Source: Infirmifilum sp. NZ
GTDB taxonomy: Archaea; Thermoproteota; Thermoprotei; Thermofilales; Thermofilaceae
Reading direction: 5' to 3'
NCBI RefSeq assembly: GCF_022693705.1
Contig: NZ_CP094288.1
Coordinates: 546,490-610,489, forward strand
DNA length: 64,000 bases
Below, piece after piece: positions 1 through 64,000 of this stretch (within the stretch, counting starts at the first letter, position 1; each line of letters starts with the position of its first letter). The notes below the pieces were generated by a model. The model was not told the DNA's origin. It did no database searches and saw only the letters and a list, made by a program, of their open reading frames with translations. A program made the translations under genes and the position numbers.

Positions 1-135
1 GAAGTACACCTCCTCCTTCCACACGAGGAGCTTAGACGCTATGGGTAGCTGGCCCCTCACCTTCTCGTAGAACTCCTTGCTCGTCACGACGACGGGTGCC
101 TCGAAGCCCTCACCGAAGACAACCTTCAGGTACAT
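1..135 (-). CDS. Cyclophilin-like fold protein, N-terminal part (partial)
   Basis: The reading frame opens at the ATG at 133-135 and runs off the left edge, giving 45 residues beginning MYLKVVFGEGFEAPVVV. The short beta-rich start resembles small archaeal proteins with a cyclophilin-like barrel, but too little is visible to be sure. A TATA-like stretch near 160-166 sits about 25 bases before the ATG, so the transcript would be leaderless. Function unknown. Confidence 0.6.
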   Translation of the reverse strand, partial: MYLKVVFGEGFEAPVVVTSKEFYEKVRGQLPIASKLLVWKEEVYF

Positions 136-170
136 TGTGATTAGAGCTTACCCCAACCAAATAAGACTTT

Positions 171-1148
171 TCATCTGCCCGCCACCCTCGCTAGGGAGTT
201 CTCGAACGACAGCATCGACACGTAGTCCATCAGGTGGGCGTAGTAGAGCGGCGCCAGGCTGGAGCCCTCGGCTACCCTCAGCGCGGCCTGAAGGCCCCTG
301 TAGTGGTAGAAGGCCTCGAGGACAAGCTCGGCGAAGTCGAGGGGCAGAACGTCCACCGGGGGGAGCTTGGAGGCCACCTCCTCGAAGCCCCGCCTCGCGG
401 CGCCGGCGTACCCCGCCTCCGCCAGGTTCCTGGCGACTAGGAGCGAGAGGTACACGTCCTCGAGGGAGCCGCCGAGGGGCACCTTCATGGCGATGCTCTC
501 CACGGGGGTGCCAACCCCCTCCTCGTAGCGGGGGTGCTTAGCGAGCCTGGAGAAAAGGACAATCTTCTTCCTGCTGTCCCTCAGCTTCTCGACGAGCCTG
601 ACGACCCTAACTAGAAGCTCGAGCGACTCGGGCCTCGACAGAGCGACCTCCACGTAGATCGAAGCCCTCCTCGAGCCCCTGAAGCCCTCCGCGACGCGCA
701 CAGCCCTCTCCACCTCGCCGCACCTCGAAAAGGCCAGCGCGAGCCTGGCCTTCCCGGAGTAGCCCACGGGCGGCGCGTAGCTAGCGGCCATCGAAAGGAA
801 TTCTTCGTGGCCGCCGGCCCCGAGCGCGTAGACCGTCTCAGCCAGCCTGGACAGCGCGTAGACCTTCTCCTCGTACCTCAGGGATGGGACCAGCGCGAGC
901 ACCTCCCTGACCGTGCTGTCGAGCGAGGAGGGGTCGTATAGGGGCATCTCCGCGAGAACATACGCCCTGAGGTACGGGCTCCTCACCCTGCCTACGAGCG
1001 CTCTGTAATCCAAGCCGAGCCTCCCCGAGGCCCGAGCCAGCGAGGCGTAGGCGTAGTCCCTGTACCTTGCAGGGAGCGTCGATACCTCCTCGGGGTCAAC
1101 AACCTCAAACAGGTTCAGCATCAAGTGGAGTTCCCCCGGGCTGAGCAT
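171..1148 (-). CDS. Helical-repeat protein of unknown function
   Basis: A 325-residue protein made almost wholly of amphipathic helices of about 30-40 residues (for example around residues 75-100, 110-130 and 145-165), rich in Ala, Leu, Arg and Glu, like HEAT- or TPR-type solenoids. It has no signal peptide or membrane segment, and I see no catalytic motif. Such proteins usually act as scaffolds, but no partner is evident: the flanking genes are a partial cyclophilin-like protein and a toxin-antitoxin pair. Codon use matches its neighbours. Function not recognised. Confidence 0.7.
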   Translation of the reverse strand: MLSPGELHLMLNLFEVVDPEEVSTLPARYRDYAYASLARASGRLGLDYRALVGRVRSPYLRAYVLAEMPLYDPSSLDSTVREVLALVPSLRYEEKVYALSRLAETVYALGAGGHEEFLSMAASYAPPVGYSGKARLALAFSRCGEVERAVRVAEGFRGSRRASIYVEVALSRPESLELLVRVVRLVEKLRDSRKKIVLFSRLAKHPRYEEGVGTPVESIAMKVPLGGSLEDVYLSLLVARNLAEAGYAGAARRGFEEVASKLPPVDVLPLDFAELVLEAFYHYRGLQAALRVAEGSSLAPLYYAHLMDYVSMLSFENSLARVAGR

Positions 1149-1251
1149 TTATCAGTGATAATGTGCAATACCCGACGCTACGGAGGTAGCTCCACGGTAA
1201 GACAACCATACGGACTGTATTCGCTTAACAGAGCCTTGGTTCTCAATGAAT

Positions 1252-1662
1252 CTAGAAGTCCTCCTCGAGTAGCTCTCTTACTGAGAGGACTTTAACATGC
1301 CTCGAGGCTTTATTCCTCAGCCCCTTGTCGTCAGTTACTAGGGTGAGGTTGCGTTTTACAGCTAGGTAAAGGTAGGAAGCATCGTAAATCGTGAGGCCCT
1401 CATTTGTAGCGAGCTCAAGAACGCCTATCTCCCCGCCCGCAATACTATTGACCTTGAGCGCCCTAAACAAAGTATTAAGAGCATCAGCAAACTCGAGCGC
1501 TTCACCGTAATCCAGCCTCCTGAGCAGTGCCGTCTCTTTCCAAATAGCATTTAGCGCCTCATAGCGAGCCAGGTCCAGGGTTTCACCTTCGAGGAAGGCC
1601 GCGAGCCTACCCCTCTTTGCCAAGTTGACTACCGCGCTTGCATCAAAAATATACTTAGTCAC
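1252..1662 (-). CDS. vapC: VapC-family toxin, PIN-domain ribonuclease
   Basis: A 136-residue PIN-domain protein. The acidic residues expected for Mg-dependent RNA cleavage are visible: Asp in FDASAVVN near residue 7, Glu in the central helix (YEALNAIWKE), Asp in YDASYLYLA and Asp in LVTDDKGL. PIN toxins typically cut tRNA or rRNA when freed from their antitoxin. It overlaps the upstream antitoxin gene by four bases (1659-1662), the usual order with antitoxin first. The length is normal for VapC and the gene appears intact. Confidence 0.9.
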   Translation of the reverse strand: MTKYIFDASAVVNLAKRGRLAAFLEGETLDLARYEALNAIWKETALLRRLDYGEALEFADALNTLFRALKVNSIAGGEIGVLELATNEGLTIYDASYLYLAVKRNLTLVTDDKGLRNKASRHVKVLSVRELLEEDF

Positions 1663-1886
1663 TTCAAATCCCTCTCTTCTCTAATTAGCTCCGCTATCTC
1701 CTCATCTCCTATGTTTTTCAGCTTCTCGCTAAGCTTCCTCAACTTCTCCTCCGCCTCCTCCAAGATCCTCCTCCTGACCTCCCTCTCTATAGCTTCCCTT
1801 ATTATAGGGCCCGGCTTAATCCCATACTTACTCATAAGCTCCTTCAGCTCCTTGGGGATCTTTGCCGAAACAGTAACGTACTCCAC
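1659..1886 (-). CDS. vapB: VapB-like antitoxin
   Basis: A 75-residue protein starting at GTG. The N-terminal stretch (EYVTVSAKIPKELKELMSKY) fits a ribbon-helix-helix DNA-binding fold. The C-terminal half is a highly charged helix (Glu, Arg, Lys rich) of the kind that wraps and inhibits PIN toxins. It overlaps the toxin gene by four bases and is presumably co-transcribed and autoregulated with it. I infer the antitoxin role from size, fold pattern and position. Confidence 0.85.
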   Translation of the reverse strand: MEYVTVSAKIPKELKELMSKYGIKPGPIIREAIEREVRRRILEEAEEKLRKLSEKLKNIGDEEIAELIREERDLK

Positions 1887-2042
1887 GTAAACCTTATTTC
1901 AGTAGACTTATTAAAAGTTTACTCTGAGCGCTACATCTGCAACTCCCGCTTTGCTTCGCCAAACCGGTGATGAACCCTACACAATTATCGCCGCGCGCCA
2001 CTCCAGCGTCAAGGAAATAAGCCCCGCCGCCAAGTACAGTTG

Positions 2043-3116
2043 ATGCTCAGGCTCGAGGCTTGGGTTGCCGAGCTCCGGCTTCAAGAGCCCTTCCGCATCT
2101 CAACGGGGGTCTCCGAGAAAACAAGAAGCCTCATCGTCAGGCTCACCGCCCCCGACGGCCTGGAGGGCTGGGGGGAGGCGTGCCCCTCGAGAACAGTGCT
2201 GGGCGAGACACTCGAGATGGTCGTCGAGGCCGCACGGGGGCTCGGCGCGGTGAGCGTTGACTACACGAGCCTGGAGGCCGTGCACGAGTACACGTGGAGC
2301 CTGAGGGCTCCCAGCTCGCTGGCCGCAGCCCTGGACATGGCGCTACTCGACCTCTACGGGAAGGCTGTGGGCAGGCCCGTCTGGCGGCTCCTGGGAGGCT
2401 ACAGGGACAGCATCGAGACTGACGTGACGATAGGCCTGATGGAGCCCGAGGAGCAGGCGAAGAGGGCCCTGAGGTTCGTGGAGGAGGGCTTCAGGGTGCT
2501 CAAGCTGAAGCTGGGCCTCGAGCCCGAGAAGGACGTCGAGAGGGTGAGGAGGGTCAGGGACGCGGTGGGCGAGGGCGTGAGGATACGGGTCGACGCGAAC
2601 CAGGGCTGGAGCGTCGAGGACGCCATCAGGGTGATCGACCGCATCGCGGGCTACGACGTGGAGCTCGTGGAGCAGCCCGTGAGGTGGGACGACTGGGAGG
2701 GGTTGAGGAGGGTCAGGCGCGAGAGCCCGGTGCCCGTGGCCCTCGACGAGAGCGTGAAGACGCCCGCAGACGCGCTCAAGGCGATCCAGATGGAGGCCGC
2801 CGACATCATCAACATCAAGCTCATGAAGACCAGGGGGCTCACGGGCGCGGTCAGGGTAGCCCACGTCAGCGAGGCCGCAGGCGTGAAGAACATGATCGGC
2901 TGCTACGGCGAGACGAGGCTCGGCATAACCGCCCACGTGCACGCCGCGCAGGCCCTGAGGAACATCCTCTACTACGACACAGACTGCGACCTCCTCACCG
3001 CGGAGCAGGCCTTCACCGGCGGGGCAGGCGTGGAGAAGGGAGTCAGGCGCGCAGGCGAGAAGCCCGGCCTCGGGGACCTGAAGCCGGTATGGAGCAAGCT
3101 CACGAAAGTCCTCTAG
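2043..3116 (+). CDS. Enolase-superfamily dipeptide epimerase
   Basis: A 357-residue enolase-superfamily enzyme of the muconate-lactonizing/epimerase subgroup. Counting from the ATG at 2043 (a TTG lies just before it at 2040), the catalytic lysine pair is K154/K156 (KLKLG), metal ligands are D184 (DANQGW), E210 (VEQPV) and D235 (DES), and the opposing lysine is near K259 (IKLMK). A C-terminal DTD at 312-314 matches the Asp-x-Asp that holds the substrate amino group in L-Ala-D/L-Glu-type dipeptide epimerases. Substrate specificity cannot be read from sequence alone. It stands alone, convergent with the secreted-protein cluster. Confidence 0.85.
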   Translation: MLRLEAWVAELRLQEPFRISTGVSEKTRSLIVRLTAPDGLEGWGEACPSRTVLGETLEMVVEAARGLGAVSVDYTSLEAVHEYTWSLRAPSSLAAALDMALLDLYGKAVGRPVWRLLGGYRDSIETDVTIGLMEPEEQAKRALRFVEEGFRVLKLKLGLEPEKDVERVRRVRDAVGEGVRIRVDANQGWSVEDAIRVIDRIAGYDVELVEQPVRWDDWEGLRRVRRESPVPVALDESVKTPADALKAIQMEAADIINIKLMKTRGLTGAVRVAHVSEAAGVKNMIGCYGETRLGITAHVHAAQALRNILYYDTDCDLLTAEQAFTGGAGVEKGVRRAGEKPGLGDLKPVWSKLTKVL

Positions 3117-3125
3117 GCACCCGAC

Positions 3126-5279
3126 CTAGCCCCAAGCCCTGAACTCGAAGCCCTCCACGCCCATGAAGCCCACGTAGCTCGGCGAGCCGGCTGGAGCGCA
3201 GCCGTACCTGGCTAGGATACCGCCGCCCGAGTCCCTCAGGATCACCTCCCAGAGCCCGGCTAGCGGCCTCACGTCGACCCAGTACGCGCCGGGGAAAGAG
3301 CCGATGTACAACTCGGAAGCCCCGCACCTGGCGTAGTAGTCCGAGCCGCTCCTCCTAGCGCCGAGGAGGGGCTGGAGGCTGGAGTCGAGCAGGTAGAAGC
3401 CGCCGTCCCCGGTGAAGCTACCCGCGTATACCACGGCTCCGGGAACGAGGGGCCTGTAGAACGTGCCGTCGCTGACACTCCACCCCCCAGGCAGGGGGGT
3501 GCACACCCTGTATGTTATTGTTAAGTCGTCCCACCAGACCCACAAGTCGTCTGCGGTGCCTGGAGCATTGCCGGACGCGTCAGTAACCGAGAGCGCTAAG
3601 GCCACGACGCTCCCGCTCTGGTTGAGGGGCAGGCTACCGCTCCAGGTGAAAGCGGTGTTGTTGCTTAAAGCGCCCAAGCTAAATACCTTGAAGCTAGGGT
3701 TTGAAGGGACGCAGGATCCGTCGCTGCCAACAGTGCATACAACGGTGCCAGGGCTTGCGAGCACCGAGACTATAGCCCCAGAGTAAGGGCTGGAGACCAG
3801 GTAGCGGTAAAAGATGTACTCGACATCCGCCACGCCGTCGCCGTTCGTGTCCACCCCCGCTGCCACGTAAGCCACGTCGTTATTCGCATCGGCGGAGCCG
3901 GACTTCGCGAAGAGACCCTTGACTGTGAAAGAGAAGTTCGCGGCGGGGACGTTACCCCACCTCGAGGCCACGTCGTACACCGCGGCGGAGACGCCGTAAT
4001 CGCTCACGGGGTTGCCCGTGGACGCGTAGGCATCCACCTCGGTTGCGACGCTCGGGGGTGTGGAGGGGCTCCGCGTGTCGTCGACGTACACCATCGTGTA
4101 CTCGTAGCCGCGCGTGTAGGCGCCGATGTAGCTGGGATTAGCGCACCTCTGAAAGGACACGTTGTCCCACCAGGCCTTCACCACTCCAGTCTGAGACCAC
4201 GCGGCAAGGGCCAGCCCCACTACGGCGCTCGTGCTGTACACCTGGCTTATACTCACGTTGATCCACACGTTAGCCTTGTTTGCGAAACCAGGCATTGACA
4301 GATTGACGGGGGGCAGGTTTCTCCCGTAGATGACGGGAGCGAGGGGGAGGGGGCTTGTGCCCCCACCGGAGCCGTAGTATATGACCTCGAGGTCTGGGCT
4401 TCCGTCGCCGTTCGTGTCCAGGAAGAAGTGGAGCTGGATGTAGTCTTTGTCCTGGAGCGAAGCCTTGAAGTAGTACTGGAGTGAGAACGGCGCCGAGGCG
4501 CTGAACGGCTGAGCCGAGTAGTCCAGGAAGAAAGCGGCGTAGCCTTGCTGAGACTCTGTGTAGAGGCTGGGCTCGGGCTTACCAATCGAGGAAGCCAAGT
4601 ACACCTGGCTTTTACCCGAAGTGTAATTCATGCTGTTAGGCGGGAGTGCGTCGAAGGTGTACTGGGTCGCTGTGCAGGCGTTGGCGAAGTCGTCGCTCCG
4701 GGTGTAGGCTGAGCAGGAGTAGCTCGCGCTACTGAGGAGGCTCATGGGCTGCGCGCTGAAGTTGATGTACTGCGCGACCTGCGCCGTCGAGACGGTGTAC
4801 CTGGCGGTGGTGAGAACCCAGTAGGTGCTGCTCGCCTGGCTCCTCCACACGATGCTCGCGGGGGTGGGGGCCGGGGGGCCGCTGCTCTGCGTGGTGGAGA
4901 GCTGGAGCGAGCCGCCGAGGTAGATCCAGTAGCTACCGCTCCCCCAGGACGCCTCGCGGTGCAGACTCGCCTGCAGGCCGGGAAGGCGGGGCGCGAGCGA
5001 GCCGACGGTGTACTCCTCGACCCAGCCTGGGACGAAGCGCAGGCTGTACGTCGTCACGTTGAGGCCATCCTTAGGGGCCCATGACGCGGAGGAAACCGGT
5101 AGTATGGAGGAGTTCCCGAGCTTCACGAGGGGGCTCTCCCTGGCCCACACCCCCCAGAGCGACGCGTTTATGATGATTACCGCCGCGAGCCCGCCGGCTG
5201 AGGTGAGCGCCAGAAGTAAAGCGAGCAGGGCTCGGGGGCGAGGAGCTGATTTAAAGGGGAGGCGCTCGCTGTCCCGCAT
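3126..5279 (-). CDS. Large secreted or anchored beta-rich surface protein with two DTNGDG modules
   Basis: A 717-residue extracellular protein. A basic N-terminus is followed by one hydrophobic segment (about residues 17-38), then Ser/Thr/Tyr/Asn-rich sequence. Two repeats each hold a calcium-loop-like DTNGDG (288-293 and 477-482), a Val/Tyr-rich strand, and a WWDN/WWDD motif (370 and 582) followed by a Cys. The region after the membrane segment (VWARESPLVKLGN, about 44-56) matches equivalent positions in the two surface proteins upstream on this strand, so the three share an architecture. Several NxS/T sites suit N-glycosylation. It is the last gene of the cluster and has its own GAACTAA-TATA promoter. 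It may be a minor, tip or adhesive subunit (inference). Confidence 0.8.
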   Translation of the reverse strand: MRDSERLPFKSAPRPRALLALLLALTSAGGLAAVIIINASLWGVWARESPLVKLGNSSILPVSSASWAPKDGLNVTTYSLRFVPGWVEEYTVGSLAPRLPGLQASLHREASWGSGSYWIYLGGSLQLSTTQSSGPPAPTPASIVWRSQASSTYWVLTTARYTVSTAQVAQYINFSAQPMSLLSSASYSCSAYTRSDDFANACTATQYTFDALPPNSMNYTSGKSQVYLASSIGKPEPSLYTESQQGYAAFFLDYSAQPFSASAPFSLQYYFKASLQDKDYIQLHFFLDTNGDGSPDLEVIYYGSGGGTSPLPLAPVIYGRNLPPVNLSMPGFANKANVWINVSISQVYSTSAVVGLALAAWSQTGVVKAWWDNVSFQRCANPSYIGAYTRGYEYTMVYVDDTRSPSTPPSVATEVDAYASTGNPVSDYGVSAAVYDVASRWGNVPAANFSFTVKGLFAKSGSADANNDVAYVAAGVDTNGDGVADVEYIFYRYLVSSPYSGAIVSVLASPGTVVCTVGSDGSCVPSNPSFKVFSLGALSNNTAFTWSGSLPLNQSGSVVALALSVTDASGNAPGTADDLWVWWDDLTITYRVCTPLPGGWSVSDGTFYRPLVPGAVVYAGSFTGDGGFYLLDSSLQPLLGARRSGSDYYARCGASELYIGSFPGAYWVDVRPLAGLWEVILRDSGGGILARYGCAPAGSPSYVGFMGVEGFEFRAWG

Positions 5280-5311
5280 GTAAAGCCACGAGAAGAGTTG
5301 CCCGCTGGCGA

Positions 5312-5329
5312 ATATAAAGCTTTTAGTTC
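5312..5329 (-). promoter_or_regulatory. GAACTAA + TATA promoter of the 717-aa surface protein
   Basis: On the minus strand the motif reads GAACTAAAAGCTTTATAT: the upstream box is at 5323-5329 and the TATA box at 5312-5318, 33-39 bases before the ATG at 5279. The same box at similar spacing precedes five other genes in this window. Confidence 0.6.
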
Positions 5330-5383
5330 AGCGGGGGTCGAAGCCTGAGCGCGTTCTTAAAGGTGGGGCTGAGTTGCCCCGAG

Positions 5384-6835
5384 TTAAACGGAGAAGCTCC
5401 TCACAGTCAGGCTGACGCCTTTGACCTGCGCGAGCGGCGAGCCGGTCGTCAGCACGAGGTAGCCGTAGTAGGCGGGGGTGGCGGGTGTGCCCCCGGGGAG
5501 GTAGTAGTTCCTGCACAGCTCGACCACCGCGTGCGTGGCGTTGCCTAGAAGCCTGACTGGAAGCTGCCTGCAGAGAGTGGCGCAGGTGAGGCTTACGGTG
5601 TAGATCCCGTTGCTGGACCAGCTGGGCAGGTACCACTCGAGCGCGATGCCGCCCCTCACGGTCCCGGCCCAGAGGTAGGTGAGCGTGATGTTTGAGGCGG
5701 AGTAGGCGGTGAGGAAAGCCCTCGAGACGTAGCCCGAGGCGCCGCTGGTCCTGTACTCCCAGATGCCCCTGACGGGGCCCACGAGCACGGTGCTCCAGGA
5801 GCCCGGGTCGCTGTAGTACGTCTTCGCGTACTGGTAGGGCCAGGCGATCGAGCCCGAGAGGTTCACCTCGAGCCCACCTCCCCTGAAGCCCCACTGCTCG
5901 AGGCTGAGCCTCAGCGCCCCAGTGTCGACGGATGACCCGCTCTCCCTGACAGCGCCGGTGAAGTTGAGCTTGCCTCTGCCGCCCACGTAGATGTGTATCC
6001 GCGTGCTGTTCGAGACGTAGGCCACGAAGACCAGCCTGTCCCCCGCGCCGAGAAGCTCGCCGGGGCCCAGCAGCCTGACGGGCTTCAGGACCCCGGTGGC
6101 CTCCTCCACCCGCCAAGACTCCGCCTGGAAGGCGAGCGGGTAGTCCAGCCCCCCGATCCTCTCGACCACGAGCAGGGATGAGACATCGGTGCCGTACAGC
6201 GAGGGGATCAGGCCGACCTGCTGGCCGTTCACGTAGACCTCCCCGCTGCCCGCCACCTCGAAGACCGCGTAGCCCTCGCGCTGCACCGCCAGCGACAGCT
6301 CGAGCCGCCTGGGGTAGGAGTTGTCGTACCAGTCCGTGAGCCTGACGCTGAGCAGCAGCTCGCTCCTAGTCGCCCTCTCGACCTCGGGGGAGGACCTGTC
6401 CGCGACGATGAGCCTGGCGGTCTGGGGCCTGGCCGCTCTGAGGCACACGGTGAACGACGCGGAGGAGCCCGGAGGGAGCGAGAAGCCCCTCGAAGCGGTG
6501 CGGTTGCCCGACGCCAGGAGGACCGTCTCGTTGAGGCCCCGCACCTCCAGGTAGCCGTCGAAGCCCGCCAGCTCGAAGGCCAGCGTGTACGCGACGCCCG
6601 CCCTGCCCAGGTTGCGCACCGTCAGCGCGTTCGGGTAGCAGAAGGCGGTGTAGTTGCCCGACGCCAGCGTCACCGCCGACGCCGGGCTGCCCTGCCACAG
6701 CAGCTCGACGTCCCGGACGCCCCCGGCGAGCAGGGCCTGCAGGCCCAGGGGGTACATGAAAATAAGCACGAGGAAGACCGCGAGCGCGACGCCGACGAGT
6801 ACTCCGAGCTTAAGCCTACGATCCAACACGGACAC
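5384..6835 (-). CDS. Membrane-anchored or secreted surface protein, 483 aa
   Basis: A 483-residue protein with one hydrophobic segment near the N-terminus (about 10-30, GVLVGVALAVFLVLIFMYP), then a beta-rich exterior. Residues about 40-170 show a pattern typical of camelysin/TasA-like Ig sandwiches: LLWQGSP, LTVRNLGRAGVAYTL and LPPGSSASFTVCL. The middle (DWYDNSYPRRLELSL and the strands after it) loosely recalls DUF2341-type binding modules. Four Cys lie in the C-terminal third. It sits between the other two surface genes, and its own GAACTAA-TATA element lies in the 48-base gap after the upstream stop. Its role in a shared fibre or surface layer is inference. Confidence 0.8.
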   Translation of the reverse strand: MSVLDRRLKLGVLVGVALAVFLVLIFMYPLGLQALLAGGVRDVELLWQGSPASAVTLASGNYTAFCYPNALTVRNLGRAGVAYTLAFELAGFDGYLEVRGLNETVLLASGNRTASRGFSLPPGSSASFTVCLRAARPQTARLIVADRSSPEVERATRSELLLSVRLTDWYDNSYPRRLELSLAVQREGYAVFEVAGSGEVYVNGQQVGLIPSLYGTDVSSLLVVERIGGLDYPLAFQAESWRVEEATGVLKPVRLLGPGELLGAGDRLVFVAYVSNSTRIHIYVGGRGKLNFTGAVRESGSSVDTGALRLSLEQWGFRGGGLEVNLSGSIAWPYQYAKTYYSDPGSWSTVLVGPVRGIWEYRTSGASGYVSRAFLTAYSASNITLTYLWAGTVRGGIALEWYLPSWSSNGIYTVSLTCATLCRQLPVRLLGNATHAVVELCRNYYLPGGTPATPAYYGYLVLTTGSPLAQVKGVSLTVRSFSV

Positions 6836-6859
6836 CTGAGAAAAGGGGAAGAGAAAAAA

Positions 6860-6878
6860 TATTTAAGTTTTTTAGTTC
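6860..6878 (-). promoter_or_regulatory. GAACTAA + TATA promoter of the 483-aa surface protein
   Basis: The minus strand reads GAACTAAAAAACTTAAATA: upstream box 6872-6878, TATA box 6860-6866, 25-31 bases before the start codon at 6835. It begins six bases after the stop codon of the preceding gene, so this gene can be transcribed independently. Confidence 0.6.
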
Positions 6879-6883
6879 AGCGC

Positions 6884-7450
6884 TTAGCCGGTTGACACGA
6901 CGTCTACCTCGAACGTTATGAGCTCCTGGTTCGTCGGCGCGTCGGGGGTGACGAGCACCTTAACGCCGATGTCATCGCTGCAATGACCGGGGTCTATCGT
7001 GCCGAGCGGGATCGATGTCCCGCGGGGTGTCGTGCTGGTGATGTGCAACGTTTGTGAGGGACTGGAGCCGGGGTAGAGCAGATCGATGTACTCGATGTAT
7101 GTCCAGTCGCCGCTAATCGTCCCATTGTACTTCAGCGTTACGCTCACCGACTTGGTGTAGTTCTTGTTGCATATCTTGAGCACGCTCGTGTAGGTGGTCG
7201 GGTCTCCCTTGAAGCCGACGACGCTTATCCTGGTCCTGTTCGTGCCGTCCGATGCAGTGGAGCTGGTCACGTTGACGTAGCTGCCGGGCTTATTGCCTAC
7301 ATCACTGCCGGCGACCTTGACGACCGGGGATCCCTGCGCCATGACGGTCCACTCGGTTATGTTGACGAGGGTGACTGTTGCGGTGGCGAAGGCTACTATG
7401 GCCAGTGCGAGCAGCAGTGTGGCGATTGTTGTGCGCCTCGCTGTTTCCAT
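6884..7450 (-). CDS. Candidate extracellular fibre subunit (TasA/AbpA-like)
   Basis: A 188-residue secreted protein. The start is set at the ATG at 7450 (METARRTT): AGGTGG lies six bases upstream, and the GTG at 7480 falls only about 15 bases from the TATA box. A signal segment (ATLLLALAIVAFATATVTL) is followed by EWTVMAQGSPVVKVAG, matching both larger cluster proteins, and then a Thr/Ser/Val-rich beta domain with paired Cys (KICNKN and GHCSDD) and a final strand ITFEVDVVSTG. Size, signal peptide and beta-sandwich pattern resemble the TasA and Pyrobaculum AbpA donor-strand fibre subunits. That assignment is inference, since no homology search was possible. Confidence 0.75.
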   Translation of the reverse strand: METARRTTIATLLLALAIVAFATATVTLVNITEWTVMAQGSPVVKVAGSDVGNKPGSYVNVTSSTASDGTNRTRISVVGFKGDPTTYTSVLKICNKNYTKSVSVTLKYNGTISGDWTYIEYIDLLYPGSSPSQTLHITSTTPRGTSIPLGTIDPGHCSDDIGVKVLVTPDAPTNQELITFEVDVVSTG

Positions 7451-7486
7451 GGCTTCCACCTGTCGGTTAGGGGTCCACACCCCTGC

Positions 7487-7504
7487 TTATAAACTTTTTA
7501 GTTC
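7487..7504 (-). promoter_or_regulatory. GAACTAA + TATA promoter of the fibre-subunit candidate
   Basis: The minus strand reads GAACTAAAAAGTTTATAA: upstream box 7498-7504, TATA 7487-7493. A start site about 25 bases downstream gives a short leader carrying AGGTGG before the ATG at 7450. Confidence 0.65.
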
Positions 7505-7519
7505 AGAATCAGGGGAGGA

Positions 7520-8386
7520 CTAAGCCGTCAAAACCGCCTTGAGCTCTGAGGGCCTGCAGCCCTTGGCCAGCATGGCGCGTATCCTGTACTCGTTCCTCCT
7601 GACGTGCTCCGGCCCCACCCTGACCCCGAGCTCCCGCTGGGCGAAGGCGGGTAGCCACTCGTGGAGCTGCATCTCCGCTGGGTAGTAGAGGGCTTTCCTC
7701 GCGAGGCTCGCCCTCGCCACTAGGCCCACGCGCTCGAGGACTGAGAGGTGCCACTGGACCTCGCCGAAGCTGATCCCGAGGTCCCTGCTGATCGCCCGGG
7801 GGCCGGCTCCGGGGTTCTTCCTGATGTACTCGTAGATGAGCCTCCTCCTGGCGTTCTCGAGGACGTTCTCCCTGCTGACGAGCGCGTAGGCGACGGGGAT
7901 GGAGAGGGCCTTGAAGGCCAGGTCCCTGCCCCTCTCCGTCAGGGAGAGGTACGAGGCCGCCCCCACCGCCGCGGCCGCCGCTAGTAGGCCTACGGGCAAC
8001 TGCGCGGGCTGCTCCTCTAGGGGCTGCGCCCGGACCTGGAGCTCGAGCCGGGTGAACTGGGGGGTTGGGTTGGAGGCCGTTGCGTAGATGCAGTGGAGCG
8101 ACCCCTCGCGAGCCACCCTTACTTGGGCTGCGCTGGAGGAGGCTTCGACGCTGGAGGCGTTCGCGACGCAGGCTACGCGCGCGTCGTCGAGGAGCGTGTA
8201 GGGCGGGAGGGTTAGCGTCACCGTGAAGCTCGTCGAGTTCGGCACGCCCAGCGCCGAGGCGCGCGGGTCCAGTACGAGGAGCGCGGGGCTAGCCTGCAGC
8301 ACGGCTGGCTGGCGTAGAACGAGGGATACGCCCAGAGCTAGGGTTGCGAGTACGGCGAGGAGGGCTCGGGGGTCTCTGGGCGTCAT
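7520..8386 (-). CDS. Membrane-tethered winged-helix regulator with external beta domain
   Basis: A 288-residue protein with three parts. A signal-like N-terminal segment (ALLAVLATLALGVSLVL) leads to an external beta-rich domain (about 30-125, with two Cys). A second hydrophobic stretch follows (LPVGLLAAAAAVGAASYL, about 128-146). A cytoplasmic winged helix completes it (about 175-245: ENARRRLIYEYI, GPRAISRDLGISFGEVQWHL, VGLVARASLARKALYYP). The layout suggests a regulator that senses the envelope and binds DNA directly. It is first in the surface-protein cluster and has the same promoter element as its neighbours, so it may control them and itself (inference). Confidence 0.8.
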   Translation of the reverse strand: MTPRDPRALLAVLATLALGVSLVLRQPAVLQASPALLVLDPRASALGVPNSTSFTVTLTLPPYTLLDDARVACVANASSVEASSSAAQVRVAREGSLHCIYATASNPTPQFTRLELQVRAQPLEEQPAQLPVGLLAAAAAVGAASYLSLTERGRDLAFKALSIPVAYALVSRENVLENARRRLIYEYIRKNPGAGPRAISRDLGISFGEVQWHLSVLERVGLVARASLARKALYYPAEMQLHEWLPAFAQRELGVRVGPEHVRRNEYRIRAMLAKGCRPSELKAVLTA

Positions 8387-8418
8387 GCCGGCGCTCTACA
8401 AGCATCTTTGCTTGGGGA

Positions 8419-8437
8419 TTTATATTCTTATTAGTTC
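8419..8437 (-). promoter_or_regulatory. GAACTAA + TATA promoter of the membrane-tethered regulator
   Basis: The minus strand reads GAACTAATAAGAATATAAA: upstream box 8431-8437, TATA 8419-8425, about 33-39 bases before the ATG at 8386. It overlaps the last codons of the upstream 108-aa gene. Confidence 0.6.
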
Positions 8438-8746
8438 GAATCCCGGTGGGCGCAGAGGGGCTAGCTCGGGCCACACCTGGTACGCCTTGCCGCGCAGCAC
8501 GAGGATGAGGCGGAGGGGGTTGCGATGTACGAGCAGGTAGGGCGGCGTGGCGATGGGCTCCAGCGTCACCTCGACGTTCACATCGCTCCTCCTGAGCAAC
8601 TCGTAGATCCTCTCGGCGAGTGCAGCAGGGGGTAGCTTCTCGGCCTCCGCCAGGAGCTCTTTCATGCGGTTTCTAAGGACGATGCTCACCTGCAGAGCCA
8701 GAGGGCTGTCGACGAAATCGAGCTTCGAAGAGAGTGTGGGCGCCAT
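8420..8746 (-). CDS. Small protein of unknown function, 108 aa
   Basis: A 108-residue protein with two charged amphipathic helices (about 20-50) followed by beta strands (VEVTLEPIATPPYLLVHR, LRLILVLRGKAYQVW). There is no membrane segment or recognisable motif. It ends inside the promoter of the downstream regulator gene. Codon use fits the region, which supports it as real. No function is suggested beyond proximity to the surface-protein cluster. Confidence 0.6.
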   Translation of the reverse strand: MAPTLSSKLDFVDSPLALQVSIVLRNRMKELLAEAEKLPPAALAERIYELLRRSDVNVEVTLEPIATPPYLLVHRNPLRLILVLRGKAYQVWPELAPLRPPGFELIRI

Positions 8747-8862
8747 ATCGCATCTGATGTTAGTATTGGGCCTTACTTTTTTTAATTTTTCCGGTGTTTA
8801 CTGTAAGTGAAAAATGAAATAAAAACACTCGAAACTGCGTTACGAAGTTCAAAGAAAGGCAG

Positions 8863-9711
8863 CTACCTTTGCTTGCTGTGCGCTAGGGGGGTTGCGATGA
8901 TGACCAGCGAGATGGCCAGGTAGGTTGCGAGCTGCGCTGGGGGGCTCGCAGTCTTCGCAAGCTGCGTGAGGGCCAGCGCGACGGCGAGGGCCAGCGCTGT
9001 CAGGGCGGTGCGCCGGGCCACGCTGGGCGAGGGCTTCACCTTGTCCTTCACCAGGGGGTAGAGCGAGGCGCCGGCCAGGACACCGGCCGCCTTCAGTATA
9101 GTGGCGTCCGGCTGGATCAGGTATAGCGTAGCCACGAGCAGGGAGTACAGGAGCGTAGCGGTGAAAGCTGCCCTCTTGTCCGCCCTCAGCAGCCAGCCTG
9201 CCAGGTAGTAGGACGCTAGGGCCACGGCGAGGCCTATGAGCACCCCGCCGGCCACGTCGCGGGGGTAGTGGACGCCCAGCTCCAGCCTGGAGATGGAGAT
9301 GAGGGCCACGAGGGTGGCGCTGAGCACGGCGAGGGAGGCGCGCCGGAGCTTCAGGGAGGCGGTGGACCAGAACGAGGTGGAGACCTGGGCGTGGCCGCTG
9401 GGGAAGCCGTAGCCCGTCTCCTGCACTTTCCACTGCTCGGGCGGCGGCCTGGGGAGGGCTAGGGTGTTCTTGAGATAGGCGTTGACCCAAGCCGAGGTGA
9501 GGAGGGATAGGAGCATGTAGTAGCCTAGCTGCGGCGAGAGGGCGACGTACACGATTACGGCGAGGGCGACGTAAGCCTCCTCGTAGCCGAGCATCGTCAC
9601 AAGCCTCCAGTACGGCACCCAGAGCCCGGTTAGGTAGGCGAGAGCGGGCGACACCAAGAGAAGGGCTGTGGCCGCTAGTGCTAGCCTGTCTACAAGGCTC
9701 TCACGCTGCAC
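8863..9711 (-). CDS. PAP2-family membrane phosphatase
   Basis: A 282-residue multi-span membrane protein of the PAP2 (type 2 phosphatidic acid phosphatase) superfamily. The signature is present in order: KNTLALPRP, PSGH, and SRLELGVHYPRD with the catalytic His. Members remove phosphate from lipid phosphates or polyprenyl diphosphates at the outer face of the membrane, so a lipid-carrier or isoprenoid phosphate is the likely substrate. The C-terminal third adds further membrane helices beyond the core. It stands alone between the surface cluster and proC. Confidence 0.85.
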   Translation of the reverse strand: MQRESLVDRLALAATALLLVSPALAYLTGLWVPYWRLVTMLGYEEAYVALAVIVYVALSPQLGYYMLLSLLTSAWVNAYLKNTLALPRPPPEQWKVQETGYGFPSGHAQVSTSFWSTASLKLRRASLAVLSATLVALISISRLELGVHYPRDVAGGVLIGLAVALASYYLAGWLLRADKRAAFTATLLYSLLVATLYLIQPDATILKAAGVLAGASLYPLVKDKVKPSPSVARRTALTALALAVALALTQLAKTASPPAQLATYLAISLVIIATPLAHSKQR

Positions 9712-9747
9712 AGCATCTACCCTCGCAGCAACCTTATTTGCTTTTGG

Positions 9748-10590
9748 TCAGCGCCATATCTGCGCCAGCTCCCTCCTGACCCGCTCGTCGACCTCCGCGC
9801 CGATCTCCCTCGACCTCCTGGAGGCCTCCTCCACGACCTTCATCAGAGCCGCCTTCACCCCCTCTGACTCCAGGACCGTTAGCCCCCTGATCGTCGTCCC
9901 AGCGGGGGTCGCGACCTCGTCTCGCAGCTGCGCCGGGTGGACGCCGGCGCGGGCCTTGAGGAGCAGGGCGGTGCCCTCCATGACGTCGAGCACGGCCCTG
10001 TAGGCTAGCTCGCGGCTCATCCCGGAGGCGACGGCGCCCATCGCGAGGGCGTCTATGATCTCGGCCAGGAAGGCTGGCCCGCTGCCTGCCAGGCCGGTCC
10101 AGACGTCGAGGTACTCCTCGGGCACCCAGTAGGTCTGGCCGACGAGGCTGAAGAGCTCCTCCACTAGGCCACTTTTGGCTCCGGCGCCGTTCTCGGCAAT
10201 CGCCGTCGCGGATTTGCCGACGTGGGCGTTGAGGTTCGGCATGGCGCGGTACACCTCAGCGCCCTCGAGAACGCCCTGCAGGGTGGCAAGCCTGACGCCC
10301 GCCATCACCGAGACGACGGTTTTGCCCTCCCAAACGTCGAAGCCCGTCTCCCTGAGGAGCTGGGGGAAGTGGTGAGGCTTGACGCTGATCACGACCAGGT
10401 CCGACTGCTCGACCGCCTTCCTGTTGTCCCGGGTTGCGCGCGCCCCGAGCTCCTCTACACGCCTAAGGGTCTCGGCGCTCCTACCAGTCGCCGTAACCCG
10501 CGAGCCGCCCAGCCTGCCGACCAAGGCTTTAACGAGGGCTCCGCCAATCTTCCCCGCGCCGAGGACCGAGACTCTGCAGGATTCGAGCAT
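9748..10590 (-). CDS. proC: Pyrroline-5-carboxylate reductase
   Basis: A 280-residue enzyme for the last step of proline synthesis (P5C to L-proline with NAD(P)H). The N-terminal Rossmann motif is VLGAGKIGGALVKAL. ISVKPHHF and YRAMPNLNAHVGKS are family signatures. The C-terminal dimer and substrate domain includes GLAGSGPAFLAEIIDALA and DEVATPAGTTIRGL. Length is normal. A TTTTAAA box near 10611-10617 lies about 25 bases before the ATG, implying a leaderless transcript. No other proline gene is nearby. Confidence 0.93.
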   Translation of the reverse strand: MLESCRVSVLGAGKIGGALVKALVGRLGGSRVTATGRSAETLRRVEELGARATRDNRKAVEQSDLVVISVKPHHFPQLLRETGFDVWEGKTVVSVMAGVRLATLQGVLEGAEVYRAMPNLNAHVGKSATAIAENGAGAKSGLVEELFSLVGQTYWVPEEYLDVWTGLAGSGPAFLAEIIDALAMGAVASGMSRELAYRAVLDVMEGTALLLKARAGVHPAQLRDEVATPAGTTIRGLTVLESEGVKAALMKVVEEASRRSREIGAEVDERVRRELAQIWR

Positions 10591-10645
10591 GCATGCCGCA
10601 TTCCTGAGGGTCTTTAAAAGCTTTACCGAGAGGGGTGTGTAAATC

Positions 10646-11107
10646 CTACAGCTCGGTCCCCTTATGCCCTGAATTCTTTTGAATCGCTATCACGCAGTGC
10701 GCCCCGTCCCTCCTCGTCCCCTCGAGGTCGGGCTTGAGGCCCGCGAAGCCGGCGAGGAGCCCGGGAAGGGGGCAGAGCCTCCCGGAGAGCTCGAGGCCTC
10801 CGACAGCCTTGGGGCATATCCTGCACGTTCTCGTCACGACCTTGATGTAGTAGTGGTCGTCGCGGTCCTCGACCTCCACGGAGCCCGCGAGCTGGAGGAG
10901 GTCCGTGGCTCTCCTCAGGGCCTCGAGGGGGTCTGCGGGCCTCCCGTAGATCTGGGACAGCCTCTCCCCCACTTTCTGCATCGAGGACGTGACTATCGCG
11001 TAGTTCAGCACACCTTCCTCTCTGAACGCGGCCAGCGCCGATGCCACGAAGGCGTGGAGGGGGGTAACTTTGCGCTCCTCGAGGCTCAGGGCGACCGCCG
11101 AGAACAT
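10646..11107 (-). CDS. Cys-rich CPLPG-family protein, copy 1
   Basis: A 153-residue protein with an N-terminal helical part (about 10-70) and a C-terminal Cys cluster: TCRICPKAVGG, then CPLPGLLAG 14 residues on, and a final Cys in AHCVIAI. The pattern C-x2-C...CPLPGL...C suggests metal or cofactor binding. A second copy lies at 52379-52831 with the same order and clear similarity in the helical half (EEGVLNYAIV against EEGILKYAIV). I do not recognise the family by name. This copy has an ordinary TATA promoter (TTATATAA around 11115) without the GAACTAA box. Confidence 0.75.
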   Translation of the reverse strand: MFSAVALSLEERKVTPLHAFVASALAAFREEGVLNYAIVTSSMQKVGERLSQIYGRPADPLEALRRATDLLQLAGSVEVEDRDDHYYIKVVTRTCRICPKAVGGLELSGRLCPLPGLLAGFAGLKPDLEGTRRDGAHCVIAIQKNSGHKGTEL

Positions 11108-11152
11108 TCAGCTATCCGGTTATATAAATTAATGCTTTAATAGTAATTTTCT

Positions 11153-12250
11153 TCAAACACTCTTGAAGGAGTTTACCGTCTCCCTGTCAAGCCTCTTGAT
11201 GAGCTCCACCACGAGCTTGACGGCGTTCTCGACGTCGGCTAGGCTGGCCACGCTCACGTGGCTGTGTATGTGCCTGGTCGGAACGCCTATCACTATGCTC
11301 GGCCGGCCTCCGCGGTACAGGTGGAGCCTGCCGGCGTCTGTGCCTCCTGAGACGGCTGAGAGCTGGTAGGGGATCTTGCACTCCTCCGCCACCTGTATCA
11401 CGAACTCCTTGAGCTTCTGGTTCGGTATCATGGACCTGTCGTACGTGACGATGGAGGGGCCCTTGCCCAGCTTGGCCTGGGCCTCGTGCGGCTTTATGCC
11501 GGGGACGTCGCCGGCGATGTCCACCTCCGTGACGATCGCTACGTCGTGGTCCACGACCCACCCGACGGTCTCGGCGCCCCTGAGGCCCACCTCCTCCTGG
11601 ACCGTGGCGGCGGCGTAGTAGGTGTTGGGGTGGTCTACGTTGTGCTCCCTTAGTACTCTCAGGGCCTCCATGGCGATGAAGGCTCCTATCCTGTCGTCGA
11701 GCGCCTTCGCCATTATCCTGTCGTCGAAGGCCGTCTTGGTGAAGGGGGACCAGGGTGCGACGGGGTCTCCCACTCTGATGCCGAGCTTCTCGGCTTCCTC
11801 CTTGCTCGTGGCCCCGACGTCGATGAACATCTGGCTGATCTGGACTACCTTCTGCCTCTCCTCTGGGGTGAGGAGGTGCGGGGGCTTGCTGGCGATGACT
11901 CCGGGGACAAGGCCGCTCCTGGTCTTTATGACCACGCGCTGGGCCAGGAGGACTTGCTCGAACCAGCCTCCGAGGGGCGTGAAGTTAACGAACCCCTCGC
12001 TGGTTATGCCGGTGACGAGGAAACCCACCTCGTCCACGTGGCCGGCTACGATGACGCGGGGCGCCTCGCTGGAGCCCCTCTTCACCAGCACGAGCGAGCC
12101 GAGGTTGTCCCTCCTCACCTCGTCGGCGTATGCGGAGTAGTGGTTTTTGAAGAGCGCGAGGACGGGTTCCTCGAAGCCCGAGGGGCCAATGGCCTCGGTG
12201 GCTTCCTTCAGGAAGGAGAGAGCCCTTTCATCTATTTTGTACTCGGTCAC
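11153..12250 (-). CDS. M42-family metallo-aminopeptidase (TET/FrvX-like)
   Basis: A 365-residue dinuclear metal aminopeptidase of family M42, the group that forms tetrahedral TET particles in archaea. Metal and catalytic positions are visible: GHVDEVGFLV, KALDDRIGAF, VQEEVGLRGA (the EE pair), EVDIAGD and RHIHSHVSVAS. SGGTDAGRLHLYRGG is also characteristic. These enzymes trim N-terminal residues from peptides left by the proteasome. The gene starts at GTG and is monocistronic. Confidence 0.93.
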   Translation of the reverse strand: MTEYKIDERALSFLKEATEAIGPSGFEEPVLALFKNHYSAYADEVRRDNLGSLVLVKRGSSEAPRVIVAGHVDEVGFLVTGITSEGFVNFTPLGGWFEQVLLAQRVVIKTRSGLVPGVIASKPPHLLTPEERQKVVQISQMFIDVGATSKEEAEKLGIRVGDPVAPWSPFTKTAFDDRIMAKALDDRIGAFIAMEALRVLREHNVDHPNTYYAAATVQEEVGLRGAETVGWVVDHDVAIVTEVDIAGDVPGIKPHEAQAKLGKGPSIVTYDRSMIPNQKLKEFVIQVAEECKIPYQLSAVSGGTDAGRLHLYRGGRPSIVIGVPTRHIHSHVSVASLADVENAVKLVVELIKRLDRETVNSFKSV

Positions 12251-12353
12251 AGCCTATTCCGCCGCAAAGCTCCTTTTTAACCTTTATCCTCGGCCTTCCC
12301 TGACCGCGTCCGAGCTGCGGGGCTTCACAGGGCTTGCGGCTTCGGGGTGCTGG

Positions 12354-12398
12354 GTGTAGTAGGGTATATTAGTTTCTACGTGTAGTAAAATATAAGTA
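12354..12398 (+). promoter_or_regulatory. Tandem promoters with repeated GTGTAGTA boxes
   Basis: Two copies of GTGTAGTA (12354-12361 and 12380-12387) are each followed within a few bases by a TATA-like box (GTATATTA at 12364-12371 and AAAATATAAG at 12387-12396). The second box is about 28 bases before the GTG start at 12422. The layout looks like two overlapping promoters or a repeated operator for the hydrolase-MFS operon. Confidence 0.4.
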
Positions 12399-12421
12399 GC
12401 TTTCTCACTATTCTTATTTTC

Positions 12422-13321
12422 GTGATAGAGGAAATACTACTGTTTCTGGTTGCCGTTGTGCTCGCCGTGCTGGCCGTTATAGTGTCCCTTGCCTTCATCG
12501 CCTCCGGGAAAATGCTGAAGCCTCCACGGAGAACCGGGTCCTGGACGCCTAGGGACCTCGGATTCAACTACGAGCAAGCAGAGGTCAGAACTCCAGACGG
12601 TGTGATCCTCAGAGGATGGCTCGTGAAGGGCAAGACGGACAGAACCGTGGTGGCCATACACGGGTACACGTCGAGCAAGTGGGATGAGGGCTACATGAAG
12701 CAGATCCTCGAGATCCTGGCGAGGAACGACTTCAACGTAGCGGTATTCGACATGCGCGCTCACGGCGAGAGCAGCGGCGACTACACGACGCTCGGTTACA
12801 GGGAGAGCGAAGACGTCATGCGCATAATCGACTGGCTGGAGGAGAGGGGGCTTGCTTCTAAGCTCGGCATCATAGGGTACTCGATGGGTGGGGCTATCAC
12901 ACTGATGGTCTCCTCCATGGACCCCCGCGTGAAGGCAGCGGTGGCCGACAGCCCCTACGTGGACATCAGGAGCTCTGGGAGGAGGTGGGTCGGCAGGGTG
13001 AAGGGGTTGATGGGCCTGCTGCTCCGCGCATCCTACCCCCTCATCGTCCGGTTCACTGCTGCGAGGGCCCGGATCAAGACTGAGAGGCTCGTGATGTACG
13101 AGTACGCCAGCAAGATAAAGATCCCGCTCCTGCTAATAGCTGGCGAAAAGGACGACCTCGTGGCGCTGGATGAGGTGAAGAGGCTCTACGAGGAGGTGAG
13201 GAGGGTCAACGAGAGAGCTGAGCTCTGGGTTACCCCCTCGAGGCACGTTGCGTCGATACTTGATAGCCCGCGGGAGTACGAGGAGAGGGTTGTGGGGTTC
13301 TTCAGCAGGTGGTTGGCGTGA
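12422..13321 (+). CDS. Membrane-anchored alpha/beta hydrolase
   Basis: A 299-residue serine hydrolase. An N-terminal hydrophobic helix (about 3-30) anchors it in the membrane, and the alpha/beta-hydrolase core follows: oxyanion strand VVAIHGYTSSKW, DMRAHGESSG, nucleophile elbow GYSMGG, an Asp in AGEKDDLVAL and a late His in PSRHVASIL. It probably cleaves ester or amide bonds; the substrate is unknown. It overlaps the MFS gene by four bases (GTGA), so the two form an operon. Confidence 0.88.
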   Translation: MIEEILLFLVAVVLAVLAVIVSLAFIASGKMLKPPRRTGSWTPRDLGFNYEQAEVRTPDGVILRGWLVKGKTDRTVVAIHGYTSSKWDEGYMKQILEILARNDFNVAVFDMRAHGESSGDYTTLGYRESEDVMRIIDWLEERGLASKLGIIGYSMGGAITLMVSSMDPRVKAAVADSPYVDIRSSGRRWVGRVKGLMGLLLRASYPLIVRFTAARARIKTERLVMYEYASKIKIPLLLIAGEKDDLVALDEVKRLYEEVRRVNERAELWVTPSRHVASILDSPREYEERVVGFFSRWLA

Positions 13322-14595
13322 GCGGTAGGCGTAGCGTAACCTTGATCCTAGCGTCCCTTTCCCTCCTAGTGCTGTCCTACTTCATGGGCTACTACATGCT
13401 TAACCCGATCATGCGCACTCTGCACGAGGAGGGGCTTATCCCTGGTGCCACCGAGGAGGAGTGGAGGTACTACGGAGGCCTAGTAGCCACCCTGCTGCAG
13501 GGCGTGGGGCTTGTCCTCTCCTTCGCGTGGGGTGTTTTAGCGGACAAGTACGGTCGAAGGCAGGTGATATTCCTCCTCGGCCTCGTGATGGGCCTGGGGA
13601 TGCTCCTGGTGCCTACGGCTACTAGCTACAGCCAGCTCCTCGCGTACTTCCTCCTCTTCGGGGTGGGCTACGTTGGGGTGGGGCCGGCTATATACGCTTT
13701 CATCTCGGACGCTGTCCCGCCGGAGAGCAGAGGGAGGGGCTACGCCGTTTACTACGTGTCCAGCGTTCTGGCCATGATCCTGGCTATCGTCGTCGCGGGG
13801 GTCCTGCTGCCCTGGAGGGTTGCTTACACGATCTCAGGCGCGGTGGTGCTCCTGACTGCCGTGGTCCTCTACTTCTCTTCGAGAGGGATCACGGTGGGGT
13901 TCTCGGAGGCCAAGAGGAAGGTAGGGGCCTACAGGTTTAGAGAGGCTTTGCCGAGCATCCGGAAGCGAACAGTCCTCTTGGTCCTCCTCATGATCGTGCC
14001 CTGGACGATCCCGTGGGGGATGCTCAGCGTGTGGTCCATAGACTACATTGTGACCAAGTGGGGTGTCACCAAGGAGACGGCGTCCCTCGTGATAGCGCTG
14101 GCGACGCTTTCGATAGCGCTTGGGCACATAATAGGAGGAACCCTGAGCGACAGGCTTGTGAGGAAGGGCGACGTGGGCGGCAGGACGAAGGTCTCCATCC
14201 TGGGCATCGCAGTCGGCTACCTTGCAATGCTTTCAATGCTCCTCTACCCCTACCCGCGGGGCGAGGCGAGCCTGTCCACTCTCCTCCTGCCGGCGAGCCT
14301 AGCGGTCTTTGGGATGATGTTCACGACCTTCGCCTACCCGAACATAAACACCATCCTCAGCGAAGTCGTGGTCCCGGAGCACAGGGGCACTGTCTTCGCC
14401 GTCTACAGCATTCTGAACAACCTGGGCTGGACGCTGGGACCTACCTTCTACCCGCTGCTCATGGGATCGGTCTTTAGGAGTAGAGACGTCGTCACCTCAA
14501 TGACGCTCGCCGCCTCCGTCACTGTCTCACTGTGGTTACTGGCGCTGGCTCTGTGGGTGCTGATACACAGGTCCTACCCTAAGGAGAGAGTGTAG
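13318..14595 (+). CDS. Major facilitator superfamily transporter
   Basis: A 12-span secondary transporter of about 425 residues. The family motif between helices 2 and 3 is visible (GVLADKYGRRQVIF), with a related loop later (GGTLSDRLVRKGD). I place the start at GTG 13318, because AGGTGG at 13306-13311 lies six bases before it and it shares GTGA with the upstream stop; an in-frame GTG also exists at 13309. The substrate cannot be inferred. Co-transcription with the alpha/beta hydrolase suggests import or export of that enzyme's substrate or product. Its 3' end overlaps the convergent transglutaminase gene by 17 bases. Confidence 0.88.
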   Translation: MSGRRSVTLILASLSLLVLSYFMGYYMLNPIMRTLHEEGLIPGATEEEWRYYGGLVATLLQGVGLVLSFAWGVLADKYGRRQVIFLLGLVMGLGMLLVPTATSYSQLLAYFLLFGVGYVGVGPAIYAFISDAVPPESRGRGYAVYYVSSVLAMILAIVVAGVLLPWRVAYTISGAVVLLTAVVLYFSSRGITVGFSEAKRKVGAYRFREALPSIRKRTVLLVLLMIVPWTIPWGMLSVWSIDYIVTKWGVTKETASLVIALATLSIALGHIIGGTLSDRLVRKGDVGGRTKVSILGIAVGYLAMLSMLLYPYPRGEASLSTLLLPASLAVFGMMFTTFAYPNINTILSEVVVPEHRGTVFAVYSILNNLGWTLGPTFYPLLMGSVFRSRDVVTSMTLAASVTVSLWLLALALWVLIHRSYPKERV

Positions 14596-16048
14596 TTTCT
14601 CCCTCCTCTACCCTTTCTACCTCCAGTATTTCCAGCCTGCTCTCCCACTCGTCGTAGTAGAGGTTTCTGTCATCGCACTCCACCTCCCCCTGCTGGTTGT
14701 CCACGGGGTCAGACCTGAAGTGCTTCTTCGGAGGGTAGAACTGCGTCGAGATGTCTGAGTTAGCCGCGAGCCTGAAGCCCTCGGTCGAGCCGAAGTAGAA
14801 CTCGGTGCGCCACTCCTCCCCCCTCCTCTTGTTCCCGAAGCTGGGATCCACGTAGACCCACCCGTAGGGCTCGAGGAACATCTGTGCCCAGTCGTGCATG
14901 CCGTGCCTGACGGGGTTCATGTACCACCCCGACTGCCAGCGGGCCGGGACTCCGGCGATCCTAGCCATCGTTATGAAGAGAAGGGCCTGCATCCCGCAGT
15001 CGCCGCGCAGGTTCCTGGCCACGTACTCGCTTATGTTGTCGTAGAGGGCGTAGTCCTGTGCGAAGGTGTACCTGACGTTGCTCGTTATCCACTCCCATAT
15101 CCTCTTCGCCCTCAGAAGCGGGTTCTTCTCGCCGCCCACGACCCTCTCAGTTAAGCGCACAAGGTAGTCCGTGAAGGCGATGTGCGGGGGCGTCTCCGCC
15201 GTGTATTTCTTAAACACGTCGCTTGACTCGTCGACCCAAGCCTCGCTCGAGTCCAGCCTAGCGCCGAAACCGTAGGAGACGTACTCGTACGTTAATGAGA
15301 CGCTTCCCTCGCCCTCGAGCTCGAAGTACGCCGTCCGCTGGGGGTGGTCTGGGGGAGCGAGAGCCTTCGGCTCAGGGTGCGATTGGAGGATCCTGAAGCC
15401 CCTGTTAATCCCCTCCTCCCTGGGGATCGGGACCCAGACCCTTACCTTCCCGCTGCACGGCTCACGGGGCGCAACCCTCAGCGTGAACCTGACCGTGTAC
15501 TTGAGGGGAAGGAGGTGGCCTGCCCTGCCCCCCGCGAGGGCCTCCGAGACCCTCATCGCCCTCCTTCTAAGGGACTCTCTAGCGATCTCCTCTAGCTCGC
15601 TTACCCTACGTCTCCTTCTCCCCTCAAGCTCGGGGCAAAGCCAGAACATGTTTGGGATGAAGCGCCGGAAGACCTTGACTTCGCCGTTGAGGGTGAGGCT
15701 GTCAACGCAACCCTTCGCGATGAGGGACTGGAATTCCTCGAGCGCGAGCGAGGGGAGTTCTTTCGAGGCGAGCTCGAAGGCCTCCTTAACGGAGTACGGG
15801 TACTCCCGCGCGAGCCTCCTGAGCCGCTCCAATTCGAATAAGAGCCTGAGCCGCTCCTCCCTCCTCTTCTCCTGTAGCAGGCTCTTGATCTCCTCAACCG
15901 CTCGAGCCACGTTGCCTGATTCCAAGAGAGAGTGAACGTGCTCTGGCAGCCTCACCCTCATGAAGTAGAGGACGTTGCTCCCTCCCTGCAGGTCCTCCAC
16001 GTCTCTAGATGTAGAGCTCTTGCTTTTTAATCTAGCCCTGAAAGGCAT
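14579..16048 (-). CDS. Transglutaminase-like cysteine protease-fold protein
   Basis: A 489-residue protein. The N-terminal third is highly charged and helical. A beta-rich region (about 185-285) precedes a transglutaminase/arylamine-acetyltransferase-like core with the catalytic triad Cys351 (GDCGMQALL), His385 (GMHDWAQMF) and Asp401 (YVDPSFG). Archaeal members are thought to be proteases or amide-bond enzymes. No signal peptide is evident. The start at 16048 suits a TATA-like box (GATATAAG) near 16068-16075; an internal ATG at 15961 is an alternative. It diverges from adk. Confidence 0.85.
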   Translation of the reverse strand: MPFRARLKSKSSTSRDVEDLQGGSNVLYFMRVRLPEHVHSLLESGNVARAVEEIKSLLQEKRREERLRLLFELERLRRLAREYPYSVKEAFELASKELPSLALEEFQSLIAKGCVDSLTLNGEVKVFRRFIPNMFWLCPELEGRRRRRVSELEEIARESLRRRAMRVSEALAGGRAGHLLPLKYTVRFTLRVAPREPCSGKVRVWVPIPREEGINRGFRILQSHPEPKALAPPDHPQRTAYFELEGEGSVSLTYEYVSYGFGARLDSSEAWVDESSDVFKKYTAETPPHIAFTDYLVRLTERVVGGEKNPLLRAKRIWEWITSNVRYTFAQDYALYDNISEYVARNLRGDCGMQALLFITMARIAGVPARWQSGWYMNPVRHGMHDWAQMFLEPYGWVYVDPSFGNKRRGEEWRTEFYFGSTEGFRLAANSDISTQFYPPKKHFRSDPVDNQQGEVECDDRNLYYDEWESRLEILEVERVEEGETTLSP

Positions 16049-16065
16049 CCAGCCTACCGAATCGC

Positions 16066-16106
16066 AACTTATATCTACTAGTTTCAGGTTGAGTAAGTAA
16101 AGGGTG
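16066..16106 (+). promoter_or_regulatory. Promoter and ribosome binding site of adk
   Basis: CTTATATC at about 16067-16074 is a TATA box placing transcription start near 16098. GGGTGG at 16102-16107 then lies four to five bases before the ATC at 16112, which positions that codon as the likely initiation site. Confidence 0.5.
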
Positions 16107-16111
16107 GAAAA

Positions 16112-16771
16112 ATCCGGCTAGCCCTTCTGGGCCCGCCCGGAGTCGGTAAAGGAACCTACGCGGCAATGCTCTCGCAGGCTTTTGGGATACCACATGTTTC
16201 CAGCGGTGAGCTACTCCGAAGGGAGGTAGCAAGCGGCACCGACTTAGGAAGACTGGTGTCCAAGTACATGGCTCAGGGTGAGCTCGTCCCAGACAGCCTC
16301 GTGAACAGGGTCTTGTTCGAGAGGCTTTCTAAGCCGGACTGCCGGCGCGGCTTTGTCCTCGACGGTTACCCGCGCACGCTGAGCCAGGCAGAGGCCCTGG
16401 AGGCTACGTTCCCCCTAGACCTGGCCATCCTCCTTACGGCGCCCCTGGAGGTCGTCGTCGAGCGTCTGGCTGGGAGGCTCTACTGCCCGGCTTGCGGGGA
16501 GGTGTACCATGAGAAGTGGAGGCCTCCCGCCAGGCCGGGGGTTTGCGACAAGTGCGGGCACGCGCTCATCAAGAGGGCTGATGACGCTCCAGAGGTGGTT
16601 GCGCGGAGGTACAGCGAGTACCTTTCCTCTTCGAAGGCTCTAGCGGAGTTCTACGAGAGAAGGGGGAAGCTCTTCGTCTTTGATGCAAGCGGGGATGCCC
16701 GGGTTCTCTGCCCGCGCTTGGTCGAGAAGATCGAGGAGTTGCTCCGGGGGAAGGAGGTGGTAAAGCTTTAA
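16112..16771 (+). CDS. adk: Adenylate kinase with zinc LID, apparent ATC start
   Basis: AMP + ATP to 2 ADP. The frame holds the complete P-loop GPPGVGKGTYA, then HVSSGELLRREV, DGYPRTLSQAEAL (AMP site), and a LID with four Cys (CPAC and CDKC, about 30 residues apart) of the zinc-binding type. The first in-frame ATG (16166) lies after the P-loop, so it cannot be the true start. No ATG, GTG or TTG occurs between the upstream in-frame TAA (16094) and the P-loop. ATC at 16112 gives a normal N-terminus (M-RLALLGPPG), is preceded by GGGTGG, and yields 219 residues, the usual size. Confidence 0.88.
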   Translation: MRLALLGPPGVGKGTYAAMLSQAFGIPHVSSGELLRREVASGTDLGRLVSKYMAQGELVPDSLVNRVLFERLSKPDCRRGFVLDGYPRTLSQAEALEATFPLDLAILLTAPLEVVVERLAGRLYCPACGEVYHEKWRPPARPGVCDKCGHALIKRADDAPEVVARRYSEYLSSSKALAEFYERRGKLFVFDASGDARVLCPRLVEKIEELLRGKEVVKL

Positions 16772-16798
16772 GGCCGTCTTCGCCTACTAGCAGTAGTG

Positions 16799-17302
16799 AT
16801 GGGTGGCGAGGCGAGGCTGGGCAGGTTCCAAGTTATGGCTCTGCTCCAGGCTGCCAGGTACTTCCTGCTAACCGGGGACAGGGAGAAGGCGTTCTCGTTC
16901 GGCCTCAACAGGGCTATATTCTACGCGTGGGCTAAGCGGCGGGGCGTGCCGGTGGCCGCTTCACGCGAGAGGGTCTCCAGGGGTGCCGAGGTAACACGCG
17001 AAGGAGGTAGGGGGGTCGTCTACGTGGGGGACGAGCAGGCCTTCGTCAGCGACAACGGGTGGTTCACGATGGGCGGTGAGGAGCAGAGGCCTGAGGACTT
17101 CGAGAGGGAGGTTGCCAGGAGGATAGAGGCTGTCATGCCTTTCGAGGAGGCGTGGAAGCTTGCACTGGACTACGTCTCGAGCTTTGACAGGAGGGTTCTC
17201 CTCTCGCAGAGGGAGTTCTACGAGAAGGTTTACTTGCCTGTTCGGGACTCATTCCCAAACATTAGCTTGAAGAAAGGAGGGGGGCAGACAACGCTCTTCT
17301 AG
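16799..17302 (+). CDS. Conserved-looking protein with PIP-box-like C-terminus
   Basis: A 167-residue soluble protein, helical at the start (LGRFQVMALLQAARYFL) and with mixed structure after that. It ends in GGGQTTLF, which resembles the short PCNA-interacting tails (Q-x-x-L/I...F) seen at the ends of archaeal replication and repair proteins. I do not recognise the family. It follows adk by about 25 bases on the same strand and may be co-transcribed. A GTG three bases upstream of the ATG is an alternative start. Confidence 0.65.
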   Translation: MGGEARLGRFQVMALLQAARYFLLTGDREKAFSFGLNRAIFYAWAKRRGVPVAASRERVSRGAEVTREGGRGVVYVGDEQAFVSDNGWFTMGGEEQRPEDFEREVARRIEAVMPFEEAWKLALDYVSSFDRRVLLSQREFYEKVYLPVRDSFPNISLKKGGGQTTLF

Positions 17303-17372
17303 GCTCAGACTCCGCCGTAAGCCTCACCGCTCGGCTCTAGCGAACCTCATCCTCCACTTTTATGGGTAGACG

Positions 17373-17867
17373 CTAGATTAAATGTATTTCCTCGTCGTCC
17401 TCATCCATTTTGAAGAGGTTGAGGAACGCCCCCCAGATGAGCAGGTTCTTTTCCGCTTCCTCGGATCTACCCGGGTAGTACTTCTCCACGATGCTCTTGA
17501 ACTCCTCAACGCTGATTTTCTTCTTGGTCTTCAAGATGGAGACGAGCTCGTGTAGTGGCTCGATTTTCGATACAGCGTTTTTTAAAAGGTACTTCAGGCT
17601 CTTCGGGTCGCTTTTGGCAACCTTTTTACCCAGATCGGTCAGCGAAAGGTTCCCCTTATCGGATTTGACAAGCCCTAAGGCCTCGGCAACGTCTATCGCT
17701 TTAGGCAGGATCTCCACGTTCTCGAAGACCGCGTCGCCCACGTACATGGAGTCTACGCTACCTCCTAGGCTGTTCAGCACCTCGACGAGCCCGAGGATGT
17801 GGTCAGGGGTCACGTCGACAGGCAGCAGGATTTTCTCCTGCCTGCTACGGCTAGGATCCTCGGACAC
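17373..17867 (-). CDS. AAA-associated domain protein of NitT/TauT-type ABC transporters
   Basis: A 164-residue soluble protein with a winged-helix-like core (VDVAEALGLVKSD, NLSLTDLGKKVA) and a helical tail. It looks like the C-terminal AAA-associated domain (PF09821 type) that is fused to nitrate/sulfonate-type ABC ATPases in many bacteria and free-standing in some archaea. It is divergent from the permease-ATPase operon starting 82 bases away, which supports the pairing. It is probably a regulatory subunit of that ATPase. The gene begins at GTG with a TATA box near 17890-17896. Confidence 0.75.
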   Translation of the reverse strand: MSEDPSRSRQEKILLPVDVTPDHILGLVEVLNSLGGSVDSMYVGDAVFENVEILPKAIDVAEALGLVKSDKGNLSLTDLGKKVAKSDPKSLKYLLKNAVSKIEPLHELVSILKTKKKISVEEFKSIVEKYYPGRSEEAEKNLLIWGAFLNLFKMDEDDEEIHLI

Positions 17868-17949
17868 CTACCTGAGTCACCCGCTATTACGATTTATTAT
17901 GAGCTACATTTTTTAAGTTTTCTATCTCTAAAACCCAAGGTAAAGAAGG

Positions 17950-19470
17950 GTGGGTGGCGTGCCCATATGGGTAGACCTGCTAGCCTCGGTTGCGGCAAGC
18001 CTGAGCAGGATGATTGCCGCTTACGTGGTCTCCGTCATACTAGCCCTAACCGTTGGAAGCTTGATGGCCAAGAACAGGACTGTTGAGAGAATCCTCCTAC
18101 CCGTCCTCGACGTCCTGCAGTCGATCCCCATCCTGGGCTTCTTCCCGGCTGCCCTCGTGTTCTTCGTAACATACCTTCCGGGTGGGATTGGAGTGGAGGC
18201 GGCCTCAGTCTTCTTAATAGTTACCAGCCTCGTGTGGAACATGATCTTCGGTGTCTACTCCTCTGTTAAATCCTTGGACCCTCAGTTCGAAGACATGGCC
18301 AAGGTTTACGGCTTCGGGCACGCCGCCCGCTTCTTCTACATATACACTCCGGCCTCTAGGAACTCCCTAGTGGCGAACAGCCTCGTCTCGTGGGCTGGGG
18401 GCTGGTTCTTCCTAACGTCCGCCGAGGTCATTTCCCTCGGAAGCGCAGAGTACCGGCTGAGGGGGTTGGGGAGCTTCATACTGGATAACTTCAACGCCGG
18501 TAACCTTATCGGGTTCTACCTCGGCGTTGCCGCGCTTTTAACAGTCATCGTAGCCACGTACATCCTGGTGTGGAACCCGGCGGCTTCGATCGTTCTGGGC
18601 AGAAGCCTCCCGGGAGTAGTTCGCTCCTACGAGGCCATTCACTTATTGGTCGCTTCACTGTGGAGCCGTCTAACCGAGGCTACGATACGTATTGAGAAGA
18701 GGTTTCTGGAGAGTAGGATTCTTTTAGCCTCCGCGAAGTGGCTCGCGCTGCTCGCCGTGGCATGCGTGCTTGTCCAAGCCCTGCTCGCGGCTTGGGGGCT
18801 GCTCTCAGGAAGCGTCTTCGCGAAAGTAGTCTCTGTTCTTGTTGAGCTCCCCTTAAGCCTGGCTCGCGTGGCTCTCGTTGTGGTGTTCTCCTTCGCCACG
18901 TCACTCCTAGTGGCCTACTTCTCGTACCGCTCACGCGTCTTCAGCGCGGCAATGACCCTTGGGGGAGAGCTCCTCGCGTCGATCCCCGCTATCGTGTGGT
19001 GGCCTCTCCTCGCGGGAATAGCCCTTGGAAGCAGATTGGGATCGTACGCTGTCTCCTTCATCGTTTTCCTCCAGGGGTCGTTCTGGTACCTCTACTTCAA
19101 CATCCTGGTTTACGGGCTGGGTAGCATCAGGAAGGATTTCGAGGAGCTTGCCAAAGTGTACCGCTTCGGCGCGCGGCACTTCTTCAGATACATCTTCGTC
19201 CCCTCCCTGCTACCCTCTGTTGCCGCAGGGGCGTTAAGCGCCTGGGGTGGCGCGTGGAATGCTAGCGTGGTAGCCGAGTACGTGGAGGTGGCGGGCAGGA
19301 CGATAGACCTGGGTGGAGTGGGCGCGCTGCTCAACCGGCTCACGGTCTCCGGCGACACGCTGGGTTTGACGCTCTCAGCGCTTATGCTTTCACTGGTCAT
19401 CGTAGCGGTTAATAAGACCCTTTGGTCTAGGTTCTTCAACTACATAGAGGGCAGGTACGCGGGTGAGTGA
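17950..19470 (+). CDS. ABC transporter permease, two domains fused (NitT/TauT type)
   Basis: A 506-residue inner-membrane protein holding two complete BPD-type permease domains in tandem. Each half has its own ATPase-docking EAA-like loop: FEDMAKVYGFGHAARFF near residue 115 and FEELAKVYRFGARHFF near residue 397, each followed by P-x-S-...-W-GG. One polypeptide therefore supplies the whole transmembrane pore. The start may be GTG 17950 or GTG 17959. The ATPase gene overlaps its end by eight bases. No substrate-binding protein gene is nearby, so the substrate (nitrate-, sulfonate- or bicarbonate-like in the family) is unknown. Confidence 0.88.
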   Translation: MGGVPIWVDLLASVAASLSRMIAAYVVSVILALTVGSLMAKNRTVERILLPVLDVLQSIPILGFFPAALVFFVTYLPGGIGVEAASVFLIVTSLVWNMIFGVYSSVKSLDPQFEDMAKVYGFGHAARFFYIYTPASRNSLVANSLVSWAGGWFFLTSAEVISLGSAEYRLRGLGSFILDNFNAGNLIGFYLGVAALLTVIVATYILVWNPAASIVLGRSLPGVVRSYEAIHLLVASLWSRLTEATIRIEKRFLESRILLASAKWLALLAVACVLVQALLAAWGLLSGSVFAKVVSVLVELPLSLARVALVVVFSFATSLLVAYFSYRSRVFSAAMTLGGELLASIPAIVWWPLLAGIALGSRLGSYAVSFIVFLQGSFWYLYFNILVYGLGSIRKDFEELAKVYRFGARHFFRYIFVPSLLPSVAAGALSAWGGAWNASVVAEYVEVAGRTIDLGGVGALLNRLTVSGDTLGLTLSALMLSLVIVAVNKTLWSRFFNYIEGRYAGE

Positions 19471-20233
19471 GATCATGAGCGTTACAGCTACTCACAAGGG
19501 AGGCATCCTGGCGCTGAGGAATATCGAGAAAACCTTCGCCGAGGACTCGAAGAAGCTAAAAGTGCTCGATGGCATCTCCCTGGAGATCGGCGAGGAGTTT
19601 GTCGCAATCCTGGGACCATCGGGTTGCGGTAAAACAACTCTCCTGAGGATCATCGCGGGGTTGGAGAAGCCTGACTCCGGGGTTGTGGAAGTTCAGCCTG
19701 CAGGCGCGAGGATAGGATTTATCTTCCAGTTCCCCACCTTGCTGCCGTGGATGACCGTTCTCGAGAACGTGGCGCTTCCACTGCACGTTAACGGGCTTTC
19801 GTGGAGCGAGGCTAAGGAAAAGGCCAGAAAATACCTCACGCTGGTCGGCCTGCAATCCTTCGAGGACTTTTACCCGAGGGAGCTGAGCGGCGGGATGAAG
19901 CAGAGGGTGAATGTTGCTAGAGCACTGGCGATCGAGCCTACGATCCTGCTTATGGACGAACCGTTCTCAGCGCTGGACCCGCTCACCGCCGAGACCCTCC
20001 GCTCGGAGATCCTCGACCTCTGGACGTGGGGCGTCACGACAGTCAGAACGATCATCATGGTGACCCACAGCGTAGATGAGGCGATATTCATGGCGGACAG
20101 GATCGTCGTCCTTACAGCTAGACCTGCTAGGGTGGCCGGGATAGTCAGCGTTGATATTCCAAGGCCTCGCGATCGCCGGTCGCAAGAGTTCCAGAAGCTT
20201 GAGGACAAGGTCTACGAGCTCATAAGCGCCTGA
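19463..20233 (+). CDS. ABC transporter ATPase (NitT/TauT type)
   Basis: A 256-residue nucleotide-binding subunit. Walker A is GPSGCGKTT, the Q-loop FQFPTLLPW, the signature LSGGMKQRV, Walker B ILLMDEPFSALD and the switch His VTHSVDEA. It lacks the C-terminal AAA-associated extension common in this family, and that domain is encoded separately at 17373-17867. It overlaps the permease gene by eight bases. GTG 19463 and ATG 19475 are both possible starts; GGTGA lies about eight bases before the ATG. Confidence 0.92.
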   Translation: MSEIMSVTATHKGGILALRNIEKTFAEDSKKLKVLDGISLEIGEEFVAILGPSGCGKTTLLRIIAGLEKPDSGVVEVQPAGARIGFIFQFPTLLPWMTVLENVALPLHVNGLSWSEAKEKARKYLTLVGLQSFEDFYPRELSGGMKQRVNVARALAIEPTILLMDEPFSALDPLTAETLRSEILDLWTWGVTTVRTIIMVTHSVDEAIFMADRIVVLTARPARVAGIVSVDIPRPRDRRSQEFQKLEDKVYELISA

Positions 20234-20414
20234 CATCCCCCGCCTTAAAAGGCGATGCTTTCAGCTGTAAACCACCTTCCTATACCTCCCTTAAAGCCCG
20301 TTCTACTCACGCACGAAAAACCGGGATGTGGGACCACCTCACTCGCCGGCTTCTCGTGTATCTTTGTCGGGCAAGGCGAGACGTTTTTAAAAAAACCTGG
20401 GTAGAGAAACGTTC
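20234..20414. other. Gene-free stretch with a short perfect palindrome
   Basis: It holds CGCCTTAAAAGGCG at about 20240-20253, immediately after the ATPase stop, which could form a hairpin or be a two-fold operator. A GTTTTTAAAAAAAC palindrome follows at about 20382-20395. I see no coding sequence or recognisable RNA. It may hold the end of the ABC operon transcript and that of the convergent cupin gene. Confidence 0.35.
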
Positions 20415-20792
20415 TCAAAAGCCATCTCCCGTTTCCCGGCAGGGGGAGAGAGGCTCGATCGAGAGGTACTCTGTTTGGATGTTCGCGGCCTCGATTACGA
20501 GAGCTCTTCCCGGCCTGTTTCCGGGCCTGTAGGCGTTGTGCCACTCCTCGACGACGTAAACCTTACCCTGTTCCATCCGCACCTCCTTCACTTCGAGGCC
20601 ATCTTCTGAGAGAACCAAGTTTATCTCCCCGTCGAGAAGTATGAAGAGCTCTGGTCGGTCGTGCTTTTCGAGGACGACGACCTCTTCCAGGGAGGCGTTT
20701 TCTGGAACGTATATCCCCGCTCTCCAGCACTCGTCATCGGTGAACACAATGCTCCATCGGCTTTGGTACTCGCGTGTATCTATGACTTTCAT
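20415..20792 (-). CDS. Small cupin-fold protein
   Basis: A 125-residue single cupin domain, read from the ATG at 20792 (MKVIDTREYQ), which avoids overlap with the upstream gene. The barrel strands are clear: VVVLEKHDRPELFILLDGEINLV is the first half and VEEWHNAYRPGNRPGRALVIEA the second. His and Glu residues in those stretches could bind a metal. Function is unknown; such proteins range from sugar isomerases to small-molecule sensors. It lies about 40 bases after the MoCF-like gene and may be in the same operon. Confidence 0.75.
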   Translation of the reverse strand: MKVIDTREYQSRWSIVFTDDECWRAGIYVPENASLEEVVVLEKHDRPELFILLDGEINLVLSEDGLEVKEVRMEQGKVYVVEEWHNAYRPGNRPGRALVIEAANIQTEYLSIEPLSPCRETGDGF

Positions 20793-20832
20793 CGCTTCAA
20801 TAAGAGGCGTATACCTTTGTAAAGCTTTGCGG

Positions 20833-21606
20833 CTAAAGCTCCTCGCCGCCGACCTCTGGGGCTTTTTCAACAAAAGATCTGCCCAGCTTCCCGGCGATCT
20901 CAGCGGCTTTGCTCTCGAGAGCGGTCATCCTGTCTGAGAGCTCCTCCGGCGTGGTGGCGTAGAGGGTGAAGACTACGGGGACGCCTTTACGCCCCATGAA
21001 CCTAGCGTCGAGCCTGATGAACGCGCCCTCCGCCTGGCTTGAAAGCTCCTGAACTAGCTTTTCAGCCTCCTCTATCGCCCCGTCGAAGCTGAGGGTGAAG
21101 GTCAGGGAGTACTTTTTGCCCGTTTTCTCCCGGAAGAAGTCCTGTATACCCATCTCAAAGCACTCAACGGCCTCCTCGAACCTAGGCGGAGTGGCTGCGA
21201 TGAACTTGTCATCCATCAGGCTGAACGCCACGAAGCCCGGTACCGGCCCCCTCTCGTTGGGGACTATGTAGCTGAACTCCGGGACTGTGGCCTTTTCCTC
21301 GAGATCCCCCGGGACGTTCACGCTGTCCGAGTAGTACATTCTGACCCTCTCAAGCGCTTCGCTGTTCACCTCGACGCCTAACCCCAGCGCCTCCGCTATT
21401 TTCTCGACGACTTCCCGGTAACCCGCTCCTCCGACGACTAGTAGCGCGTCGTTCTCGCTTAAAAAGGCACGGATTCTTCCCAGCTCCCCACTCTTCAACA
21501 CGTAGTGGCTGACCTCCACACCTATAGCTTTCAGGTAGCCCGTAAGCCACCTCAGGGCTGAAGCGGGGTTTGAAACGTTCTCCAGAAGCACTAGACCCAC
21601 CTTCAA
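20833..21606 (-). CDS. MoCF/CinA-like domain protein
   Basis: A 257-residue protein. Its N-terminal half looks like a degenerate molybdopterin-binding (MoaB/Mog/CinA) domain: DALLVVGGAGYREVVEKIAEALG takes the place of the usual Gly-Gly-x-Gly loop. Further on, ATVPEFSYIVPNERGPVPGF matches the Pro-Glu...Asn-x-x-Gly-x-x-Pro-Gly-Phe pattern of CinA proteins. The C-terminal half is alpha/beta, as in archaeal CinA-like proteins. The loop lacks the acidic residue that follows in active enzymes, so activity is uncertain. It lies 12 bases after the DNPH1-like gene. Confidence 0.6.
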   Translation of the reverse strand: MKVGLVLLENVSNPASALRWLTGYLKAIGVEVSHYVLKSGELGRIRAFLSENDALLVVGGAGYREVVEKIAEALGLGVEVNSEALERVRMYYSDSVNVPGDLEEKATVPEFSYIVPNERGPVPGFVAFSLMDDKFIAATPPRFEEAVECFEMGIQDFFREKTGKKYSLTFTLSFDGAIEEAEKLVQELSSQAEGAFIRLDARFMGRKGVPVVFTLYATTPEELSDRMTALESKAAEIAGKLGRSFVEKAPEVGGEEL

Positions 21607-21618
21607 GGCTCAGCACCT

Positions 21619-22038
21619 CTACGCAATGCCTTCAGCTACCAGCCTCTCTAAGGCTTCCCGGGGGTGCTCGTACTCCAAGAGGCGGAAGTTCTCCCACGTG
21701 ATGCCACGTATAAGAGACGACAGGCTATCCGCCCTCTCGCGCTTCACAAGCGCAACAGTCTTCTTCCCCTTTAGCAGCGCGTAAGCTATCTCGAACCCAA
21801 CGCCTAGGCTGGGATAAGAGACCTCCGCGATTAAGAGATCCGAGTCGTCAAGCAGCTTCACGTCCCTCTTGAAAACCTCCTCGTGCGTGAGCCCCTTGTC
21901 CGTGTCGAGCATCTCATCTGCGACGTGTTTAGTCAGGACGGTGTGCCCTCTAGCTTCCAGGAGCTCGATAAGCTCCCGAACCTCCTTCAGCGCCCCCCTC
22001 ACTCCTCTCATGGGAGCTGCGAAGTAGATTTTTGCCAT
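21619..22038 (-). CDS. Nucleoside 2-deoxyribosyltransferase / DNPH1-like hydrolase
   Basis: A 139-residue enzyme of the NDT superfamily. The N-terminal IYFAAPMRG matches the nucleotide-binding start of DNPH1 (Rcl), and DDSDLLIAEVSYPSLGVGFEIAYAL carries the catalytic Glu region. Members split or exchange the glycosidic bond of deoxynucleoside monophosphates and may sanitise the nucleotide pool. I choose the ATG at 22038 (MAKIYF) over an upstream start at 22053. Either way it overlaps the end of the Lrp gene, so the two are co-transcribed. Confidence 0.85.
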   Translation of the reverse strand: MAKIYFAAPMRGVRGALKEVRELIELLEARGHTVLTKHVADEMLDTDKGLTHEEVFKRDVKLLDDSDLLIAEVSYPSLGVGFEIAYALLKGKKTVALVKRERADSLSSLIRGITWENFRLLEYEHPREALERLVAEGIA

Positions 22039-22514
22039 TCCCCGGCACCCCACTTGTAGCTCACAGGGAGCTTTGTGGTCTCCTTCACGCTCTCAAGGAC
22101 AACAGAGGTATATGTCTTTTCCACGCCCTCCACATTTCTCAGCTTACTCACAACGAAGTCCCCCAGCTCGTCCACGCTTTCAACCCTGACTTTCACAAGT
22201 ATGTCCCACTCACCCGTGATTATGTGAACTTCCTGCACCTCGGGAAACCTTGAAATCACCTCCGCAACCTTCCTCTGGTCGATCCCCTGCGTCCTAGCGA
22301 AGCTTACGAATATGAAGGCGACAGTCGGGAAGCCGAGCTTCTTCGGGTCTAAGACAGCCCGGTAGGCTTTTATGTAACCCTCTTTCTCGAGCCTCTTCAG
22401 CCGGGCGTGTACGGTGGTTATAGGGGATCCTATCTTCTTGCTCAGCTCCTTTATCGTGAGCCTGGCGTTTTCCTGAAGAGCTTCCAGGATCGCGATGTCC
22501 TTGTCGTCGAGCAT
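22008..22514 (-). CDS. Lrp/AsnC-family transcriptional regulator
   Basis: A 168-residue regulator. The N-terminal helix-turn-helix (DKDIAILEALQENARLTI, PITTVHARLKRLEKEGYI) is followed by the RAM ligand domain (VAFIFVSFARTQ, VQEVHIITGEWDILVKV, GVEKTYTSVVL). These proteins form octamers or dimers and respond to amino acids. It heads an operon-like run including the DNPH1-like, MoCF-like and perhaps cupin genes. A TATA box (CATATATTTT) near 22540-22549 drives it. The target genes are unknown. Confidence 0.92.
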   Translation of the reverse strand: MLDDKDIAILEALQENARLTIKELSKKIGSPITTVHARLKRLEKEGYIKAYRAVLDPKKLGFPTVAFIFVSFARTQGIDQRKVAEVISRFPEVQEVHIITGEWDILVKVRVESVDELGDFVVSKLRNVEGVEKTYTSVVLESVKETTKLPVSYKWGAGEWQKSTSQLP

Positions 22515-22593
22515 CTTTTTCGGCTTGTAGGAGGGGCTGTGTAAAATATATGTTTCGATTCTCTAGGTTTTAGAAAACTTTTTCAGAGAATTT

Positions 22594-23250
22594 TTAAAGG
22601 TTGTATTTGCCGTAGATGTCCTCGAGGCGTTCTAGGATACCCGTTACCCCTCGGGAGCGCCTACTCCTCCTCAGAATCCTCTTCGCTTCCCTCAGTGCTA
22701 GGAGCGCAGCCTGGTACTCCGCCTCGCGCTCTATCTGAAGCAGCACTTTCCTGACAACCTCGATCGCTCTGAGTATGGTTGCCTCCTCGGGCAGGTCTAT
22801 GTTAAACGAGACGTAGAGCGAGTCCTCGGCGAAGTCCACGTAGAGCTCGCTGATGTAGCCAGCGTCTTCTGCCTCCTCCAGTACTGTGGACAGAGCCTCC
22901 ATGTAGGCGTAGAAGCCGATGTAGCTCTCCCACGTTTGAGGCCACTCGTTTAGCTCGACGCGCGCGTGGCCTTTCCCAATCTTTACATCGAAGAAAAGCC
23001 TTGAGGAGTACCTCAGCGTGTAGACTATGTTCTCCTGCATTCTCTCAACAGGCTCTATGTAGACACCAGGAGGGATCTCCTTGAGCCTCAGCCTTCTCAG
23101 CCTCCAGAGAGGGACGGGAACGGTGTCGCCTACCCCCTCGTACACGCTTCCGTCGATATCAAGGTAAAGCACGTCGCCCTCCTCGGAGAAGAGGGCCTTT
23201 ATCTTCCCGCTGGCCACGAGCTTCGAGGGGGACTCGCGAAACTTGTCCAT
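22594..23250 (-). CDS. Unknown soluble protein, 218 aa
   Basis: A 218-residue alpha/beta protein. Beta-rich N-terminal half (SEEGDVLYLDIDGSVYEGVG, RLFFDVKIGKGHARVELNEW) and a long helical C-terminal half rich in Glu, Arg and Leu ending in a basic RRSRRSRG stretch. It has no signal peptide, membrane segment or catalytic motif I can name. It is monocistronic and read away from the HAD gene. Function not recognised. Confidence 0.65.
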   Translation of the reverse strand: MDKFRESPSKLVASGKIKALFSEEGDVLYLDIDGSVYEGVGDTVPVPLWRLRRLRLKEIPPGVYIEPVERMQENIVYTLRYSSRLFFDVKIGKGHARVELNEWPQTWESYIGFYAYMEALSTVLEEAEDAGYISELYVDFAEDSLYVSFNIDLPEEATILRAIEVVRKVLLQIEREAEYQAALLALREAKRILRRSRRSRGVTGILERLEDIYGKYNL

Positions 23251-23552
23251 AACTGTTTCAAGCCTTCCTTTATGGGCTAAAAGGTCATATTAAGGCTTAC
23301 CGTTAAGGCCGCGCCTGGCGCATAGCGAGGGGGTAGGGAGAGATTATGCAAGCCCGCCTGGTCGGTGAGGCTGTAGTCGGCAGCATTGTGTACCTCTGTC
23401 TCCCCGGGACTACACAGATCGGGCCTTGCAGAACCCATGGAACGGCTGCGAGTCCGAGGGGGAGGTAACGTCGAGTCAAGGGAAACGGCGGAGGCAGAAA
23501 GGATAAGAGATGAAGCTATATATTCCAGCGTGCGCAGGAAGTGGAGACTGCA
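23251..23552. other. About 300-base gene-free stretch, possible structured RNA
   Basis: I see no convincing gene. The GC-rich part (23300-23500) holds pairable arms: GTAGTC near 23372 with GACTAC near 23407, and CCTTG near 23423 with CAAGG near 23478. I could not match it to tRNA, SRP RNA or RNase P. CTATATAT at 23517-23524 is a good TATA box for the HAD gene downstream. Confidence 0.3.
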
Positions 23553-24257
23553 ATGGCTAAAGTGGTAAAGGCCGTCTTCTTCGATATGGGTGGCACGCTG
23601 GTCTACGACGTGGGCTTCGAGGAGGCTCTCTCGAGGAACTTAGCGAGCTTTGTGGAGAAGAAACTCGGGCTTCGGGTGGAGCGGGAAAAGGTTTTAAGCC
23701 TGTGGAACGGGGCCGGCGACTCGTGGCGCGACGTTGAGCTTTGGGACCTGGCAAGGGCGATGCTCTTTTTGCGTGAGCTCGGTGCGACTCCTAGGCCGAC
23801 TCTGGCTGAAGAGCTTTACGCTAGGGTCCTCAAGTCGTATGTAGAGGGGTTCAGGCTCGAACCTTGCGCTGAAGAGGTCTTTTCGAGACTGAAGGAGATG
23901 GGTTTACTGCTTGGGGTGATAACGAACGTTGGTAGCTATGAGATAGTGTCTCGTAGACTTGCTGAAGTCGGGCTTCTAGACTACGTTGACGTCCTGGTAG
24001 CATCGCAGGCTTTTGGCTGGAGAAAACCTTCCGAGGAGATCTTCAGGGTCGCCTGCTGGCTAGCAGGTCAAGAGCCCTCGACGTGCGTGCACGTCGGCGA
24101 TGACCCTGTTGCCGACGTTCTGGGGGCGAAGAAGGTTGGAATGAGGGCAATTCAGGTCCTGAGGGTTGCGAAGTACAGGTCGGATGACGCCGACGCTTAC
24201 GTCAACTCTGTTTCGGAGGTTCCATCGGTGGTGAGGTCCTGGCTCAGCTCGGAGTAA
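23553..24257 (+). CDS. HAD-superfamily hydrolase
   Basis: A 234-residue haloacid-dehalogenase-type phosphatase. Motif I is FFDMGGTLVYDVG with the nucleophile Asp, motif II VITNVG, motif III the Lys in FGWRKPS, and motif IV VGDDPVADVLGAKK. The helical cap between motifs I and II is of C1 type, which accepts small phosphorylated metabolites. I choose the ATG at 23553 because GGAG lies six bases before it; a GTG at 23541 is in frame. Its 3' end overlaps the convergent winged-helix gene by 61 bases. Confidence 0.9.
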   Translation: MAKVVKAVFFDMGGTLVYDVGFEEALSRNLASFVEKKLGLRVEREKVLSLWNGAGDSWRDVELWDLARAMLFLRELGATPRPTLAEELYARVLKSYVEGFRLEPCAEEVFSRLKEMGLLLGVITNVGSYEIVSRRLAEVGLLDYVDVLVASQAFGWRKPSEEIFRVACWLAGQEPSTCVHVGDDPVADVLGAKKVGMRAIQVLRVAKYRSDDADAYVNSVSEVPSVVRSWLSSE

Positions 24258-24823
24258 TGCTTTCCGTAGAGAAGGCTCAGAAGCCCGGACAGAGCATCTG
24301 CGAGTCTGTAGGCGAAGACTGCGATAATCAAGGAGTTCTCGCTGAGGGATTTCCTCCTCGTGATCTCGCGGCAGAGGTTACTCGCGTAAACGCAGAGGTT
24401 GATATCCGTTGGGGGGAGCTCTAGGGACCCGTTTCGGTACACCGAGATCACAGCGCCCTGCGCGCCGCCCCTAACTGCATCATCCCGCATTCCAAGGACG
24501 TTCAGCGGCGCAGTACGTGGGGCTCTAGCTATAGCTACAACGGCTACGTTCGCGTTAAGCTCCTGCGCGTCGCTGAGAAAAAAAGACGACACGCCTCTGC
24601 TCAGCAAGGTGCGTTCAACAGCCTCCCTACCCTTGGGGGAGATCCTGACCCCGGCTCTCCTCTTTTCAACGAAACCTGCCTGAGAGAGCTCCAGGAGGAT
24701 CCTCCTAACCCTGCCCTCTCCTATTCCCAGCTCCTCGGAGAGCTGCGCTCTTCCGATAAACGACTTTGAGAAGTAGAGAAAAAGCAGTACCAGTACATGC
24801 TCTTTAGAACTTCCAGTGCTCAT
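24197..24823 (-). CDS. Winged-helix protein (DUF4443-like)
   Basis: A 208-residue protein whose N-terminal 70 residues are a clear winged helix (RAQLSEELGIGEGRVRRILLELSQAGFVEKRR, GVRISPKGREAVE). The C-terminal domain is alpha/beta with a Val/Ala-rich core (NANVAVVAIAR, GGAQGAVISVYRNGSLELPP) and a helical end. This layout recalls archaeal DUF4443 regulators, whose ligand is unknown. It begins 20 bases before the end of the DUF4430 gene, so it is likely co-transcribed with that gene. Confidence 0.7.
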   Translation of the reverse strand: MSTGSSKEHVLVLLFLYFSKSFIGRAQLSEELGIGEGRVRRILLELSQAGFVEKRRAGVRISPKGREAVERTLLSRGVSSFFLSDAQELNANVAVVAIARAPRTAPLNVLGMRDDAVRGGAQGAVISVYRNGSLELPPTDINLCVYASNLCREITRRKSLSENSLIIAVFAYRLADALSGLLSLLYGKHYSELSQDLTTDGTSETELT

Positions 24824-25262
24824 ACCTCCAGACTATCGTCTCCCCGCTCACCAATTTATACCTATCAGCGGCGACCTCACCCGCCACGAGAGCCCTCTTG
24901 CCTTCATCGAACCTGTACCACATCCACGAGTACCCTTCGCTCTGGGACACTATCTTCTCTTGAACAGAGTTTACAGACGTGACGTACGCCCCCATGGACG
25001 ACAGCTTGTACTCCACCTGAGCGACGCTCACGAGAGCTGTGAGTGCCGTGGACCCCTGAGGCAACGGGGTGTTGTTAAACCACACTAACGTCCCGTTTCC
25101 GTAGTCAATTCCTATGTTGACGAGAATCGCCTTGCCCCCCAGCGATCCGACTTCGCGTCTGAGATAGCTGTTCTCCAGGTAGAGATAGCTGGCCACGCTT
25201 GTTGCAGCAATCGCCCAGATCAGCAACACTAAGAGCAAAATGTTCAGCTTTTTCTGCGACAC
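24804..25262 (-). CDS. Membrane-anchored DUF4430 (transcobalamin-like) protein
   Basis: A 152-residue protein with one N-terminal membrane helix (ILLLVLLIWAIAATSVASYL) and an external domain of DUF4430 type. Visible family landmarks are GAYVTSVNSV, GYSWMWYRFDEGK, and the end YKLVSGETIVWRYEHW. DUF4430 domains resemble the C-terminal half of transcobalamin and intrinsic factor and are often found beside ECF transporters. Its position next to an ECF S component supports a role in capturing a corrinoid-like ligand (inference). It starts at GTG, just downstream of its own TATA box. Confidence 0.75.
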   Translation of the reverse strand: MSQKKLNILLLVLLIWAIAATSVASYLYLENSYLRREVGSLGGKAILVNIGIDYGNGTLVWFNNTPLPQGSTALTALVSVAQVEYKLSSMGAYVTSVNSVQEKIVSQSEGYSWMWYRFDEGKRALVAGEVAADRYKLVSGETIVWRYEHWKF

Positions 25263-25285
25263 AAGAGCATTGGTTGATTATCCAT

Positions 25286-25293
25286 TATTTATA
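25286..25293 (-). promoter_or_regulatory. TATA box of the DUF4430 gene
   Basis: TATAAATA on the minus strand, inside the last codon of the S-component gene and about 27 bases before the GTG at 25262. The DUF4430 transcript is therefore probably leaderless and partly independent. Confidence 0.5.
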
Positions 25294-25810
25294 CTTTTCT
25301 CTTCGATAACTCCTCTATCAGCAGGATTGCTAAAAGCGACGTGGAGCCTTCGGTGAGTGGGCCTACCCCCACAAGGTAGCCCCCCATCACAGGGAGAAAC
25401 TCCCCAATGAGGCCTGTAAGAAATGCTTCAAGTGGACCAACCCCGAAGAGTACGTAGAGGATAGCTGAAGTAAGGATGTCAAACGAGAAAACGAGTATAT
25501 ATGTTGCAACAAAGTTGAAGGTTTTCCCAGCTCCTGGGTGGTAAACCCACCTGTAGAAAGAGGCGAAAAGTCCTGCAAGAGTAGCGTTCACGAGCGTCCA
25601 AGCTCCGGGGAAAATAATGAGGTCTGAAAGCGCATACGACAGAAAACCCACCAGGAAGCCGACCCGTGCTCCAAAGAGAACTGAAGAGACGAAGGCAAAA
25701 GCTAGAGGGATATTTATGAATTGTACAGCGGTTACAGCATTCTTTGAAACCCGGAACGCGACGCTGAGTGAAGTAAAAGTAGCCGTAAGGGCTATCTCTT
25801 TAGGTTTCAT
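25289..25810 (-). CDS. ECF transporter substrate-binding (S) component
   Basis: A 173-residue membrane protein with about six helices, typical of energy-coupling-factor S components: a short basic N-terminus (MKPKEIALTATFTSLSVAF), then INIPLAFAFVSSVLFGARVGFLVGFLSYALSDLI, and a late P-x-x-x-G-Y loop. I choose the ATG at 25810, since the TATA box at 25834-25841 sits upstream of it and inside the longer reading frame. No ATPase or T subunit is adjacent, so it must share an ECF module encoded elsewhere. The neighbouring DUF4430 protein suggests a cobalamin-like ligand. Confidence 0.8.
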   Translation of the reverse strand: MKPKEIALTATFTSLSVAFRVSKNAVTAVQFINIPLAFAFVSSVLFGARVGFLVGFLSYALSDLIIFPGAWTLVNATLAGLFASFYRWVYHPGAGKTFNFVATYILVFSFDILTSAILYVLFGVGPLEAFLTGLIGEFLPVMGGYLVGVGPLTEGSTSLLAILLIEELSKRKV

Positions 25811-26124
25811 CCGCGAAAATGGATAAACATCCATTTTATAAGTTTTTCGACGAATTCTGTGCACCGCTTCCCTAGACAGTACACAGTTAGAGACAGTAGA
25901 AGCAAAAAGAGTAGAATGATGATAAGAGCGGTGAGAGCATAGTAGGATCTAGCGTAGACTTCCAGAAGGACTGGACTGTTGAAGCCTGTCAAAGCCGCAG
26001 CTATGTTAACTATGCTGATCACAAGCATAAGCGTAAAGGCAAAGAAGAGGAGGATGAGCAGGATTTCAGCGGGAAGCCTCAAGGTTCTATCCCTGTGACT
26101 CGAGCCAGGAGAGTATGGACGCAA
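25807..26124 (-). CDS. Small two-helix membrane protein
   Basis: Up to 105 residues with two hydrophobic helices (ILLILLFFAFTLMLVISIVNIAA and ALTALIIILLFLLLLSLTVYCL). It lies between the DsbA-like protein and the S component. The ATG at 26124 overlaps the upstream gene by 38 bases; a TTG at 26082, just after the upstream stop, is an alternative start. Function unknown; position suggests a partner in the same envelope or transport module. Confidence 0.6.
   Translation of the reverse strand: MRPYSPGSSHRDRTLRLPAEILLILLFFAFTLMLVISIVNIAAALTGFNSPVLLEVYARSYYALTALIIILLFLLLLSLTVYCLGKRCTEFVEKLIKWMFIHFRG
25834..25841 (-). promoter_or_regulatory. TATA box of the ECF S-component gene
   Basis: TTATAAAA on the minus strand. 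It places transcription start near 25812 and so rules out the longer start codons at 25834 and 25864. Confidence 0.5.
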
Positions 26125-27388
26125 ACTGCTCCTGCGTGATGCAGGGCTTCAGCTGCAGGCATCCAGTTATGACGAGGCCTTTTCTGCTATCTTTGTTCCA
26201 GAAGAATAGCGTAGGAGTACCTGTGTATCCGATGTTTAGCAGTTGCTGGGCGTTCTGCTGGACCTCAGCGACCGTGCTGTTAGTGCAAGCGAGGGCTTTC
26301 TCCACGATCGTATCCTGCAAGTATCTCAACGCTATTTTCCTGGCGTCGCTCAGGGTTGTCGATACACCGCTCGCGTAGAGGTCATGGGTGATGTTGAAGT
26401 ACGCTGACGGGTCTCTTGAGTAGTTGTAAACGCACCTCGTAAACGCGTGCATGTCTGTGACCTCTGGGTGTACTATGAGGTCTACGAAGACCAGGCGAAT
26501 CCTGTTTTCCTTGACCAGGGACTGCAGGTAGCTACCCATGTTCGTGATGAGGTCTGCGCAGAAGGGGCAGTGGTAGTCCTCCAAGATGTACAGCGTAATG
26601 GGGGCATCCTCCCCGTATGCTACGCCGTTCTCGAGAAGGCTCGGCGGTGGGCTATGAGTTTCGTAAACCCCTATGTTCAGGTACTCCATCAAGGAGCTCT
26701 GAGTGTTGTTTGAAAGACCATATATGTTGTCTCGGAGCTTCACGAGGTACGGCACCCCCTCGGAGAGGTTGAAGTCCGATCTGAAGACGACTGCAGGCAG
26801 AGTCTGCAGTGGCACCCCCAACTCTTCTGGCCTTGACGTCGAGATCTTCGATATGTTGGCCAGCGCTACCTGGGTGAGCAGGTCCCTGAGCTGCTGCTCG
26901 CTGATGTTGATTTTCGCGAAAGGCGCTGAGCTCTCGACGATCACAGCTTCAGCGGTGGCTCCGAAGCTAGGGCTGACACCCTGGTAGTAGGCTAGGACGG
27001 CGGATATCGAGGGGGAAATCACTTTGTACTCGCCTACGCTCCCAGAGGTGAACTGGGCCAGAGCCGGGAGGTCCCCTTTGTAGAGCAACGCAGGGTATAC
27101 TCGCAGCCTCTGGGACAGTGACGAGGCTGGCACGGGACATACCGGCGTGTTGATGATGTTTATCCCGTAGTAGCTCTGCAGGATAGACTTGAACGCCGAG
27201 GTGATAGAGTCCATCGCGTTCTTCTGCTGCTCGTTCTCGTACACGTAGACCAGCGAGGGTGAGGGACAACCCGGCGCCTGAGGCTGCGTAGATGGGAGCG
27301 GTATTAGGCCCTTAAGCGTGAAGAACGCGAGTAAGCCGATGGCTACCAGCGCGGTAGCTACTATCAACAGCACGTGCTCTTTTTTCAT
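26087..27388 (-). CDS. Membrane-anchored DsbA-family thiol oxidoreductase
   Basis: A 433-residue protein with one N-terminal membrane helix (about 5-27). Residues about 40-245 form an external region without an obvious family. The C-terminal thioredoxin-fold domain (about 255-430) has the active site HCPFCADL after ITLYILEDY, and a cis-Pro loop TGTPTLFFW. DsbA-like proteins form or shuffle disulfides outside the cell. The downstream partners are a small membrane protein and an ECF S component. Confidence 0.83.
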   Translation of the reverse strand: MKKEHVLLIVATALVAIGLLAFFTLKGLIPLPSTQPQAPGCPSPSLVYVYENEQQKNAMDSITSAFKSILQSYYGINIINTPVCPVPASSLSQRLRVYPALLYKGDLPALAQFTSGSVGEYKVISPSISAVLAYYQGVSPSFGATAEAVIVESSAPFAKINISEQQLRDLLTQVALANISKISTSRPEELGVPLQTLPAVVFRSDFNLSEGVPYLVKLRDNIYGLSNNTQSSLMEYLNIGVYETHSPPPSLLENGVAYGEDAPITLYILEDYHCPFCADLITNMGSYLQSLVKENRIRLVFVDLIVHPEVTDMHAFTRCVYNYSRDPSAYFNITHDLYASGVSTTLSDARKIALRYLQDTIVEKALACTNSTVAEVQQNAQQLLNIGYTGTPTLFFWNKDSRKGLVITGCLQLKPCITQEQFASILSWLESQG

Positions 27389-27472
27389 CGAGCTTTCAGT
27401 CCTCGGAGCTGTAAGAGCGTAGCCTGTGAAATAAACCTGTCTGCCAGCCTAACCGCCTCAGCAGAGAGAAGA

Positions 27473-27480
27473 TATATAAA
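27473..27480 (+). promoter_or_regulatory. TATA box of the aminotransferase gene
   Basis: TATATAAA about 25 bases before the GTG at 27503. It fixes that GTG as a leaderless start and excludes the longer frame that would begin at 27374 inside the divergent gene. Confidence 0.6.
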
Positions 27481-27502
27481 TCATTTTCAGCAATTTTTTT
27501 AC

Positions 27503-28711
27503 GTGAGTAAAGTCCTAGGCCTCTCCAAGAGGATAAGCAGGCTGGACTACCCTATAAGGAAGTACAACGCGCTTGCGAGGAGCCTCGAGGAGAAGGGTGA
27601 GAAGGTCATTTATCTCAACATAGGTGACCCGCTGAAGTACGACTTCCAAACACCGAGAGAGCTCATCGAGGAGGCCTACCGCGCGATGCTCGAAAACCAC
27701 AACTACTACGCTTCATCGGAAGGTGTCCGCGAGCTACAGGAGGCGATCGCGTACAAGGAGAAGGTGTGGAACGGCGTCGAAGTTGAGAGCAGGAATGTTC
27801 TCGTGACGAGCGGCGTGTCGGAGGGTATAAACGCCCTGTTCGCCGCGCTTGTGGACGATGGCGAGAAGGTTCTGATACCTGATCCCAGCTACCCCCTTTA
27901 CATAAACTTCGCAGACTTCTACAACGCGAACAAGGTGTTTTACCCGCTGGTAGAAGAGGAGGGATGGGTACCTGACACGGACAGGCTTCGGAGGCTTGTA
28001 GATAATAACGTTAAGTTCATAGTGGTGAACAACCCGCACAACCCCACTGGCGCTGTGTACCCCGTGAAGACGATCAAAGAGATCCTCGACATAGCCGCGG
28101 AGTGGGACATCCCTGTCGTCAGCGATGAGATCTACGACGCGTTGACTTTTGAAGGCGAGTTTGTGAGTACCGCTAGGGTTGCAAGCAAGGACAACGTTGT
28201 GATAGGACTGAACGGCTTCTCGAAGACCTTCCTCGCCACGGGGTGGAGGCTCGGCTACGTGTACCTCAAGGGGCCTGAGGAGAAGGTTTCGCAGATCCGC
28301 TCAGCTATTCTGGCTTTTCTGATGACTAGGCTTTCCGCGGTCACGCCGTTGCAGGTCGCGCTGGCTAGGTTCGCCAGGAGGAAGCCACTGTTCCTCGAGG
28401 AGGTTAGGAGGAAGATGGATGAAAGGAGGAGGTTCACCTTTAAGCGCCTCAACGAGATCCCGGGCTTCCGGCTCCCCGTAGCCCCGGCAGGCGCTTTCTA
28501 CGCTTTCCCCCGTGTAGAGGCTAACATGAGTGACGAGGAGTTTGCCAGGCGGCTACTGCTGGAGGAGAAAGTCTTCGTGGTCTATGGCTCCGGCTTCGGG
28601 CCCGTTGGTGCAGGCCACGTAAGGCTTGTGTTCCTGCCGCCGCTTGAGGTGCTAGAGGAGGCCTTCAACAGGATCGAAAGGTTCATGAGAAGAATTCAGC
28701 GCACATCTTAG
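27503..28711 (+). CDS. Class I/II PLP-dependent aminotransferase
   Basis: A 402-residue enzyme of the aspartate/alanine aminotransferase fold. Landmarks: NIGDPLKYDFQTP at the start, NNPHNPTGAVYP, DEIYDALTFEG (the Asp pairing with the PLP pyridine nitrogen), GFSKTFLATGWRLGY with the PLP lysine, and a C-terminal Arg region (GAGHVRLVFL) that binds the substrate carboxylate. The GTG at 27503 gives a normal N-terminus (SKVLGLSKRISRLDYP). Archaeal members of this group act on alanine, aspartate or glutamate; the exact substrate is not readable. Confidence 0.9.
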   Translation: MSKVLGLSKRISRLDYPIRKYNALARSLEEKGEKVIYLNIGDPLKYDFQTPRELIEEAYRAMLENHNYYASSEGVRELQEAIAYKEKVWNGVEVESRNVLVTSGVSEGINALFAALVDDGEKVLIPDPSYPLYINFADFYNANKVFYPLVEEEGWVPDTDRLRRLVDNNVKFIVVNNPHNPTGAVYPVKTIKEILDIAAEWDIPVVSDEIYDALTFEGEFVSTARVASKDNVVIGLNGFSKTFLATGWRLGYVYLKGPEEKVSQIRSAILAFLMTRLSAVTPLQVALARFARRKPLFLEEVRRKMDERRRFTFKRLNEIPGFRLPVAPAGAFYAFPRVEANMSDEEFARRLLLEEKVFVVYGSGFGPVGAGHVRLVFLPPLEVLEEAFNRIERFMRRIQRTS

Positions 28712-28879
28712 CCTCACTCCCGTGAGCGCGCCCTCACCCCTAAGGAGACAACGATCATATTAAAGCCCTTACTCTTGCTAGGTCGGTGGGATCTACCCGC
28801 AGAGCATCCCGGTGAACTGGTTTCCCGTGGGCTGTTTAGATCCGGAGGGGTTTCCCGCGAAGGATTAAGGAGTAGCGGC
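28712..28879. ncRNA. Candidate structured RNA in a promoter-bearing gap
   Basis: ATATTAAA near 28757-28764 could be a TATA box. About 25 bases on begins a stretch with a perfect seven-base stem, GGATCTA at 28789-28795 and TAGATCC at 28837-28843, extended inward by CCC/GGG pairing. There is no reading frame of note and the next gene is on the opposite strand. I cannot assign it to a known RNA class. Confidence 0.25.
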
Positions 28880-29299
28880 TCAAGGCGTGACCTGTATGCC
28901 CCTTCTCTTGGCTATTTCTTTAAGGTCGGCATCGTACGTGGCTAGGACCGCGCCGAGGCGCTGGGCGAGGACTAGGATTATGTAGTCGTTTATCATAGTT
29001 GGGTCTGCGCTGTCCTCTTTCATCCACTCAAGAGCCTTTAGAAAAACCTCACTGTTCTCGCTGATGTAGATGAAGCGCGTATCCCCGAAGTATTCCTCGA
29101 GCTTCTCCCTGACGACGTCTAGGTCTATCTTAAACTTCGTCAGGAGCAACCACAAGTACTCGTGGAGGACAATGGATGCCATGTACACTCTGTCTGCATC
29201 ATCTAGAAGCTCGGACGCTTCAGCGTGTTTCTCGCTGTCCTCGAAGGTGTCGTGGAGCAGAATGTCTGTGTCTACGACAAGCCTGGTTACGTCTCCCAT
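28880..29299 (-). CDS. PIN-domain toxin (VapC-like)
   Basis: A 139-residue PIN-domain ribonuclease. The active-site acids are visible: Asp pair in LVVDTDILLHD, Glu in IVLHEYLWLL, NDYIILVLA (Asp) and LATYDADLKE. It overlaps the upstream AbrB-type antitoxin gene by 13 bases. Unlike the pair at 1.2-1.9 kb, this toxin has an AbrB-type rather than ribbon-helix-helix partner. The gene appears intact. Confidence 0.88.
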   Translation of the reverse strand: MGDVTRLVVDTDILLHDTFEDSEKHAEASELLDDADRVYMASIVLHEYLWLLLTKFKIDLDVVREKLEEYFGDTRFIYISENSEVFLKALEWMKEDSADPTMINDYIILVLAQRLGAVLATYDADLKEIAKRRGIQVTP

Positions 29300-29541
29300 C
29301 TGGCCACCACCAGCTCATCGAGGGCTTCCTTTATTAACCTCTCCATCTCCTCTGTTGTTACCTGCCGCCCTAGTTTAAGTGGTGCTCTCTTGCTCCGAAA
29401 CCTGAGAACCAGGTTTGAGCCCTCACGGGTTATGGTTACGTACGAGCCGGGCGCTACCCCTAGCTCGTTTAGAAGGGGTGCCGGGATCTTTAAGGTGCCG
29501 TCTTCGCCTAACCTAACTATGTAGCGTTTACGCGCAGGCAC
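29287..29541 (-). CDS. AbrB/SpoVT-type antitoxin
   Basis: An 84-residue protein with the swapped-hairpin AbrB DNA-binding fold: RYIVRLGEDGTLKIPAPLLNELGV then GSYVTITREGSNLVLRF. A charged helical tail (TTEEMERLIKEALDELVV) would contact the toxin. It precedes and overlaps the PIN toxin gene, the standard order for such pairs, and presumably represses the operon with it. Confidence 0.87.
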   Translation of the reverse strand: MPARKRYIVRLGEDGTLKIPAPLLNELGVAPGSYVTITREGSNLVLRFRSKRAPLKLGRQVTTEEMERLIKEALDELVVARWET

Positions 29542-29633
29542 AAGAGGCTCATAGCATTCGCGGCTTTTATACCTTAGCCGGACGAGATAACGTTTTAATG
29601 AGACGTGCTACATGCTAAACTAGGTTTACGCGG

Positions 29634-30014
29634 ATGTCGGAGGCAAGGACTTTCGAGCTTGACGGTGTAAAGTTTACGCTCCTAGAGGGTTTCAAGGACC
29701 TTTACAGAGTGCTGGCTGCGCAACCAGTCGGTGAAAGGTGGGATGTGCTCGCGGTAGACGAGTACATGACTGCTGAGATCGTGTCGATGGGCAACGTGGT
29801 AAGAGTAGCTTTATACGCTGAGGTCAATACCGAGAAGATTCCCGAGCAGGTACCTGCGGATCAAGACATTGAGGTTGAGGCGGAGCCTGGAAAGGTAAAA
29901 CTGCGCTTCCTAGCTGATTACACGTTTCAGGGCAGGACTACTGCGTTAGCCATAGTGAACCGCGTGAACAAGTTTAGGGGAGTACTCTCATCCATTCTGA
30001 GCTCTTCGAGGTAG
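29634..30014 (+). CDS. Unknown protein, 126 aa
   Basis: A 126-residue acidic protein with alternating strands and short helices (TFELDGVKFTLLEGF, VGERWDVLAVDEYMTAEIV, RVALYAEVNTEKI). It has no membrane segment, Cys cluster or recognised motif. It stands alone, divergent from the antitoxin gene. Codon use looks coding. Function not recognised. Confidence 0.6.
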   Translation: MSEARTFELDGVKFTLLEGFKDLYRVLAAQPVGERWDVLAVDEYMTAEIVSMGNVVRVALYAEVNTEKIPEQVPADQDIEVEAEPGKVKLRFLADYTFQGRTTALAIVNRVNKFRGVLSSILSSSR

Positions 30015-30244
30015 CCTGTACCTTATATTCCCGGGAGGGCGCCGGTCTTTACAAGCGAGTAAAGAAGCCTGTGCGTACCATGATTCGGTGAAAGTTTCAG
30101 CCTTCGATTCACGCGGCATTAGAAGGGATAAAACTAAATTTGGCGTTTACTTTCACTAAAAAAGAAGTTAACGTGCAGAAAGTGAAGACCTTTAGTGATG
30201 GGCCTTAAATAAGCAGGATCAATCCTACCCTTTGGGTGGAAATC

Positions 30245-30631
30245 GTGCCGAAACTTCGCTACGCGCCTGCATGCGACGTGGAAGCCATGGCTAAAGACAT
30301 CGTCGAGAAGCTGGATATGAGGTGGATTAGATTAGAGCATGTCAGGTTCGTAAGGAGTATGGGATCAAAGAGCTCGGCTACCGCGAGGATTTACGGGCTC
30401 CCGAAGTCGTTTCAGGTCGCGTTTAACCTCCCCCCGCTTTACGTCATCGAAGTGATCTCCGAGAAGTTCGACGTGCTCCCAGCCGAGAAGCAAGTGGAAG
30501 TTTTAGTACACGAGCTACTTCATATTCCCAGCAGTTTCTCAGGAGGCCTCCGACCTCACGGCAAGGCTGTTAACGATAGAGTCGTCCGCCGCCTTACAGA
30601 GAAATACCTCTCAAAGTTAGCTAGGCGATGA
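30245..30631 (+). CDS. Putative HExxH metallopeptidase (phage-type)
   Basis: A 128-residue protein with a zinc-protease motif VEVLVHELLHIP, the two His and the Glu in HELLH, and a third candidate ligand His in RPHGKAVN about 17 residues on. Size and pattern match the small putative phage metallopeptidase family, which is found in viruses and many archaea. I choose GTG 30245, because GGGTGG lies five bases before it; a GTG at 30236 is in frame. Function unproven; these proteins may act as proteases or metal-dependent inhibitors. Confidence 0.72.
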   Translation: MPKLRYAPACDVEAMAKDIVEKLDMRWIRLEHVRFVRSMGSKSSATARIYGLPKSFQVAFNLPPLYVIEVISEKFDVLPAEKQVEVLVHELLHIPSSFSGGLRPHGKAVNDRVVRRLTEKYLSKLARR

Positions 30632-31043
30632 TGTCTGCTTCAATAGGCGTACCTTTGTACTCGCTGGTTACCGCCTCGAGAAAACTTTGAGCTTCGCGAA
30701 TCACCCTCTCAATATAGCTCAAGTCCAGGCACTCGCGGAAAGCATAGCTCACCTCCAGCCCTAACACACCCTCATCCAATCTTATAACGTCAACCGACGC
30801 GGGCTCGGAGATCATTGAGGAAATCTTCCCGGCCAGCTGGTGGGGGTCTGCATCTCTCAGTACAACCGGGATCACTACGCGCAGGCTTCCTTCATCTACC
30901 CTCATTAGTATGGGTGAGCACCGACCACCGCACCAGAGCAGTATTATTGTCTTAGCATCCTCTGAGATGATGTTGAAGTACCCTATTCCTTCAAGCTCCC
31001 TACTAAGCTTCTGCACAACCTCCTCGGGCTGACAGCTTGACAC
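30621..31043 (-). CDS. Unknown protein, 140 aa
   Basis: A 140-residue alpha/beta protein starting at GTG. Features: a helical start (EEVVQKLSRELEGIGYF), two nearby Cys in LLWCGGRCSPIL, paired strands, and a C-terminal helix. The fold pattern loosely recalls small chaperone-like YbjN domains, but this is weak. It is convergent with the metallopeptidase gene (11-base overlap). Function not recognised. Confidence 0.55.
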   Translation of the reverse strand: MSSCQPEEVVQKLSRELEGIGYFNIISEDAKTIILLWCGGRCSPILMRVDEGSLRVVIPVVLRDADPHQLAGKISSMISEPASVDVIRLDEGVLGLEVSYAFRECLDLSYIERVIREAQSFLEAVTSEYKGTPIEADIIA

Positions 31044-31084
31044 AAAGTTTAATACACAAAGTTATTAATAAACGTTTTTCTGGA

Positions 31085-32137
31085 CTAACCGGGGAAGAAC
31101 TCTTCCTCGGGGTCCGGGAACTCCCCCCTCGTTCTGTAGCGCTCGATTACTCGCGTCGACAGCCACGGGTACTCGCGCTCGTCGGTCACCAGCAGGGCTC
31201 CGAAAGGCATTTCGGGATTCGTCAAGTATATTATCTCGTATACTAGTCGTTCGAGGTAGCTGGGCGGCTGACCAAGAACCACAGCGCTGGATTCCCCTAC
31301 GAGCGCCTCGTACATGTAGGGAGCCTGTATCATGGTTCTGGCCGTGGACTCCCCCTCTTTACCGCTGAAAACGTAGAGTTTTAAAGGTACGAGCTCTGGG
31401 TTTAGCCTGAAAATCACTCTGTTGTGAGACCATAGGTTGATCACGTGTGTACGGTAGTGGTAGCTCATCAGCTGCCTGCTGGGGGGCTCTATCTTGAAGC
31501 TCTCCTTGATTAAGTTCGACATCTCACTCAGCTTCGTGTAGGCGTACTTCATCTTGAAGTAGAGCACTGTAAGGTCCACCCAGTCGACCCACTTTCTCTC
31601 CTTCGGTTTCTCCGGAACCCTGGACTCAGCGATAACCTCAGACAGTTTTTCTGCCGTTGGCACCACCACGTTGATACCTGGCACATACCTCGTGAGCTTA
31701 CCGCTAGGCAACCAGTACTTCACCTCATAGGTTTTCAGAACGTAGACCGGCTCGCTCCTGAAAGCTGATACGTAGTCATACACGTACTTCTCCGGGACCA
31801 GCGCCTTAACTCCTATGAGCTGCTTCTTCCCGAGTAGCTTGTACACGGCCTGCGTGTAGAGGGGAACTTGCTTCAGCTCCCGCTGCTCGAGTATCACAAA
31901 GACCGATTGGAAGCCCATCATGTCGAAGTGCGGCACGAAAGATATGCCTATGTTTAGCCTGCTGAGCCTTTTCACAACATCGATCACCGTGCTGTAGGGC
32001 AGCGGGGCCAGCTCCGAGATCTTCGAGACGGTGAGCGCCCTCGCCGCGGCTGAGACAACTTTCCACTCATTAGGGTTCAGCTTCAGGGAGAGACCGCTTC
32101 TCGCTATTGCTCCGAGGGAAGCCTCGCTTGCATACAT
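31085..32137 (-). CDS. Putative large Lrp-like DNA-binding protein
   Basis: A 350-residue protein. Residues about 18-62 fit a helix-turn-helix (NEWKVVSAAARALTVSKI, LPYSTVIDVVKRLSRLN), followed by a RAM-like alpha/beta stretch (SFVPHFDMMGFQSVFVILE). The rest is a large domain of unknown fold, rich in Tyr and Pro. This layout resembles a lineage of large archaeal regulators, but I cannot name the family. TTTTTATTAAA near 32166-32176 is its likely TATA box. Confidence 0.6.
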   Translation of the reverse strand: MYASEASLGAIARSGLSLKLNPNEWKVVSAAARALTVSKISELAPLPYSTVIDVVKRLSRLNIGISFVPHFDMMGFQSVFVILEQRELKQVPLYTQAVYKLLGKKQLIGVKALVPEKYVYDYVSAFRSEPVYVLKTYEVKYWLPSGKLTRYVPGINVVVPTAEKLSEVIAESRVPEKPKERKWVDWVDLTVLYFKMKYAYTKLSEMSNLIKESFKIEPPSRQLMSYHYRTHVINLWSHNRVIFRLNPELVPLKLYVFSGKEGESTARTMIQAPYMYEALVGESSAVVLGQPPSYLERLVYEIIYLTNPEMPFGALLVTDEREYPWLSTRVIERYRTRGEFPDPEEEFFPG

Positions 32138-32277
32138 TCATGCGTCCCTGCGAGTCACGTCGTAAAAGCGTTTAATAAAAATATCCTTTTTATTTCGTGT
32201 ATAGACAAAATGTAAAGCTACCAGCCACCCCAGGTAAAGTATATATCGGAATACGAGAAAGATCCAGTTAGCGGGAG

Positions 32278-32568
32278 ATGAGCCAGAGAGCTTCCAGGAG
32301 AACCTGCCCCCAAGGCTACTTCGTCAACAAAGTAGCTGATATTATAGCTAGGGGGGCTAGGCTCGAAGAGCTACAGGCGGTTGCCCTCGAGATCGTGGTC
32401 AGCGAGGTACACCTCAGGGGTCTTTTGGAGGTTAGCGCTGAGGAGGGGGTGCGGGAGGATGTCGAGTCGTTTCTCGAGGAGATAGATAGGGCCAAGAAGA
32501 TGATTTATAGAGCATATAGGGTTTTCGTGTCTGAGGCTAAGCGGACGAGGGTGGTTAAATGGAGGTAG
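32278..32568 (+). CDS. Small helical protein, first gene of CYTH operon
   Basis: A 96-residue, largely helical protein with a basic N-terminus and C-terminus (RTRVVKWR). GGGAG sits directly before the ATG, and a strong TATA box (AGTATATATC) lies near 32238-32247. The next gene starts ten bases before its end, so translation is coupled. I do not recognise the family. The arrangement implies that it works with the 141-aa helical protein and the CYTH enzyme. Confidence 0.6.
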   Translation: MSQRASRRTCPQGYFVNKVADIIARGARLEELQAVALEIVVSEVHLRGLLEVSAEEGVREDVESFLEEIDRAKKMIYRAYRVFVSEAKRTRVVKWR

Positions 32569-32984
32569 AGAGAGGCGTTGAGAGGATTCTTTCTGAGGCC
32601 TCGAGGGACGTTAAAAACAACGTGATCGACCCCCAGCAGATGCGGAACCTGGGGATGGTTCTTCTGTCTATGGGCATTTTGACGGATCAGAGCTACTTTT
32701 ACGTGCTGAGCAATGCTCTGTACACTCTCGCCGATGCGATGAGCTCCTTCATGAGAGTTTCCTCAATGCCTCTCTCCCTCGAGTACCGTGGCAGAACAGA
32801 GAAAGTCCTCGAGGAAATGAAGGATGAAATCTCCCAAGCGTTAAAGGAAATGTCGGATGCCATCAAGGAGCGAGACTCGTGCAAAGCCATGAGCTCAGCC
32901 GCCGCTCTGCTCAAGCTGTCCTACACTATCAACAACCTCGCGGAAAACCTTAAGAACATAGTTGTGGTAGGCCCAGAGGAATGA
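32559..32984 (+). CDS. Helical protein, second gene of CYTH operon
   Basis: A 141-residue all-helical protein with heptad-like Leu/Met spacing, suggesting a helical bundle or coiled coil. It has no membrane segment. It overlaps both neighbours (ten bases upstream, four bases ATGA downstream), so the three genes form one operon. Function not recognised. Confidence 0.6.
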   Translation: MEVERGVERILSEASRDVKNNVIDPQQMRNLGMVLLSMGILTDQSYFYVLSNALYTLADAMSSFMRVSSMPLSLEYRGRTEKVLEEMKDEISQALKEMSDAIKERDSCKAMSSAAALLKLSYTINNLAENLKNIVVVGPEE

Positions 32985-33535
32985 GCACCAGCAGCGTCGA
33001 GTTGGAGGTTAAGTTCAGGTGTAAGGATCTCAACGAGCTGAGGAAAAAGCTCTTAGATATGGGCGCGAAGCCGATCGACAGCGTCGAAATGGTGGACGTT
33101 TACCTCCAGCACCCATGCTGGAACTTCGCTGAGAGGGATGAGGCCCTGCGAGTACGGCTCATACGCTCTTCCCAGTCTCAGGGTGAAAACGTAGAGATCA
33201 CGTATAAGGGGCCCCGCTCGCAAGGCTGGGCTAAAGCCAGAGTAGAGCTGGTCGTAAAGGCAGACAACTTCCAAAGAACGCTTCAGGTCTTCGAAAGCCT
33301 AGGCTTCCGGGAAGTTGCCCGCCTAGCAAAACACAGGGAGTTCTTCGAGATAGATAATGTCGAGGTGTCGCTGGACATGGTCGAGGGGCTGGGAGAGTTT
33401 GTTGAGCTTGAAGACCGGGGAGCTGGAGACGAGGGCTTAAGGAGAGTTGCTGAGAGGCTCGGTCTCCGGGATCTTGTCCGGGAGACGTATTTGGAGCTGT
33501 ATTTGAAGAAGATGGGGGCCAGAGCCCCTACCTAA
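32981..33535 (+). CDS. CYTH-domain protein (CyaB / thiamine-triphosphatase-like)
   Basis: A 184-residue CYTH protein. The defining ExExK is VELEVKFRC near residue 7. Further barrel strands carry paired charges: ALRVRLIRS, VEITYKGPR, ARVELVV, VEVSLDMVEGLGEFVELE. The family binds triphosphates inside a tunnel and includes class IV adenylate cyclases and tri- or polyphosphatases; a triphosphatase is the more likely archaeal role. ATGA overlap with the upstream gene shows co-translation. Confidence 0.88.
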   Translation: MSTSSVELEVKFRCKDLNELRKKLLDMGAKPIDSVEMVDVYLQHPCWNFAERDEALRVRLIRSSQSQGENVEITYKGPRSQGWAKARVELVVKADNFQRTLQVFESLGFREVARLAKHREFFEIDNVEVSLDMVEGLGEFVELEDRGAGDEGLRRVAERLGLRDLVRETYLELYLKKMGARAPT

Positions 33536-33974
33536 CGGCTCTCCTCACCGTATCATAGACGTTAAAGAGTATGAGCACTGTGAAGACCGCATCGTACACC
33601 ACACCTGCATTCGCAGAGTCTAAAGCCATAGTTAACAGACTCAAACTTGTCCTCCGGAGCGCGAAGTAGGCAACCGCTAGATAGATAAACCTCATAAAAC
33701 CCTGCAGAGCGATCGAAACCTTTTGAACGTCGATTTGCAGGCCTAGCGACACCACAGCCGCAAGCGGGGGGACCAGTTTCTCGGACTTGTAGATAAAGAG
33801 GGCAACTAGGGTCACGACCACGGCATCGCCCACCTGGAGCCTTGACGACTGAGGAATGGATATCCAAAGTCCTGTTGAGAAGAGGAAGAGAAGAGCTGCT
33901 AGAATGGCGAGAGCGGTCAGCCCCTCCAATGCAAGCCCCTTAGCACTCTTAACGTTGGTCATAACCACGCACAC
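33528..33974 (-). CDS. Small integral membrane protein, 148 aa
   Basis: A 148-residue protein with four or five hydrophobic helices (ALAILAALLFLFSTGLWI, VVVTLVALFIYKS, FIYLAVAYFAL, VVYDAVFTVLILF). The GTG start follows directly on the stop codon of the MBL-fold gene; an ATG at 33962 is the alternative. The family is not recognised. Adjacency suggests a shared transcript with the MBL-fold hydrolase. Confidence 0.65.
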   Translation of the reverse strand: MCVVMTNVKSAKGLALEGLTALAILAALLFLFSTGLWISIPQSSRLQVGDAVVVTLVALFIYKSEKLVPPLAAVVSLGLQIDVQKVSIALQGFMRFIYLAVAYFALRRTSLSLLTMALDSANAGVVYDAVFTVLILFNVYDTVRRAVR

Positions 33975-34874
33975 CTAACCCTTTCTCACAGCGTTAAAAT
34001 CTTTGCCGGGGCAGTACCACCCGTAACTGGAGACGTACTCTACAAGACCGGTGATGTTTCTCTCGAGGAAACCCTTAGCCAGGTCCCTGTCTCGAGACTC
34101 AAGAACCTCCAGCCCCCTCCTGTACTCCTCGTCCCTAGCTAGGTGCTCGTGGAGCTTGCTAACGTCACCCTGGTGGAGAGCAGCTAGGCACAAGGCTTCC
34201 AGAAGCTTCGCCTTATAGCGGTTGCAGAGCCGGTGTTCGCGGGTATATATTCCGTAGTGGGGGAGCGCGAGCCGCTCGGGGTTGAGCCTGAGTATACGAT
34301 CAATGGTGGCTAGAGCTTCGCTCCCAAGGAAGGGAGGAGGCGTCAGTAAGAGGACGTTTCCGTCGTAGACCTCTCCGAGGGCATCGCCTGGGAAAATCGT
34401 CCCGTCCTGAAGGTAGTAGCACACCTGGTGGCTTGCGTGACCCTCGCAGTTCACGACCTCCACGGTGAGGCTGTCAAGCTCGACTCGGCTATCACCTCTT
34501 ACCTCTTCGACGACCTCAGGATCAACGGGTTTCGGCTTACCCCAGATGAGAGCCCTCTCGCCGAGAACGGAGAGGCTAGACTCCCAGAGCCTTGAGGGGT
34601 CTAGTAGGTGCTTAACTCCTCTCTCGTGCACGTACACTCTCTCTACTTTGACGTGCTCAAGCAGATGCCCTAGACCGCCCGCGTGGTCGAGGTGAACGTG
34701 AGTTACGAATACGTATACCTTCTTTTCTTCTCTGCCGGCTAGCTGCTTCAACAGAGAGGCAATGGTCGAAGCCGGGCCTGGGTCGAACACCAGGAGGCTC
34801 CTCTCGGTCTCAACGATGTAGCTCGCAAGGAGACCCGGGTGCTCTGAGTCCAGGTCGACCAGCGTAATGTGCAT
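33975..34874 (-). CDS. MBL-fold metallo-hydrolase
   Basis: A 299-residue metallo-beta-lactamase-fold hydrolase. The metal motif THVHLDHAGG lies near residue 58, with further ligands at NCEGHASHQV, FPGDALGE and LPHYGIY. The N-terminal strand pair (HITLVDLDSEHPG, LVFDPGPAST) is typical of glyoxalase-II-like members. The C-terminal 80 residues are helical, as in the group acting on thioesters. Substrate unknown. Confidence 0.88.
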   Translation of the reverse strand: MHITLVDLDSEHPGLLASYIVETERSLLVFDPGPASTIASLLKQLAGREEKKVYVFVTHVHLDHAGGLGHLLEHVKVERVYVHERGVKHLLDPSRLWESSLSVLGERALIWGKPKPVDPEVVEEVRGDSRVELDSLTVEVVNCEGHASHQVCYYLQDGTIFPGDALGEVYDGNVLLLTPPPFLGSEALATIDRILRLNPERLALPHYGIYTREHRLCNRYKAKLLEALCLAALHQGDVSKLHEHLARDEEYRRGLEVLESRDRDLAKGFLERNITGLVEYVSSYGWYCPGKDFNAVRKG

Positions 34875-34955
34875 AATGTTTTCTCCCAGTCTTCGCTTTT
34901 CCCTGATTTAACCTTATCTTTATAAGGCAACGTGTTTCCTGGTTTACGAGTGCGT

Positions 34956-35960
34956 ATGCAAAAGTACGATATCGTAATCGTTGGTGCCGGTATAGCAGGC
35001 CTGACCGCAGCCCTGTACGCTGCGAGGCAGAGGCTTTCGACGCTCGTCGTTAGCGCTGACCTAGGCGGCCAGCTTCTCCTAACTTCAGAGATACAGAACT
35101 TCCCCGGGTTTATGAGCATCAGCGGACTGGAGCTTATAAAGAAGGTAGAGGAGCAGGCGCGCGCTTACGGCGCACAGATCGTCTTCGATGAGGTGACGGG
35201 TATAGAGGAGAGAGACGGCGTCTTCCTCATCAAGACAGCTACTGGGAATGTTTTTCAAGCTGACGCCGTGGTTCTCGCTTTCGGGAAGTCGCCTAAAGAG
35301 ATGGGCGTCCCAGGGGAGAAGGAGTTCAAGGGAAGGGGCGTGTCCTACTGTGTCATCTGCGACGCGCCGCTTTACCGTGGCAAAACCGTTGCCCTGGTGG
35401 GTTGGGGGCTACACAACTACGAGAACGTTATAAGGCTCCGCGACTACGCGAGCAAGGTTTACTGGGTTTTCCCGGGCGAGAAACCGCTGGACGACGAGGA
35501 GCTACTAAAGGAGGCCCTCAGCAAAGGAAACGTTGAGCTGGTTTCAAACTCTGCTCCCGTGGAGGTAAGGGGGTCTAAGAAGGTTGAGGCTCTCCTGGTG
35601 AAAGACAGGAGAACGGGGGAAGTCAAGACTCTGCAGGTTGACGGCGTGTTTGTAGAGATGGGCTACGTTACGAGGACGGAGTTCCTAAAGGGTTTTGTCG
35701 AGCTAAACGAGAACGGCGAGATCATCATCGATAAAGAGTGCAAAACCAGCAGGCCGGGGGTGTTCGCGGCCGGAGATGTTGCAGGCATGCCCCACAAGCA
35801 GGCAGTCATCGCGGCTGGAATGGGGGCCTGCGCGGCCCTCAGCGCCTACGCCTATATAATGAGCAAGCGTGGGAAGAAGGTTTCGAGCACGTCTGATTGG
35901 AGGCACCTAGAAATCCCAGGGAAGAAGGAGAGCAAAGGGCTAGTGCTGAAGATCTCTTAG
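34956..35960 (+). CDS. Thioredoxin-reductase-like flavoprotein with atypical second nucleotide site
   Basis: A 334-residue FAD protein. FAD motif VGAGIAGLTAALYAAR is near residue 9, the redox pair is C132-V-I-C135, and the C-terminal FAD motif is GVFAAGDVAGM. The second Rossmann loop reads VALVGWGLHNYEN (about 146-158), without the GxGxxA/S motif or the downstream basic HRR motif for NADPH phosphate. It may therefore use another donor such as ferredoxin or reduced flavin, as known for some archaeal and clostridial enzymes (inference). The ATG at 34956 suits the TATA box near 34918-34924; GTG 34950 is possible. Confidence 0.88.
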   Translation: MQKYDIVIVGAGIAGLTAALYAARQRLSTLVVSADLGGQLLLTSEIQNFPGFMSISGLELIKKVEEQARAYGAQIVFDEVTGIEERDGVFLIKTATGNVFQADAVVLAFGKSPKEMGVPGEKEFKGRGVSYCVICDAPLYRGKTVALVGWGLHNYENVIRLRDYASKVYWVFPGEKPLDDEELLKEALSKGNVELVSNSAPVEVRGSKKVEALLVKDRRTGEVKTLQVDGVFVEMGYVTRTEFLKGFVELNENGEIIIDKECKTSRPGVFAAGDVAGMPHKQAVIAAGMGACAALSAYAYIMSKRGKKVSSTSDWRHLEIPGKKESKGLVLKIS

Positions 35961-37042
35961 AAGAAGTACTCGAACTCCCAGTTCCTCTTTCTATAAGACC
36001 CCCTTATATTCAGCTTGTAGCCGCACCTTGGGCAACGGTTGTCGTCTGTCAAGTTCCACTTGGTGATGAAGAAGCCTCTCCTCTCGATTACCTTGTAGCC
36101 GCATCTCGGACAGTATGTGTGCTCGAGAGGGTGGCCCCACACGTTCCCCACGTACACGTGCTTCAAGCCCTCCCCCCTTGCGATCGAAGCCAGCTGGTCC
36201 AGTTTCTGGACATCTGTAGGCGGGTAGTCTATCATCTTGTAGTGGGGGTAGAAGCGCAGGAGGTGGAATGGGGTCTCGACGCCCAGGTTGTCCGCTATCC
36301 AGCGCGCAAGCTTCTTTAAGTCGTCCTCATTGTCCCCGACGAGGGGGACTACGAGGTTAGTAATCTCAACGTGCATTCCTTTTTCCTTCATAGTCAGTAG
36401 GGTGTCGTAGATGGGGCTGGGGTCCGGAACGCCCATGAACTTCCTGTAGAAGTCCGGGTTGCCGCCTCCCTTGAAGTCAACCGTGGCGGCGTCCATGTAC
36501 TTGCTCAGCTCTTGCAAAGCCTCCTGCGTCATGTAACCGTTCGTAACCATGGTGTTGAACAAACCGCTGCGCTTAGCGAGCTTCGCGGTGTCCAGCATGA
36601 ACTCGTAGAAGATCGTTGGCTCGTTGTAGGTGTAGGATATGCCGTCGGCCCCCAAACGGAGAGCCTCGCTCACGACCCGTTCAGGCGTGTACTGCATCCC
36701 GTAGAGGCCTTTTTCCAGCCTGCTCTGACTGATCTCCCAGTTCTGGCAGAACTGGCAGAAGAAGTTACAACCGGGCGTGGAGATGGAGAAAACTGCGCTA
36801 CCGGGGTTGAAGTGTGAGAGCGGCTTCTTCTCGATGGGATCAAGGTTGGCTGCGGTGAGCAGCCCGTAAACGTAGGTGTAGAGTCTTCCGTCAATGTTTT
36901 TCCTCACACCGCATACCCCGAAGCGCCCGGGCGCTATTACGCAACGGCGGTGGCAGAGGTTGCATCGCACATACCCAGGCTTCCCCTCAACCCTCTCCCA
37001 GAACAACGCCTCCCTCACGTTAGGTCTAGACTTAGAGTCCAT
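35957..37042 (-). CDS. amrS: AmmeMemoRadiSam system radical SAM enzyme
   Basis: A 361-residue radical SAM protein of the PflA-like AmmeMemoRadiSam group. The cluster motif is C92-NFF-C96-QF-C99. An N-terminal Cys set (C27, C30, C34, C44) and IEKKPLSHFNPGS are characteristic. A C-terminal tail holds two zinc-ribbon-like CPRCGYK motifs. The system also includes Memo and AMMECR1 proteins; neither is in this window. Its biochemical role is not firmly established. It is convergent with the thioredoxin-reductase-like gene, overlapping by four bases. Confidence 0.9.
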   Translation of the reverse strand: MDSKSRPNVREALFWERVEGKPGYVRCNLCHRRCVIAPGRFGVCGVRKNIDGRLYTYVYGLLTAANLDPIEKKPLSHFNPGSAVFSISTPGCNFFCQFCQNWEISQSRLEKGLYGMQYTPERVVSEALRLGADGISYTYNEPTIFYEFMLDTAKLAKRSGLFNTMVTNGYMTQEALQELSKYMDAATVDFKGGGNPDFYRKFMGVPDPSPIYDTLLTMKEKGMHVEITNLVVPLVGDNEDDLKKLARWIADNLGVETPFHLLRFYPHYKMIDYPPTDVQKLDQLASIARGEGLKHVYVGNVWGHPLEHTYCPRCGYKVIERRGFFITKWNLTDDNRCPRCGYKLNIRGSYRKRNWEFEYFF

Positions 37043-37236
37043 TACGTGTTTGATTCGCGGAGGGCTTCTTTAAACCTTCCGCCGAGCCTCAACTATGCCC
37101 TTGCGTCAGTACGAGCTCTGCGCGGGAAAGCAGTATTGCTCAATGCCCCGACCCCGGGACCACTGAGCGAGATGAGGGAGGAGCTTTCTCCGCTCATCGA
37201 AAAAGAGGTCAGGAAGCGACGCCGCTCCGAGTGCGT
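37043..37236. other. Gap with a possible decayed reading frame
   Basis: Between the divergent-to-tandem minus-strand genes, the plus strand carries a short open stretch (about 37105-37225) with coding-like composition, ending in a charged helix (MREELSPLIEKEVRKRRR). It continues into the antisense of the phosphatase gene and has no promoter or clear start. I treat it as a possible remnant, not a gene. Confidence 0.2.
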
Positions 37237-38094
37237 TCACTCGAACACTTCCTCAACGTCCATTAAATCTCTGAGAAAGCGACTCTCCCTTATGAAGCTC
37301 CTTAGGCGCGAGGCTAGCTCTCCAGCTGCTGCGAAGCCGTTCAAGAGCAGGTACAGCTTGCCGTCTCTCTTCTCTAGACCCACGTAGAGTCCTTCCCCGT
37401 AAAACACGTTTCCCACAATCTCCGCTAATTCGAGAACGTCGCCCGCGGCCTCGCCCAAGCTGGACGGCAGGCATGCAGTTTGCGTTCCCGCTACTAAAGC
37501 GTCGATCATGCATTCGAAGAACTGTTCGAGTTGGAAGCCGCTCAGACCTAGCTCACTTAGGATATCCAGAGCAAGGTTGATTCTAGACGATATGTGGTCT
37601 GCCTTTCGCTCACCAAGCGACGTGATACGCTCTGAGAAGCTGAGGTATTTGCTGTAGCCTATTGTGCTCACGTTCCTCTCAAACCACCGGAGGGCAGTGG
37701 CTTGGGCAGGAACCTGGGGGCCTCCACCGAGCCTCCTGACCCTGCTCAACGCTCCATCCAGAGTCATTCGGTCGAGGATGACTAAGAGCATCGCTGCCAC
37801 GGTCCCGCTCCTGCCGATACCACCCATGCAGTGCACAAGCACCGTTCCCCCGCTCTCAACCTCCCTTTTCGCGGGCTCCACCACCTTGTAGAAGACAACC
37901 TCTGGGGACCTGAACGAAAAATCGGGAATCGGGAACACCAGCCTCTCAACCCCTTGAGGAACATCGTAGCTACACTCATTCTCCGTTAGGTCCACCACGA
38001 GGCTGAGTCCCTGGTCCCGCAGAACCCTTAGCTCTTCGGATGATGGACACGAGGACCAGTACACTTGAGGCCTAAGTACCCTGAACCTCGACAC
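37237..38094 (-). CDS. Dual-specificity protein phosphatase with C-terminal helical domain
   Basis: A 285-residue protein. The N-terminal 155 residues are a cysteine-based phosphatase: P-loop HC89MGGIGR95SG and the general acid Asp58 in PIPDFS. The remaining 130 residues form an extra mixed helical/beta domain (EQFFECMIDALVAGTQ, KLYLLLNGFAAAGELASRLRSF) not present in minimal archaeal phosphatases. The substrate may be a phosphoprotein or a phosphorylated metabolite. It is monocistronic, starts at GTG and diverges from tldD. Confidence 0.87.
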   Translation of the reverse strand: MSRFRVLRPQVYWSSCPSSEELRVLRDQGLSLVVDLTENECSYDVPQGVERLVFPIPDFSFRSPEVVFYKVVEPAKREVESGGTVLVHCMGGIGRSGTVAAMLLVILDRMTLDGALSRVRRLGGGPQVPAQATALRWFERNVSTIGYSKYLSFSERITSLGERKADHISSRINLALDILSELGLSGFQLEQFFECMIDALVAGTQTACLPSSLGEAAGDVLELAEIVGNVFYGEGLYVGLEKRDGKLYLLLNGFAAAGELASRLRSFIRESRFLRDLMDVEEVFE

Positions 38095-38145
38095 GGGAGC
38101 TAATCGTATAGGAAAACATATATTCGTTCGCCTGGGTATTACGGT

Positions 38146-39537
38146 GTGTTTGAAGACCTAGCAGAGTTTCTCCTCCGGAGGGCCTCAGAGGAGGGTGTCA
38201 GCTTTGCCGACGTGAGGTTTGAGGATACGACCCGCGAGTACATACAGCTTGTGAACGGGCGAATCGTCACGCTCAGTGTCTCGGCCTCTCGGGGCGTGGC
38301 GGTTCGAGTTATTAGGGAGGGCAGTATCGGCTTCTCGTCTACCACCGAGTTAACGAGGGAGGGGCTTGAAAGAGCGCTGATCAGCGCTGTGAAAGCCGCT
38401 CGAGCGCTTGGCAAGGGAGACAAATCTGTCGCGGAGCTGGGCGTCAAGGAGGGCAGGTACACTTTCGGCTCGGTGAGAAAGCACCCATCGAGGGTAGCGG
38501 TGGACGAGAAGATAGACCTGGTTAAGAGGGCTTACAGCGTCGCGAAGAATAGCGGGGCGTCGTCGGCCACATCGCGCTACGGGGCTTACTACGGCTTCGT
38601 GGAGGTCTACTCTCTGGACGGCGTGCGCGTCCTTTCGGAGAGGCTTGTAACAGGGATCTCCGCGTCTGTGGTCCTCCGCGAGAACGGGAAGACGGGGGAT
38701 GGCTTCGAAACTTTCGGGGCGTCTCAGGGGCTAGAGTACTTCACGGGAGATAAGGCACCCGAGAGGGCTGCTGAGAGGGCGGTGGAGATGGCACGCCTCT
38801 CCCTGAAGGCCAGGCGCCCTCCTGCCGGTGAGCACGTCGTGATAACAAGGCCTGAGCTCACGGGCGTCTTCGCCCACGAAAGCTTCGGCCACCTTACGGA
38901 AGCCGACAGCATTTTCACGAAGACGAGCCCCCTGACCGGTCGTCTGGGCGAACAAATAGCCAGCGAGCTTGTGACGATAGTGGATTCCGGCTTTGACCCG
39001 CGGGGCGGCTACGTCCTGCCCGTCGACGACGAGGGTACGCCTACCCAGCGCACAGTGCTCGTCGAGCGTGGAGTGCTGGTCGGCTACCTGCACAGCCGTG
39101 AAAGTGCAGCGCTACTCGGCATGAGGCCGACGGGGAATGGGAGAGCTCAGAGCTTTGCCCACGACGTTATCGTGAGGATGAGAAACACTTTCTTCGAGGG
39201 GGGTGACTGGAAGGAGGAGGAGATAATCAGGGAGACGCGGCACGGGCTCCTGCTCGACAAACCGGCGGGGGGTCAGGTCGAAGAGGATGGCACCTTCACT
39301 TTCAACTCTAGGATAGGCTTTATTGTTGAGAACGGAGAGCTCAAGGAGCCCGTAAGGGACGTCGTTCTAGCAGGAAATATACTCGAGATGCTCAAGTACA
39401 TCGACGCCGTGGCCAACAACGTGGAGATCTCGACGAGCCCCTTCGGAGGGTGTGGGAAGTATGGCCAAATGGTGCACGTCGGCGACGGGGGGCCTTCCCT
39501 GAGAGCTACCCGGCTTCTCGTGGGAGGTGAAAGGTGA
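38146..39537 (+). CDS. tldD: TldD-family metalloprotease subunit
   Basis: A 463-residue zinc protease subunit. The HExxxH metal motif H244-E245-SFG-H249 is intact, and the C-terminal SPFGGCGKYGQMVHVGDGGPS is typical. TldD and TldE form a heterodimer that unfolds and digests peptides inside a closed chamber, and in bacteria it matures some modified peptides. It overlaps tldE by four bases. The start is GTG, about 25 bases after a TATA box (CATATATT, 38117-38124). No small precursor-peptide gene is visible nearby. Confidence 0.92.
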   Translation: MFEDLAEFLLRRASEEGVSFADVRFEDTTREYIQLVNGRIVTLSVSASRGVAVRVIREGSIGFSSTTELTREGLERALISAVKAARALGKGDKSVAELGVKEGRYTFGSVRKHPSRVAVDEKIDLVKRAYSVAKNSGASSATSRYGAYYGFVEVYSLDGVRVLSERLVTGISASVVLRENGKTGDGFETFGASQGLEYFTGDKAPERAAERAVEMARLSLKARRPPAGEHVVITRPELTGVFAHESFGHLTEADSIFTKTSPLTGRLGEQIASELVTIVDSGFDPRGGYVLPVDDEGTPTQRTVLVERGVLVGYLHSRESAALLGMRPTGNGRAQSFAHDVIVRMRNTFFEGGDWKEEEIIRETRHGLLLDKPAGGQVEEDGTFTFNSRIGFIVENGELKEPVRDVVLAGNILEMLKYIDAVANNVEISTSPFGGCGKYGQMVHVGDGGPSLRATRLLVGGER

Positions 39538-40862
39538 TGGTGGAGTCAGCCTACATCCTGGATAAGGGTTTGAAGCGCGCGCTCGAGCTCGGGGCGAGCG
39601 AGGCTGAGATCGGCGTCACCTACACAGGCACTATAAGCGTAAAGTCCGAGGGGACATACCCAAAGCCCATCACGAGGTACACGTCAGACGTTTGGGTTAG
39701 AGTGGCCGTTGGGAAAAGGGTAGCTATCGCGACGGCAACTTCGTCTGATTGGAACGTCGTGGAGAGAACCATCAGTAGTGCGGTGGAGATGGCTAAGAAA
39801 GCCGAGGAGGATCCTTACTGGGAGGCTCTCCCTGACCCGGAGCCGCCCGTCCACAGCTGGATCGGTTACGACGAGGGTGTTGCTTCGCTCGAGGTTGAGC
39901 AGCTCGCGAGCATTGTGAGGGATCTAATAGGTGAAGCGCAGGTTCTTGACCCAAGGCTAAAGGTCGCGGCTGCAGGGGGATCCTCCACGGTGTTTAGGAG
40001 CCTGACGTACAACACGAGAGGCGTGAGAGCAGAGGACCGAGGAACATCAATGGGGCTGTTCCTCTGGCTGAAGTCATCGGATGGCTCCCGGGAGGGCACG
40101 GGTGGGGCCTCCGTTGAGGCAAGAGGGCTGATCTACGATACGGCCCAGATGATCGAGAAGGCGAAGAAGCTAGCTCTGGACAGCCTGAGTGCTGAGAAGC
40201 TGGGACAGCCGCTGACAGGCAACGCTCTGTTTATGGCCGAGCCCTTAGCGAGCCTCATCGAGTACCTCATACTGCCCGCTTTCAGCGCAATGAACGTTCT
40301 TGAGGGTTTCAGCCCGCTCCGCGATAAATTGGGAGAGAAGGTTCTGGGCGAGCTCACGCTGATAGATGATGGCTGTATGCCTGGTGGCCTCGCGACGACC
40401 CTTTACGACGCTGAGGGGGTTCCGAGGAGGAGAACAGTCCTCGTGGAGAAAGGGGTGGTGAAATCCTACCTGCACAACACGTACACTGCCAGGAGAATGA
40501 AAGTCCCCTCTACCGGTAACGCCATTAGAGGCAGAGGCGCGATAGGGATATCCTCATCCAATCTCATCGTAAAAGGAGGACTCCACACAACGGACGCACT
40601 CCTTGAGGATGCGAACGTCGTGATTGATGGATCGCTTCTTAGCGTTCACACCGTTAACTACATCACCGGAAACTTCAGCGTCGTTGCCTCGAACCCCTAC
40701 CTCGTTAAGAGCGGTGAGCTGGTTCCTCTACGACCCGTCACAGTCTCGGGTAACATATACTCGATAGCTTCGTCGCTTGAGCCGGCTGTTCACGTGAGAA
40801 ACACGTACACAGGTATATACACACCAGACGTGCTGTTTAAAGGCGTCACGGTTTCAGGGTAG
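39534..40862 (+). CDS. tldE: TldE/PmbA-family subunit
   Basis: A 442-residue partner of TldD. It has the family's overall fold and landmarks (LTLIDDGCMPGGLATTLYDAEG, RRTVLVEKGVVKSYLHN, STGNAIRGRG) but not the HExxxH motif, as expected for the non-catalytic subunit. GTG 39534 and ATG 39537 are alternative starts, both after AGGTGA. Co-translation with tldD is implied by the four-base overlap. Confidence 0.92.
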   Translation: MMVESAYILDKGLKRALELGASEAEIGVTYTGTISVKSEGTYPKPITRYTSDVWVRVAVGKRVAIATATSSDWNVVERTISSAVEMAKKAEEDPYWEALPDPEPPVHSWIGYDEGVASLEVEQLASIVRDLIGEAQVLDPRLKVAAAGGSSTVFRSLTYNTRGVRAEDRGTSMGLFLWLKSSDGSREGTGGASVEARGLIYDTAQMIEKAKKLALDSLSAEKLGQPLTGNALFMAEPLASLIEYLILPAFSAMNVLEGFSPLRDKLGEKVLGELTLIDDGCMPGGLATTLYDAEGVPRRRTVLVEKGVVKSYLHNTYTARRMKVPSTGNAIRGRGAIGISSSNLIVKGGLHTTDALLEDANVVIDGSLLSVHTVNYITGNFSVVASNPYLVKSGELVPLRPVTVSGNIYSIASSLEPAVHVRNTYTGIYTPDVLFKGVTVSG

Positions 40863-40865
40863 TAG

Positions 40866-41711
40866 CTACTGCTCCGGAGTGATCGTTTTTCCACCACTTG
40901 CAATGAGGTCCAGTTTGAACGTCCAGAGGTCGTAGAGCTTTCTCGGCACTGCTTGCCCGGTCCTCCTCTCGTCCACCACCTTCCAGTACCTCCCACAAAC
41001 GTGGCAGATATTCAGGGTAAACCTTCCTTCTTTGTCTGCCGGAATCGATGTGATCTCCTCCGCGTTCTCGTTCCCGCAGTAGGGGCACTTGTTCTCCTGG
41101 AAGCCCCACTCGGTGCCGCAGAACTGGCACTTCAGGTGGGCTGAGCCTTCAGAATCTATGATCTCGAGCCTCGTAGACCCGCCGCAGACAGGGCACCTTC
41201 CTAGGGTCCATGTCGAGATGTCTATTTTACCGCTCAGCCGCGAGGCCAACGCCTGGAATAAGACTTGCATGACCCAGGCGGTAACAGCTTCAAGGACCTC
41301 GTGATCAACCCGTAGCTCCTCGGCTTTGGCGTGAGCGTAGTCGACGTCACCCGTCAAGAGGCTCTCACCCAGATTGACCAGGCTCAGCTGGCCGCTTTTC
41401 CACGCCTCCTCTAGCCGCTCCAGAGACTGGGACGCGTCAGGCAGCTCGGATTTCAGTAGCCCCGTTATCTGGAGCATCGCCTGACCCAACTCCTCCTCGT
41501 TAAGGCCCAAGTCCACTCCCAGGAAGGCCGGTTTCCCCTCCCTTAAGACAGAGTTAGCCTTTTCAACATCAACGTGGGAGTACTTCTCCTCGAAGATCGC
41601 CTGCAGCTCTTTCTGAAGCTGCATCAGCTTGACGTACGTTTCGAGGGAAGAAGCGTCTATTGGGATATCTTTGTATATCTCCTTTGCTTTCTCAACAAGG
41701 TTTTCTCCCAT
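40866..41711 (-). CDS. fdhE: FdhE-like formate dehydrogenase accessory protein
   Basis: A 281-residue protein. The N-terminal two thirds are helical, and the C-terminal part carries four CxxC pairs (CPVC, CQFC, CPYC, CHVC) in the rubredoxin-like zinc/iron fold of FdhE. FdhE helps mature exported molybdenum/tungsten formate dehydrogenases. No formate dehydrogenase gene lies in the window, so its client is elsewhere or differs. It is convergent with tldE. Confidence 0.85.
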   Translation of the reverse strand: MGENLVEKAKEIYKDIPIDASSLETYVKLMQLQKELQAIFEEKYSHVDVEKANSVLREGKPAFLGVDLGLNEEELGQAMLQITGLLKSELPDASQSLERLEEAWKSGQLSLVNLGESLLTGDVDYAHAKAEELRVDHEVLEAVTAWVMQVLFQALASRLSGKIDISTWTLGRCPVCGGSTRLEIIDSEGSAHLKCQFCGTEWGFQENKCPYCGNENAEEITSIPADKEGRFTLNICHVCGRYWKVVDERRTGQAVPRKLYDLWTFKLDLIASGGKTITPEQ

Positions 41712-41779
41712 TTAAAACCATCGCCTTTGGCGTGATAAAGCCGCGTGACCTAGAAAAATACTTAGCGGTTCAGGGAGAA

Positions 41780-42673
41780 TCACTGGAACTTCAAGAGGTT
41801 CGGAGCCCCCCTCAGGAAGAACGCAGCCGCCTCACCTCTCCTTATTCCTATTGAGCGCGCAATGGGGTCGCACTTCGCAACAAGCATTACAAAAACAGGC
41901 CTCTCGGGAGGGTACGCGAGGAATGCCTCGTAGTTCGCCATGCCCTTCGAGATCACAACGTCAGCCCACTTCAGCGCGTTTAACGACTCCTCAGACGCAT
42001 ACCCGGGAACCACTCCCGGGAAGTCGCTACCGGTGCTTACGACTTCGCCAAGCTCGTCTAGCCCGTACTCCTTGGCCTCCCTGACCGTGACGTCGTTCTG
42101 GTATGGCTCGCCCTTGACCACGATTTTAATATCGGAGCCCATGGCTGAGATCTCCTTCAAGAGAATCATGTCGAACACCGCTTCACCGCAATTGTCTAGA
42201 ATGTACGTCACCCTGCTACTCTGGAGCAACGTGAGGTAAAGCTTCTCAGACTCATCCACCCCGAACCTTAGCTCACTCAGCCTGTGGTGAAAGTCCTCCG
42301 GGCCGGTTCCCATCGGCGAGCCCGGATCGATGAAATTTGCCGCGAGGCTGGCTCTGACCGCGTAGTGGAATCGCTCAAAACCTACCTTGGATTCAAGCTC
42401 GCTTAAAACGGCTTGGGACAGCTGCAACGCCACCTCGTGGGACCTTTTCTTGAACGCGGCGTAAGGATCATCCTTACCTAAAAGCTCTTTCGATTTCCTG
42501 TAAGCCCTCCAAGCGAGCATCGTAGTCGTATCGCTGCCCTCAAGCATCTCGCCGTAGGATTTTACCAGCTCCTTCACGGCTCGCATCTTCATCTCATCGC
42601 TGAGCTCCGAGCCAAGGATTTCCCTCATGCGAACGTTGAGTATGCAGGGCACGCACTCCGGCGACAAGCGCAT
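41780..42673 (-). CDS. DUF89/ARMT1-like metal-dependent phosphatase
   Basis: A 297-residue DUF89-family protein. Landmarks: RLSPECVPCIL at the start, VTYILDNCGEAVFDMILLKEI with the metal Asp-Asn, VKGEPYQNDVT, STGSDFPG, and ADVVISKGMANYEAFL. Family members are damage-control phosphatases that hydrolyse unwanted phosphometabolites. I choose the ATG at 42673, because TTTTTAATA at about 42693-42701 forms a TATA box inside the longer frame. Confidence 0.87.
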   Translation of the reverse strand: MRLSPECVPCILNVRMREILGSELSDEMKMRAVKELVKSYGEMLEGSDTTTMLAWRAYRKSKELLGKDDPYAAFKKRSHEVALQLSQAVLSELESKVGFERFHYAVRASLAANFIDPGSPMGTGPEDFHHRLSELRFGVDESEKLYLTLLQSSRVTYILDNCGEAVFDMILLKEISAMGSDIKIVVKGEPYQNDVTVREAKEYGLDELGEVVSTGSDFPGVVPGYASEESLNALKWADVVISKGMANYEAFLAYPPERPVFVMLVAKCDPIARSIGIRRGEAAAFFLRGAPNLLKFQ

Positions 42674-42800
42674 AACTCTGTCAAGCAAGCCTAGCCTATT
42701 AAAAATTAAGCTTCCCACATCCTCGTGGAACAAGCTTAAAGGCCCGGCCTCAGGCGACAACTAACATAAGCTTAATTGGAGGCAACCTGTCTATCGGCAT

Positions 42801-43454
42801 GTGGAGAGCGAGATAGAGCTTCGCCGGAAGATCGTCCGAGCCTTCCAGTACCTCGAATCCTTGGGGGTAAACTTCGGCTACAGCGGCAACATCAGCGTGA
42901 GGACCGGTAACGACAGGATCTTCATATCCCCAAGCGGTCGGAGAAAAAGCGACCTAGCTCCTGAGGACTTGCTAGTGGTGGACCTCAGTGGAAGAGCCAT
43001 AGAGGGCTTCGGCCGGCCTAGCGTCGAGCTACCAACGCACATAGCCATTTACAAAGCTAGAAGGGACGTCAACGCCATCGTTCACGTCCACCCCGTTTAC
43101 GCGTCTGTGTTCGCAGTCCTGCGTGAAGGCATCCCGCCTGTGCTTGAGGAAACGGTCATTTACGTCGGTGGGGAGGTGCAGGTGGCCGACTACGCCCCAA
43201 CCGGATCACCACAGCTGGGTGAGAACGTCGTCAAAGCCCTGGGCGACCGGAGCGCGGTTATTCTGGCAAATCACGGGATTTTAACCGTGGGTAGGACTCT
43301 GGACGAAGCCGTTGACACCGCCGTTTACGTGGAGAGAGCCGCCAAGGTGTACCTCTTGGCGCGCCTGGCTGGTAAGCCGCACCCGCTCCCAGATGAGGCG
43401 TATAGGCTGGAGAGAGAAATCTACCTCACGCGAGTCAAGCCCAACGCGGTGTGA
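42801..43454 (+). CDS. Class II aldolase / fuculose-phosphate aldolase-like
   Basis: A 217-residue zinc-dependent aldolase. The zinc ligands are visible as HVHP in VHVHPVYASV, with a later His in ILANHGILTVG, and the catalytic Glu in VELPTHIAI. GNISVRTGNDRIFISPSG forms the phosphate loop. Likely reactions are cleavage of fuculose-1-phosphate or a related sugar phosphate; archaeal members have also been linked to ribulose- or methylthioribulose-phosphate metabolism. It starts at GTG and precedes upp on the same strand. Confidence 0.87.
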   Translation: MESEIELRRKIVRAFQYLESLGVNFGYSGNISVRTGNDRIFISPSGRRKSDLAPEDLLVVDLSGRAIEGFGRPSVELPTHIAIYKARRDVNAIVHVHPVYASVFAVLREGIPPVLEETVIYVGGEVQVADYAPTGSPQLGENVVKALGDRSAVILANHGILTVGRTLDEAVDTAVYVERAAKVYLLARLAGKPHPLPDEAYRLEREIYLTRVKPNAV

Positions 43455-43460
43455 CGCCAA

Positions 43461-43470
43461 CTTTTTAAAT
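43461..43470 (+). promoter_or_regulatory. TATA box of upp
   Basis: CTTTTTAAAT lies just after the aldolase stop. A start of transcription about 25 bases on (around 43490-43495) leaves only the region near 43501 for the upp initiation codon. Confidence 0.5.
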
Positions 43471-43500
43471 GGGGGTGCCGTCAGGGAGAGTGGTTTCACG

Positions 43501-44145
43501 CTGAGCCGGTTAAGGCTGATAGATAAACCTGCGGCTCAGGTCATCCTGTCTCGACTACGTGACAGTAAGACACCTAGATCGGAGTTCCGGCGCTTGCTTT
43601 ACAAGGCAGGGATCGTATCCGCCTACGAGATCTCCAACGAGGTACCGCTGGCCGAGATGACAGTCGCGACCCCGCTGGGCGTGAGGGCTAAAGGCTACGA
43701 GTATGGCTGCGACGTGACCGTTCTAGCTGTTCTCAGGGCCGCACTCCCGATGGCATGGGGTATGCTAGAGGTGTTCGAGGACGCTAAGGTTGGCTTCGTC
43801 TCAGCAAAAAGAGCGGAAGTGGACGACGTGGAAAGGAGGGAGTTCAGTCTGGAAGTGGAGCTGAGCTACATGTCGGTTCCCGAGCGCTCGGGAGTTATTA
43901 TCGTCGTAGACCCGATGCTGGCGACGGGTTCCACTCTATCGGCCGTTCTTCGCAAGATCAAGGAGCGGGTCGAAGCCGAGAAGATTATTGTTTCAGCGCT
44001 CATAGCAACCGAAGTAGGCGTAAAGAGAATTCTCAGCGAGCACGGGGGTATAACGGTGTACGCTTTCGCGGTGGATCCCCAGCTAAACTCCAGGGCCTTC
44101 ATAGTTCCCGGGCTTGGCGACGCGGGCGACAGGGCCTTCGGCTAG
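43501..44145 (+). CDS. upp: Uracil phosphoribosyltransferase, apparent CTG start
   Basis: Converts uracil and PRPP to UMP. Family landmarks: LIDKPAAQVILSRLRD near the N-terminus, RAALPMAWGML, the PRPP loop VDPMLATGSTL, and the uracil-binding end VPGLGDAGDRAFG. There is no in-frame ATG, GTG or TTG between the upstream promoter and the conserved N-terminus. CTG at 43501 gives a start (SRLRLIDKP) of the same length as crenarchaeal relatives. The nearest in-frame ATG upstream (43393) lies inside the aldolase gene and before the TATA box. The 3' end overlaps the convergent gene by 63 bases. Confidence 0.88.
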   Translation: MSRLRLIDKPAAQVILSRLRDSKTPRSEFRRLLYKAGIVSAYEISNEVPLAEMTVATPLGVRAKGYEYGCDVTVLAVLRAALPMAWGMLEVFEDAKVGFVSAKRAEVDDVERREFSLEVELSYMSVPERSGVIIVVDPMLATGSTLSAVLRKIKERVEAEKIIVSALIATEVGVKRILSEHGGITVYAFAVDPQLNSRAFIVPGLGDAGDRAFG

Positions 44146-44649
44146 CACTCTGCACGCCTCCTCGGCTAGAGCAACCGGATCCTCAACAATTTTCACAGTC
44201 GCTAAGGCCCTCGAGTCTATGTAGGGGGTAAATGCGGTAAGCTTGTCTGTAGAGAGGCCCGTGCCGCCAAGGACCAAGACGGGCTTTCCCTCGAGGTATG
44301 CCGTGAACACCTCTTGCATTGTTCCAGCCTCACCGCCCAGCGCGACGAGGACGTCCGCGGTCCTAGCCAGTACGACGCTCCTGAGCCTGAATCCCATGCC
44401 CGTTCGAACAACAATGGTTGCATCAGGGAAGTGCTCGGCTTCACGCTCCAAGGGAGGAAAAATGATAACACCCAGCCCGCTTGCCAAGGCTTCGTCGGCA
44501 ACTACTCTCATCAAACCCCAGTAGCCGCCAAGCGCTATGAAGGTGTTCGCGCCGCAAAACTCCCTAACTCTCCTCACGAAAAGACGGGCTTTCTCCTTGA
44601 GGCTCTCAGGGGGCTCTGTGCCCAGGCATGCTACACCTATGATTTTCAC
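44083..44649 (-). CDS. TIGR00725/LOG-like nucleotide-binding protein
   Basis: A 188-residue Rossmann-fold protein of the group annotated as lysine-decarboxylase-like or LOG-related. The signature GGEAGTMQEVFTAYLEGKP is near the middle. GGYWGLMRVVADEALASG is the first nucleotide loop. Related LOG proteins release cytokinin bases from nucleotides; this branch has no proven function. I choose GTG 44649, with GGTGG five bases before it. Its end overlaps upp antisense by 63 bases. Confidence 0.8.
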   Translation of the reverse strand: MKIIGVACLGTEPPESLKEKARLFVRRVREFCGANTFIALGGYWGLMRVVADEALASGLGVIIFPPLEREAEHFPDATIVVRTGMGFRLRSVVLARTADVLVALGGEAGTMQEVFTAYLEGKPVLVLGGTGLSTDKLTAFTPYIDSRALATVKIVEDPVALAEEACRVLAEGPVARVAKPGNYEGPGV

Positions 44650-44663
44650 CGCAACCACCCCCT

Positions 44664-45020
44664 TCAGGGCAAAAAGGCGCTTAACCTCCTGCAGAGACTT
44701 TTGATGTCGTACATTGCGGCTCCGATAGGTAACCCCGAGTAGATGAGTACAACGGCTTTTCCGAAGCCGAATTTCCCGTATGAGACACCGAAGTCATTAC
44801 CTTCTGCGACGAAATACCTCGGCGGACCCGCTGCCAGCTTGCGGAAAACCGCGTCTATGAAATTAATGGTATCTAATACTGAACGCCCAATTTCAGCTGT
44901 AGCCTCGCCGACCGCGACGTACTCTCCGTCAGCTATGATTACCGCGCCTCTGTACTGCGTTCTATCTTCCAGGAATTTTTCAACCTCCGACTTCACCTTC
45001 TCAACGACTCCTCCGGACAT
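44664..45020 (-). CDS. Small roadblock-like protein, 118 aa
   Basis: A 118-residue alpha/beta protein. A helical N-terminus leads to strands RGAVIIADGEYVAVGEA, YFVAEGNDFGVSYGKFGFGKAVVLIYSG and a final helix, a layout like small roadblock/LC7 domains. It lies 14 bases before the start of the downstream LOG-like gene, so the two are probably co-transcribed. Family assignment is weak. Confidence 0.6.
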   Translation of the reverse strand: MSGGVVEKVKSEVEKFLEDRTQYRGAVIIADGEYVAVGEATAEIGRSVLDTINFIDAVFRKLAAGPPRYFVAEGNDFGVSYGKFGFGKAVVLIYSGLPIGAAMYDIKSLCRRLSAFLP

Positions 45021-45182
45021 CGTCAGGGTCTAGCCTCAGGTAAGTCGAGAAGGGCTATAAAGGTTGTCAGGCAATCAAGCTTTCCTCACTACCGATCGGA
45101 ACCAGAAACCCTCATCATCCAAGAGCGTTGACGCTTGAGGCTCTAATATGAGTTGCGCGAAGCAGTGTAAGCCTTAAAAAGC

Positions 45183-46523
45183 TCATCTCTTGTAGAGGAG
45201 GAGCCCTATCAGCGCAACCAGGCCTGTGCTCAGCCACACAATCCAGTCACTGAAGCTCAGCGCAACAAAGACCACAATGAGTGCGTCTGCCACCAGAGGT
45301 AGCACAGGGATATTTCTGATGCTGAGGGGTATCCTGAAGAACCTTTGGCGTTCGGCCTCGGTCCTCCTCAAGACGACCACCGAGAGGTTAACCAGCAGGA
45401 ACGCCAAGAGAACCGAGAGGCTCGCGGTTTTCCCGACAAGGTCTATCAGCTCGTACTGGTACTGCCCGAAAGCCAGTCTCCAGCCCGTCACCTTAGGCAG
45501 GTAATCCGTGAGCAGGACTAGCAATATCGACAGTACACCGGCAAAGGCAACGGAGACATAGGGGGTTCTGCGCCACTTGTCCACCTTGCCGAGCCCGCGG
45601 TGGACGACGCCCTCCTCCGCGAGGCCGTAGGCAAGCCTCGAGGCTGAAACGAGGAAGCCTAGAACAGTGTTCGTTGTAGCGAAAAGCGCGATGAATGAAA
45701 GAAGGGCGTACGAGGGCTTCCACACCCTCGAAGCTGCTTCAGCTAGGGGGGCTTTGCTGTGTGCTAGATCCTCCCAGCCTATCAGCCTGACCACAGCCAT
45801 CGCGACGAGGATGTAGATGAGGGTGGTCACGAGTATGGCTAGGACTATGGCCTTCGGGACGACTCTCTCGGGGTTCTTTGTTTCCTCGCTCAAGGTTGGC
45901 TGGTACTCGAAGCCCGTGTAAGCGAAGTAGAATATAGCCGCACCGACCATAACTGCAAGCACCGGGTCGACGTTGGGATTGAAGGAGAGGTAGTCGGGCT
46001 GCCGTTGCGGGAATAAAAAGCCCAGAGCAGCCACGAAGAGGAGTCCTGAGGCCTCTATCAGCGTGAAAACCGCTGAGAGGGAGGCCGACTCCTTTATACC
46101 CCACCAGTTTAGGAGCGAGAGTAGCGCTAGGAGAGTGATCGTCACAGGCACTATGGCGTTGGAACCCAAGCCTGCAACGCTTACGAAATAGCTTGCGAAG
46201 CCTAGAGCCGCCGTTGCAGCTCCGGCTACTCCTCCGAAGAATATCAGCCAAGCCGACACGAACGCCAATACCCTGAGGTTGGGGAAAGCCTTCTCAATGT
46301 ACGTGTGGGTGCTGGCCGCCGTGGGGAACATCGACGATAGCTCGGCGTAGGAGAAAGCTGTGGAGAGGGCTATCAAGCCGGCAAAAGCGACACTGAGCCA
46401 TACGGCGTCTCCAACTAACCCGGCAGCGCGGCCGACAAGAACGTATATACCGGCCCCAAGGATGAGGCCCACGCCGAACAGGGTGGCGTAGCCTAACCCC
46501 AGCTCCCTTTTTAGCTCTCCCAT
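45183..46523 (-). CDS. APC-superfamily amino acid permease
   Basis: A 446-residue membrane protein with about 12 helices. The APC signature GVGLILGAGIYVLVGRAAG is in helix 1, and FAYTGFEYQPTLSEETKNPERVVPKAI is the conserved region around helices 6-7. It imports amino acids or related amines by proton symport or antiport. I place the start at ATG 46523 (MGELKREL): CTATAAG around 46547-46553 is 25 bases upstream, leaving the GTG at 46541 too close to it. Confidence 0.9.
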   Translation of the reverse strand: MGELKRELGLGYATLFGVGLILGAGIYVLVGRAAGLVGDAVWLSVAFAGLIALSTAFSYAELSSMFPTAASTHTYIEKAFPNLRVLAFVSAWLIFFGGVAGAATAALGFASYFVSVAGLGSNAIVPVTITLLALLSLLNWWGIKESASLSAVFTLIEASGLLFVAALGFLFPQRQPDYLSFNPNVDPVLAVMVGAAIFYFAYTGFEYQPTLSEETKNPERVVPKAIVLAILVTTLIYILVAMAVVRLIGWEDLAHSKAPLAEAASRVWKPSYALLSFIALFATTNTVLGFLVSASRLAYGLAEEGVVHRGLGKVDKWRRTPYVSVAFAGVLSILLVLLTDYLPKVTGWRLAFGQYQYELIDLVGKTASLSVLLAFLLVNLSVVVLRRTEAERQRFFRIPLSIRNIPVLPLVADALIVVFVALSFSDWIVWLSTGLVALIGLLLYKR

Positions 46524-46609
46524 ACGTGAAAAACAGCTCACGTCTGCTTATAGCATTTTCTGAGAAAGAATAAAATGCCTTGAAAGACGAGTCAGAAACA
46601 AGGTTTAGT

Positions 46610-46924
46610 TTACTCCTTCAGCTCTACTGTAATCGCTTCAGGGAAGCTTCCCGTTTCCTGCCAGATTCTTAAGTCCTTGGCGGTTATCTTAACGGGTTTG
46701 CCGTTGTTGAGCTCTAGAACAACCGTCCCTGTGATGAGCTTGTTTGAGCCTATTTTCTCTTCCAGGGTGAAGCCGAGCCGTTGGATCAGCCTGGTAAGCT
46801 CCCGTCTATACTCTTGCAGGACGGTTCGGTTTCTCGCGCCTATAGCTCCCCAAAGGTACTTTATAAAGCTGACACCTGCCGGGTTGACAGGCCTTATAAC
46901 TTCGATTTCGATTGTTTCACTCAT
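46610..46924 (-). CDS. Unknown protein, 104 aa
   Basis: A 104-residue alpha/beta protein: a beta start (IEIEVIRPV), a long basic helix (RNRTVLQEYRRELTRLIQRLGF), then strands (LITGTVVLELNNGKPVKITA). It has no membrane segment or metal motif. ATG 46924 is preferred over the TTG three bases before it. It stands alone. Function not recognised. Confidence 0.6.
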   Translation of the reverse strand: MSETIEIEVIRPVNPAGVSFIKYLWGAIGARNRTVLQEYRRELTRLIQRLGFTLEEKIGSNKLITGTVVLELNNGKPVKITAKDLRIWQETGSFPEAITVELKE

Positions 46925-46963
46925 CAAGCAATAAAGTATTAGTGGTCTAAATATAGATAATGG

Positions 46964-47911
46964 TTACCAGAGAACCCGTGTGATTCTAACCCTGCTACTA
47001 GCCTCCTCTATCCTGAGCCAGTCCTCGTAGCTCATCCTCCAGCCCGCGCCTCCCGCGTTGCTCCTGACCTGCTCCTCGCTCTTAGCGCCGGGGATGGGAA
47101 CGACGACGGGGCTTGACGACACAAGCCAGTTAAGGGCAACCTGCGATGGGCTCTTGCCGTACTTGCTCCCAACCTCTGCTAGAACTTCCACGAGCTTATA
47201 CACTTGGGCGAAGTTTTCTGGGTGAAAAACCGCCTCTCCGCTCCTCACATCCTGGAACCTGGGGAGGTTGTCTGGAGTGTACTTCCCGGTCAACGCGCCC
47301 TTCGCCAGCGGGCTCCAGGCTAGGAGCGTGAGCCCCTCTCGCTCAGCGTAAGGCAGAATCTCCTTCTCAGCGTCCCTTTCAGCTAGGTTGTACCTAACCT
47401 GTATGGATACCACGTCTTCGGTGGAGAGGCAGTACCTCGCCTCATCTATAAGAACCGGAGGGAAGTTGCTCAGACCTATGTACCTCAGCTTACCCATGTG
47501 GACAAGCTTCTCGAGCGCACGCATGTACTCGCACGTCGGGATGTTGTGCCAGCATGGGGGCCAGTGAACCTGCATCAGGTCGATTTCCTCTACCTGAAGC
47601 CTCTTCAGGCTCCTCTCAACAGCCTTGTACACGTCGTGCTCAGCCAGGAAGTCACCAGGGATTTTGGAGGCTACGAGGAAGCTGTCTCTCAGCCCAAGCT
47701 CCATTAGCGCTCTCCCCACGAACTCCTCGCTCATCCCTCTGCCGTAAACCTCCGCCGTGTCGATGAGGTTTATCCCCTGTGCGTGGGCTTCCTGAATAAC
47801 CCTCTTTGCCGCCTCGTACTCCGTCAAGCCCCAGCTCTCGCTGAACTGCCACGCGCCGAGCCCGATCCTGGAGATCTTCTCACCTGTATTTCCGAGAAAC
47901 GTGTACTCCAT
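46964..47911 (-). CDS. Aldo/keto reductase
   Basis: A 315-residue TIM-barrel oxidoreductase. The catalytic set is visible: Asp and Tyr in LIDTAEVYGRGMSEE, Lys in LVASKIPGDF, and His in LMQVHWPP. The C-terminal NADPH site VVVPIPGAKSEEQVRSN follows. The substrate is unknown, as is usual for this family. ATG 47911 (MEYTFLG) is favoured by GGATTTAAA at about 47938-47946. Confidence 0.9.
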   Translation of the reverse strand: MEYTFLGNTGEKISRIGLGAWQFSESWGLTEYEAAKRVIQEAHAQGINLIDTAEVYGRGMSEEFVGRALMELGLRDSFLVASKIPGDFLAEHDVYKAVERSLKRLQVEEIDLMQVHWPPCWHNIPTCEYMRALEKLVHMGKLRYIGLSNFPPVLIDEARYCLSTEDVVSIQVRYNLAERDAEKEILPYAEREGLTLLAWSPLAKGALTGKYTPDNLPRFQDVRSGEAVFHPENFAQVYKLVEVLAEVGSKYGKSPSQVALNWLVSSSPVVVPIPGAKSEEQVRSNAGGAGWRMSYEDWLRIEEASSRVRITRVLW

Positions 47912-47951
47912 CGAGGGCAAACCACGTGTTCGCAGTTTAAATCCTTTTGGT

Positions 47952-48302
47952 TTAAGGCTTGACGTACCTCGGGTACTCCGTGCCCGAAGAGGTTACGACA
48001 ACCACTTCGTGTACAGGTAGAGAGCCCTCCACCTCCACAGTCACCGTAGCCGTCCCGCCGGGCTGTATGTACACGCTCTGCGGGTATGCGCGTCCATCGA
48101 CCCTGACCAGGGTCACCGAGGTCGGCTGAGTGCCGCGGTTCCTGATATGGATCGTGAGCTTGCTGCTACCGTTGAACGCGTACTGTATGTCCAACTGCTC
48201 GACGCCAGTCTTCTGGGAGACCATGCTGGACGCGAAGAACGCTAATGCTAGTGCCATCGCCACCACGACGCCTACTATGACAAGGGTCTCTACAAGCTCC
48301 AC
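47952..48302 (-). CDS. Pilin-like or membrane-anchored beta-domain protein
   Basis: A 116-residue protein. It starts at GTG with a hydrophobic helix right at the N-terminus (LVIVGVVVAMALALAFFAS), followed by a small beta sandwich (LTIHIRNRGTQPTSVTLVRVDG, GGTATVTVEV). The shape resembles mature archaeal type IV pilin or archaellin subunits, but I see no class III leader before the helix. A TATA-like AAAAATAA near 48325-48332 fits a leaderless GTG. It may simply be a membrane-anchored beta protein. Confidence 0.65.
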   Translation of the reverse strand: MELVETLVIVGVVVAMALALAFFASSMVSQKTGVEQLDIQYAFNGSSKLTIHIRNRGTQPTSVTLVRVDGRAYPQSVYIQPGGTATVTVEVEGSLPVHEVVVVTSSGTEYPRYVKP

Positions 48303-48431
48303 GCAACCTAGTTGCCGGAACGGTTATTTTTAATTTATCTGCCGTAGACACGGCTGATCGCCGAGCCTAGCCCGCTTCAATACCTGTAGCTTTCCGGATA
48401 AGCTTGCGGTAATTCATTTAAGGTTTTTTTA

Positions 48432-48447
48432 GAAAAATATATATTAA
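48432..48447 (+). promoter_or_regulatory. Promoter of the glutamate dehydrogenase gene
   Basis: AAAAATATATATTAAG contains a strong AT-rich TATA box about 30-40 bases before the ATG at 48477, consistent with a short-leader transcript of a highly expressed gene. Confidence 0.5.
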
Positions 48448-48476
48448 GGTTTGATGTATGTAAAACACGACCTAAA

Positions 48477-49745
48477 ATGTCTTCATACCTCGATTGGATG
48501 CTGAAAGTGCTCAGGGAATCCATCGAGCTAGCCGGACTCCCAGAGGAGGTCTACGACTACCTCAGCAAGCCCGACAGGGTGCTGATGGTCAAAATCCCCG
48601 TGAGGATGGATAACGGTAAGCTGGTAGTTTTCGAGGGCTACCGTGTCCAGCACAACAACGCCCTCGGGCCCTACAAGGGAGGCATCAGGTTCCACCCTGA
48701 AGTCACCCTCGAGACCGACATGGCGCTCGCCATGGGGATGACGCTGAAGAACTCGCTGGCTGGCATACCTTACGGCGGCGGTAAGGGCGCGGTCAGGTGC
48801 GACCCGAAGAAGATGAGCGTGCGCGAGCTGGAGCAGCTGAGCCGGGGTTACGCGAGGGCCATCGCCTCCATCATAGGCCCTGAGCAGGACATCCCCGCAC
48901 CCGACGTGAACACTAACCCGCAGATAATGGCCTGGATGGTGGACGAGTACAGCAAGCTCAAGGGCTACAACGTACCCGCCGTCTTCACAGCCAAACCCCC
49001 TGAGCTCTGGGGCAACCCTGTGAGGCTCTACTCGACCGGCTACGGAACCGTCATCGCAGCCAAGGCAGCGGCCGAGAGGTGGATGGGCGGCTTTGAGGGA
49101 CGGACAATAACAATACACGGATTCGGCAACGCTGGGCAGTACGCGGCCCTCTGGGCCACTAGGCTAGGCGCCAAAGTCGTGGCAGTAAGCGACACCTCCG
49201 GCACCGTCTACGACCCCAACGGGATCGACCCTGAGCTAGCAATAAAGGTGAAGAACGAGACGGGGAAAGTCATCAACTACCCGAGGGGGAACAAGCTGAG
49301 CGACCCTGAGGCTTCACTGTACGTCGATGCGGACATCCTCATCCCTGCGGCCATCGAGAACACCATCACCGAGAGGAACGCCGGGAAGGTCAAAGCACGG
49401 CTGATCGCCGAGGCGGCTAACGGCCCCACGACCCCGGAGGCTGAGAGGATCCTCTACTCTAGGAAGGACTTCATCGCGGTCGTGCCAGACATCCTGGCGA
49501 ACGCCGGTGGCGTTATAATGTCCTACCTTGAGTGGGTTGAGAACCTGCAGTGGTGGTTCTGGGACGAGGAGGAGACGCGCCAGAAGCTCGCCTCCATCAT
49601 GGAGAGGAACTTCAAGAGAACCGCTGACAGGTGGGAGAAGCTAAAAGCGGAGAAGAGCGGTAGACAGGTCACGATGCGAGACGCGGCCTTCGTCTTAGCG
49701 GTTGAGCGAGTTTACACCGCTATGAAGCTCAGAGGTTGGATCTAA
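48477..49745 (+). CDS. gdhA: Glutamate dehydrogenase
   Basis: A 422-residue Glu/Leu/Phe/Val dehydrogenase. It reversibly converts glutamate to 2-oxoglutarate and ammonia. [14 protein letters not shown] is the substrate region, and the catalytic lysine is in [10 protein letters not shown]. The NAD(P) Rossmann motif is [26 protein letters not shown] and [11 protein letters not shown] are also family signatures. Its length is typical of hexameric archaeal GDH, and it ends before a T-rich stretch. Confidence 0.93.
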
Positions 49746-49770
49746 AAAACTTTTTTTCCTTTGCTTTTTC
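49746..49770 (+). terminator. T-rich terminator after gdhA
   Basis: The stop codon is followed by CTTTTTTTCCTTTGCTTTTTC, two runs of T separated by pyrimidines, the usual form of archaeal intrinsic termination. No hairpin is needed or seen. Confidence 0.5.
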
Positions 49771-49801
49771 TTGATAAATGTTTATTAAGGAGGGCGTGTA
49801 C

Positions 49802-50251
49802 ATGATCCTGATGTCAGTGCAAACTCTTCCTCCTCCGCCTCCACCCCCAAGGGTGAGGCCGACTGGAGTAACGATTCTAGCGATACTCGGCTTCATTGGA
49901 GCAGCCTTATTCATCTTCGCCGGGCTAGCCCTTGTAGCTCTAGGACCGCTAATCCTAAGCATAGTGAGAGAAAGTATGTCCCATCCCTTCCTTGCGTTAA
50001 TAGCGGGAGGCCTAGGCGTTTTCCTGCTTGTGCTCGGCGGGATCGAGCTCGTAATAAGCTGGGGGCTGTGGACCGGCCAAGGATGGGCGTGGTGGCTCGA
50101 AGTAATATTCAGTGCGCTGGGCCTCTTGTCGTCGCTAGTGGACCTCCCAAGAGGGGTCATAGGACTACTGGTAAACGCACTCATCCTTTACTACTTCTTC
50201 AAGCCGCACGTCAAAGACTACTTCGGAGTGAAGGTCTCGTTTTCTACTTAA
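49802..50251 (+). CDS. Membrane protein with Pro-rich N-terminus, 149 aa
   Basis: A small membrane protein with three or four hydrophobic helices and a run of Pro (QTLPPPPPPPRVRPTG) before the first. Its start is decided by a strong AAGGAGGG at 49786-49793, eight bases before ATG 49802; an ATG at 49778 is in frame but lies upstream of that site. The second half has Trp-Gly-x-Trp loops (SWGLWTGQGWAWWLE). Function unknown. It is convergent with the CPBP gene, overlapping by eight bases. Confidence 0.65.
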   Translation: MILMSVQTLPPPPPPPRVRPTGVTILAILGFIGAALFIFAGLALVALGPLILSIVRESMSHPFLALIAGGLGVFLLVLGGIELVISWGLWTGQGWAWWLEVIFSALGLLSSLVDLPRGVIGLLVNALILYYFFKPHVKDYFGVKVSFST

Positions 50252-51095
50252 AGGGCTTTTTTCTCTTTCTGAGGGCGTAGATGAGGGCGTAGAGCGCCCA
50301 AGACAGTATGCCGACCGCCCCTACTCCTCCCCCAAGGTCGCCCAGCGTTGGAGCGGCGAGCACCGTGAGCGCCCACCACGCGTTCACAGCCCCGTGGAAG
50401 CTGGCCGCGGGCAGCACGCTCCCCGAGATCTCCCGTAGGTAGAACATGGGGAGTGTTAGGAGGACCGTGAAGAGGGGGAACAGGAGCGCTCCCTCCACGC
50501 GGTGCACAGGGTAGTTATGGCCGAGCCAGAGTATAGCAGTAGCGTGCCAGAAACCCCAGATTAGGCCGACCGCTAGAACGGTTTTGTAGTACCCGAGACG
50601 CGGGAGCAGTGCGTGGTACAGGTAGCCTCTCCAGCCCACCTCTTCACCAAGCGCAAAGAGAGCGTTAACGGTGACTGCAGCGAAGTACCCCGAGAGAACC
50701 GTAAGGAAGAGGACCACCAGCGGGTCCAGCCTGACAGGTCCCAGGCTCGCAGACAACCCAGCGAGGTCGAGCTTCCCGAGGAGCGCCTCGAAGAGCAGGC
50801 AAAGGGCAAGCGGGGGAAGCACGAGGAACGGGGCAAGCAAGTACCAGACGACAACCCTCCCTCCCACCATTCTCAAGCCGAGGGCCTCCAGCACGCTCCC
50901 GCTCCTGTCGACGAGCAGTACAACGGGCAGCGCGCTTAAGGCAGGCGTGTACATCCTCAGGAAGCCCCACGCTAAAGCCGCCCAGGGAGCAGCGTCCGCG
51001 GTTAAGGCGAAAGCGTAGTCGATAGATGAAGCGAGGGCAAAGCTCAGTGCTGTGTAGGCTAAGATCCCCTTCACCCAGTTCTCCACACTCGGCAC
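50244..51095 (-). CDS. CPBP-family intramembrane metalloprotease
   Basis: A 283-residue membrane protein of the CAAX-protease/bacteriocin-processing (Abi) family. The catalytic motif GEEVGWRGYL (Glu-Glu...Arg) sits in one helix and the His motif in IWGFWHATAILW, with a further Asn near LGHNYP. Such proteases cleave substrates inside the membrane; the archaeal substrate is unknown. It starts at GTG. Confidence 0.88.
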   Translation of the reverse strand: MPSVENWVKGILAYTALSFALASSIDYAFALTADAAPWAALAWGFLRMYTPALSALPVVLLVDRSGSVLEALGLRMVGGRVVVWYLLAPFLVLPPLALCLLFEALLGKLDLAGLSASLGPVRLDPLVVLFLTVLSGYFAAVTVNALFALGEEVGWRGYLYHALLPRLGYYKTVLAVGLIWGFWHATAILWLGHNYPVHRVEGALLFPLFTVLLTLPMFYLREISGSVLPAASFHGAVNAWWALTVLAAPTLGDLGGGVGAVGILSWALYALIYALRKRKKPFK

Positions 51096-51138
51096 CCTAG
51101 AGGCCTTTCCAACGCCTTTGTTACAACGCTTGTGGCTG

Positions 51139-51507
51139 CTATTCGCTGATCAGGGCGAGGCTTCTGCCCTCCTTAAGTATCTTCACGAGCACGCCGCGGA
51201 GGATCTTGCACGCCTCCCTGAGCTCGGGGTACCTGAGCTTGTAGTACACCTTTGTGCCCCTCCTCTCGGACGTCACTATGCCGAGCTGCTGCATGTAGGC
51301 GAGGTGCCTCGAGACCACGGGCTGAGGCTCGCCCGTAAGCTCGACAAGCTCTGAGACGTTCCGCTCCTGGCTCTCGAGGAGTTCGAGCAGCCGTAGTCTC
51401 AGCGGATGGCTCATGAACTTGCACAGCCGGGCTTGCAGCTCAAAGAGCCTCTCCTCCGGTACCTCCTCTGTGCCACTCACATTTGAAAGAAAGGGAGATA
51501 TATACAA
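51139..51507 (-). CDS. ArsR-family transcriptional regulator
   Basis: A 122-residue winged-helix protein: ARLCKFMSHPLRLRLLELLESQE, NVSELVELTGEPQPVVSRHLAYMQQLGIV (recognition helix), RRGTKVYYKLRYPELREACK (wing). It has no obvious Cys-based metal site, so it may not be a metal sensor. It lies eight bases after the beta-protein gene and shares its GAACTAA-TATA promoter, so it is in the same transcript and could be the regulator of that element (inference). Confidence 0.9.
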   Translation of the reverse strand: MYISPFLSNVSGTEEVPEERLFELQARLCKFMSHPLRLRLLELLESQERNVSELVELTGEPQPVVSRHLAYMQQLGIVTSERRGTKVYYKLRYPELREACKILRGVLVKILKEGRSLALISE

Positions 51508-51515
51508 ATATGTTT

Positions 51516-51914
51516 CTATCCGCGTAGAAGGGGCCTCGGCGCCGCCTGCTCGATCGGCGCTGCCTGCTCGAAGGACACCCTAAGCGAAACGGAGGAAGCG
51601 CTGGCCATAGCTAAGCGCGGGGGAGCCACAACCGTGAATCTTAGCGTGACCTTCCCCTTAGGCGGCACCTGGAAGCTCCACGACTCACCGCTCCTCGTGC
51701 TCCTCCCGATGTAAACCACTTTGCCGTTAGCCTCGACTTTGAGCACAAGGGGCGCTGGGGACCACTCTGCTCCGACGAGCTCCAGCCTCAGTTTGGCTGG
51801 TCGCGGCTCTCGGTTCTCGACGGCGACGCTGCTCTCGCCCACCACGGGCACTAGCAGCTCCTCCCCGTTGATGTTCAGCCTTACGTTCACGTAGGAGCCC
51901 CGCACATCTATCAC
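51516..51914 (-). CDS. Beta-rich protein of unknown function in the GAACTAA regulon
   Basis: A 132-residue protein made of strands (YVNVRLNINGEELLVPVVG, SSVAVENREPRPAKLRLELVGAEWSP, APLVLKVEANGKVVYIG, GKVTLRFTVVAPP), resembling a single beta sandwich. It has no N-terminal signal as read from GTG 51914; that GTG is about 27 bases after the TATA box, so it is a leaderless start. The C-terminus holds a short repeat (QAAPIEQAAP). First gene of a two-gene transcript with the ArsR regulator. Confidence 0.7.
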   Translation of the reverse strand: MIDVRGSYVNVRLNINGEELLVPVVGESSVAVENREPRPAKLRLELVGAEWSPAPLVLKVEANGKVVYIGRSTRSGESWSFQVPPKGKVTLRFTVVAPPRLAMASASSVSLRVSFEQAAPIEQAAPRPLLRG

Positions 51915-51937
51915 CGATCAGAGCTGGGAGTGCAGGC

Positions 51938-51959
51938 TTTATAAAGGATTTAGTTCAAA
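51938..51959 (-). repeat. Inverted copy 1 of a 22-base element containing a GAACTAA + TATA promoter
   Basis: The minus strand reads TTTGAACTAAATCCTTTATAAA's first part as GAACTAA (51950-51956) and its TATA box at 51938-51945. It drives the 132-aa beta-protein gene. The identical 22 bases recur in the opposite orientation at 52083-52104, 123 bases away. Confidence 0.75.
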
Positions 51960-52082
51960 ACTGAGAGAGCATCCATAAGGTAAAGTACTTAACCAGTCTT
52001 CACGAATGCATGGTTATCCGCAGAAGTGAGGATGCCGGTCGCGCCTGAAAAGGTGATGAACACTGGGAGAATTATGGGAAGC

Positions 52083-52104
52083 TTTGAACTAAATCCTTTA
52101 TAAA
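52083..52104 (+). repeat. Inverted copy 2 of the 22-base GAACTAA + TATA element
   Basis: Identical, in inverted orientation, to 51938-51959. GAACTAA is at 52086-52092 and TTTATAAA at 52097-52104, about 34 bases before the ATG at 52138. The pair form a divergent promoter region for the two operons on either side. Confidence 0.75.
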
Positions 52105-52137
52105 CATGAGTTCTGCGCCTCCGCACGGGAGTGAAAA

Positions 52138-52374
52138 ATGATTGGATTAAGAGTGCTTCGCGTGAGGTGCCCAAAGTGTAACGGTCAAATTCTGACAGAA
52201 ATAAGGCCGGAGGTTATGCTTGACGCTAAAAACTCACCTTCAGGACTAACTGCAGTCGCCGTTCCCCACAGTGACCATGTCCTTTTGATATATATTGACG
52301 CTAACGGTCATATGAGAGGATTAAGAGTGGCAAACATCGTTCCAGCGGAAGTCCTGGAGAGCGAAATAAGGTGA
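52138..52374 (+). CDS. Small zinc-finger-like protein, 78 aa
   Basis: A 78-residue protein with one CPKCNG pair near residue 11, followed by a beta-rich part: LTAVAVPHSDHVLLIYIDANGHMRGLRV. The single CxxC plus two His in HSDH could bind one metal in a dimer or by pairing these residues. GGGAG lies upstream of the ATG. The 150-aa CPLPG protein starts four bases after its stop, so the two are made together. Family unnamed to me. Confidence 0.75.
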   Translation: MIGLRVLRVRCPKCNGQILTEIRPEVMLDAKNSPSGLTAVAVPHSDHVLLIYIDANGHMRGLRVANIVPAEVLESEIR

Positions 52375-52378
52375 GATT

Positions 52379-52831
52379 GTGGTCGCAGAGAGCGTTCTCA
52401 AAAGAGGTATCCAGCCTCATCACTACTTCATAGCCAGGACAATTATGTCATTCTGCGAGGAAGGTATTTTGAAGTACGCAATTGTGAGGAGCGCCATGTA
52501 TAGAGTGGGTAAAGGTCTTCGAGAAGCCTACGGAGGCCCGAGTGATCCAGTTAAGGCAATTGAGTTCCTGAATGGACTTCTGGGCTTCACGGGAAGGCTT
52601 GAGGTCATTCGGGAAGGTGCTGTAGTCAAAGTTACTGTGGATCGCGCGACCTGTAAAATGTGCCCGAGAATCATCGGTGGCACGGAGCTAACAGAGCCCT
52701 TATGTCCTTTGCCCGGTCTGCTAAGCGGTTACTTAGGTGCTAATCTAAAAGGCTCGAGTTTTCAAAGAGACTGGCAGACTTGCGTAATAAATCTAAACCT
52801 AGAGTCATTGCAAAACAGCGCAGAGGCGTAG
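52379..52831 (+). CDS. Cys-rich CPLPG-family protein, copy 2
   Basis: A 150-residue paralogue of the protein at 10646-11107. Shared features: HHYFIARTIMSFCEEGILKYAI at the N-terminus, GLREAYGGPSDPVKAIEFL, then CKMCPRIIGG, CPLPGLLSGYLG and a final Cys in WQTCVINL. Conservation of the Cys pattern in two copies argues for a bound metal or cofactor. It starts at GTG, downstream of the zinc-finger-like gene and under the GAACTAA-TATA promoter. Copy 1 lacks that promoter element. Confidence 0.78.
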   Translation: MVAESVLKRGIQPHHYFIARTIMSFCEEGILKYAIVRSAMYRVGKGLREAYGGPSDPVKAIEFLNGLLGFTGRLEVIREGAVVKVTVDRATCKMCPRIIGGTELTEPLCPLPGLLSGYLGANLKGSSFQRDWQTCVINLNLESLQNSAEA

Positions 52832-52945
52832 TACAAGGGTAATACGCTGTTTTGTGAACGCAAAACTGCATCAAACTCTTAAAATAACAGGCCTCCTGTG
52901 GAAATCTCGACGAAAAATGCGCAAAAGCTTGATCAAGTGCGTGTG

Positions 52946-53704
52946 TTAAGTGGTTTGGGCTCTCAGCCAGTCTCTAGGTATTTTCGACTGCTCCTCCAAT
53001 ACCTTTCCGGCTATGGCGTCCGCCTTCTCCAGCGTGTACTCCCACGCTTCACGCACTCTTACGTCTAAGCCAGCTGGGAGGCTGGATTGAGGTACGAAAA
53101 CCCTACCGATAGAGGCTCGCAGGAGAAGCCAGTCGCGGAAGAAGTTGAGACCGAGTTTCTCTATAGTCTCTCTCCTCGGAGGCGTGCCGGTCAACCAGTA
53201 GATGTCACGCACATAGTTTCCGGCGATTATTCTGTGAAAGCTCTTTCTGTTGGAATCGTCGATTAACGCCTGGGCCAGTTTCTCCCGGGCCGCTTGAAGG
53301 AATGTTTCTTGTTCCGGAAGAAAGAACACTCCGCTCGCTGACAGTAAGTAATCTCGGGCGTCTAGTAGAACCTTGAAGGTTCCTGATAGGTACACAGCCG
53401 CGGCGACAAGGAATGATGAGAATATGCTTTTCATCAGCCTATCTAACGCCTCGCTAGTCGATTTTATACGCATGCGGCCATCTTTAGCGAGCAAAATGAC
53501 GTCTTCTTCAGTGAAGTATCCCTGGAGGACAACCCGATCTTTCAGCTCGAAGGCTGGAACCGAGAAAACCCCTTTGGATAAAGCAGGAAACGGGTGCTCT
53601 TCGGTGTTAGTCAATTTCACCAAGTTGAGGAGAGAATTTCGCTCCAATAGCTGGTAAACGTGCCATGAATCGCCACAACGGGGATGCATGTATATTTTCA
53701 GCAT
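52946..53704 (-). CDS. Thioredoxin/glutaredoxin-like N-terminal domain protein
   Basis: A 252-residue protein. The N-terminal 80 residues look like a glutaredoxin-type fold: IYMHPRCGDSWHVYQLLE with one Cys at the usual active-site position and VFSVPAFEL as the cis-Pro loop. The remaining 170 residues are helical, giving a layout like GST-type or DsbA-like proteins. A single-Cys site suggests glutathione-independent thiol transfer or a non-catalytic role. Function unproven. Confidence 0.6.
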   Translation of the reverse strand: MLKIYMHPRCGDSWHVYQLLERNSLLNLVKLTNTEEHPFPALSKGVFSVPAFELKDRVVLQGYFTEEDVILLAKDGRMRIKSTSEALDRLMKSIFSSFLVAAAVYLSGTFKVLLDARDYLLSASGVFFLPEQETFLQAAREKLAQALIDDSNRKSFHRIIAGNYVRDIYWLTGTPPRRETIEKLGLNFFRDWLLLRASIGRVFVPQSSLPAGLDVRVREAWEYTLEKADAIAGKVLEEQSKIPRDWLRAQTT

Positions 53705-54182
53705 CGTCTAACTGCAACAGCGAACTGAAAGTTATCTCTTTCTACTCCAGTTAAGGCTGAGCCGGATAAATACCTAGCTGGAAATTTTCCCAGAATTTAT
53801 CTATTTTATACAGTGATTTCTGTAATACGGAATACGTAATACGTTAATCATATCTTGGAATATAGATTATGAAAAACGTTGCTCAGGCTTCGTAGTTCAC
53901 ATGATGCATTGCTAACTTTCACCATTATTTCTACATTTATTGGCCTCACACCACTTTTCATGAATAGTGAGTTGAGCTGATTCTATTTTAATGTAACTTT
54001 TATGTAGAAATTAGAGCAAGTTATTTTATAAGTTACGTTTTTATTATCGGATAATTCTATGTTTTATGATAATAATTCAGTGATAATACCCTGGTATAGC
54101 GTCATCTCACCGCTCCCGCCCTTAAGGTGCGAAGATTTCGGTTTTGGCAAAAGCATAAGTGAGGGTGCAGGAGAATACCCAC
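53705..54182. other. AT-rich 478-base intergenic stretch with repeated AATACG
   Basis: The sequence is much richer in A and T than its surroundings. It contains AATACG three times close together (around 53826-53844: GTAATACGGAATACGTAATACG) and several possible TATA boxes. I see no convincing gene. It could be a regulatory region, a remnant of an inserted element or simply a low-constraint gap. No replication initiator gene is nearby. Confidence 0.4.
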
Positions 54183-55526
54183 GTGAGCTCGATAATAATC
54201 AAGAATCCCGAGCTAGTAATCACGATGGATGGGTATGGCAGTGTACTCAGAAGGCAGTCGTTGCTTATTAAGGATGGAGTAATAGAGGCTATTGGCGACT
54301 ACTCGAGCATAGTGTCGGCATACGGACAGCCTGACGAGGTGATAGATGGTCGAGAAAAAATCGCTTTGCCGGGGCTCATTGACATGCATACACACGTCGC
54401 GATGGCGGGTTTTAGGGGGCTTGCGTCGGACGTTAGCGACGTTATTTACAGCGTTTTCTGGCCTCTCGAGAAGAGCTTAGATGGTTCGACAGCCTACAAG
54501 CTTGGCCTACTTGGCGCGCTTGAAGCTGTGAAGAGTGGAGTCACACTCTTGGCTGATCACTACTTTTTCATGGATGAGATTGCCCGCGCAGTCGTGGAGG
54601 TGGGTGTCCGTGGCCTGCTGGGCCACACGTACATGGACGTTGACGGCCCCTTCAGCGGGCCTGTGGAGCTTGCAAAGGCTATTGACTTCATCAAGAGGTG
54701 GCGCGGCCACAGCCTCGTGACGCCCGCTCTCGCCCCCCATGCTACTGATACCGTGAACCGGGAGAACCTCGTGTTCATGGCTGAGAAAGCGAGGGAAGAT
54801 GGGCTGTTCATTCACATGCACTTAGCGCAGACTGAAAGAGAGCTCAGAGTTGTTCGCGAGAGGACGGGGGATACACCCGTGAGGTACGCTCTGAGGCTGG
54901 GGCTACTAGGTGCTAAAACCATCGTTGCTCACGCGAACTACGCTGACCCGCAGGAGAGGGCTCTCCTGGCGCACAGCGGCAGCGCTATTGTGCAGTGCCC
55001 TTCCACATACTTTCTATCCGGTGTCCGCTTCCACGCCTACGACTACTGGCAACTTGGTGGCAGCGTGACGATTGGAACGGACGCCCCGTGCTACAACGAC
55101 AACATAGACATCTTTGAGGAGATGCGTATGCTCGTCTACGGCCAGAGGATGATGCTGGAAAAACCCAACCTGTGGAGCGCCTACGATGTCCTCGAGATGA
55201 CTACGAGGGGTGCTGCCAGGTCTCTTGGTCTGAGAACTGGAATCATTAAGAGGAGCTTTGACGCCGACATTGTCTTGATTGATGCCAAGAAACCCCATCT
55301 TAGGCCACTGTTCAACCCCTACTCCCTAGTCGTGTACTCGGCCACAGCCGGGGACGTTGACACAGTCATCGTGAAGGGCAAGGTTGTTGTGCGTGGGGGG
55401 AGGCATGTGAGCCTCGACGAGGAGAGAGTCATCCACCAGGCTGAGGCGGCGGCCACAAGCGTCCTCAGGAGAGCCCTAGACGAGAATCCCGATCTTGAAA
55501 AGAGGATAAGAGTAAAGGAAATATAG
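54183..55526 (+). CDS. Amidohydrolase, MTA/SAH or adenosine deaminase type
   Basis: A 447-residue metal-dependent deaminase. The metal ligands are HTH (GLIDMHTHVAM), His in ALAPHATDTV, HMHLAQTERE with the catalytic Glu, HANYAD and the Asp in GTDAPCYND. This matches the family that deaminates 5'-methylthioadenosine, S-adenosylhomocysteine or adenosine, although the Asp motif differs from the usual one. I choose GTG 54183 (SSIIIKNPELVI), about nine bases after GGAG; GTG 54159 and 54165 are alternatives. It heads a salvage cluster with two phosphorylases. Confidence 0.85.
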   Translation: MSSIIIKNPELVITMDGYGSVLRRQSLLIKDGVIEAIGDYSSIVSAYGQPDEVIDGREKIALPGLIDMHTHVAMAGFRGLASDVSDVIYSVFWPLEKSLDGSTAYKLGLLGALEAVKSGVTLLADHYFFMDEIARAVVEVGVRGLLGHTYMDVDGPFSGPVELAKAIDFIKRWRGHSLVTPALAPHATDTVNRENLVFMAEKAREDGLFIHMHLAQTERELRVVRERTGDTPVRYALRLGLLGAKTIVAHANYADPQERALLAHSGSAIVQCPSTYFLSGVRFHAYDYWQLGGSVTIGTDAPCYNDNIDIFEEMRMLVYGQRMMLEKPNLWSAYDVLEMTTRGAARSLGLRTGIIKRSFDADIVLIDAKKPHLRPLFNPYSLVVYSATAGDVDTVIVKGKVVVRGGRHVSLDEERVIHQAEAAATSVLRRALDENPDLEKRIRVKEI

Positions 55527-55547
55527 GAGCAACGCGCGGTTGTAGCA

Positions 55548-56267
55548 ATGGCTAAGCCGTTACACATACTAGCTCGACCCGAAGATATCGCTCCTCGAGT
55601 AATAGCTTCGGGGGACCCTGCACGCGTAAGGCAACTCTCAAGCCTTTTGGAGGGGGCGAGGCTGGTAAACGAGAACAGAGGGTTCCTTGTCTACACTGGC
55701 AGGTGGAAAGGTGTTGACGTGACCGTCGCGACGCACGGCATCGGTGCCCCTTCGGCTTCCATCGTATTTGAGGAGCTCATAATGCTCGGTGCAAGGCTCA
55801 TTATCAGGTTTGGGACATGTGGGGGGTTCCTGAGGGACATGCGCGTCGGCGATTTCGTGATCGCTACTGGGGCTTCTTACATTCCGGGCGGCACACTTAG
55901 CACATACACCCGGGGGGACTGCATGGCCGCTGTGCCTGACTACGAGGTTCTGCATAGACTGGTGGAGAAAGCTGAGGAGTATAGCTTGCGCTACTTCCTG
56001 GGACCGGTAATCAGCAGCGACAACTTTTACGCCGGTATAGACTTCCTCAATGAGTGGGTGAAGCGGGGTATGATAGCCGTGGACATGGAGGCCGCCTCGC
56101 TAATGGTTTTGTCGAGGATCCGAGGGGTGAAAGCAGGAGCGGCCTTCGTCATCAGCGATGTTATAGGAGAGGCGTATGCGAAGATGGCTACAGCGGAGGA
56201 GCTCCGCGACGCTGTCGACAGGGCCTCTCGCGCAGTCCTTGACGCCGCAGTCTCCGTCAGGCTGTAG
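55548..56267 (+). CDS. Nucleoside phosphorylase (PNP/UP family), copy 1
   Basis: A 239-residue hexameric-type nucleoside phosphorylase. Phosphate site: SGDPARVRQ. Ribose/phosphate loop: RFGTCGG. VDMEAASLM binds ribose. FVISDVIGEAY carries the Ser-Asp expected for purine protonation, so a purine nucleoside is likely. It follows the deaminase by about 20 bases. The product base and ribose-1-phosphate would feed salvage. Confidence 0.88.
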   Translation: MAKPLHILARPEDIAPRVIASGDPARVRQLSSLLEGARLVNENRGFLVYTGRWKGVDVTVATHGIGAPSASIVFEELIMLGARLIIRFGTCGGFLRDMRVGDFVIATGASYIPGGTLSTYTRGDCMAAVPDYEVLHRLVEKAEEYSLRYFLGPVISSDNFYAGIDFLNEWVKRGMIAVDMEAASLMVLSRIRGVKAGAAFVISDVIGEAYAKMATAEELRDAVDRASRAVLDAAVSVRL

Positions 56268-56276
56268 GCAGGTTTA

Positions 56277-57047
56277 ATGGAAGCCCTGTCTTATTCCCTA
56301 GGCTTTCTCGAGCGGATCTCAACTATTCCGAAGCTGCTCGGAGCCCGCAGCACCGTAGTTCTGCTACCACCGTACGCGTTCGTTGTCCCCGTGGGCGAGG
56401 TCAGAGAGGCTAGGCGTAGCTTGGAGCACATATTCGTCTACAGGGATTATGAGAGGCTTGCGGAGTTCTCGCCTGAAACAGCGTCACGAATTGTGGATTT
56501 AGGTGCTTACCTCGGCTTCTTCACCGTTAGGTCGTTGCTTCTCTCAAGGGGTTCCAGGGCCGTGGCTGTTGAGGCCAACCCGCTTTCCTGTGTGTACGCT
56601 CACTGGAATATCGCACTGCACGGGCTCAGCGGGAGGGCTAGGGTCGTGTGCTCGGCTGTGGACAGTGAAAGAGGTTTGGGTAAACTCTACGTGGGGGAAA
56701 GCATGGTAAACTCTTCCCTGCTCCGCGGGTACGTTGAGGAGTACACGAGCGTCATCGGTGAACGATGGGTTCCGAAGATCACCCTCGAGGATGTTTTCCG
56801 GCTGTCAGGGTTTGAAAGAATCGACCTCCTTAAAGTTGACGTCGAGGGGGTCGAGTACCGCGTCTTATCCGCGTCGAAGGCCGCTCTTGAGCACTACGAC
56901 GTCCAGAGAATAGTCGTCGAGGTGCATGAGGGCTTTTCGACCGCTAAGAAACTTAGCGAAGCCCTGGGGGCTGAGTACACGACGTACATTGTGGTTGATG
57001 AAAGCGCTCCTAACCAAAGTTTTCTCTTCGCGGTTAGGAGGCGATAA
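56277..57047 (+). CDS. FkbM-family methyltransferase
   Basis: A 256-residue SAM-dependent methyltransferase. Motif I is VDLGAYLGFFTVRSLLL, the acidic strand AVAVEANPLS, and the FkbM landmark LLKVDVEGVEYRVL. Family members often methylate sugars or peptide tails, though many are uncharacterised. It lies nine bases after copy 1 of the phosphorylase and 30 bases before copy 2, so it is in the same operon, which is an unusual setting for this family. Confidence 0.88.
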   Translation: MEALSYSLGFLERISTIPKLLGARSTVVLLPPYAFVVPVGEVREARRSLEHIFVYRDYERLAEFSPETASRIVDLGAYLGFFTVRSLLLSRGSRAVAVEANPLSCVYAHWNIALHGLSGRARVVCSAVDSERGLGKLYVGESMVNSSLLRGYVEEYTSVIGERWVPKITLEDVFRLSGFERIDLLKVDVEGVEYRVLSASKAALEHYDVQRIVVEVHEGFSTAKKLSEALGAEYTTYIVVDESAPNQSFLFAVRRR

Positions 57048-57077
57048 TAATAAAATTTAAGTCTGCAAAGTAAAATT

Positions 57078-57788
57078 ATGCCTTTTCACATTAAAGCTAT
57101 GCGCGTGGCACCCCGCGTTGTTGTGGTTGGCGACCCCGGAAGGGCTAGGCTTCTCTCAAGCATGCTCATCAGACCTGAGCTTGTGAGCGAGAACAGAGGG
57201 CTACTTGTCTACAACGGGACTTGGAGGGGTCTGGAGATAACCGTCGCCACGCACGGTATGGGGGGCCCTGGCGCTGCGATAGTATTCGAGGAGCTTATAC
57301 AGGCTGGAGCTAGGGCGATTGTCAGACTCGGGACTACAGGGGGGATTAGTAAGGAAGTTAGTATCGGGGACTTCGTTGTCCCCACAGCCGCTCACTACAT
57401 TCACGGGGGGCTCTTTAGACAGTACTTCGGCGACTTAACGGTCTCGGCCGCTCCGTGCCTTTCACTGGCTTGGAGGCTTTACACTAAGGGGCTCCAGAGG
57501 GGGTTGAGAGTGCACGCTGGCCCTGTCGTCAGTAGCGACGCTTTCTACGCGGAGGACAGGAGTGTCGCAGAAAAGTGGGCTGGCGTTGGTGCTTTAACTG
57601 TCGAGATGGAGTGTGCAGCGCTTTTCTCAATCGCGATGCTCAGGAGGGTCAAGGCCGCGGCTCTTCTGCTGGTGAACGGTCACCTCCTCGAGCCCGATAA
57701 GAGGATGGTTTCCGAGGAGGAGCTTCTGGAGAGGATTAAGCTGGGCGGGGAGATCGTGTTCGACAGCCTCACAAGCGTAAAGGTGTGA
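57078..57788 (+). CDS. Nucleoside phosphorylase (PNP/UP family), copy 2
   Basis: A 236-residue paralogue of copy 1. GDPGRARLL, RLGTTGG and VEMECAALF correspond to the phosphate and ribose sites. Where copy 1 has Ser-Asp (VISDVIG), this copy has LLVNGHLLEPD, with no Asp at the base-protonating position. It may therefore prefer a different nucleoside, for example a pyrimidine. A TATA-like TAATAAAAT lies directly before it, so it may also be transcribed alone. Confidence 0.85.
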   Translation: MPFHIKAMRVAPRVVVVGDPGRARLLSSMLIRPELVSENRGLLVYNGTWRGLEITVATHGMGGPGAAIVFEELIQAGARAIVRLGTTGGISKEVSIGDFVVPTAAHYIHGGLFRQYFGDLTVSAAPCLSLAWRLYTKGLQRGLRVHAGPVVSSDAFYAEDRSVAEKWAGVGALTVEMECAALFSIAMLRRVKAAALLLVNGHLLEPDKRMVSEEELLERIKLGGEIVFDSLTSVKV

Positions 57789-57792
57789 AGCC

Positions 57793-58227
57793 TTGAGCGA
57801 GTTCGCCTACAGAAGGCTCACCGAAACCAATGTTGCTTCTAGGCTCATAAGGGATGTGAGGAGAGTCCTGGTGTACGGATCCTGTGTTAGAGACGAGTAT
57901 CCTGAGGTCTTCGAGAAGTTTAGAGCTGGTAGAGTTCCACTGGCTGTCTGCCTGGAGGCGGAGCACTTCAACGTGGTGGCGCTTAAGCTTGCCTCCATGT
58001 TCGCCAGGGTGGAGCTGGAGGAGGTTGCCGTGCTGACCGTGGACGGTTCCCCGCACTGCGTGGGCCTGCACCACGCGGTGGAGGAGGCTTTAAAGGTCAC
58101 GGGCAGGAGTACAACGGTCAAGCACTTTGTGGTAGAGGGGGGCGAAGTTGTGGAGGTTAGCGGCCAGGCCGTTAAAGTCGCAAGGTATCTTTCCAAGGTG
58201 CAACAGCTCCTAAAGGGTAAAGTTTAA
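57793..58227 (+). CDS. Conserved Cys-containing protein, 144 aa
   Basis: A 144-residue protein starting at TTG, five bases after the phosphorylase stop. It has Cys residues in YGSCVRDEYP, LAVCLEAEHF and DGSPHCVGLHHAV. The last motif, with Cys and His close together, suggests metal or iron-sulfur binding. The function is unknown to me; position between the phosphorylase and the ECF S component makes a link to purine uptake or salvage likely. Confidence 0.7.
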   Translation: MSEFAYRRLTETNVASRLIRDVRRVLVYGSCVRDEYPEVFEKFRAGRVPLAVCLEAEHFNVVALKLASMFARVELEEVAVLTVDGSPHCVGLHHAVEEALKVTGRSTTVKHFVVEGGEVVEVSGQAVKVARYLSKVQQLLKGKV

Positions 58228-58252
58228 GTCTCACTCAGAGAGTAACCCTCTT

Positions 58253-58759
58253 GTGAGCCAGAAAAAGTGGAGCGTCTTCCTTGCAATAGTGGCCATCTTC
58301 TCTGCCTTAACCGCGGCGCTGACTTCTGTTTCAGCGGTCCCGAGCCCGACCGGCGGCTTCACGCACGTTGGAGACACTGTAATCTACCTGGCAGGGCTCC
58401 TGTTCGGGAGCAACGTGGGCCTCGCAGTGGGGTTGCTTGGACCGACTATAGCTGACATCGTGGTTGGTTACCCGAGGTGGTATGTTACGCTGGTGGCTCA
58501 CGGGCTCCAGGGCTTTATAGCCGGTATGGGGAAGGGTAAGAGCCTCCGAACTCAAGTTGTGGTTATGATCACGGCGGGCCTCGTGATGAGCTTTACGTAC
58601 TTCGTCGTCAACGTGTACATAAAGGGTTTTGCCCCGGCTCTCGCCTCCCTCATCAGGGACATATTCGGGCAGACGCTCGTCTCCGTGCTTCTCGCCGCTC
58701 TTCTCGTAAAACCGTTGGAGAGAAACGAGGTTGTGAGAAAAACCTCGCAGTTAGTTTAA
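58253..58759 (+). CDS. ECF transporter S component in the purine-salvage cluster
   Basis: A 168-residue membrane protein with about six helices. The pattern GGFTHVGDTVIYLAGLLFGSNVG then GYPRWYVTLVAHGLQGFIAG is typical of ECF S components of the COG4720-like group. It has no ATPase or T subunit on the same strand. The linked deaminase and phosphorylase genes suggest a nucleoside, base or related molecule as the ligand (inference). It starts at GTG. Confidence 0.82.
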   Translation: MSQKKWSVFLAIVAIFSALTAALTSVSAVPSPTGGFTHVGDTVIYLAGLLFGSNVGLAVGLLGPTIADIVVGYPRWYVTLVAHGLQGFIAGMGKGKSLRTQVVVMITAGLVMSFTYFVVNVYIKGFAPALASLIRDIFGQTLVSVLLAALLVKPLERNEVVRKTSQLV

Positions 58760-58784
58760 AAACTCTACGGTTGTTTTTGTTCAC

Positions 58785-59540
58785 ATGGAATCCGAGGAGG
58801 TTCTGTGGAGCGGTAAGCCTCATCCCGCGTCATTCCTGGGACTGTACCTCCTCTACTTCCTACCTCTGCTAAGCCAGATTATCTCCTTCGTCCTTTACGT
58901 TTCAATGCCTGAGGGTGCAAGGTCAGCATTGTCCCCCCTCGCTCCAGTGCTAAACTGGGCTACAGGCCTAAGCGAGCCTTACAGCTTTGTCTACACGGCT
59001 GGGGCATTGATAGCGACTCTGATCGGCGTTCTTAACTGGCTAGCTCGAGTGGACATCAAACCTCTCATCTTCAACCTCACGAGCTACGCGCTAACGGAGC
59101 TGCTGAGGTTCCTTTACCCCGGGCAAGTAGGGTACGCGACTAGGCTTTTTGTGCTGGGTCTGGCGTCTGTTGCTGGGACTTTCGGAGTGGACAGCTACAG
59201 GAGGAGTTTCGTCTACAGAATCACGGCAAGGTCGGCCGTTATTAAAGGTGGTTTTCTCAGAAAGTGGGAGAGGGTGGTCAGAAAGGACGCCGTGAGCGAT
59301 ATCGTGGTGGTTAGACCGCTTCTCGGATACCTGTTTGGCTTTGCCCACATTGTGCCGATTACTCAGAGCCAGCTTGGGATGGGTGGCACGTACAGCCTCG
59401 GCGCGGTGATTGCCGAGAAGAAGAGCGTGGGGGTGTTGGTGGGTGGGGGGAAGCACATAAAGGAGGTGGAGGCTAGGCCCTGGAACTGCATCTACGGTGT
59501 GAGAGACTTCCGCAAGGCTAAAGAGGCTATCTTAAAGTGA
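58785..59540 (+). CDS. Membrane protein with bacterial-type PH domain
   Basis: A 251-residue protein with about four hydrophobic helices in the N-terminal half (LGLYLLYFLPLLSQIISFVLYV onward). The C-terminal half contains a PH-like barrel of the DUF304/bPH2 kind (RRSFVYRITARSAVIKGGFLRKWERVV, VVRPLLGYLFGFAHIV). The function of these domains is unknown. A TATA-like GTTTAAAAAC lies about 27 bases upstream. It is convergent with ecfT. Confidence 0.75.
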   Translation: MESEEVLWSGKPHPASFLGLYLLYFLPLLSQIISFVLYVSMPEGARSALSPLAPVLNWATGLSEPYSFVYTAGALIATLIGVLNWLARVDIKPLIFNLTSYALTELLRFLYPGQVGYATRLFVLGLASVAGTFGVDSYRRSFVYRITARSAVIKGGFLRKWERVVRKDAVSDIVVVRPLLGYLFGFAHIVPITQSQLGMGGTYSLGAVIAEKKSVGVLVGGGKHIKEVEARPWNCIYGVRDFRKAKEAILK

Positions 59541-60260
59541 GAACCCTACGGGGGCCCCGATGGTGTAGGAGAGGATGGTCGTGCACGTTACGAGAAGGAG
59601 GAAAAGCAGTAGGAAGAGCACGTCTCGAGGGGCTACCCGCGTCTCGCTTACGAAGGTCCTCTCTGGGAATTTTCCGAAGCCTCTCGCCTCCATGGAGATC
59701 CCCATCAGTACGGCTCGCCTAACCACGGTGAAGAGTAGAGGAGTTATTACAGAGAAGATGGCTGTCCAGGGTTTACTGAGCCTTACATAGCCTTTAACCT
59801 TTCTGAACGCGAGCACGTTCTCTAGGTCGCGTTTAATCAGCGGAAACATCCTGAGAGTGACGAAGGTCATGAACGCGTACTCGTAGGGAACCCTCAGCTG
59901 CATGGTTAGCGAGGTGGCTAGGTCCCTGGGCTTCGTGGTCGTCGCGAAGAAGACCGAGTAGAGCACTATGACGGCTATCCTAGAGGAGAGCAACAGAGTC
60001 TTGGCCAGAGCCGTATGCGGGTCTAGCTTCAAGTTGAGCACGTAGAGCGTGTAGGTAACCCACGTGTACCCTACAATCGTAGATGCAATGCCGAAGACTA
60101 CTGCTCTGTTAATCCGCGGCCTTGACGCGAAGACGAGGAGGAGAGAGAAGGCTACGTGAGATAGTGTAACGTACGCATTTTGCAGGAGAGCTACGTGGAA
60201 TATCGCCAACGTTACCGAGATGAGCTTAACTGTGGGGTTGAGCCTTCTTAGAGAACTCAT
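59532..60260 (-). CDS. ykoC: ECF transporter T component (YkoC-like)
   Basis: A 242-residue membrane scaffold of an energy-coupling-factor transporter. The Ala-Arg-Gly-like coupling motif is visible as MGISMEARGFGK (Glu-Ala-Arg-Gly). A second coupling helix region FPLIKRDLENVLAFRKVKGY couples to the ATPases. It starts inside the ATPase gene (35-base overlap) and is the last gene of the ykoE-D-C operon. Confidence 0.88.
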   Translation of the reverse strand: MSSLRRLNPTVKLISVTLAIFHVALLQNAYVTLSHVAFSLLLVFASRPRINRAVVFGIASTIVGYTWVTYTLYVLNLKLDPHTALAKTLLLSSRIAVIVLYSVFFATTTKPRDLATSLTMQLRVPYEYAFMTFVTLRMFPLIKRDLENVLAFRKVKGYVRLSKPWTAIFSVITPLLFTVVRRAVLMGISMEARGFGKFPERTFVSETRVAPRDVLFLLLFLLLVTCTTILSYTIGAPVGFSL

Positions 60261-61845
60261 ATACGCCTACCACCTTCTTCCTGTAATTCTCAATGGCCCT
60301 AGCAGCTCCACTCACGCTAGACTCTTCAGCCAACTCCGCAGGCGGCAGGAAAGCTAGCCGGTCCCACACGTTCTTTCGGACGAGAAGCTCTTGGAGTGTT
60401 CCTCTGAATACCACGGTTCCCTCTGACAAGCCAACAACCGCTGTAAGAGGTAGTAAGGGGAGAACCCACGAGTCGTGTGTGACGAACAGCACAGTTTTAC
60501 CCTTTGAGGCGAGCCGTCTCACCCAACTTAAAACGCTTAGAGTATTCTTGAAATCTAGGCCGAAGGTCGGCTCGTCGAGGAGGTAGAGCTTCCTGTCAAG
60601 CAGCTCTGTCTCCAGGAGCGAGATAAGCCTTTTCTCACCTTGGCTTATCTCATAGAGTAGCCTATCGGACAGGTGAGCGAGCCCCCGCGCTTCAAGCTCC
60701 CGCCTGGCAACCTTCAAAGCTTCCTGCTTCGAAAAGCCCCTAACAAGCAGAGAGGACGCCACCTCTTCAGCGACTGTGCGCTCAGTGAATTGTAGCTCGG
60801 GTACCTGCGTGGTGTAGGCGACCTTACTGTAGTCTGGGGGGCCGCCGAGAACGCTAACTTCTCCGGTATACCTCCTAGTGAAGCCAGCCAAGGTTTTTAA
60901 AAGGGTGGTCTTCCCGCTTCCGTTGGGACCTATAATCGCCACTATCTCGCCTTCCCGCACTTCAAGTGAAATGCTGTTTAGTATGCGCTTCCCGTTGGCT
61001 CTTACACTTAGGTTCACGGTCTTCACAACGGTATTTGCTCCTGGAATTAGCCGATCGGCTGGAACCGTGGGAGCATTCGTGAAAAATCGCCCAAGCAGTG
61101 GAGTGGGGAGCCATATCCCCGCCTCGGTGAGGCCTTCTAGGCCGACCTTGGCTACGAGCTCCTCGAAATTTCTGCAAAGCACGCCTTTCCCGGCGTCGAT
61201 GAAGAGAATTTTGTCAATAATGCCCTCGACGTACTCTAGCCTGTGCTCCACCATGATGAGCGCCCCGCCTCTCTCCTTGTACGACTTCAGCACCTCGTAT
61301 ATTCTCTTTGAAGAAGCAGGGTCGATGTGCGACGTAGGCTCGTCCAGGAGAAGGACTTTCGGCTCGTAGGATAAGGCGCTGGCCAGAGCGAGCCTCTGCT
61401 TCAGGCCGGTTGACAGCGGGTCTGTCTCCTCGGATGAGTACTCTGCGAGACCCGCTTTGAGCAGGGCATCTTCCACTCGCCTAGTTATCTCATCCTTGCT
61501 ATAACGAAGGTTCTCTAGGGGGAACGCGACTTCGTCGAAAACTGTTTCCATAACGACCTGGGCTTCCGGGTCCTGGAATACGATGCCAACGTCTCCTGCT
61601 AAACCCTTTAACCCCTCTTCCGTAGGGTTGTGGCCGGCTACTCTTACTTCTCCTTCAACTTTACCGTGAACGAGCTCTGGTATAACACCGCTTAGGGTTA
61701 ATAGGAGGGTTGATTTCCCCGCGCCAGTTGGTCCGACAACTAGTAGGGCCTCGCCTTTTTCGAGCGTGAAAGAAATGTCTTTCAGTACGGGGAAGTTTTT
61801 AAAGCCTACCGCTACGCTTAACGACTTCACTGAAACTAGGTTCAA
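60226..61845 (-). CDS. ykoD: ECF transporter ATPase, two domains fused (YkoD-like)
   Basis: A 539-residue protein with two ABC ATPase halves. First half: Walker A GPTGAGKST, signature LSTGLKQRLALA, Walker B VLLLDEPTSHIDP. Second half: Walker A GPNGSGKTT, signature ISQGEKRLISL, Walker B LYLLDEPTFGLD. Two-in-one ATPases are typical of YkoD. It overlaps the S-component gene by four bases and ecfT by 35. Both sites look complete. Confidence 0.92.
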   Translation of the reverse strand: MNLVSVKSLSVAVGFKNFPVLKDISFTLEKGEALLVVGPTGAGKSTLLLTLSGVIPELVHGKVEGEVRVAGHNPTEEGLKGLAGDVGIVFQDPEAQVVMETVFDEVAFPLENLRYSKDEITRRVEDALLKAGLAEYSSEETDPLSTGLKQRLALASALSYEPKVLLLDEPTSHIDPASSKRIYEVLKSYKERGGALIMVEHRLEYVEGIIDKILFIDAGKGVLCRNFEELVAKVGLEGLTEAGIWLPTPLLGRFFTNAPTVPADRLIPGANTVVKTVNLSVRANGKRILNSISLEVREGEIVAIIGPNGSGKTTLLKTLAGFTRRYTGEVSVLGGPPDYSKVAYTTQVPELQFTERTVAEEVASSLLVRGFSKQEALKVARRELEARGLAHLSDRLLYEISQGEKRLISLLETELLDRKLYLLDEPTFGLDFKNTLSVLSWVRRLASKGKTVLFVTHDSWVLPLLPLTAVVGLSEGTVVFRGTLQELLVRKNVWDRLAFLPPAELAEESSVSGAARAIENYRKKVVGVYEFSKKAQPHS

Positions 61846-62423
61846 ACATTTTTCACCGACTTCGCGACCTCAAATGCGTCAAGTATCGAGGTATTCTTCA
61901 CCACGGCATCTATTACTGCTTTTACAAGCACGCCAGCTATCGTTGCTCCGCTCACGAAGTAGAGAGACCAGAAGAGGATGCACTGCTCCGGGGTTAAAGG
62001 TGCGGTTATCCCGTAGAGAATGGTGTCAGCTGGCGCTGCCCATAGCGCGGGTGCCGCTCCGGCTAAAGCCATTGTCAACCAGCCCCACCTCTTATACTTC
62101 GTGAGCATAAATACCAGCTCCGACATTAAGCCCTGCATGAAGCCATAGAGGAGCACGGTCGACGCGAACTGGGAGCCGTACGCAAGCTCTAGAACTGAAG
62201 CTAGGAACTCTCCGAGTAAGGCTACCCCCGGCTTCCTTATAATGTAGGCCGGCACTGTTGCGCCTATAAACCACATGCCGTAGATTATTGGCACGAATAG
62301 CAAGCCCAGCAGAAGCTTTGTAAGGTCCCAAACGATGTTTGACCAGACTAGGAAAATAGCTCCGATGACTGCAGAGAGGGACGCAGTGAGAACCAGCTCT
62401 ATTACGTTTACCTTCTTCCCCAT
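61842..62423 (-). CDS. ykoE: ECF S component, YkoE-like (thiamine precursor HMP)
   Basis: A 193-residue membrane protein with about six helices. Family landmarks match YkoE: LVWSNIVWDLTKLLLG, GMWFIGATVPAYIIRKPGVALLGEFLASVLEL, and GFMQGLMSELVFMLTKYKRWGW. YkoE takes up hydroxymethylpyrimidine for thiamine synthesis. I choose ATG 62423, since the TATA box TTTATAAA (minus strand, about 62451-62460) sits inside the longer frame. The neighbouring thiamine regulator supports the substrate. Confidence 0.88.
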   Translation of the reverse strand: MGKKVNVIELVLTASLSAVIGAIFLVWSNIVWDLTKLLLGLLFVPIIYGMWFIGATVPAYIIRKPGVALLGEFLASVLELAYGSQFASTVLLYGFMQGLMSELVFMLTKYKRWGWLTMALAGAAPALWAAPADTILYGITAPLTPEQCILFWSLYFVSGATIAGVLVKAVIDAVVKNTSILDAFEVAKSVKNV

Positions 62424-62443
62424 TATTCTCATAACTTTTTTCA

Positions 62444-62456
62444 ATAACCTATTTAT
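62444..62456 (-). promoter_or_regulatory. Candidate operator overlapping the ykoE TATA box
   Basis: Read on the plus strand it is ATAACCTATTTAT, one mismatch from the inverted repeat ATAACCTAGTTAT at 62498-62510. It overlaps the TATA box of ykoE, a position that would let a bound protein block transcription. Confidence 0.45.
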
Positions 62457-62466
62457 AAACTTTACT

Positions 62467-62487
62467 GGAAAATCTGTAGAATTTTCC
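62467..62487. promoter_or_regulatory. Perfect inverted repeat between ykoE and the ThiR-like gene
   Basis: Arms GGAAAAT (62467-62473) and ATTTTCC (62481-62487) separated by seven bases. It lies directly upstream of the ykoE promoter and could be a dimer-binding site. Confidence 0.4.
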
Positions 62488-62497
62488 CGTATTATTA

Positions 62498-62538
62498 ATA
62501 ACCTAGTTATGAGGAAAACGCCGTGCATTAACCAGTTA
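62498..62538. promoter_or_regulatory. Two palindromic TAAC...GTTA sites, candidate ThiR operators
   Basis: ATAACCTAGTTAT (62498-62510) and TAACCAGTTA (62529-62538) share TAAC/GTTA arms. With the site at 62444-62456 they make three related copies within 95 bases between the thiamine transporter and its probable regulator. Confidence 0.45.
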
Positions 62539-62607
62539 TACTTTCATCAATTGTTCTCTAACAAGAAGATTTATTACTGCGTTTTTTGCGAGTGACACAT
62601 AGGTAGG

Positions 62608-63564
62608 ATGTTCCCAGAAGGAGTTGCCTTCAACCTGTTTATCCCAGCTTTCAGGAGGGTTCTTGCCCATGAGCTCCGTAAAAGGGGGTTCTCTCAGACA
62701 GATATAGCTCGCTCTCTCGGAGTCACACAGGCTGCCGTCAGCAAAATCCTCAGAAGCCCGAAGAGCACTCTAACGAAGGACTTGGAGGATATTAACGTTC
62801 AAGTTAAGGAGATTGAGGCAGTAGCGAGTAAGGTGGCCGAACTTATAGCCAAAGGAGATATCAATGAGGCCGGAACTCTGGCGAACAGGTACTGGTGGTT
62901 AGTCCTTGCCAGTGGAGATGCTTGCAGGGCGCATGAGAGGTACGGTTGGAGGAAAAGCGAGTGCTACATATGTACCAAGGTTGTTTACCCGGATCTCGAC
63001 GTCAGTCGTGGGCTTGTGATGGCAGACATGGAGAGAGCGCTGCTCGTGCTTTCATCATCGAAACACTTCCCGAAACTCATCCCTGAAGTTCTCACGAACT
63101 TAGCGGTAGCGGTCCCCGGTGCTAAAAGCCTCCACGATATAGCAGCTGTTCCGGGAAGAATCTCGCCCGATAAAAAGGGAGGAATACTGTACAGGAAGCC
63201 CGAGTTCGGGGCAAGTAAGCATCTGGGAGGAATCCTACTATCGATTGGAGGCAAATACAGGGCAGTTATCAACATCAAGCATGATAAGCTAATCGAGGAG
63301 GCTCTCGTAACCATGGATTTGAAGTTCAAGGAGTTCAGCAGTCAGGAGTACCCGTCAGCAAACCCTGTTGCTGCCGCAGCTCCCGTGCTTTTAGATGAGT
63401 GTCCCGACTGCAACGTCCTAATAGACGTGGGTGCAGACCACGTGGAACCTAACGTCTACATCTTCGGTAGTCGGGCAGTCGAGGTCGCTAACACGGTGAT
63501 AGCAATAGCCGAGCTCTACGATGTTCTAGCGAGAAAATATGGTTTCGATAGCTTTGATAAATAA
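62608..63564 (+). CDS. thiR: ThiR-like regulator: helix-turn-helix plus ThiN domain
   Basis: A 318-residue protein. An N-terminal helix-turn-helix (LRKRGFSQTDIARSLGVTQAAVSKIL, about 24-50) is followed by a Cys-containing linker (CYICTKVV) and a C-terminal ThiN (thiamine-phosphate-synthase-like) domain: VPGAKSLHDIAAVPGRI, KPEFGASKHLGGILL and DVGADHVEPNVYIFG. This layout is that of archaeal ThiR, which represses thiamine genes when thiamine phosphate binds. It diverges from the YkoEDC operon, its expected target. Confidence 0.9.
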   Translation: MFPEGVAFNLFIPAFRRVLAHELRKRGFSQTDIARSLGVTQAAVSKILRSPKSTLTKDLEDINVQVKEIEAVASKVAELIAKGDINEAGTLANRYWWLVLASGDACRAHERYGWRKSECYICTKVVYPDLDVSRGLVMADMERALLVLSSSKHFPKLIPEVLTNLAVAVPGAKSLHDIAAVPGRISPDKKGGILYRKPEFGASKHLGGILLSIGGKYRAVINIKHDKLIEEALVTMDLKFKEFSSQEYPSANPVAAAAPVLLDECPDCNVLIDVGADHVEPNVYIFGSRAVEVANTVIAIAELYDVLARKYGFDSFDK

Positions 63565-63617
63565 CTTATGAATAAGTATTAATATCTGTACTGGGGATTC
63601 TTTTCGGCGAGATAAGG

Positions 63618-64000
63618 ATGACCGAGGGAGCTGTTGAGGGACCCACCCCGGGTTCCCCCAGAGACAGTGCTATTCAACTATTGAAAATGCTCGGGCTCAC
63701 CGGGCTAGAGGCCGAGCTGTACCTTATACTTCTCGAGAAAGGGCCGCTCAGCGCTCCGGAAATCTCGGACTACCTTGTCAGGCATAGGCCTCAGATTCAC
63801 GTGGCGCTTACGAGGCTTTCCTCTAAGGGTTATATAGAGGAGCTTGGGGGGAGGCCCAAGAAGTACCGTGCGGTGAAGCCTGAGATCCTGCTGAGCATGT
63901 TCATGAAGGAGTTTGACGGGTTGGCGAAGAGAGCTCTCGAGTACATGAAGAGCATTTCGAGGCCTACACCCGAGGAAAGGTTCGGTGTCTGGATTATCCG
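63618..64000 (+). CDS. TrmB-family transcriptional regulator, N-terminal part (partial)
   Basis: The frame opens at ATG 63618 and runs off the right edge after 127 codons. After an N-terminal tail come a helix-turn-helix (LLKMLGLTGLEAELYLILLE, LSAPEISDYLVRHRPQIHVAL) and a wing (RPKKYRAVKPEILL), the TrmB-type DNA-binding region. A helix with Lys/Glu follows. Full-length members usually carry a C-terminal sugar-binding domain that is not in view. The gap before it contains AT-rich sequence with TATA-like boxes. Confidence 0.85.
   Translation, partial: MTEGAVEGPTPGSPRDSAIQLLKMLGLTGLEAELYLILLEKGPLSAPEISDYLVRHRPQIHVALTRLSSKGYIEELGGRPKKYRAVKPEILLSMFMKEFDGLAKRALEYMKSISRPTPEERFGVWII

Follow-up and report, generated by a model that had tools for sequence, protein, structure and literature searches.

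In Sulfolobus acidocaldarius, the ups-box A(N)TTTC is a non-palindromic motif located at positions -44 to -39 (PMC5817253). The EarA sites of Methanococcus maripaludis, each 6 bp long, directly adjoin the BRE of a surface-filament operon on its upstream side, and the activator that reads them is believed to assist TFB where the BRE is weak; the ara-box is another activator box upstream of a weak BRE (PMC5512572). On the side of the regulators, ArnR and ArnR1 are membrane-bound one-component proteins that bind the promoters of several surface filaments (PMC6396743). Regulation in Thermofilum-type archaea is almost unstudied. A search of the literature for GAACTAA in archaea returned nothing relevant and no earlier description, and in the literature searched we found no account of what switches on bundling (AbpA/TasA-like) pili in any archaeon.

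Here we describe a promoter box in a window of 64,000 nucleotides (the whole stretch of DNA analysed; positions 546,490 to 610,489 of contig NZ_CP094288.1) from Infirmifilum sp. NZ, genome G000. The box has the layout of the activator boxes above, being a short conserved motif that adjoins the BRE with near-fixed spacing to TATA, and by analogy with them the activator site suggested in an earlier note on this DNA is supported. We consider it likely that YGAACTAAA is a putative activator site at the edge of the BRE, which would switch a small surface and adhesion regulon as one set. The sequences show the element together with its conservation, spacing, orientation and gene set, and from these we infer that a protein binds the box, that its effect is activation and that it answers to a signal.

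Box sites in the window and in related genomes

GAACTAA followed by a TATA-like box stands on the minus strand before the genes that start at 8386, 7450, 6835 and 5279, as the earlier note had recorded. Box 1 (8431-8437), followed by AATATAAA, belongs to the promoter of the gene for REG, a winged-helix protein; box 2 (7498-7504), followed by TTTATAAG, to that of an AbpA-like pilin gene; box 3 (6872-6878), followed by TTAAATA (CTTAAATA), to that of a 483-aa surface protein gene; and box 4 (5323-5329), followed by TTTATATT, to that of a 717-aa surface protein gene. All four entries were correct, but the list was incomplete: the two remaining heptamers of the window are the box promoters of a divergent gene pair, one at 51950-51956 (minus strand, CTTTATAAAG after the box) leading the P132-ArsR operon and the other at 52086-52092 (plus strand, CTTTATAAA after the box) leading the divergent operon. 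The most upstream copy in the pilus cluster, box 1, falls within the 3′ end of an upstream 108-aa ORF (8420-8746).

The bare heptamer can be ruled out as a signal, since it occurs at chance frequency in the window (six copies against 6.5 expected); in the 1.83 Mb single-contig genome there are 50 copies. When 30 GAACTAA matches were checked singly, the majority lay inside long reading frames and were not followed by a TATA; the promoter-like ones were the six window sites and those at 176025 and 456417, with 928826 doubtful. In contrast, the composite GAACTAA-N3..7-TWWAWA occurs at six distinct sites in the window (seven rows, one site being matched twice) against 0.02 expected from dinucleotide shuffles of the window, none of 100 shuffles reaching the observed count. 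Pattern searches of the whole genome gave nine distinct sites (10 rows) against one for the backwards pattern. Several GAACTAG matches and the site at 928817, which precedes an aIF1A-like gene, were judged to be chance occurrences on account of wrong spacing or a wrong base preceding the G. The earlier note had set its proposal against the motif being equally common in coding and non-promoter sequence; this is so for the heptamer alone, with its chance frequency, and not for the composite.

All seven genus genomes contain the box, as do other genera of this family, always in a single orientation and with the TATA TT 10-13 bp behind it. GAACTAA-N2..6-TTWAWA occurs 32 times in the genus against once for the backwards pattern; a looser composite form gave about 63 rows, and its backwards control 10. 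With no constraint on the first base, 13 of the 15 AACTARA-N-TATA matches still carry G, so this G does not belong to a general BRE. The pilin box is kept before orthologues in G005, G003, G002, the same-species genome G041 and, in another genus, G015, with the variant CTAACTAA in G004. A box precedes REG in G005 and a unit of the four-helix protein and REG in G003, while that of the 483-aa gene is kept in G041, G005 (as GAACTAG) and G003, and that of the 717-aa gene in G041. The upstream regions of orthologues retain the box while their flanks differ, so that the copies are, as first proposed, not a recent duplication. The related claim that every gene has its own copy is true of this species, and in G041 also of the pilin, 483-aa and 717-aa genes, but does not extend to several relatives in which the 483-aa and 717-aa surface protein genes lack a box of their own; in G002, G004 and G015 there is no clear box at some cluster genes.

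A functionless coincidence of AT-rich promoter sequence or coding overlap would agree with the position of box 1 inside the end of the 108-aa frame and with the chance level of the bare heptamer. For the composite element this explanation is refuted by the shuffle, backwards-pattern and cross-species tests, and we regard it as hardly credible.

The gene set behind the box

Gene families were defined by comparing the reading frames behind all box sites with each other. In the pilus cluster of the window, all on the minus strand, REG (7520-8386, 288 aa) is a membrane-anchored winged-helix protein (PF24266, E 1.4e-10) with hydrophobic stretches at residues 6-24 and 132-150 and a C-terminal wHTH at 180-240, as judged by hydropathy and Pfam; the gene is 92% identical in G041, and homologues occur in the abp clusters of Thermofilum and Pyrobaculum. 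The next gene (6884-7450, with an alternative GTG start at 7459) encodes a 188-aa protein that aligns in phmmer over residues 12-176 of 188 with chain A of 7UEG, AbpA of Pyrobaculum calidifontis (E 1.2e-20), and by homology over the pilin domain it is a predicted AbpA-type bundling pilin. The 483-aa surface protein (5384-6835) has one N-terminal hydrophobic segment by hydropathy and matches no Pfam family above cut-off, and its orthologues stand after the pilin gene in G005, G002, G003, G004 and G015. Finally, the 717-aa surface protein (3126-5279) has an AbpA-like N-terminal segment, which in its G002 orthologue gives an E value of 3e-9; further orthologues are found in G015 and Pyrobaculum. 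The order REG, AbpA, 483-aa protein, large protein is common to G005, G002, G004 and G015. REG lies inside the abp cluster in G000, G005, G002, G004, G015 and the Pyrobaculum genomes G036, G027 and G030, and 12 kb away from the pilin gene in G003.

The second locus in the window comprises P132 (51516-51914, minus strand, 132 aa), followed here by the gene for an ArsR-family winged-helix protein (51139-51507, minus strand, 122 aa; Pfam HTH_5, E 3.9e-12), and the divergent operon on the plus strand. The first gene of the latter, ZN52 (52138-52374), encodes a 78-aa CxxC protein with no Pfam match and has a relative behind a box in G041; its second gene (52379-52831) encodes a 150-aa cysteine-containing protein for which no Pfam family was matched and whose relatives stand directly behind a box in G003 and G013. 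The divergent pair of boxes is also present in G041 and G005.

P132 is behind the box in all seven genus genomes and AbpA in six genomes (G000, G041, G005, G003, G002 and G015). An MscS-like channel (PF00924), with 65-80% protein identity, is behind it in four genomes of two genera (G000, G002, G004 and G013), a roadblock/LC7 protein in G013 (Pfam E 5e-7; the short possible relatives in G001 and G004 show weak similarity only) and a 107-aa membrane protein in G008 and G011. The strongest link among the box genes is a four-helix membrane protein, TM176, which is behind the box in G000, G041, G005, G003 and G002 and adjoins REG in G002, G003, G004, G015 and Pyrobaculum G036. In G000, where its frame is partly masked in the sequence, TM176 lies at 176 kb, about 370 kb from REG, with the box still present.

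Common control of the cluster genes, as the earlier note proposed, is supported. Its view of the box as a control over an envelope cluster fits the pilus and surface genes but is too narrow, since the set also takes in the P132-ArsR operon, the MscS-like channel, the roadblock protein and others. The best reading is that the box defines a putative small surface regulon that is partly scattered over the chromosome. The box ties the pilus to the channel, the roadblock protein and the P132-ArsR operon, and its conservation points to an undescribed switch over the surface programme as a single set.

Promoter geometry and mode of action

Alignment of 35 sites gave the consensus T-Y-G-A-A-C-T-A-A-A-N3-4-TATA. 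Because only sites with a perfect match to GAACTA were selected, these six positions are invariant by construction; the same does not apply to the neighbouring Y, the AAA, the distance to TATA or the gene families. In this set, counting from the G of the box, the TATA TT lies at +10 to +13 (+11 or +12 in 28 of the 32 classifiable sites), the orientation is uniform, and most start codons follow the G at 40-55 nt, as in leaderless or near-leaderless messages. Counted from the TT, ordinary promoters of the same loci show A at positions -5 to -3 and G at -2. In comparison with a small set of ordinary promoters drawn by rule, G at -2 was found in 7/32 box promoters against 18/33 ordinary ones (p 0.01); for A at -3 the counts were 12/32 and 20/33 (p 0.08). 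This sign of a weaker BRE next to TATA at box promoters is slight. In box promoters the A-run is shifted upstream into the box, positions -3 and -2 are less constrained and none of the positions from -4 to -1 is invariant; the TAAA within the box may also act as a BRE.

These distances bear directly on how the box could be read. Since the TATA TT follows the GAAC at about 8-13 bp, the GAAC falls mostly outside a BRE of 6-7 nt (PMC5512572), which agrees with the earlier placement of the box just upstream of the BRE and disfavours the same note's alternative of a BRE variant read by an alternative TFB. Such a second factor does exist, as a fast-diverging copy in all seven genus genomes, with two TFB-like matches in nearly all genomes of the order; the box is moreover asymmetric, with nearly fixed orientation and spacing, and its TAAA half overlaps the normal BRE. 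However, the invariant GAAC reaches beyond the BRE, the second TFB retains only about 25-30% identity between most genera while the box is unchanged, and the upstream stretches examined of the second TFB gene contain no box. We therefore think it quite unlikely that this factor is the reader.

The same position also bears on a repressor, a protein on the box that would block TFB and silence the pilus genes for as long as no signal displaces it. From a site next to the BRE, TFB could also be excluded, and an ArsR-family protein is encoded behind one of the boxes here; proteins of this family are mostly repressors. Against this, the box has its core outside the BRE and not on top of the BRE or TATA, and the ArsR protein was not found in G002, where the boxes are nevertheless kept. 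A repressor site is in our view unlikely. In the activator reading, which we prefer, a sequence-specific activator would sit on YGAACTAAA where this borders the BRE on its upstream side, roughly one turn of the helix ahead of TATA and some 40-55 nt ahead of the start codons of near-leaderless genes, and would recruit TFB/TBP to promoters with a suboptimal BRE. The AbpA pilus genes, REG, its four-helix partner, the P132-ArsR operon, the MscS-like channel and a few others would thereby be switched on jointly.

Candidate readers and known systems

REG is the obvious protein to consider as a dedicated reader, acting as an ArnR-like one-component regulator of its own gene and the pilus genes. It is a member of the abp clusters in both Thermofilum and Pyrobaculum, its own gene is preceded by the box, and the residues that precede the invariant VQWH in its recognition helix are SFGE in Thermofilum and GWGA in Pyrobaculum, a difference that parallels the one between the boxes. 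There is also precedent in the membrane-bound ArnR, which regulates several Sulfolobus surface filaments (PMC6396743). On the other hand, the P132 and MscS boxes are far from any pilus gene, and the genomes G008, G011 and G013 (91-95% complete) use the box although wHTH-domain matches alone, and no full REG orthologue, were found in them. REG as the sole reader can therefore be ruled out; its role as the dedicated reader is possible, if on balance doubtful, and it may read the box at the pilus genes alone.

Two further proteins of G000 are weakened as readers because no orthologue was found in G002, namely the ArsR-family protein at 51139-51507 and a soluble REG-like wHTH protein (G000:C1:1381852). 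An additional candidate is offered by the wHTH proteins of about 300 aa with C-terminal hydrophobic segments in G008, G011 and G013 (L344, L353 and L350). On a practical level, a defined cis-element and a short gene list make control of the pilus testable, and the box can be used as bait for its regulator.

In architecture REG resembles ArnR and ArnR1, being a membrane-anchored winged-helix protein with two hydrophobic stretches and a PF24266 wHTH, but differs from them in that the wHTH is at the C-terminus, behind the two hydrophobic stretches. The cluster as a whole resembles that of Pyrobaculum calidifontis AbpA (7UEG), in which a homologue of the pilin is likewise linked to a large surface protein, a four-helix protein and a wHTH protein. 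The Pyrobaculum pilus clusters have the box CAACGTTG instead of GAACTAA at the same position; in these genomes CAACGTTGAATATTTAA is common to the pilin and REG genes in the same place, and in G036 and G027 its matches with no or one mismatch, four and three respectively, are all at abp loci. The pilus clusters of the two families thus have lineage-specific boxes. A rather unlikely extension is that an operator next to the BRE is peculiar to each bundling-pilus lineage (GAACTAA in Thermofilaceae, CAACGTTG in Pyrobaculum) and evolves together with the membrane-anchored winged-helix protein and its four-helix partner, which would sense a surface or envelope signal and control the pili directly from the membrane. 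If true, this pairing of a lineage-specific operator with a membrane winged-helix protein would be a new class of archaeal one-component surface-sensing switch.

Of the described activator boxes, the EarA sites differ in that four copies precede a single operon, whereas here one copy precedes each of many promoters. The ups-box is carried by 214 Sulfolobus genes against about eight with the GAACTAA box here (PMC5817253). The two boxes are not the same element: a conserved YGAACTAAA precedes abp and other genes, whereas A(N)TTTC precedes ups and tfb3 genes, and the pili are UV-inducible type IV pili there and of AbpA type here. Like the ups-box, which adjoins a weak BRE, the GAACTAA box is a short non-palindromic motif directly upstream of the BRE, here perhaps a weak one, and is placed before each promoter of a pilus cluster and before unlinked genes. 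It is real and conserved, and by its layout it belongs to a known kind of element; the list of genes behind it is unexpected.

Open reading frames and paralogues in the window

The 108-aa ORF at 8420-8746, whose counterpart is kept in the compared genome G005 (53%), holds within its 3′ end the GAACTAA box and TATA element of REG, the membrane-anchored winged-helix gene of the pilus cluster. Two cysteine-containing paralogues share 39% identity: one (10646-11107) lies close to the pilus cluster and has no box, and the other (52379-52831), for which Pfam returned no match, belongs to the divergent plus-strand operon behind the box at 52086-52092. A PIN-domain protein and a small overlapping ORF upstream of it (1252-1886) appear to form a VapBC toxin-antitoxin pair.

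Winged-helix proteins and a second TFB

The three genomes that use the box but gave no full REG orthologue (G008, G013 and G011) all encode winged-helix proteins of ∼300 aa, with hydrophobic segments at the C-terminal end (loci L344, L350 and L353, respectively). Every Thermofilum genome also carries a second, fast-diverging TFB (G000:C1:887012-887866 in Infirmifilum sp. NZ), and in several its gene lies immediately after the apparent end of a Gar1-like frame.

The box of the Pyrobaculum abp clusters

In the Pyrobaculum gene clusters of the AbpA-type bundling pilin (L098, L100 and L101), the pilin and REG genes have in common a box, CAACGTTG, just ahead of TATA. This box is specific to the abp loci and, unlike GAACTAA, is palindromic.
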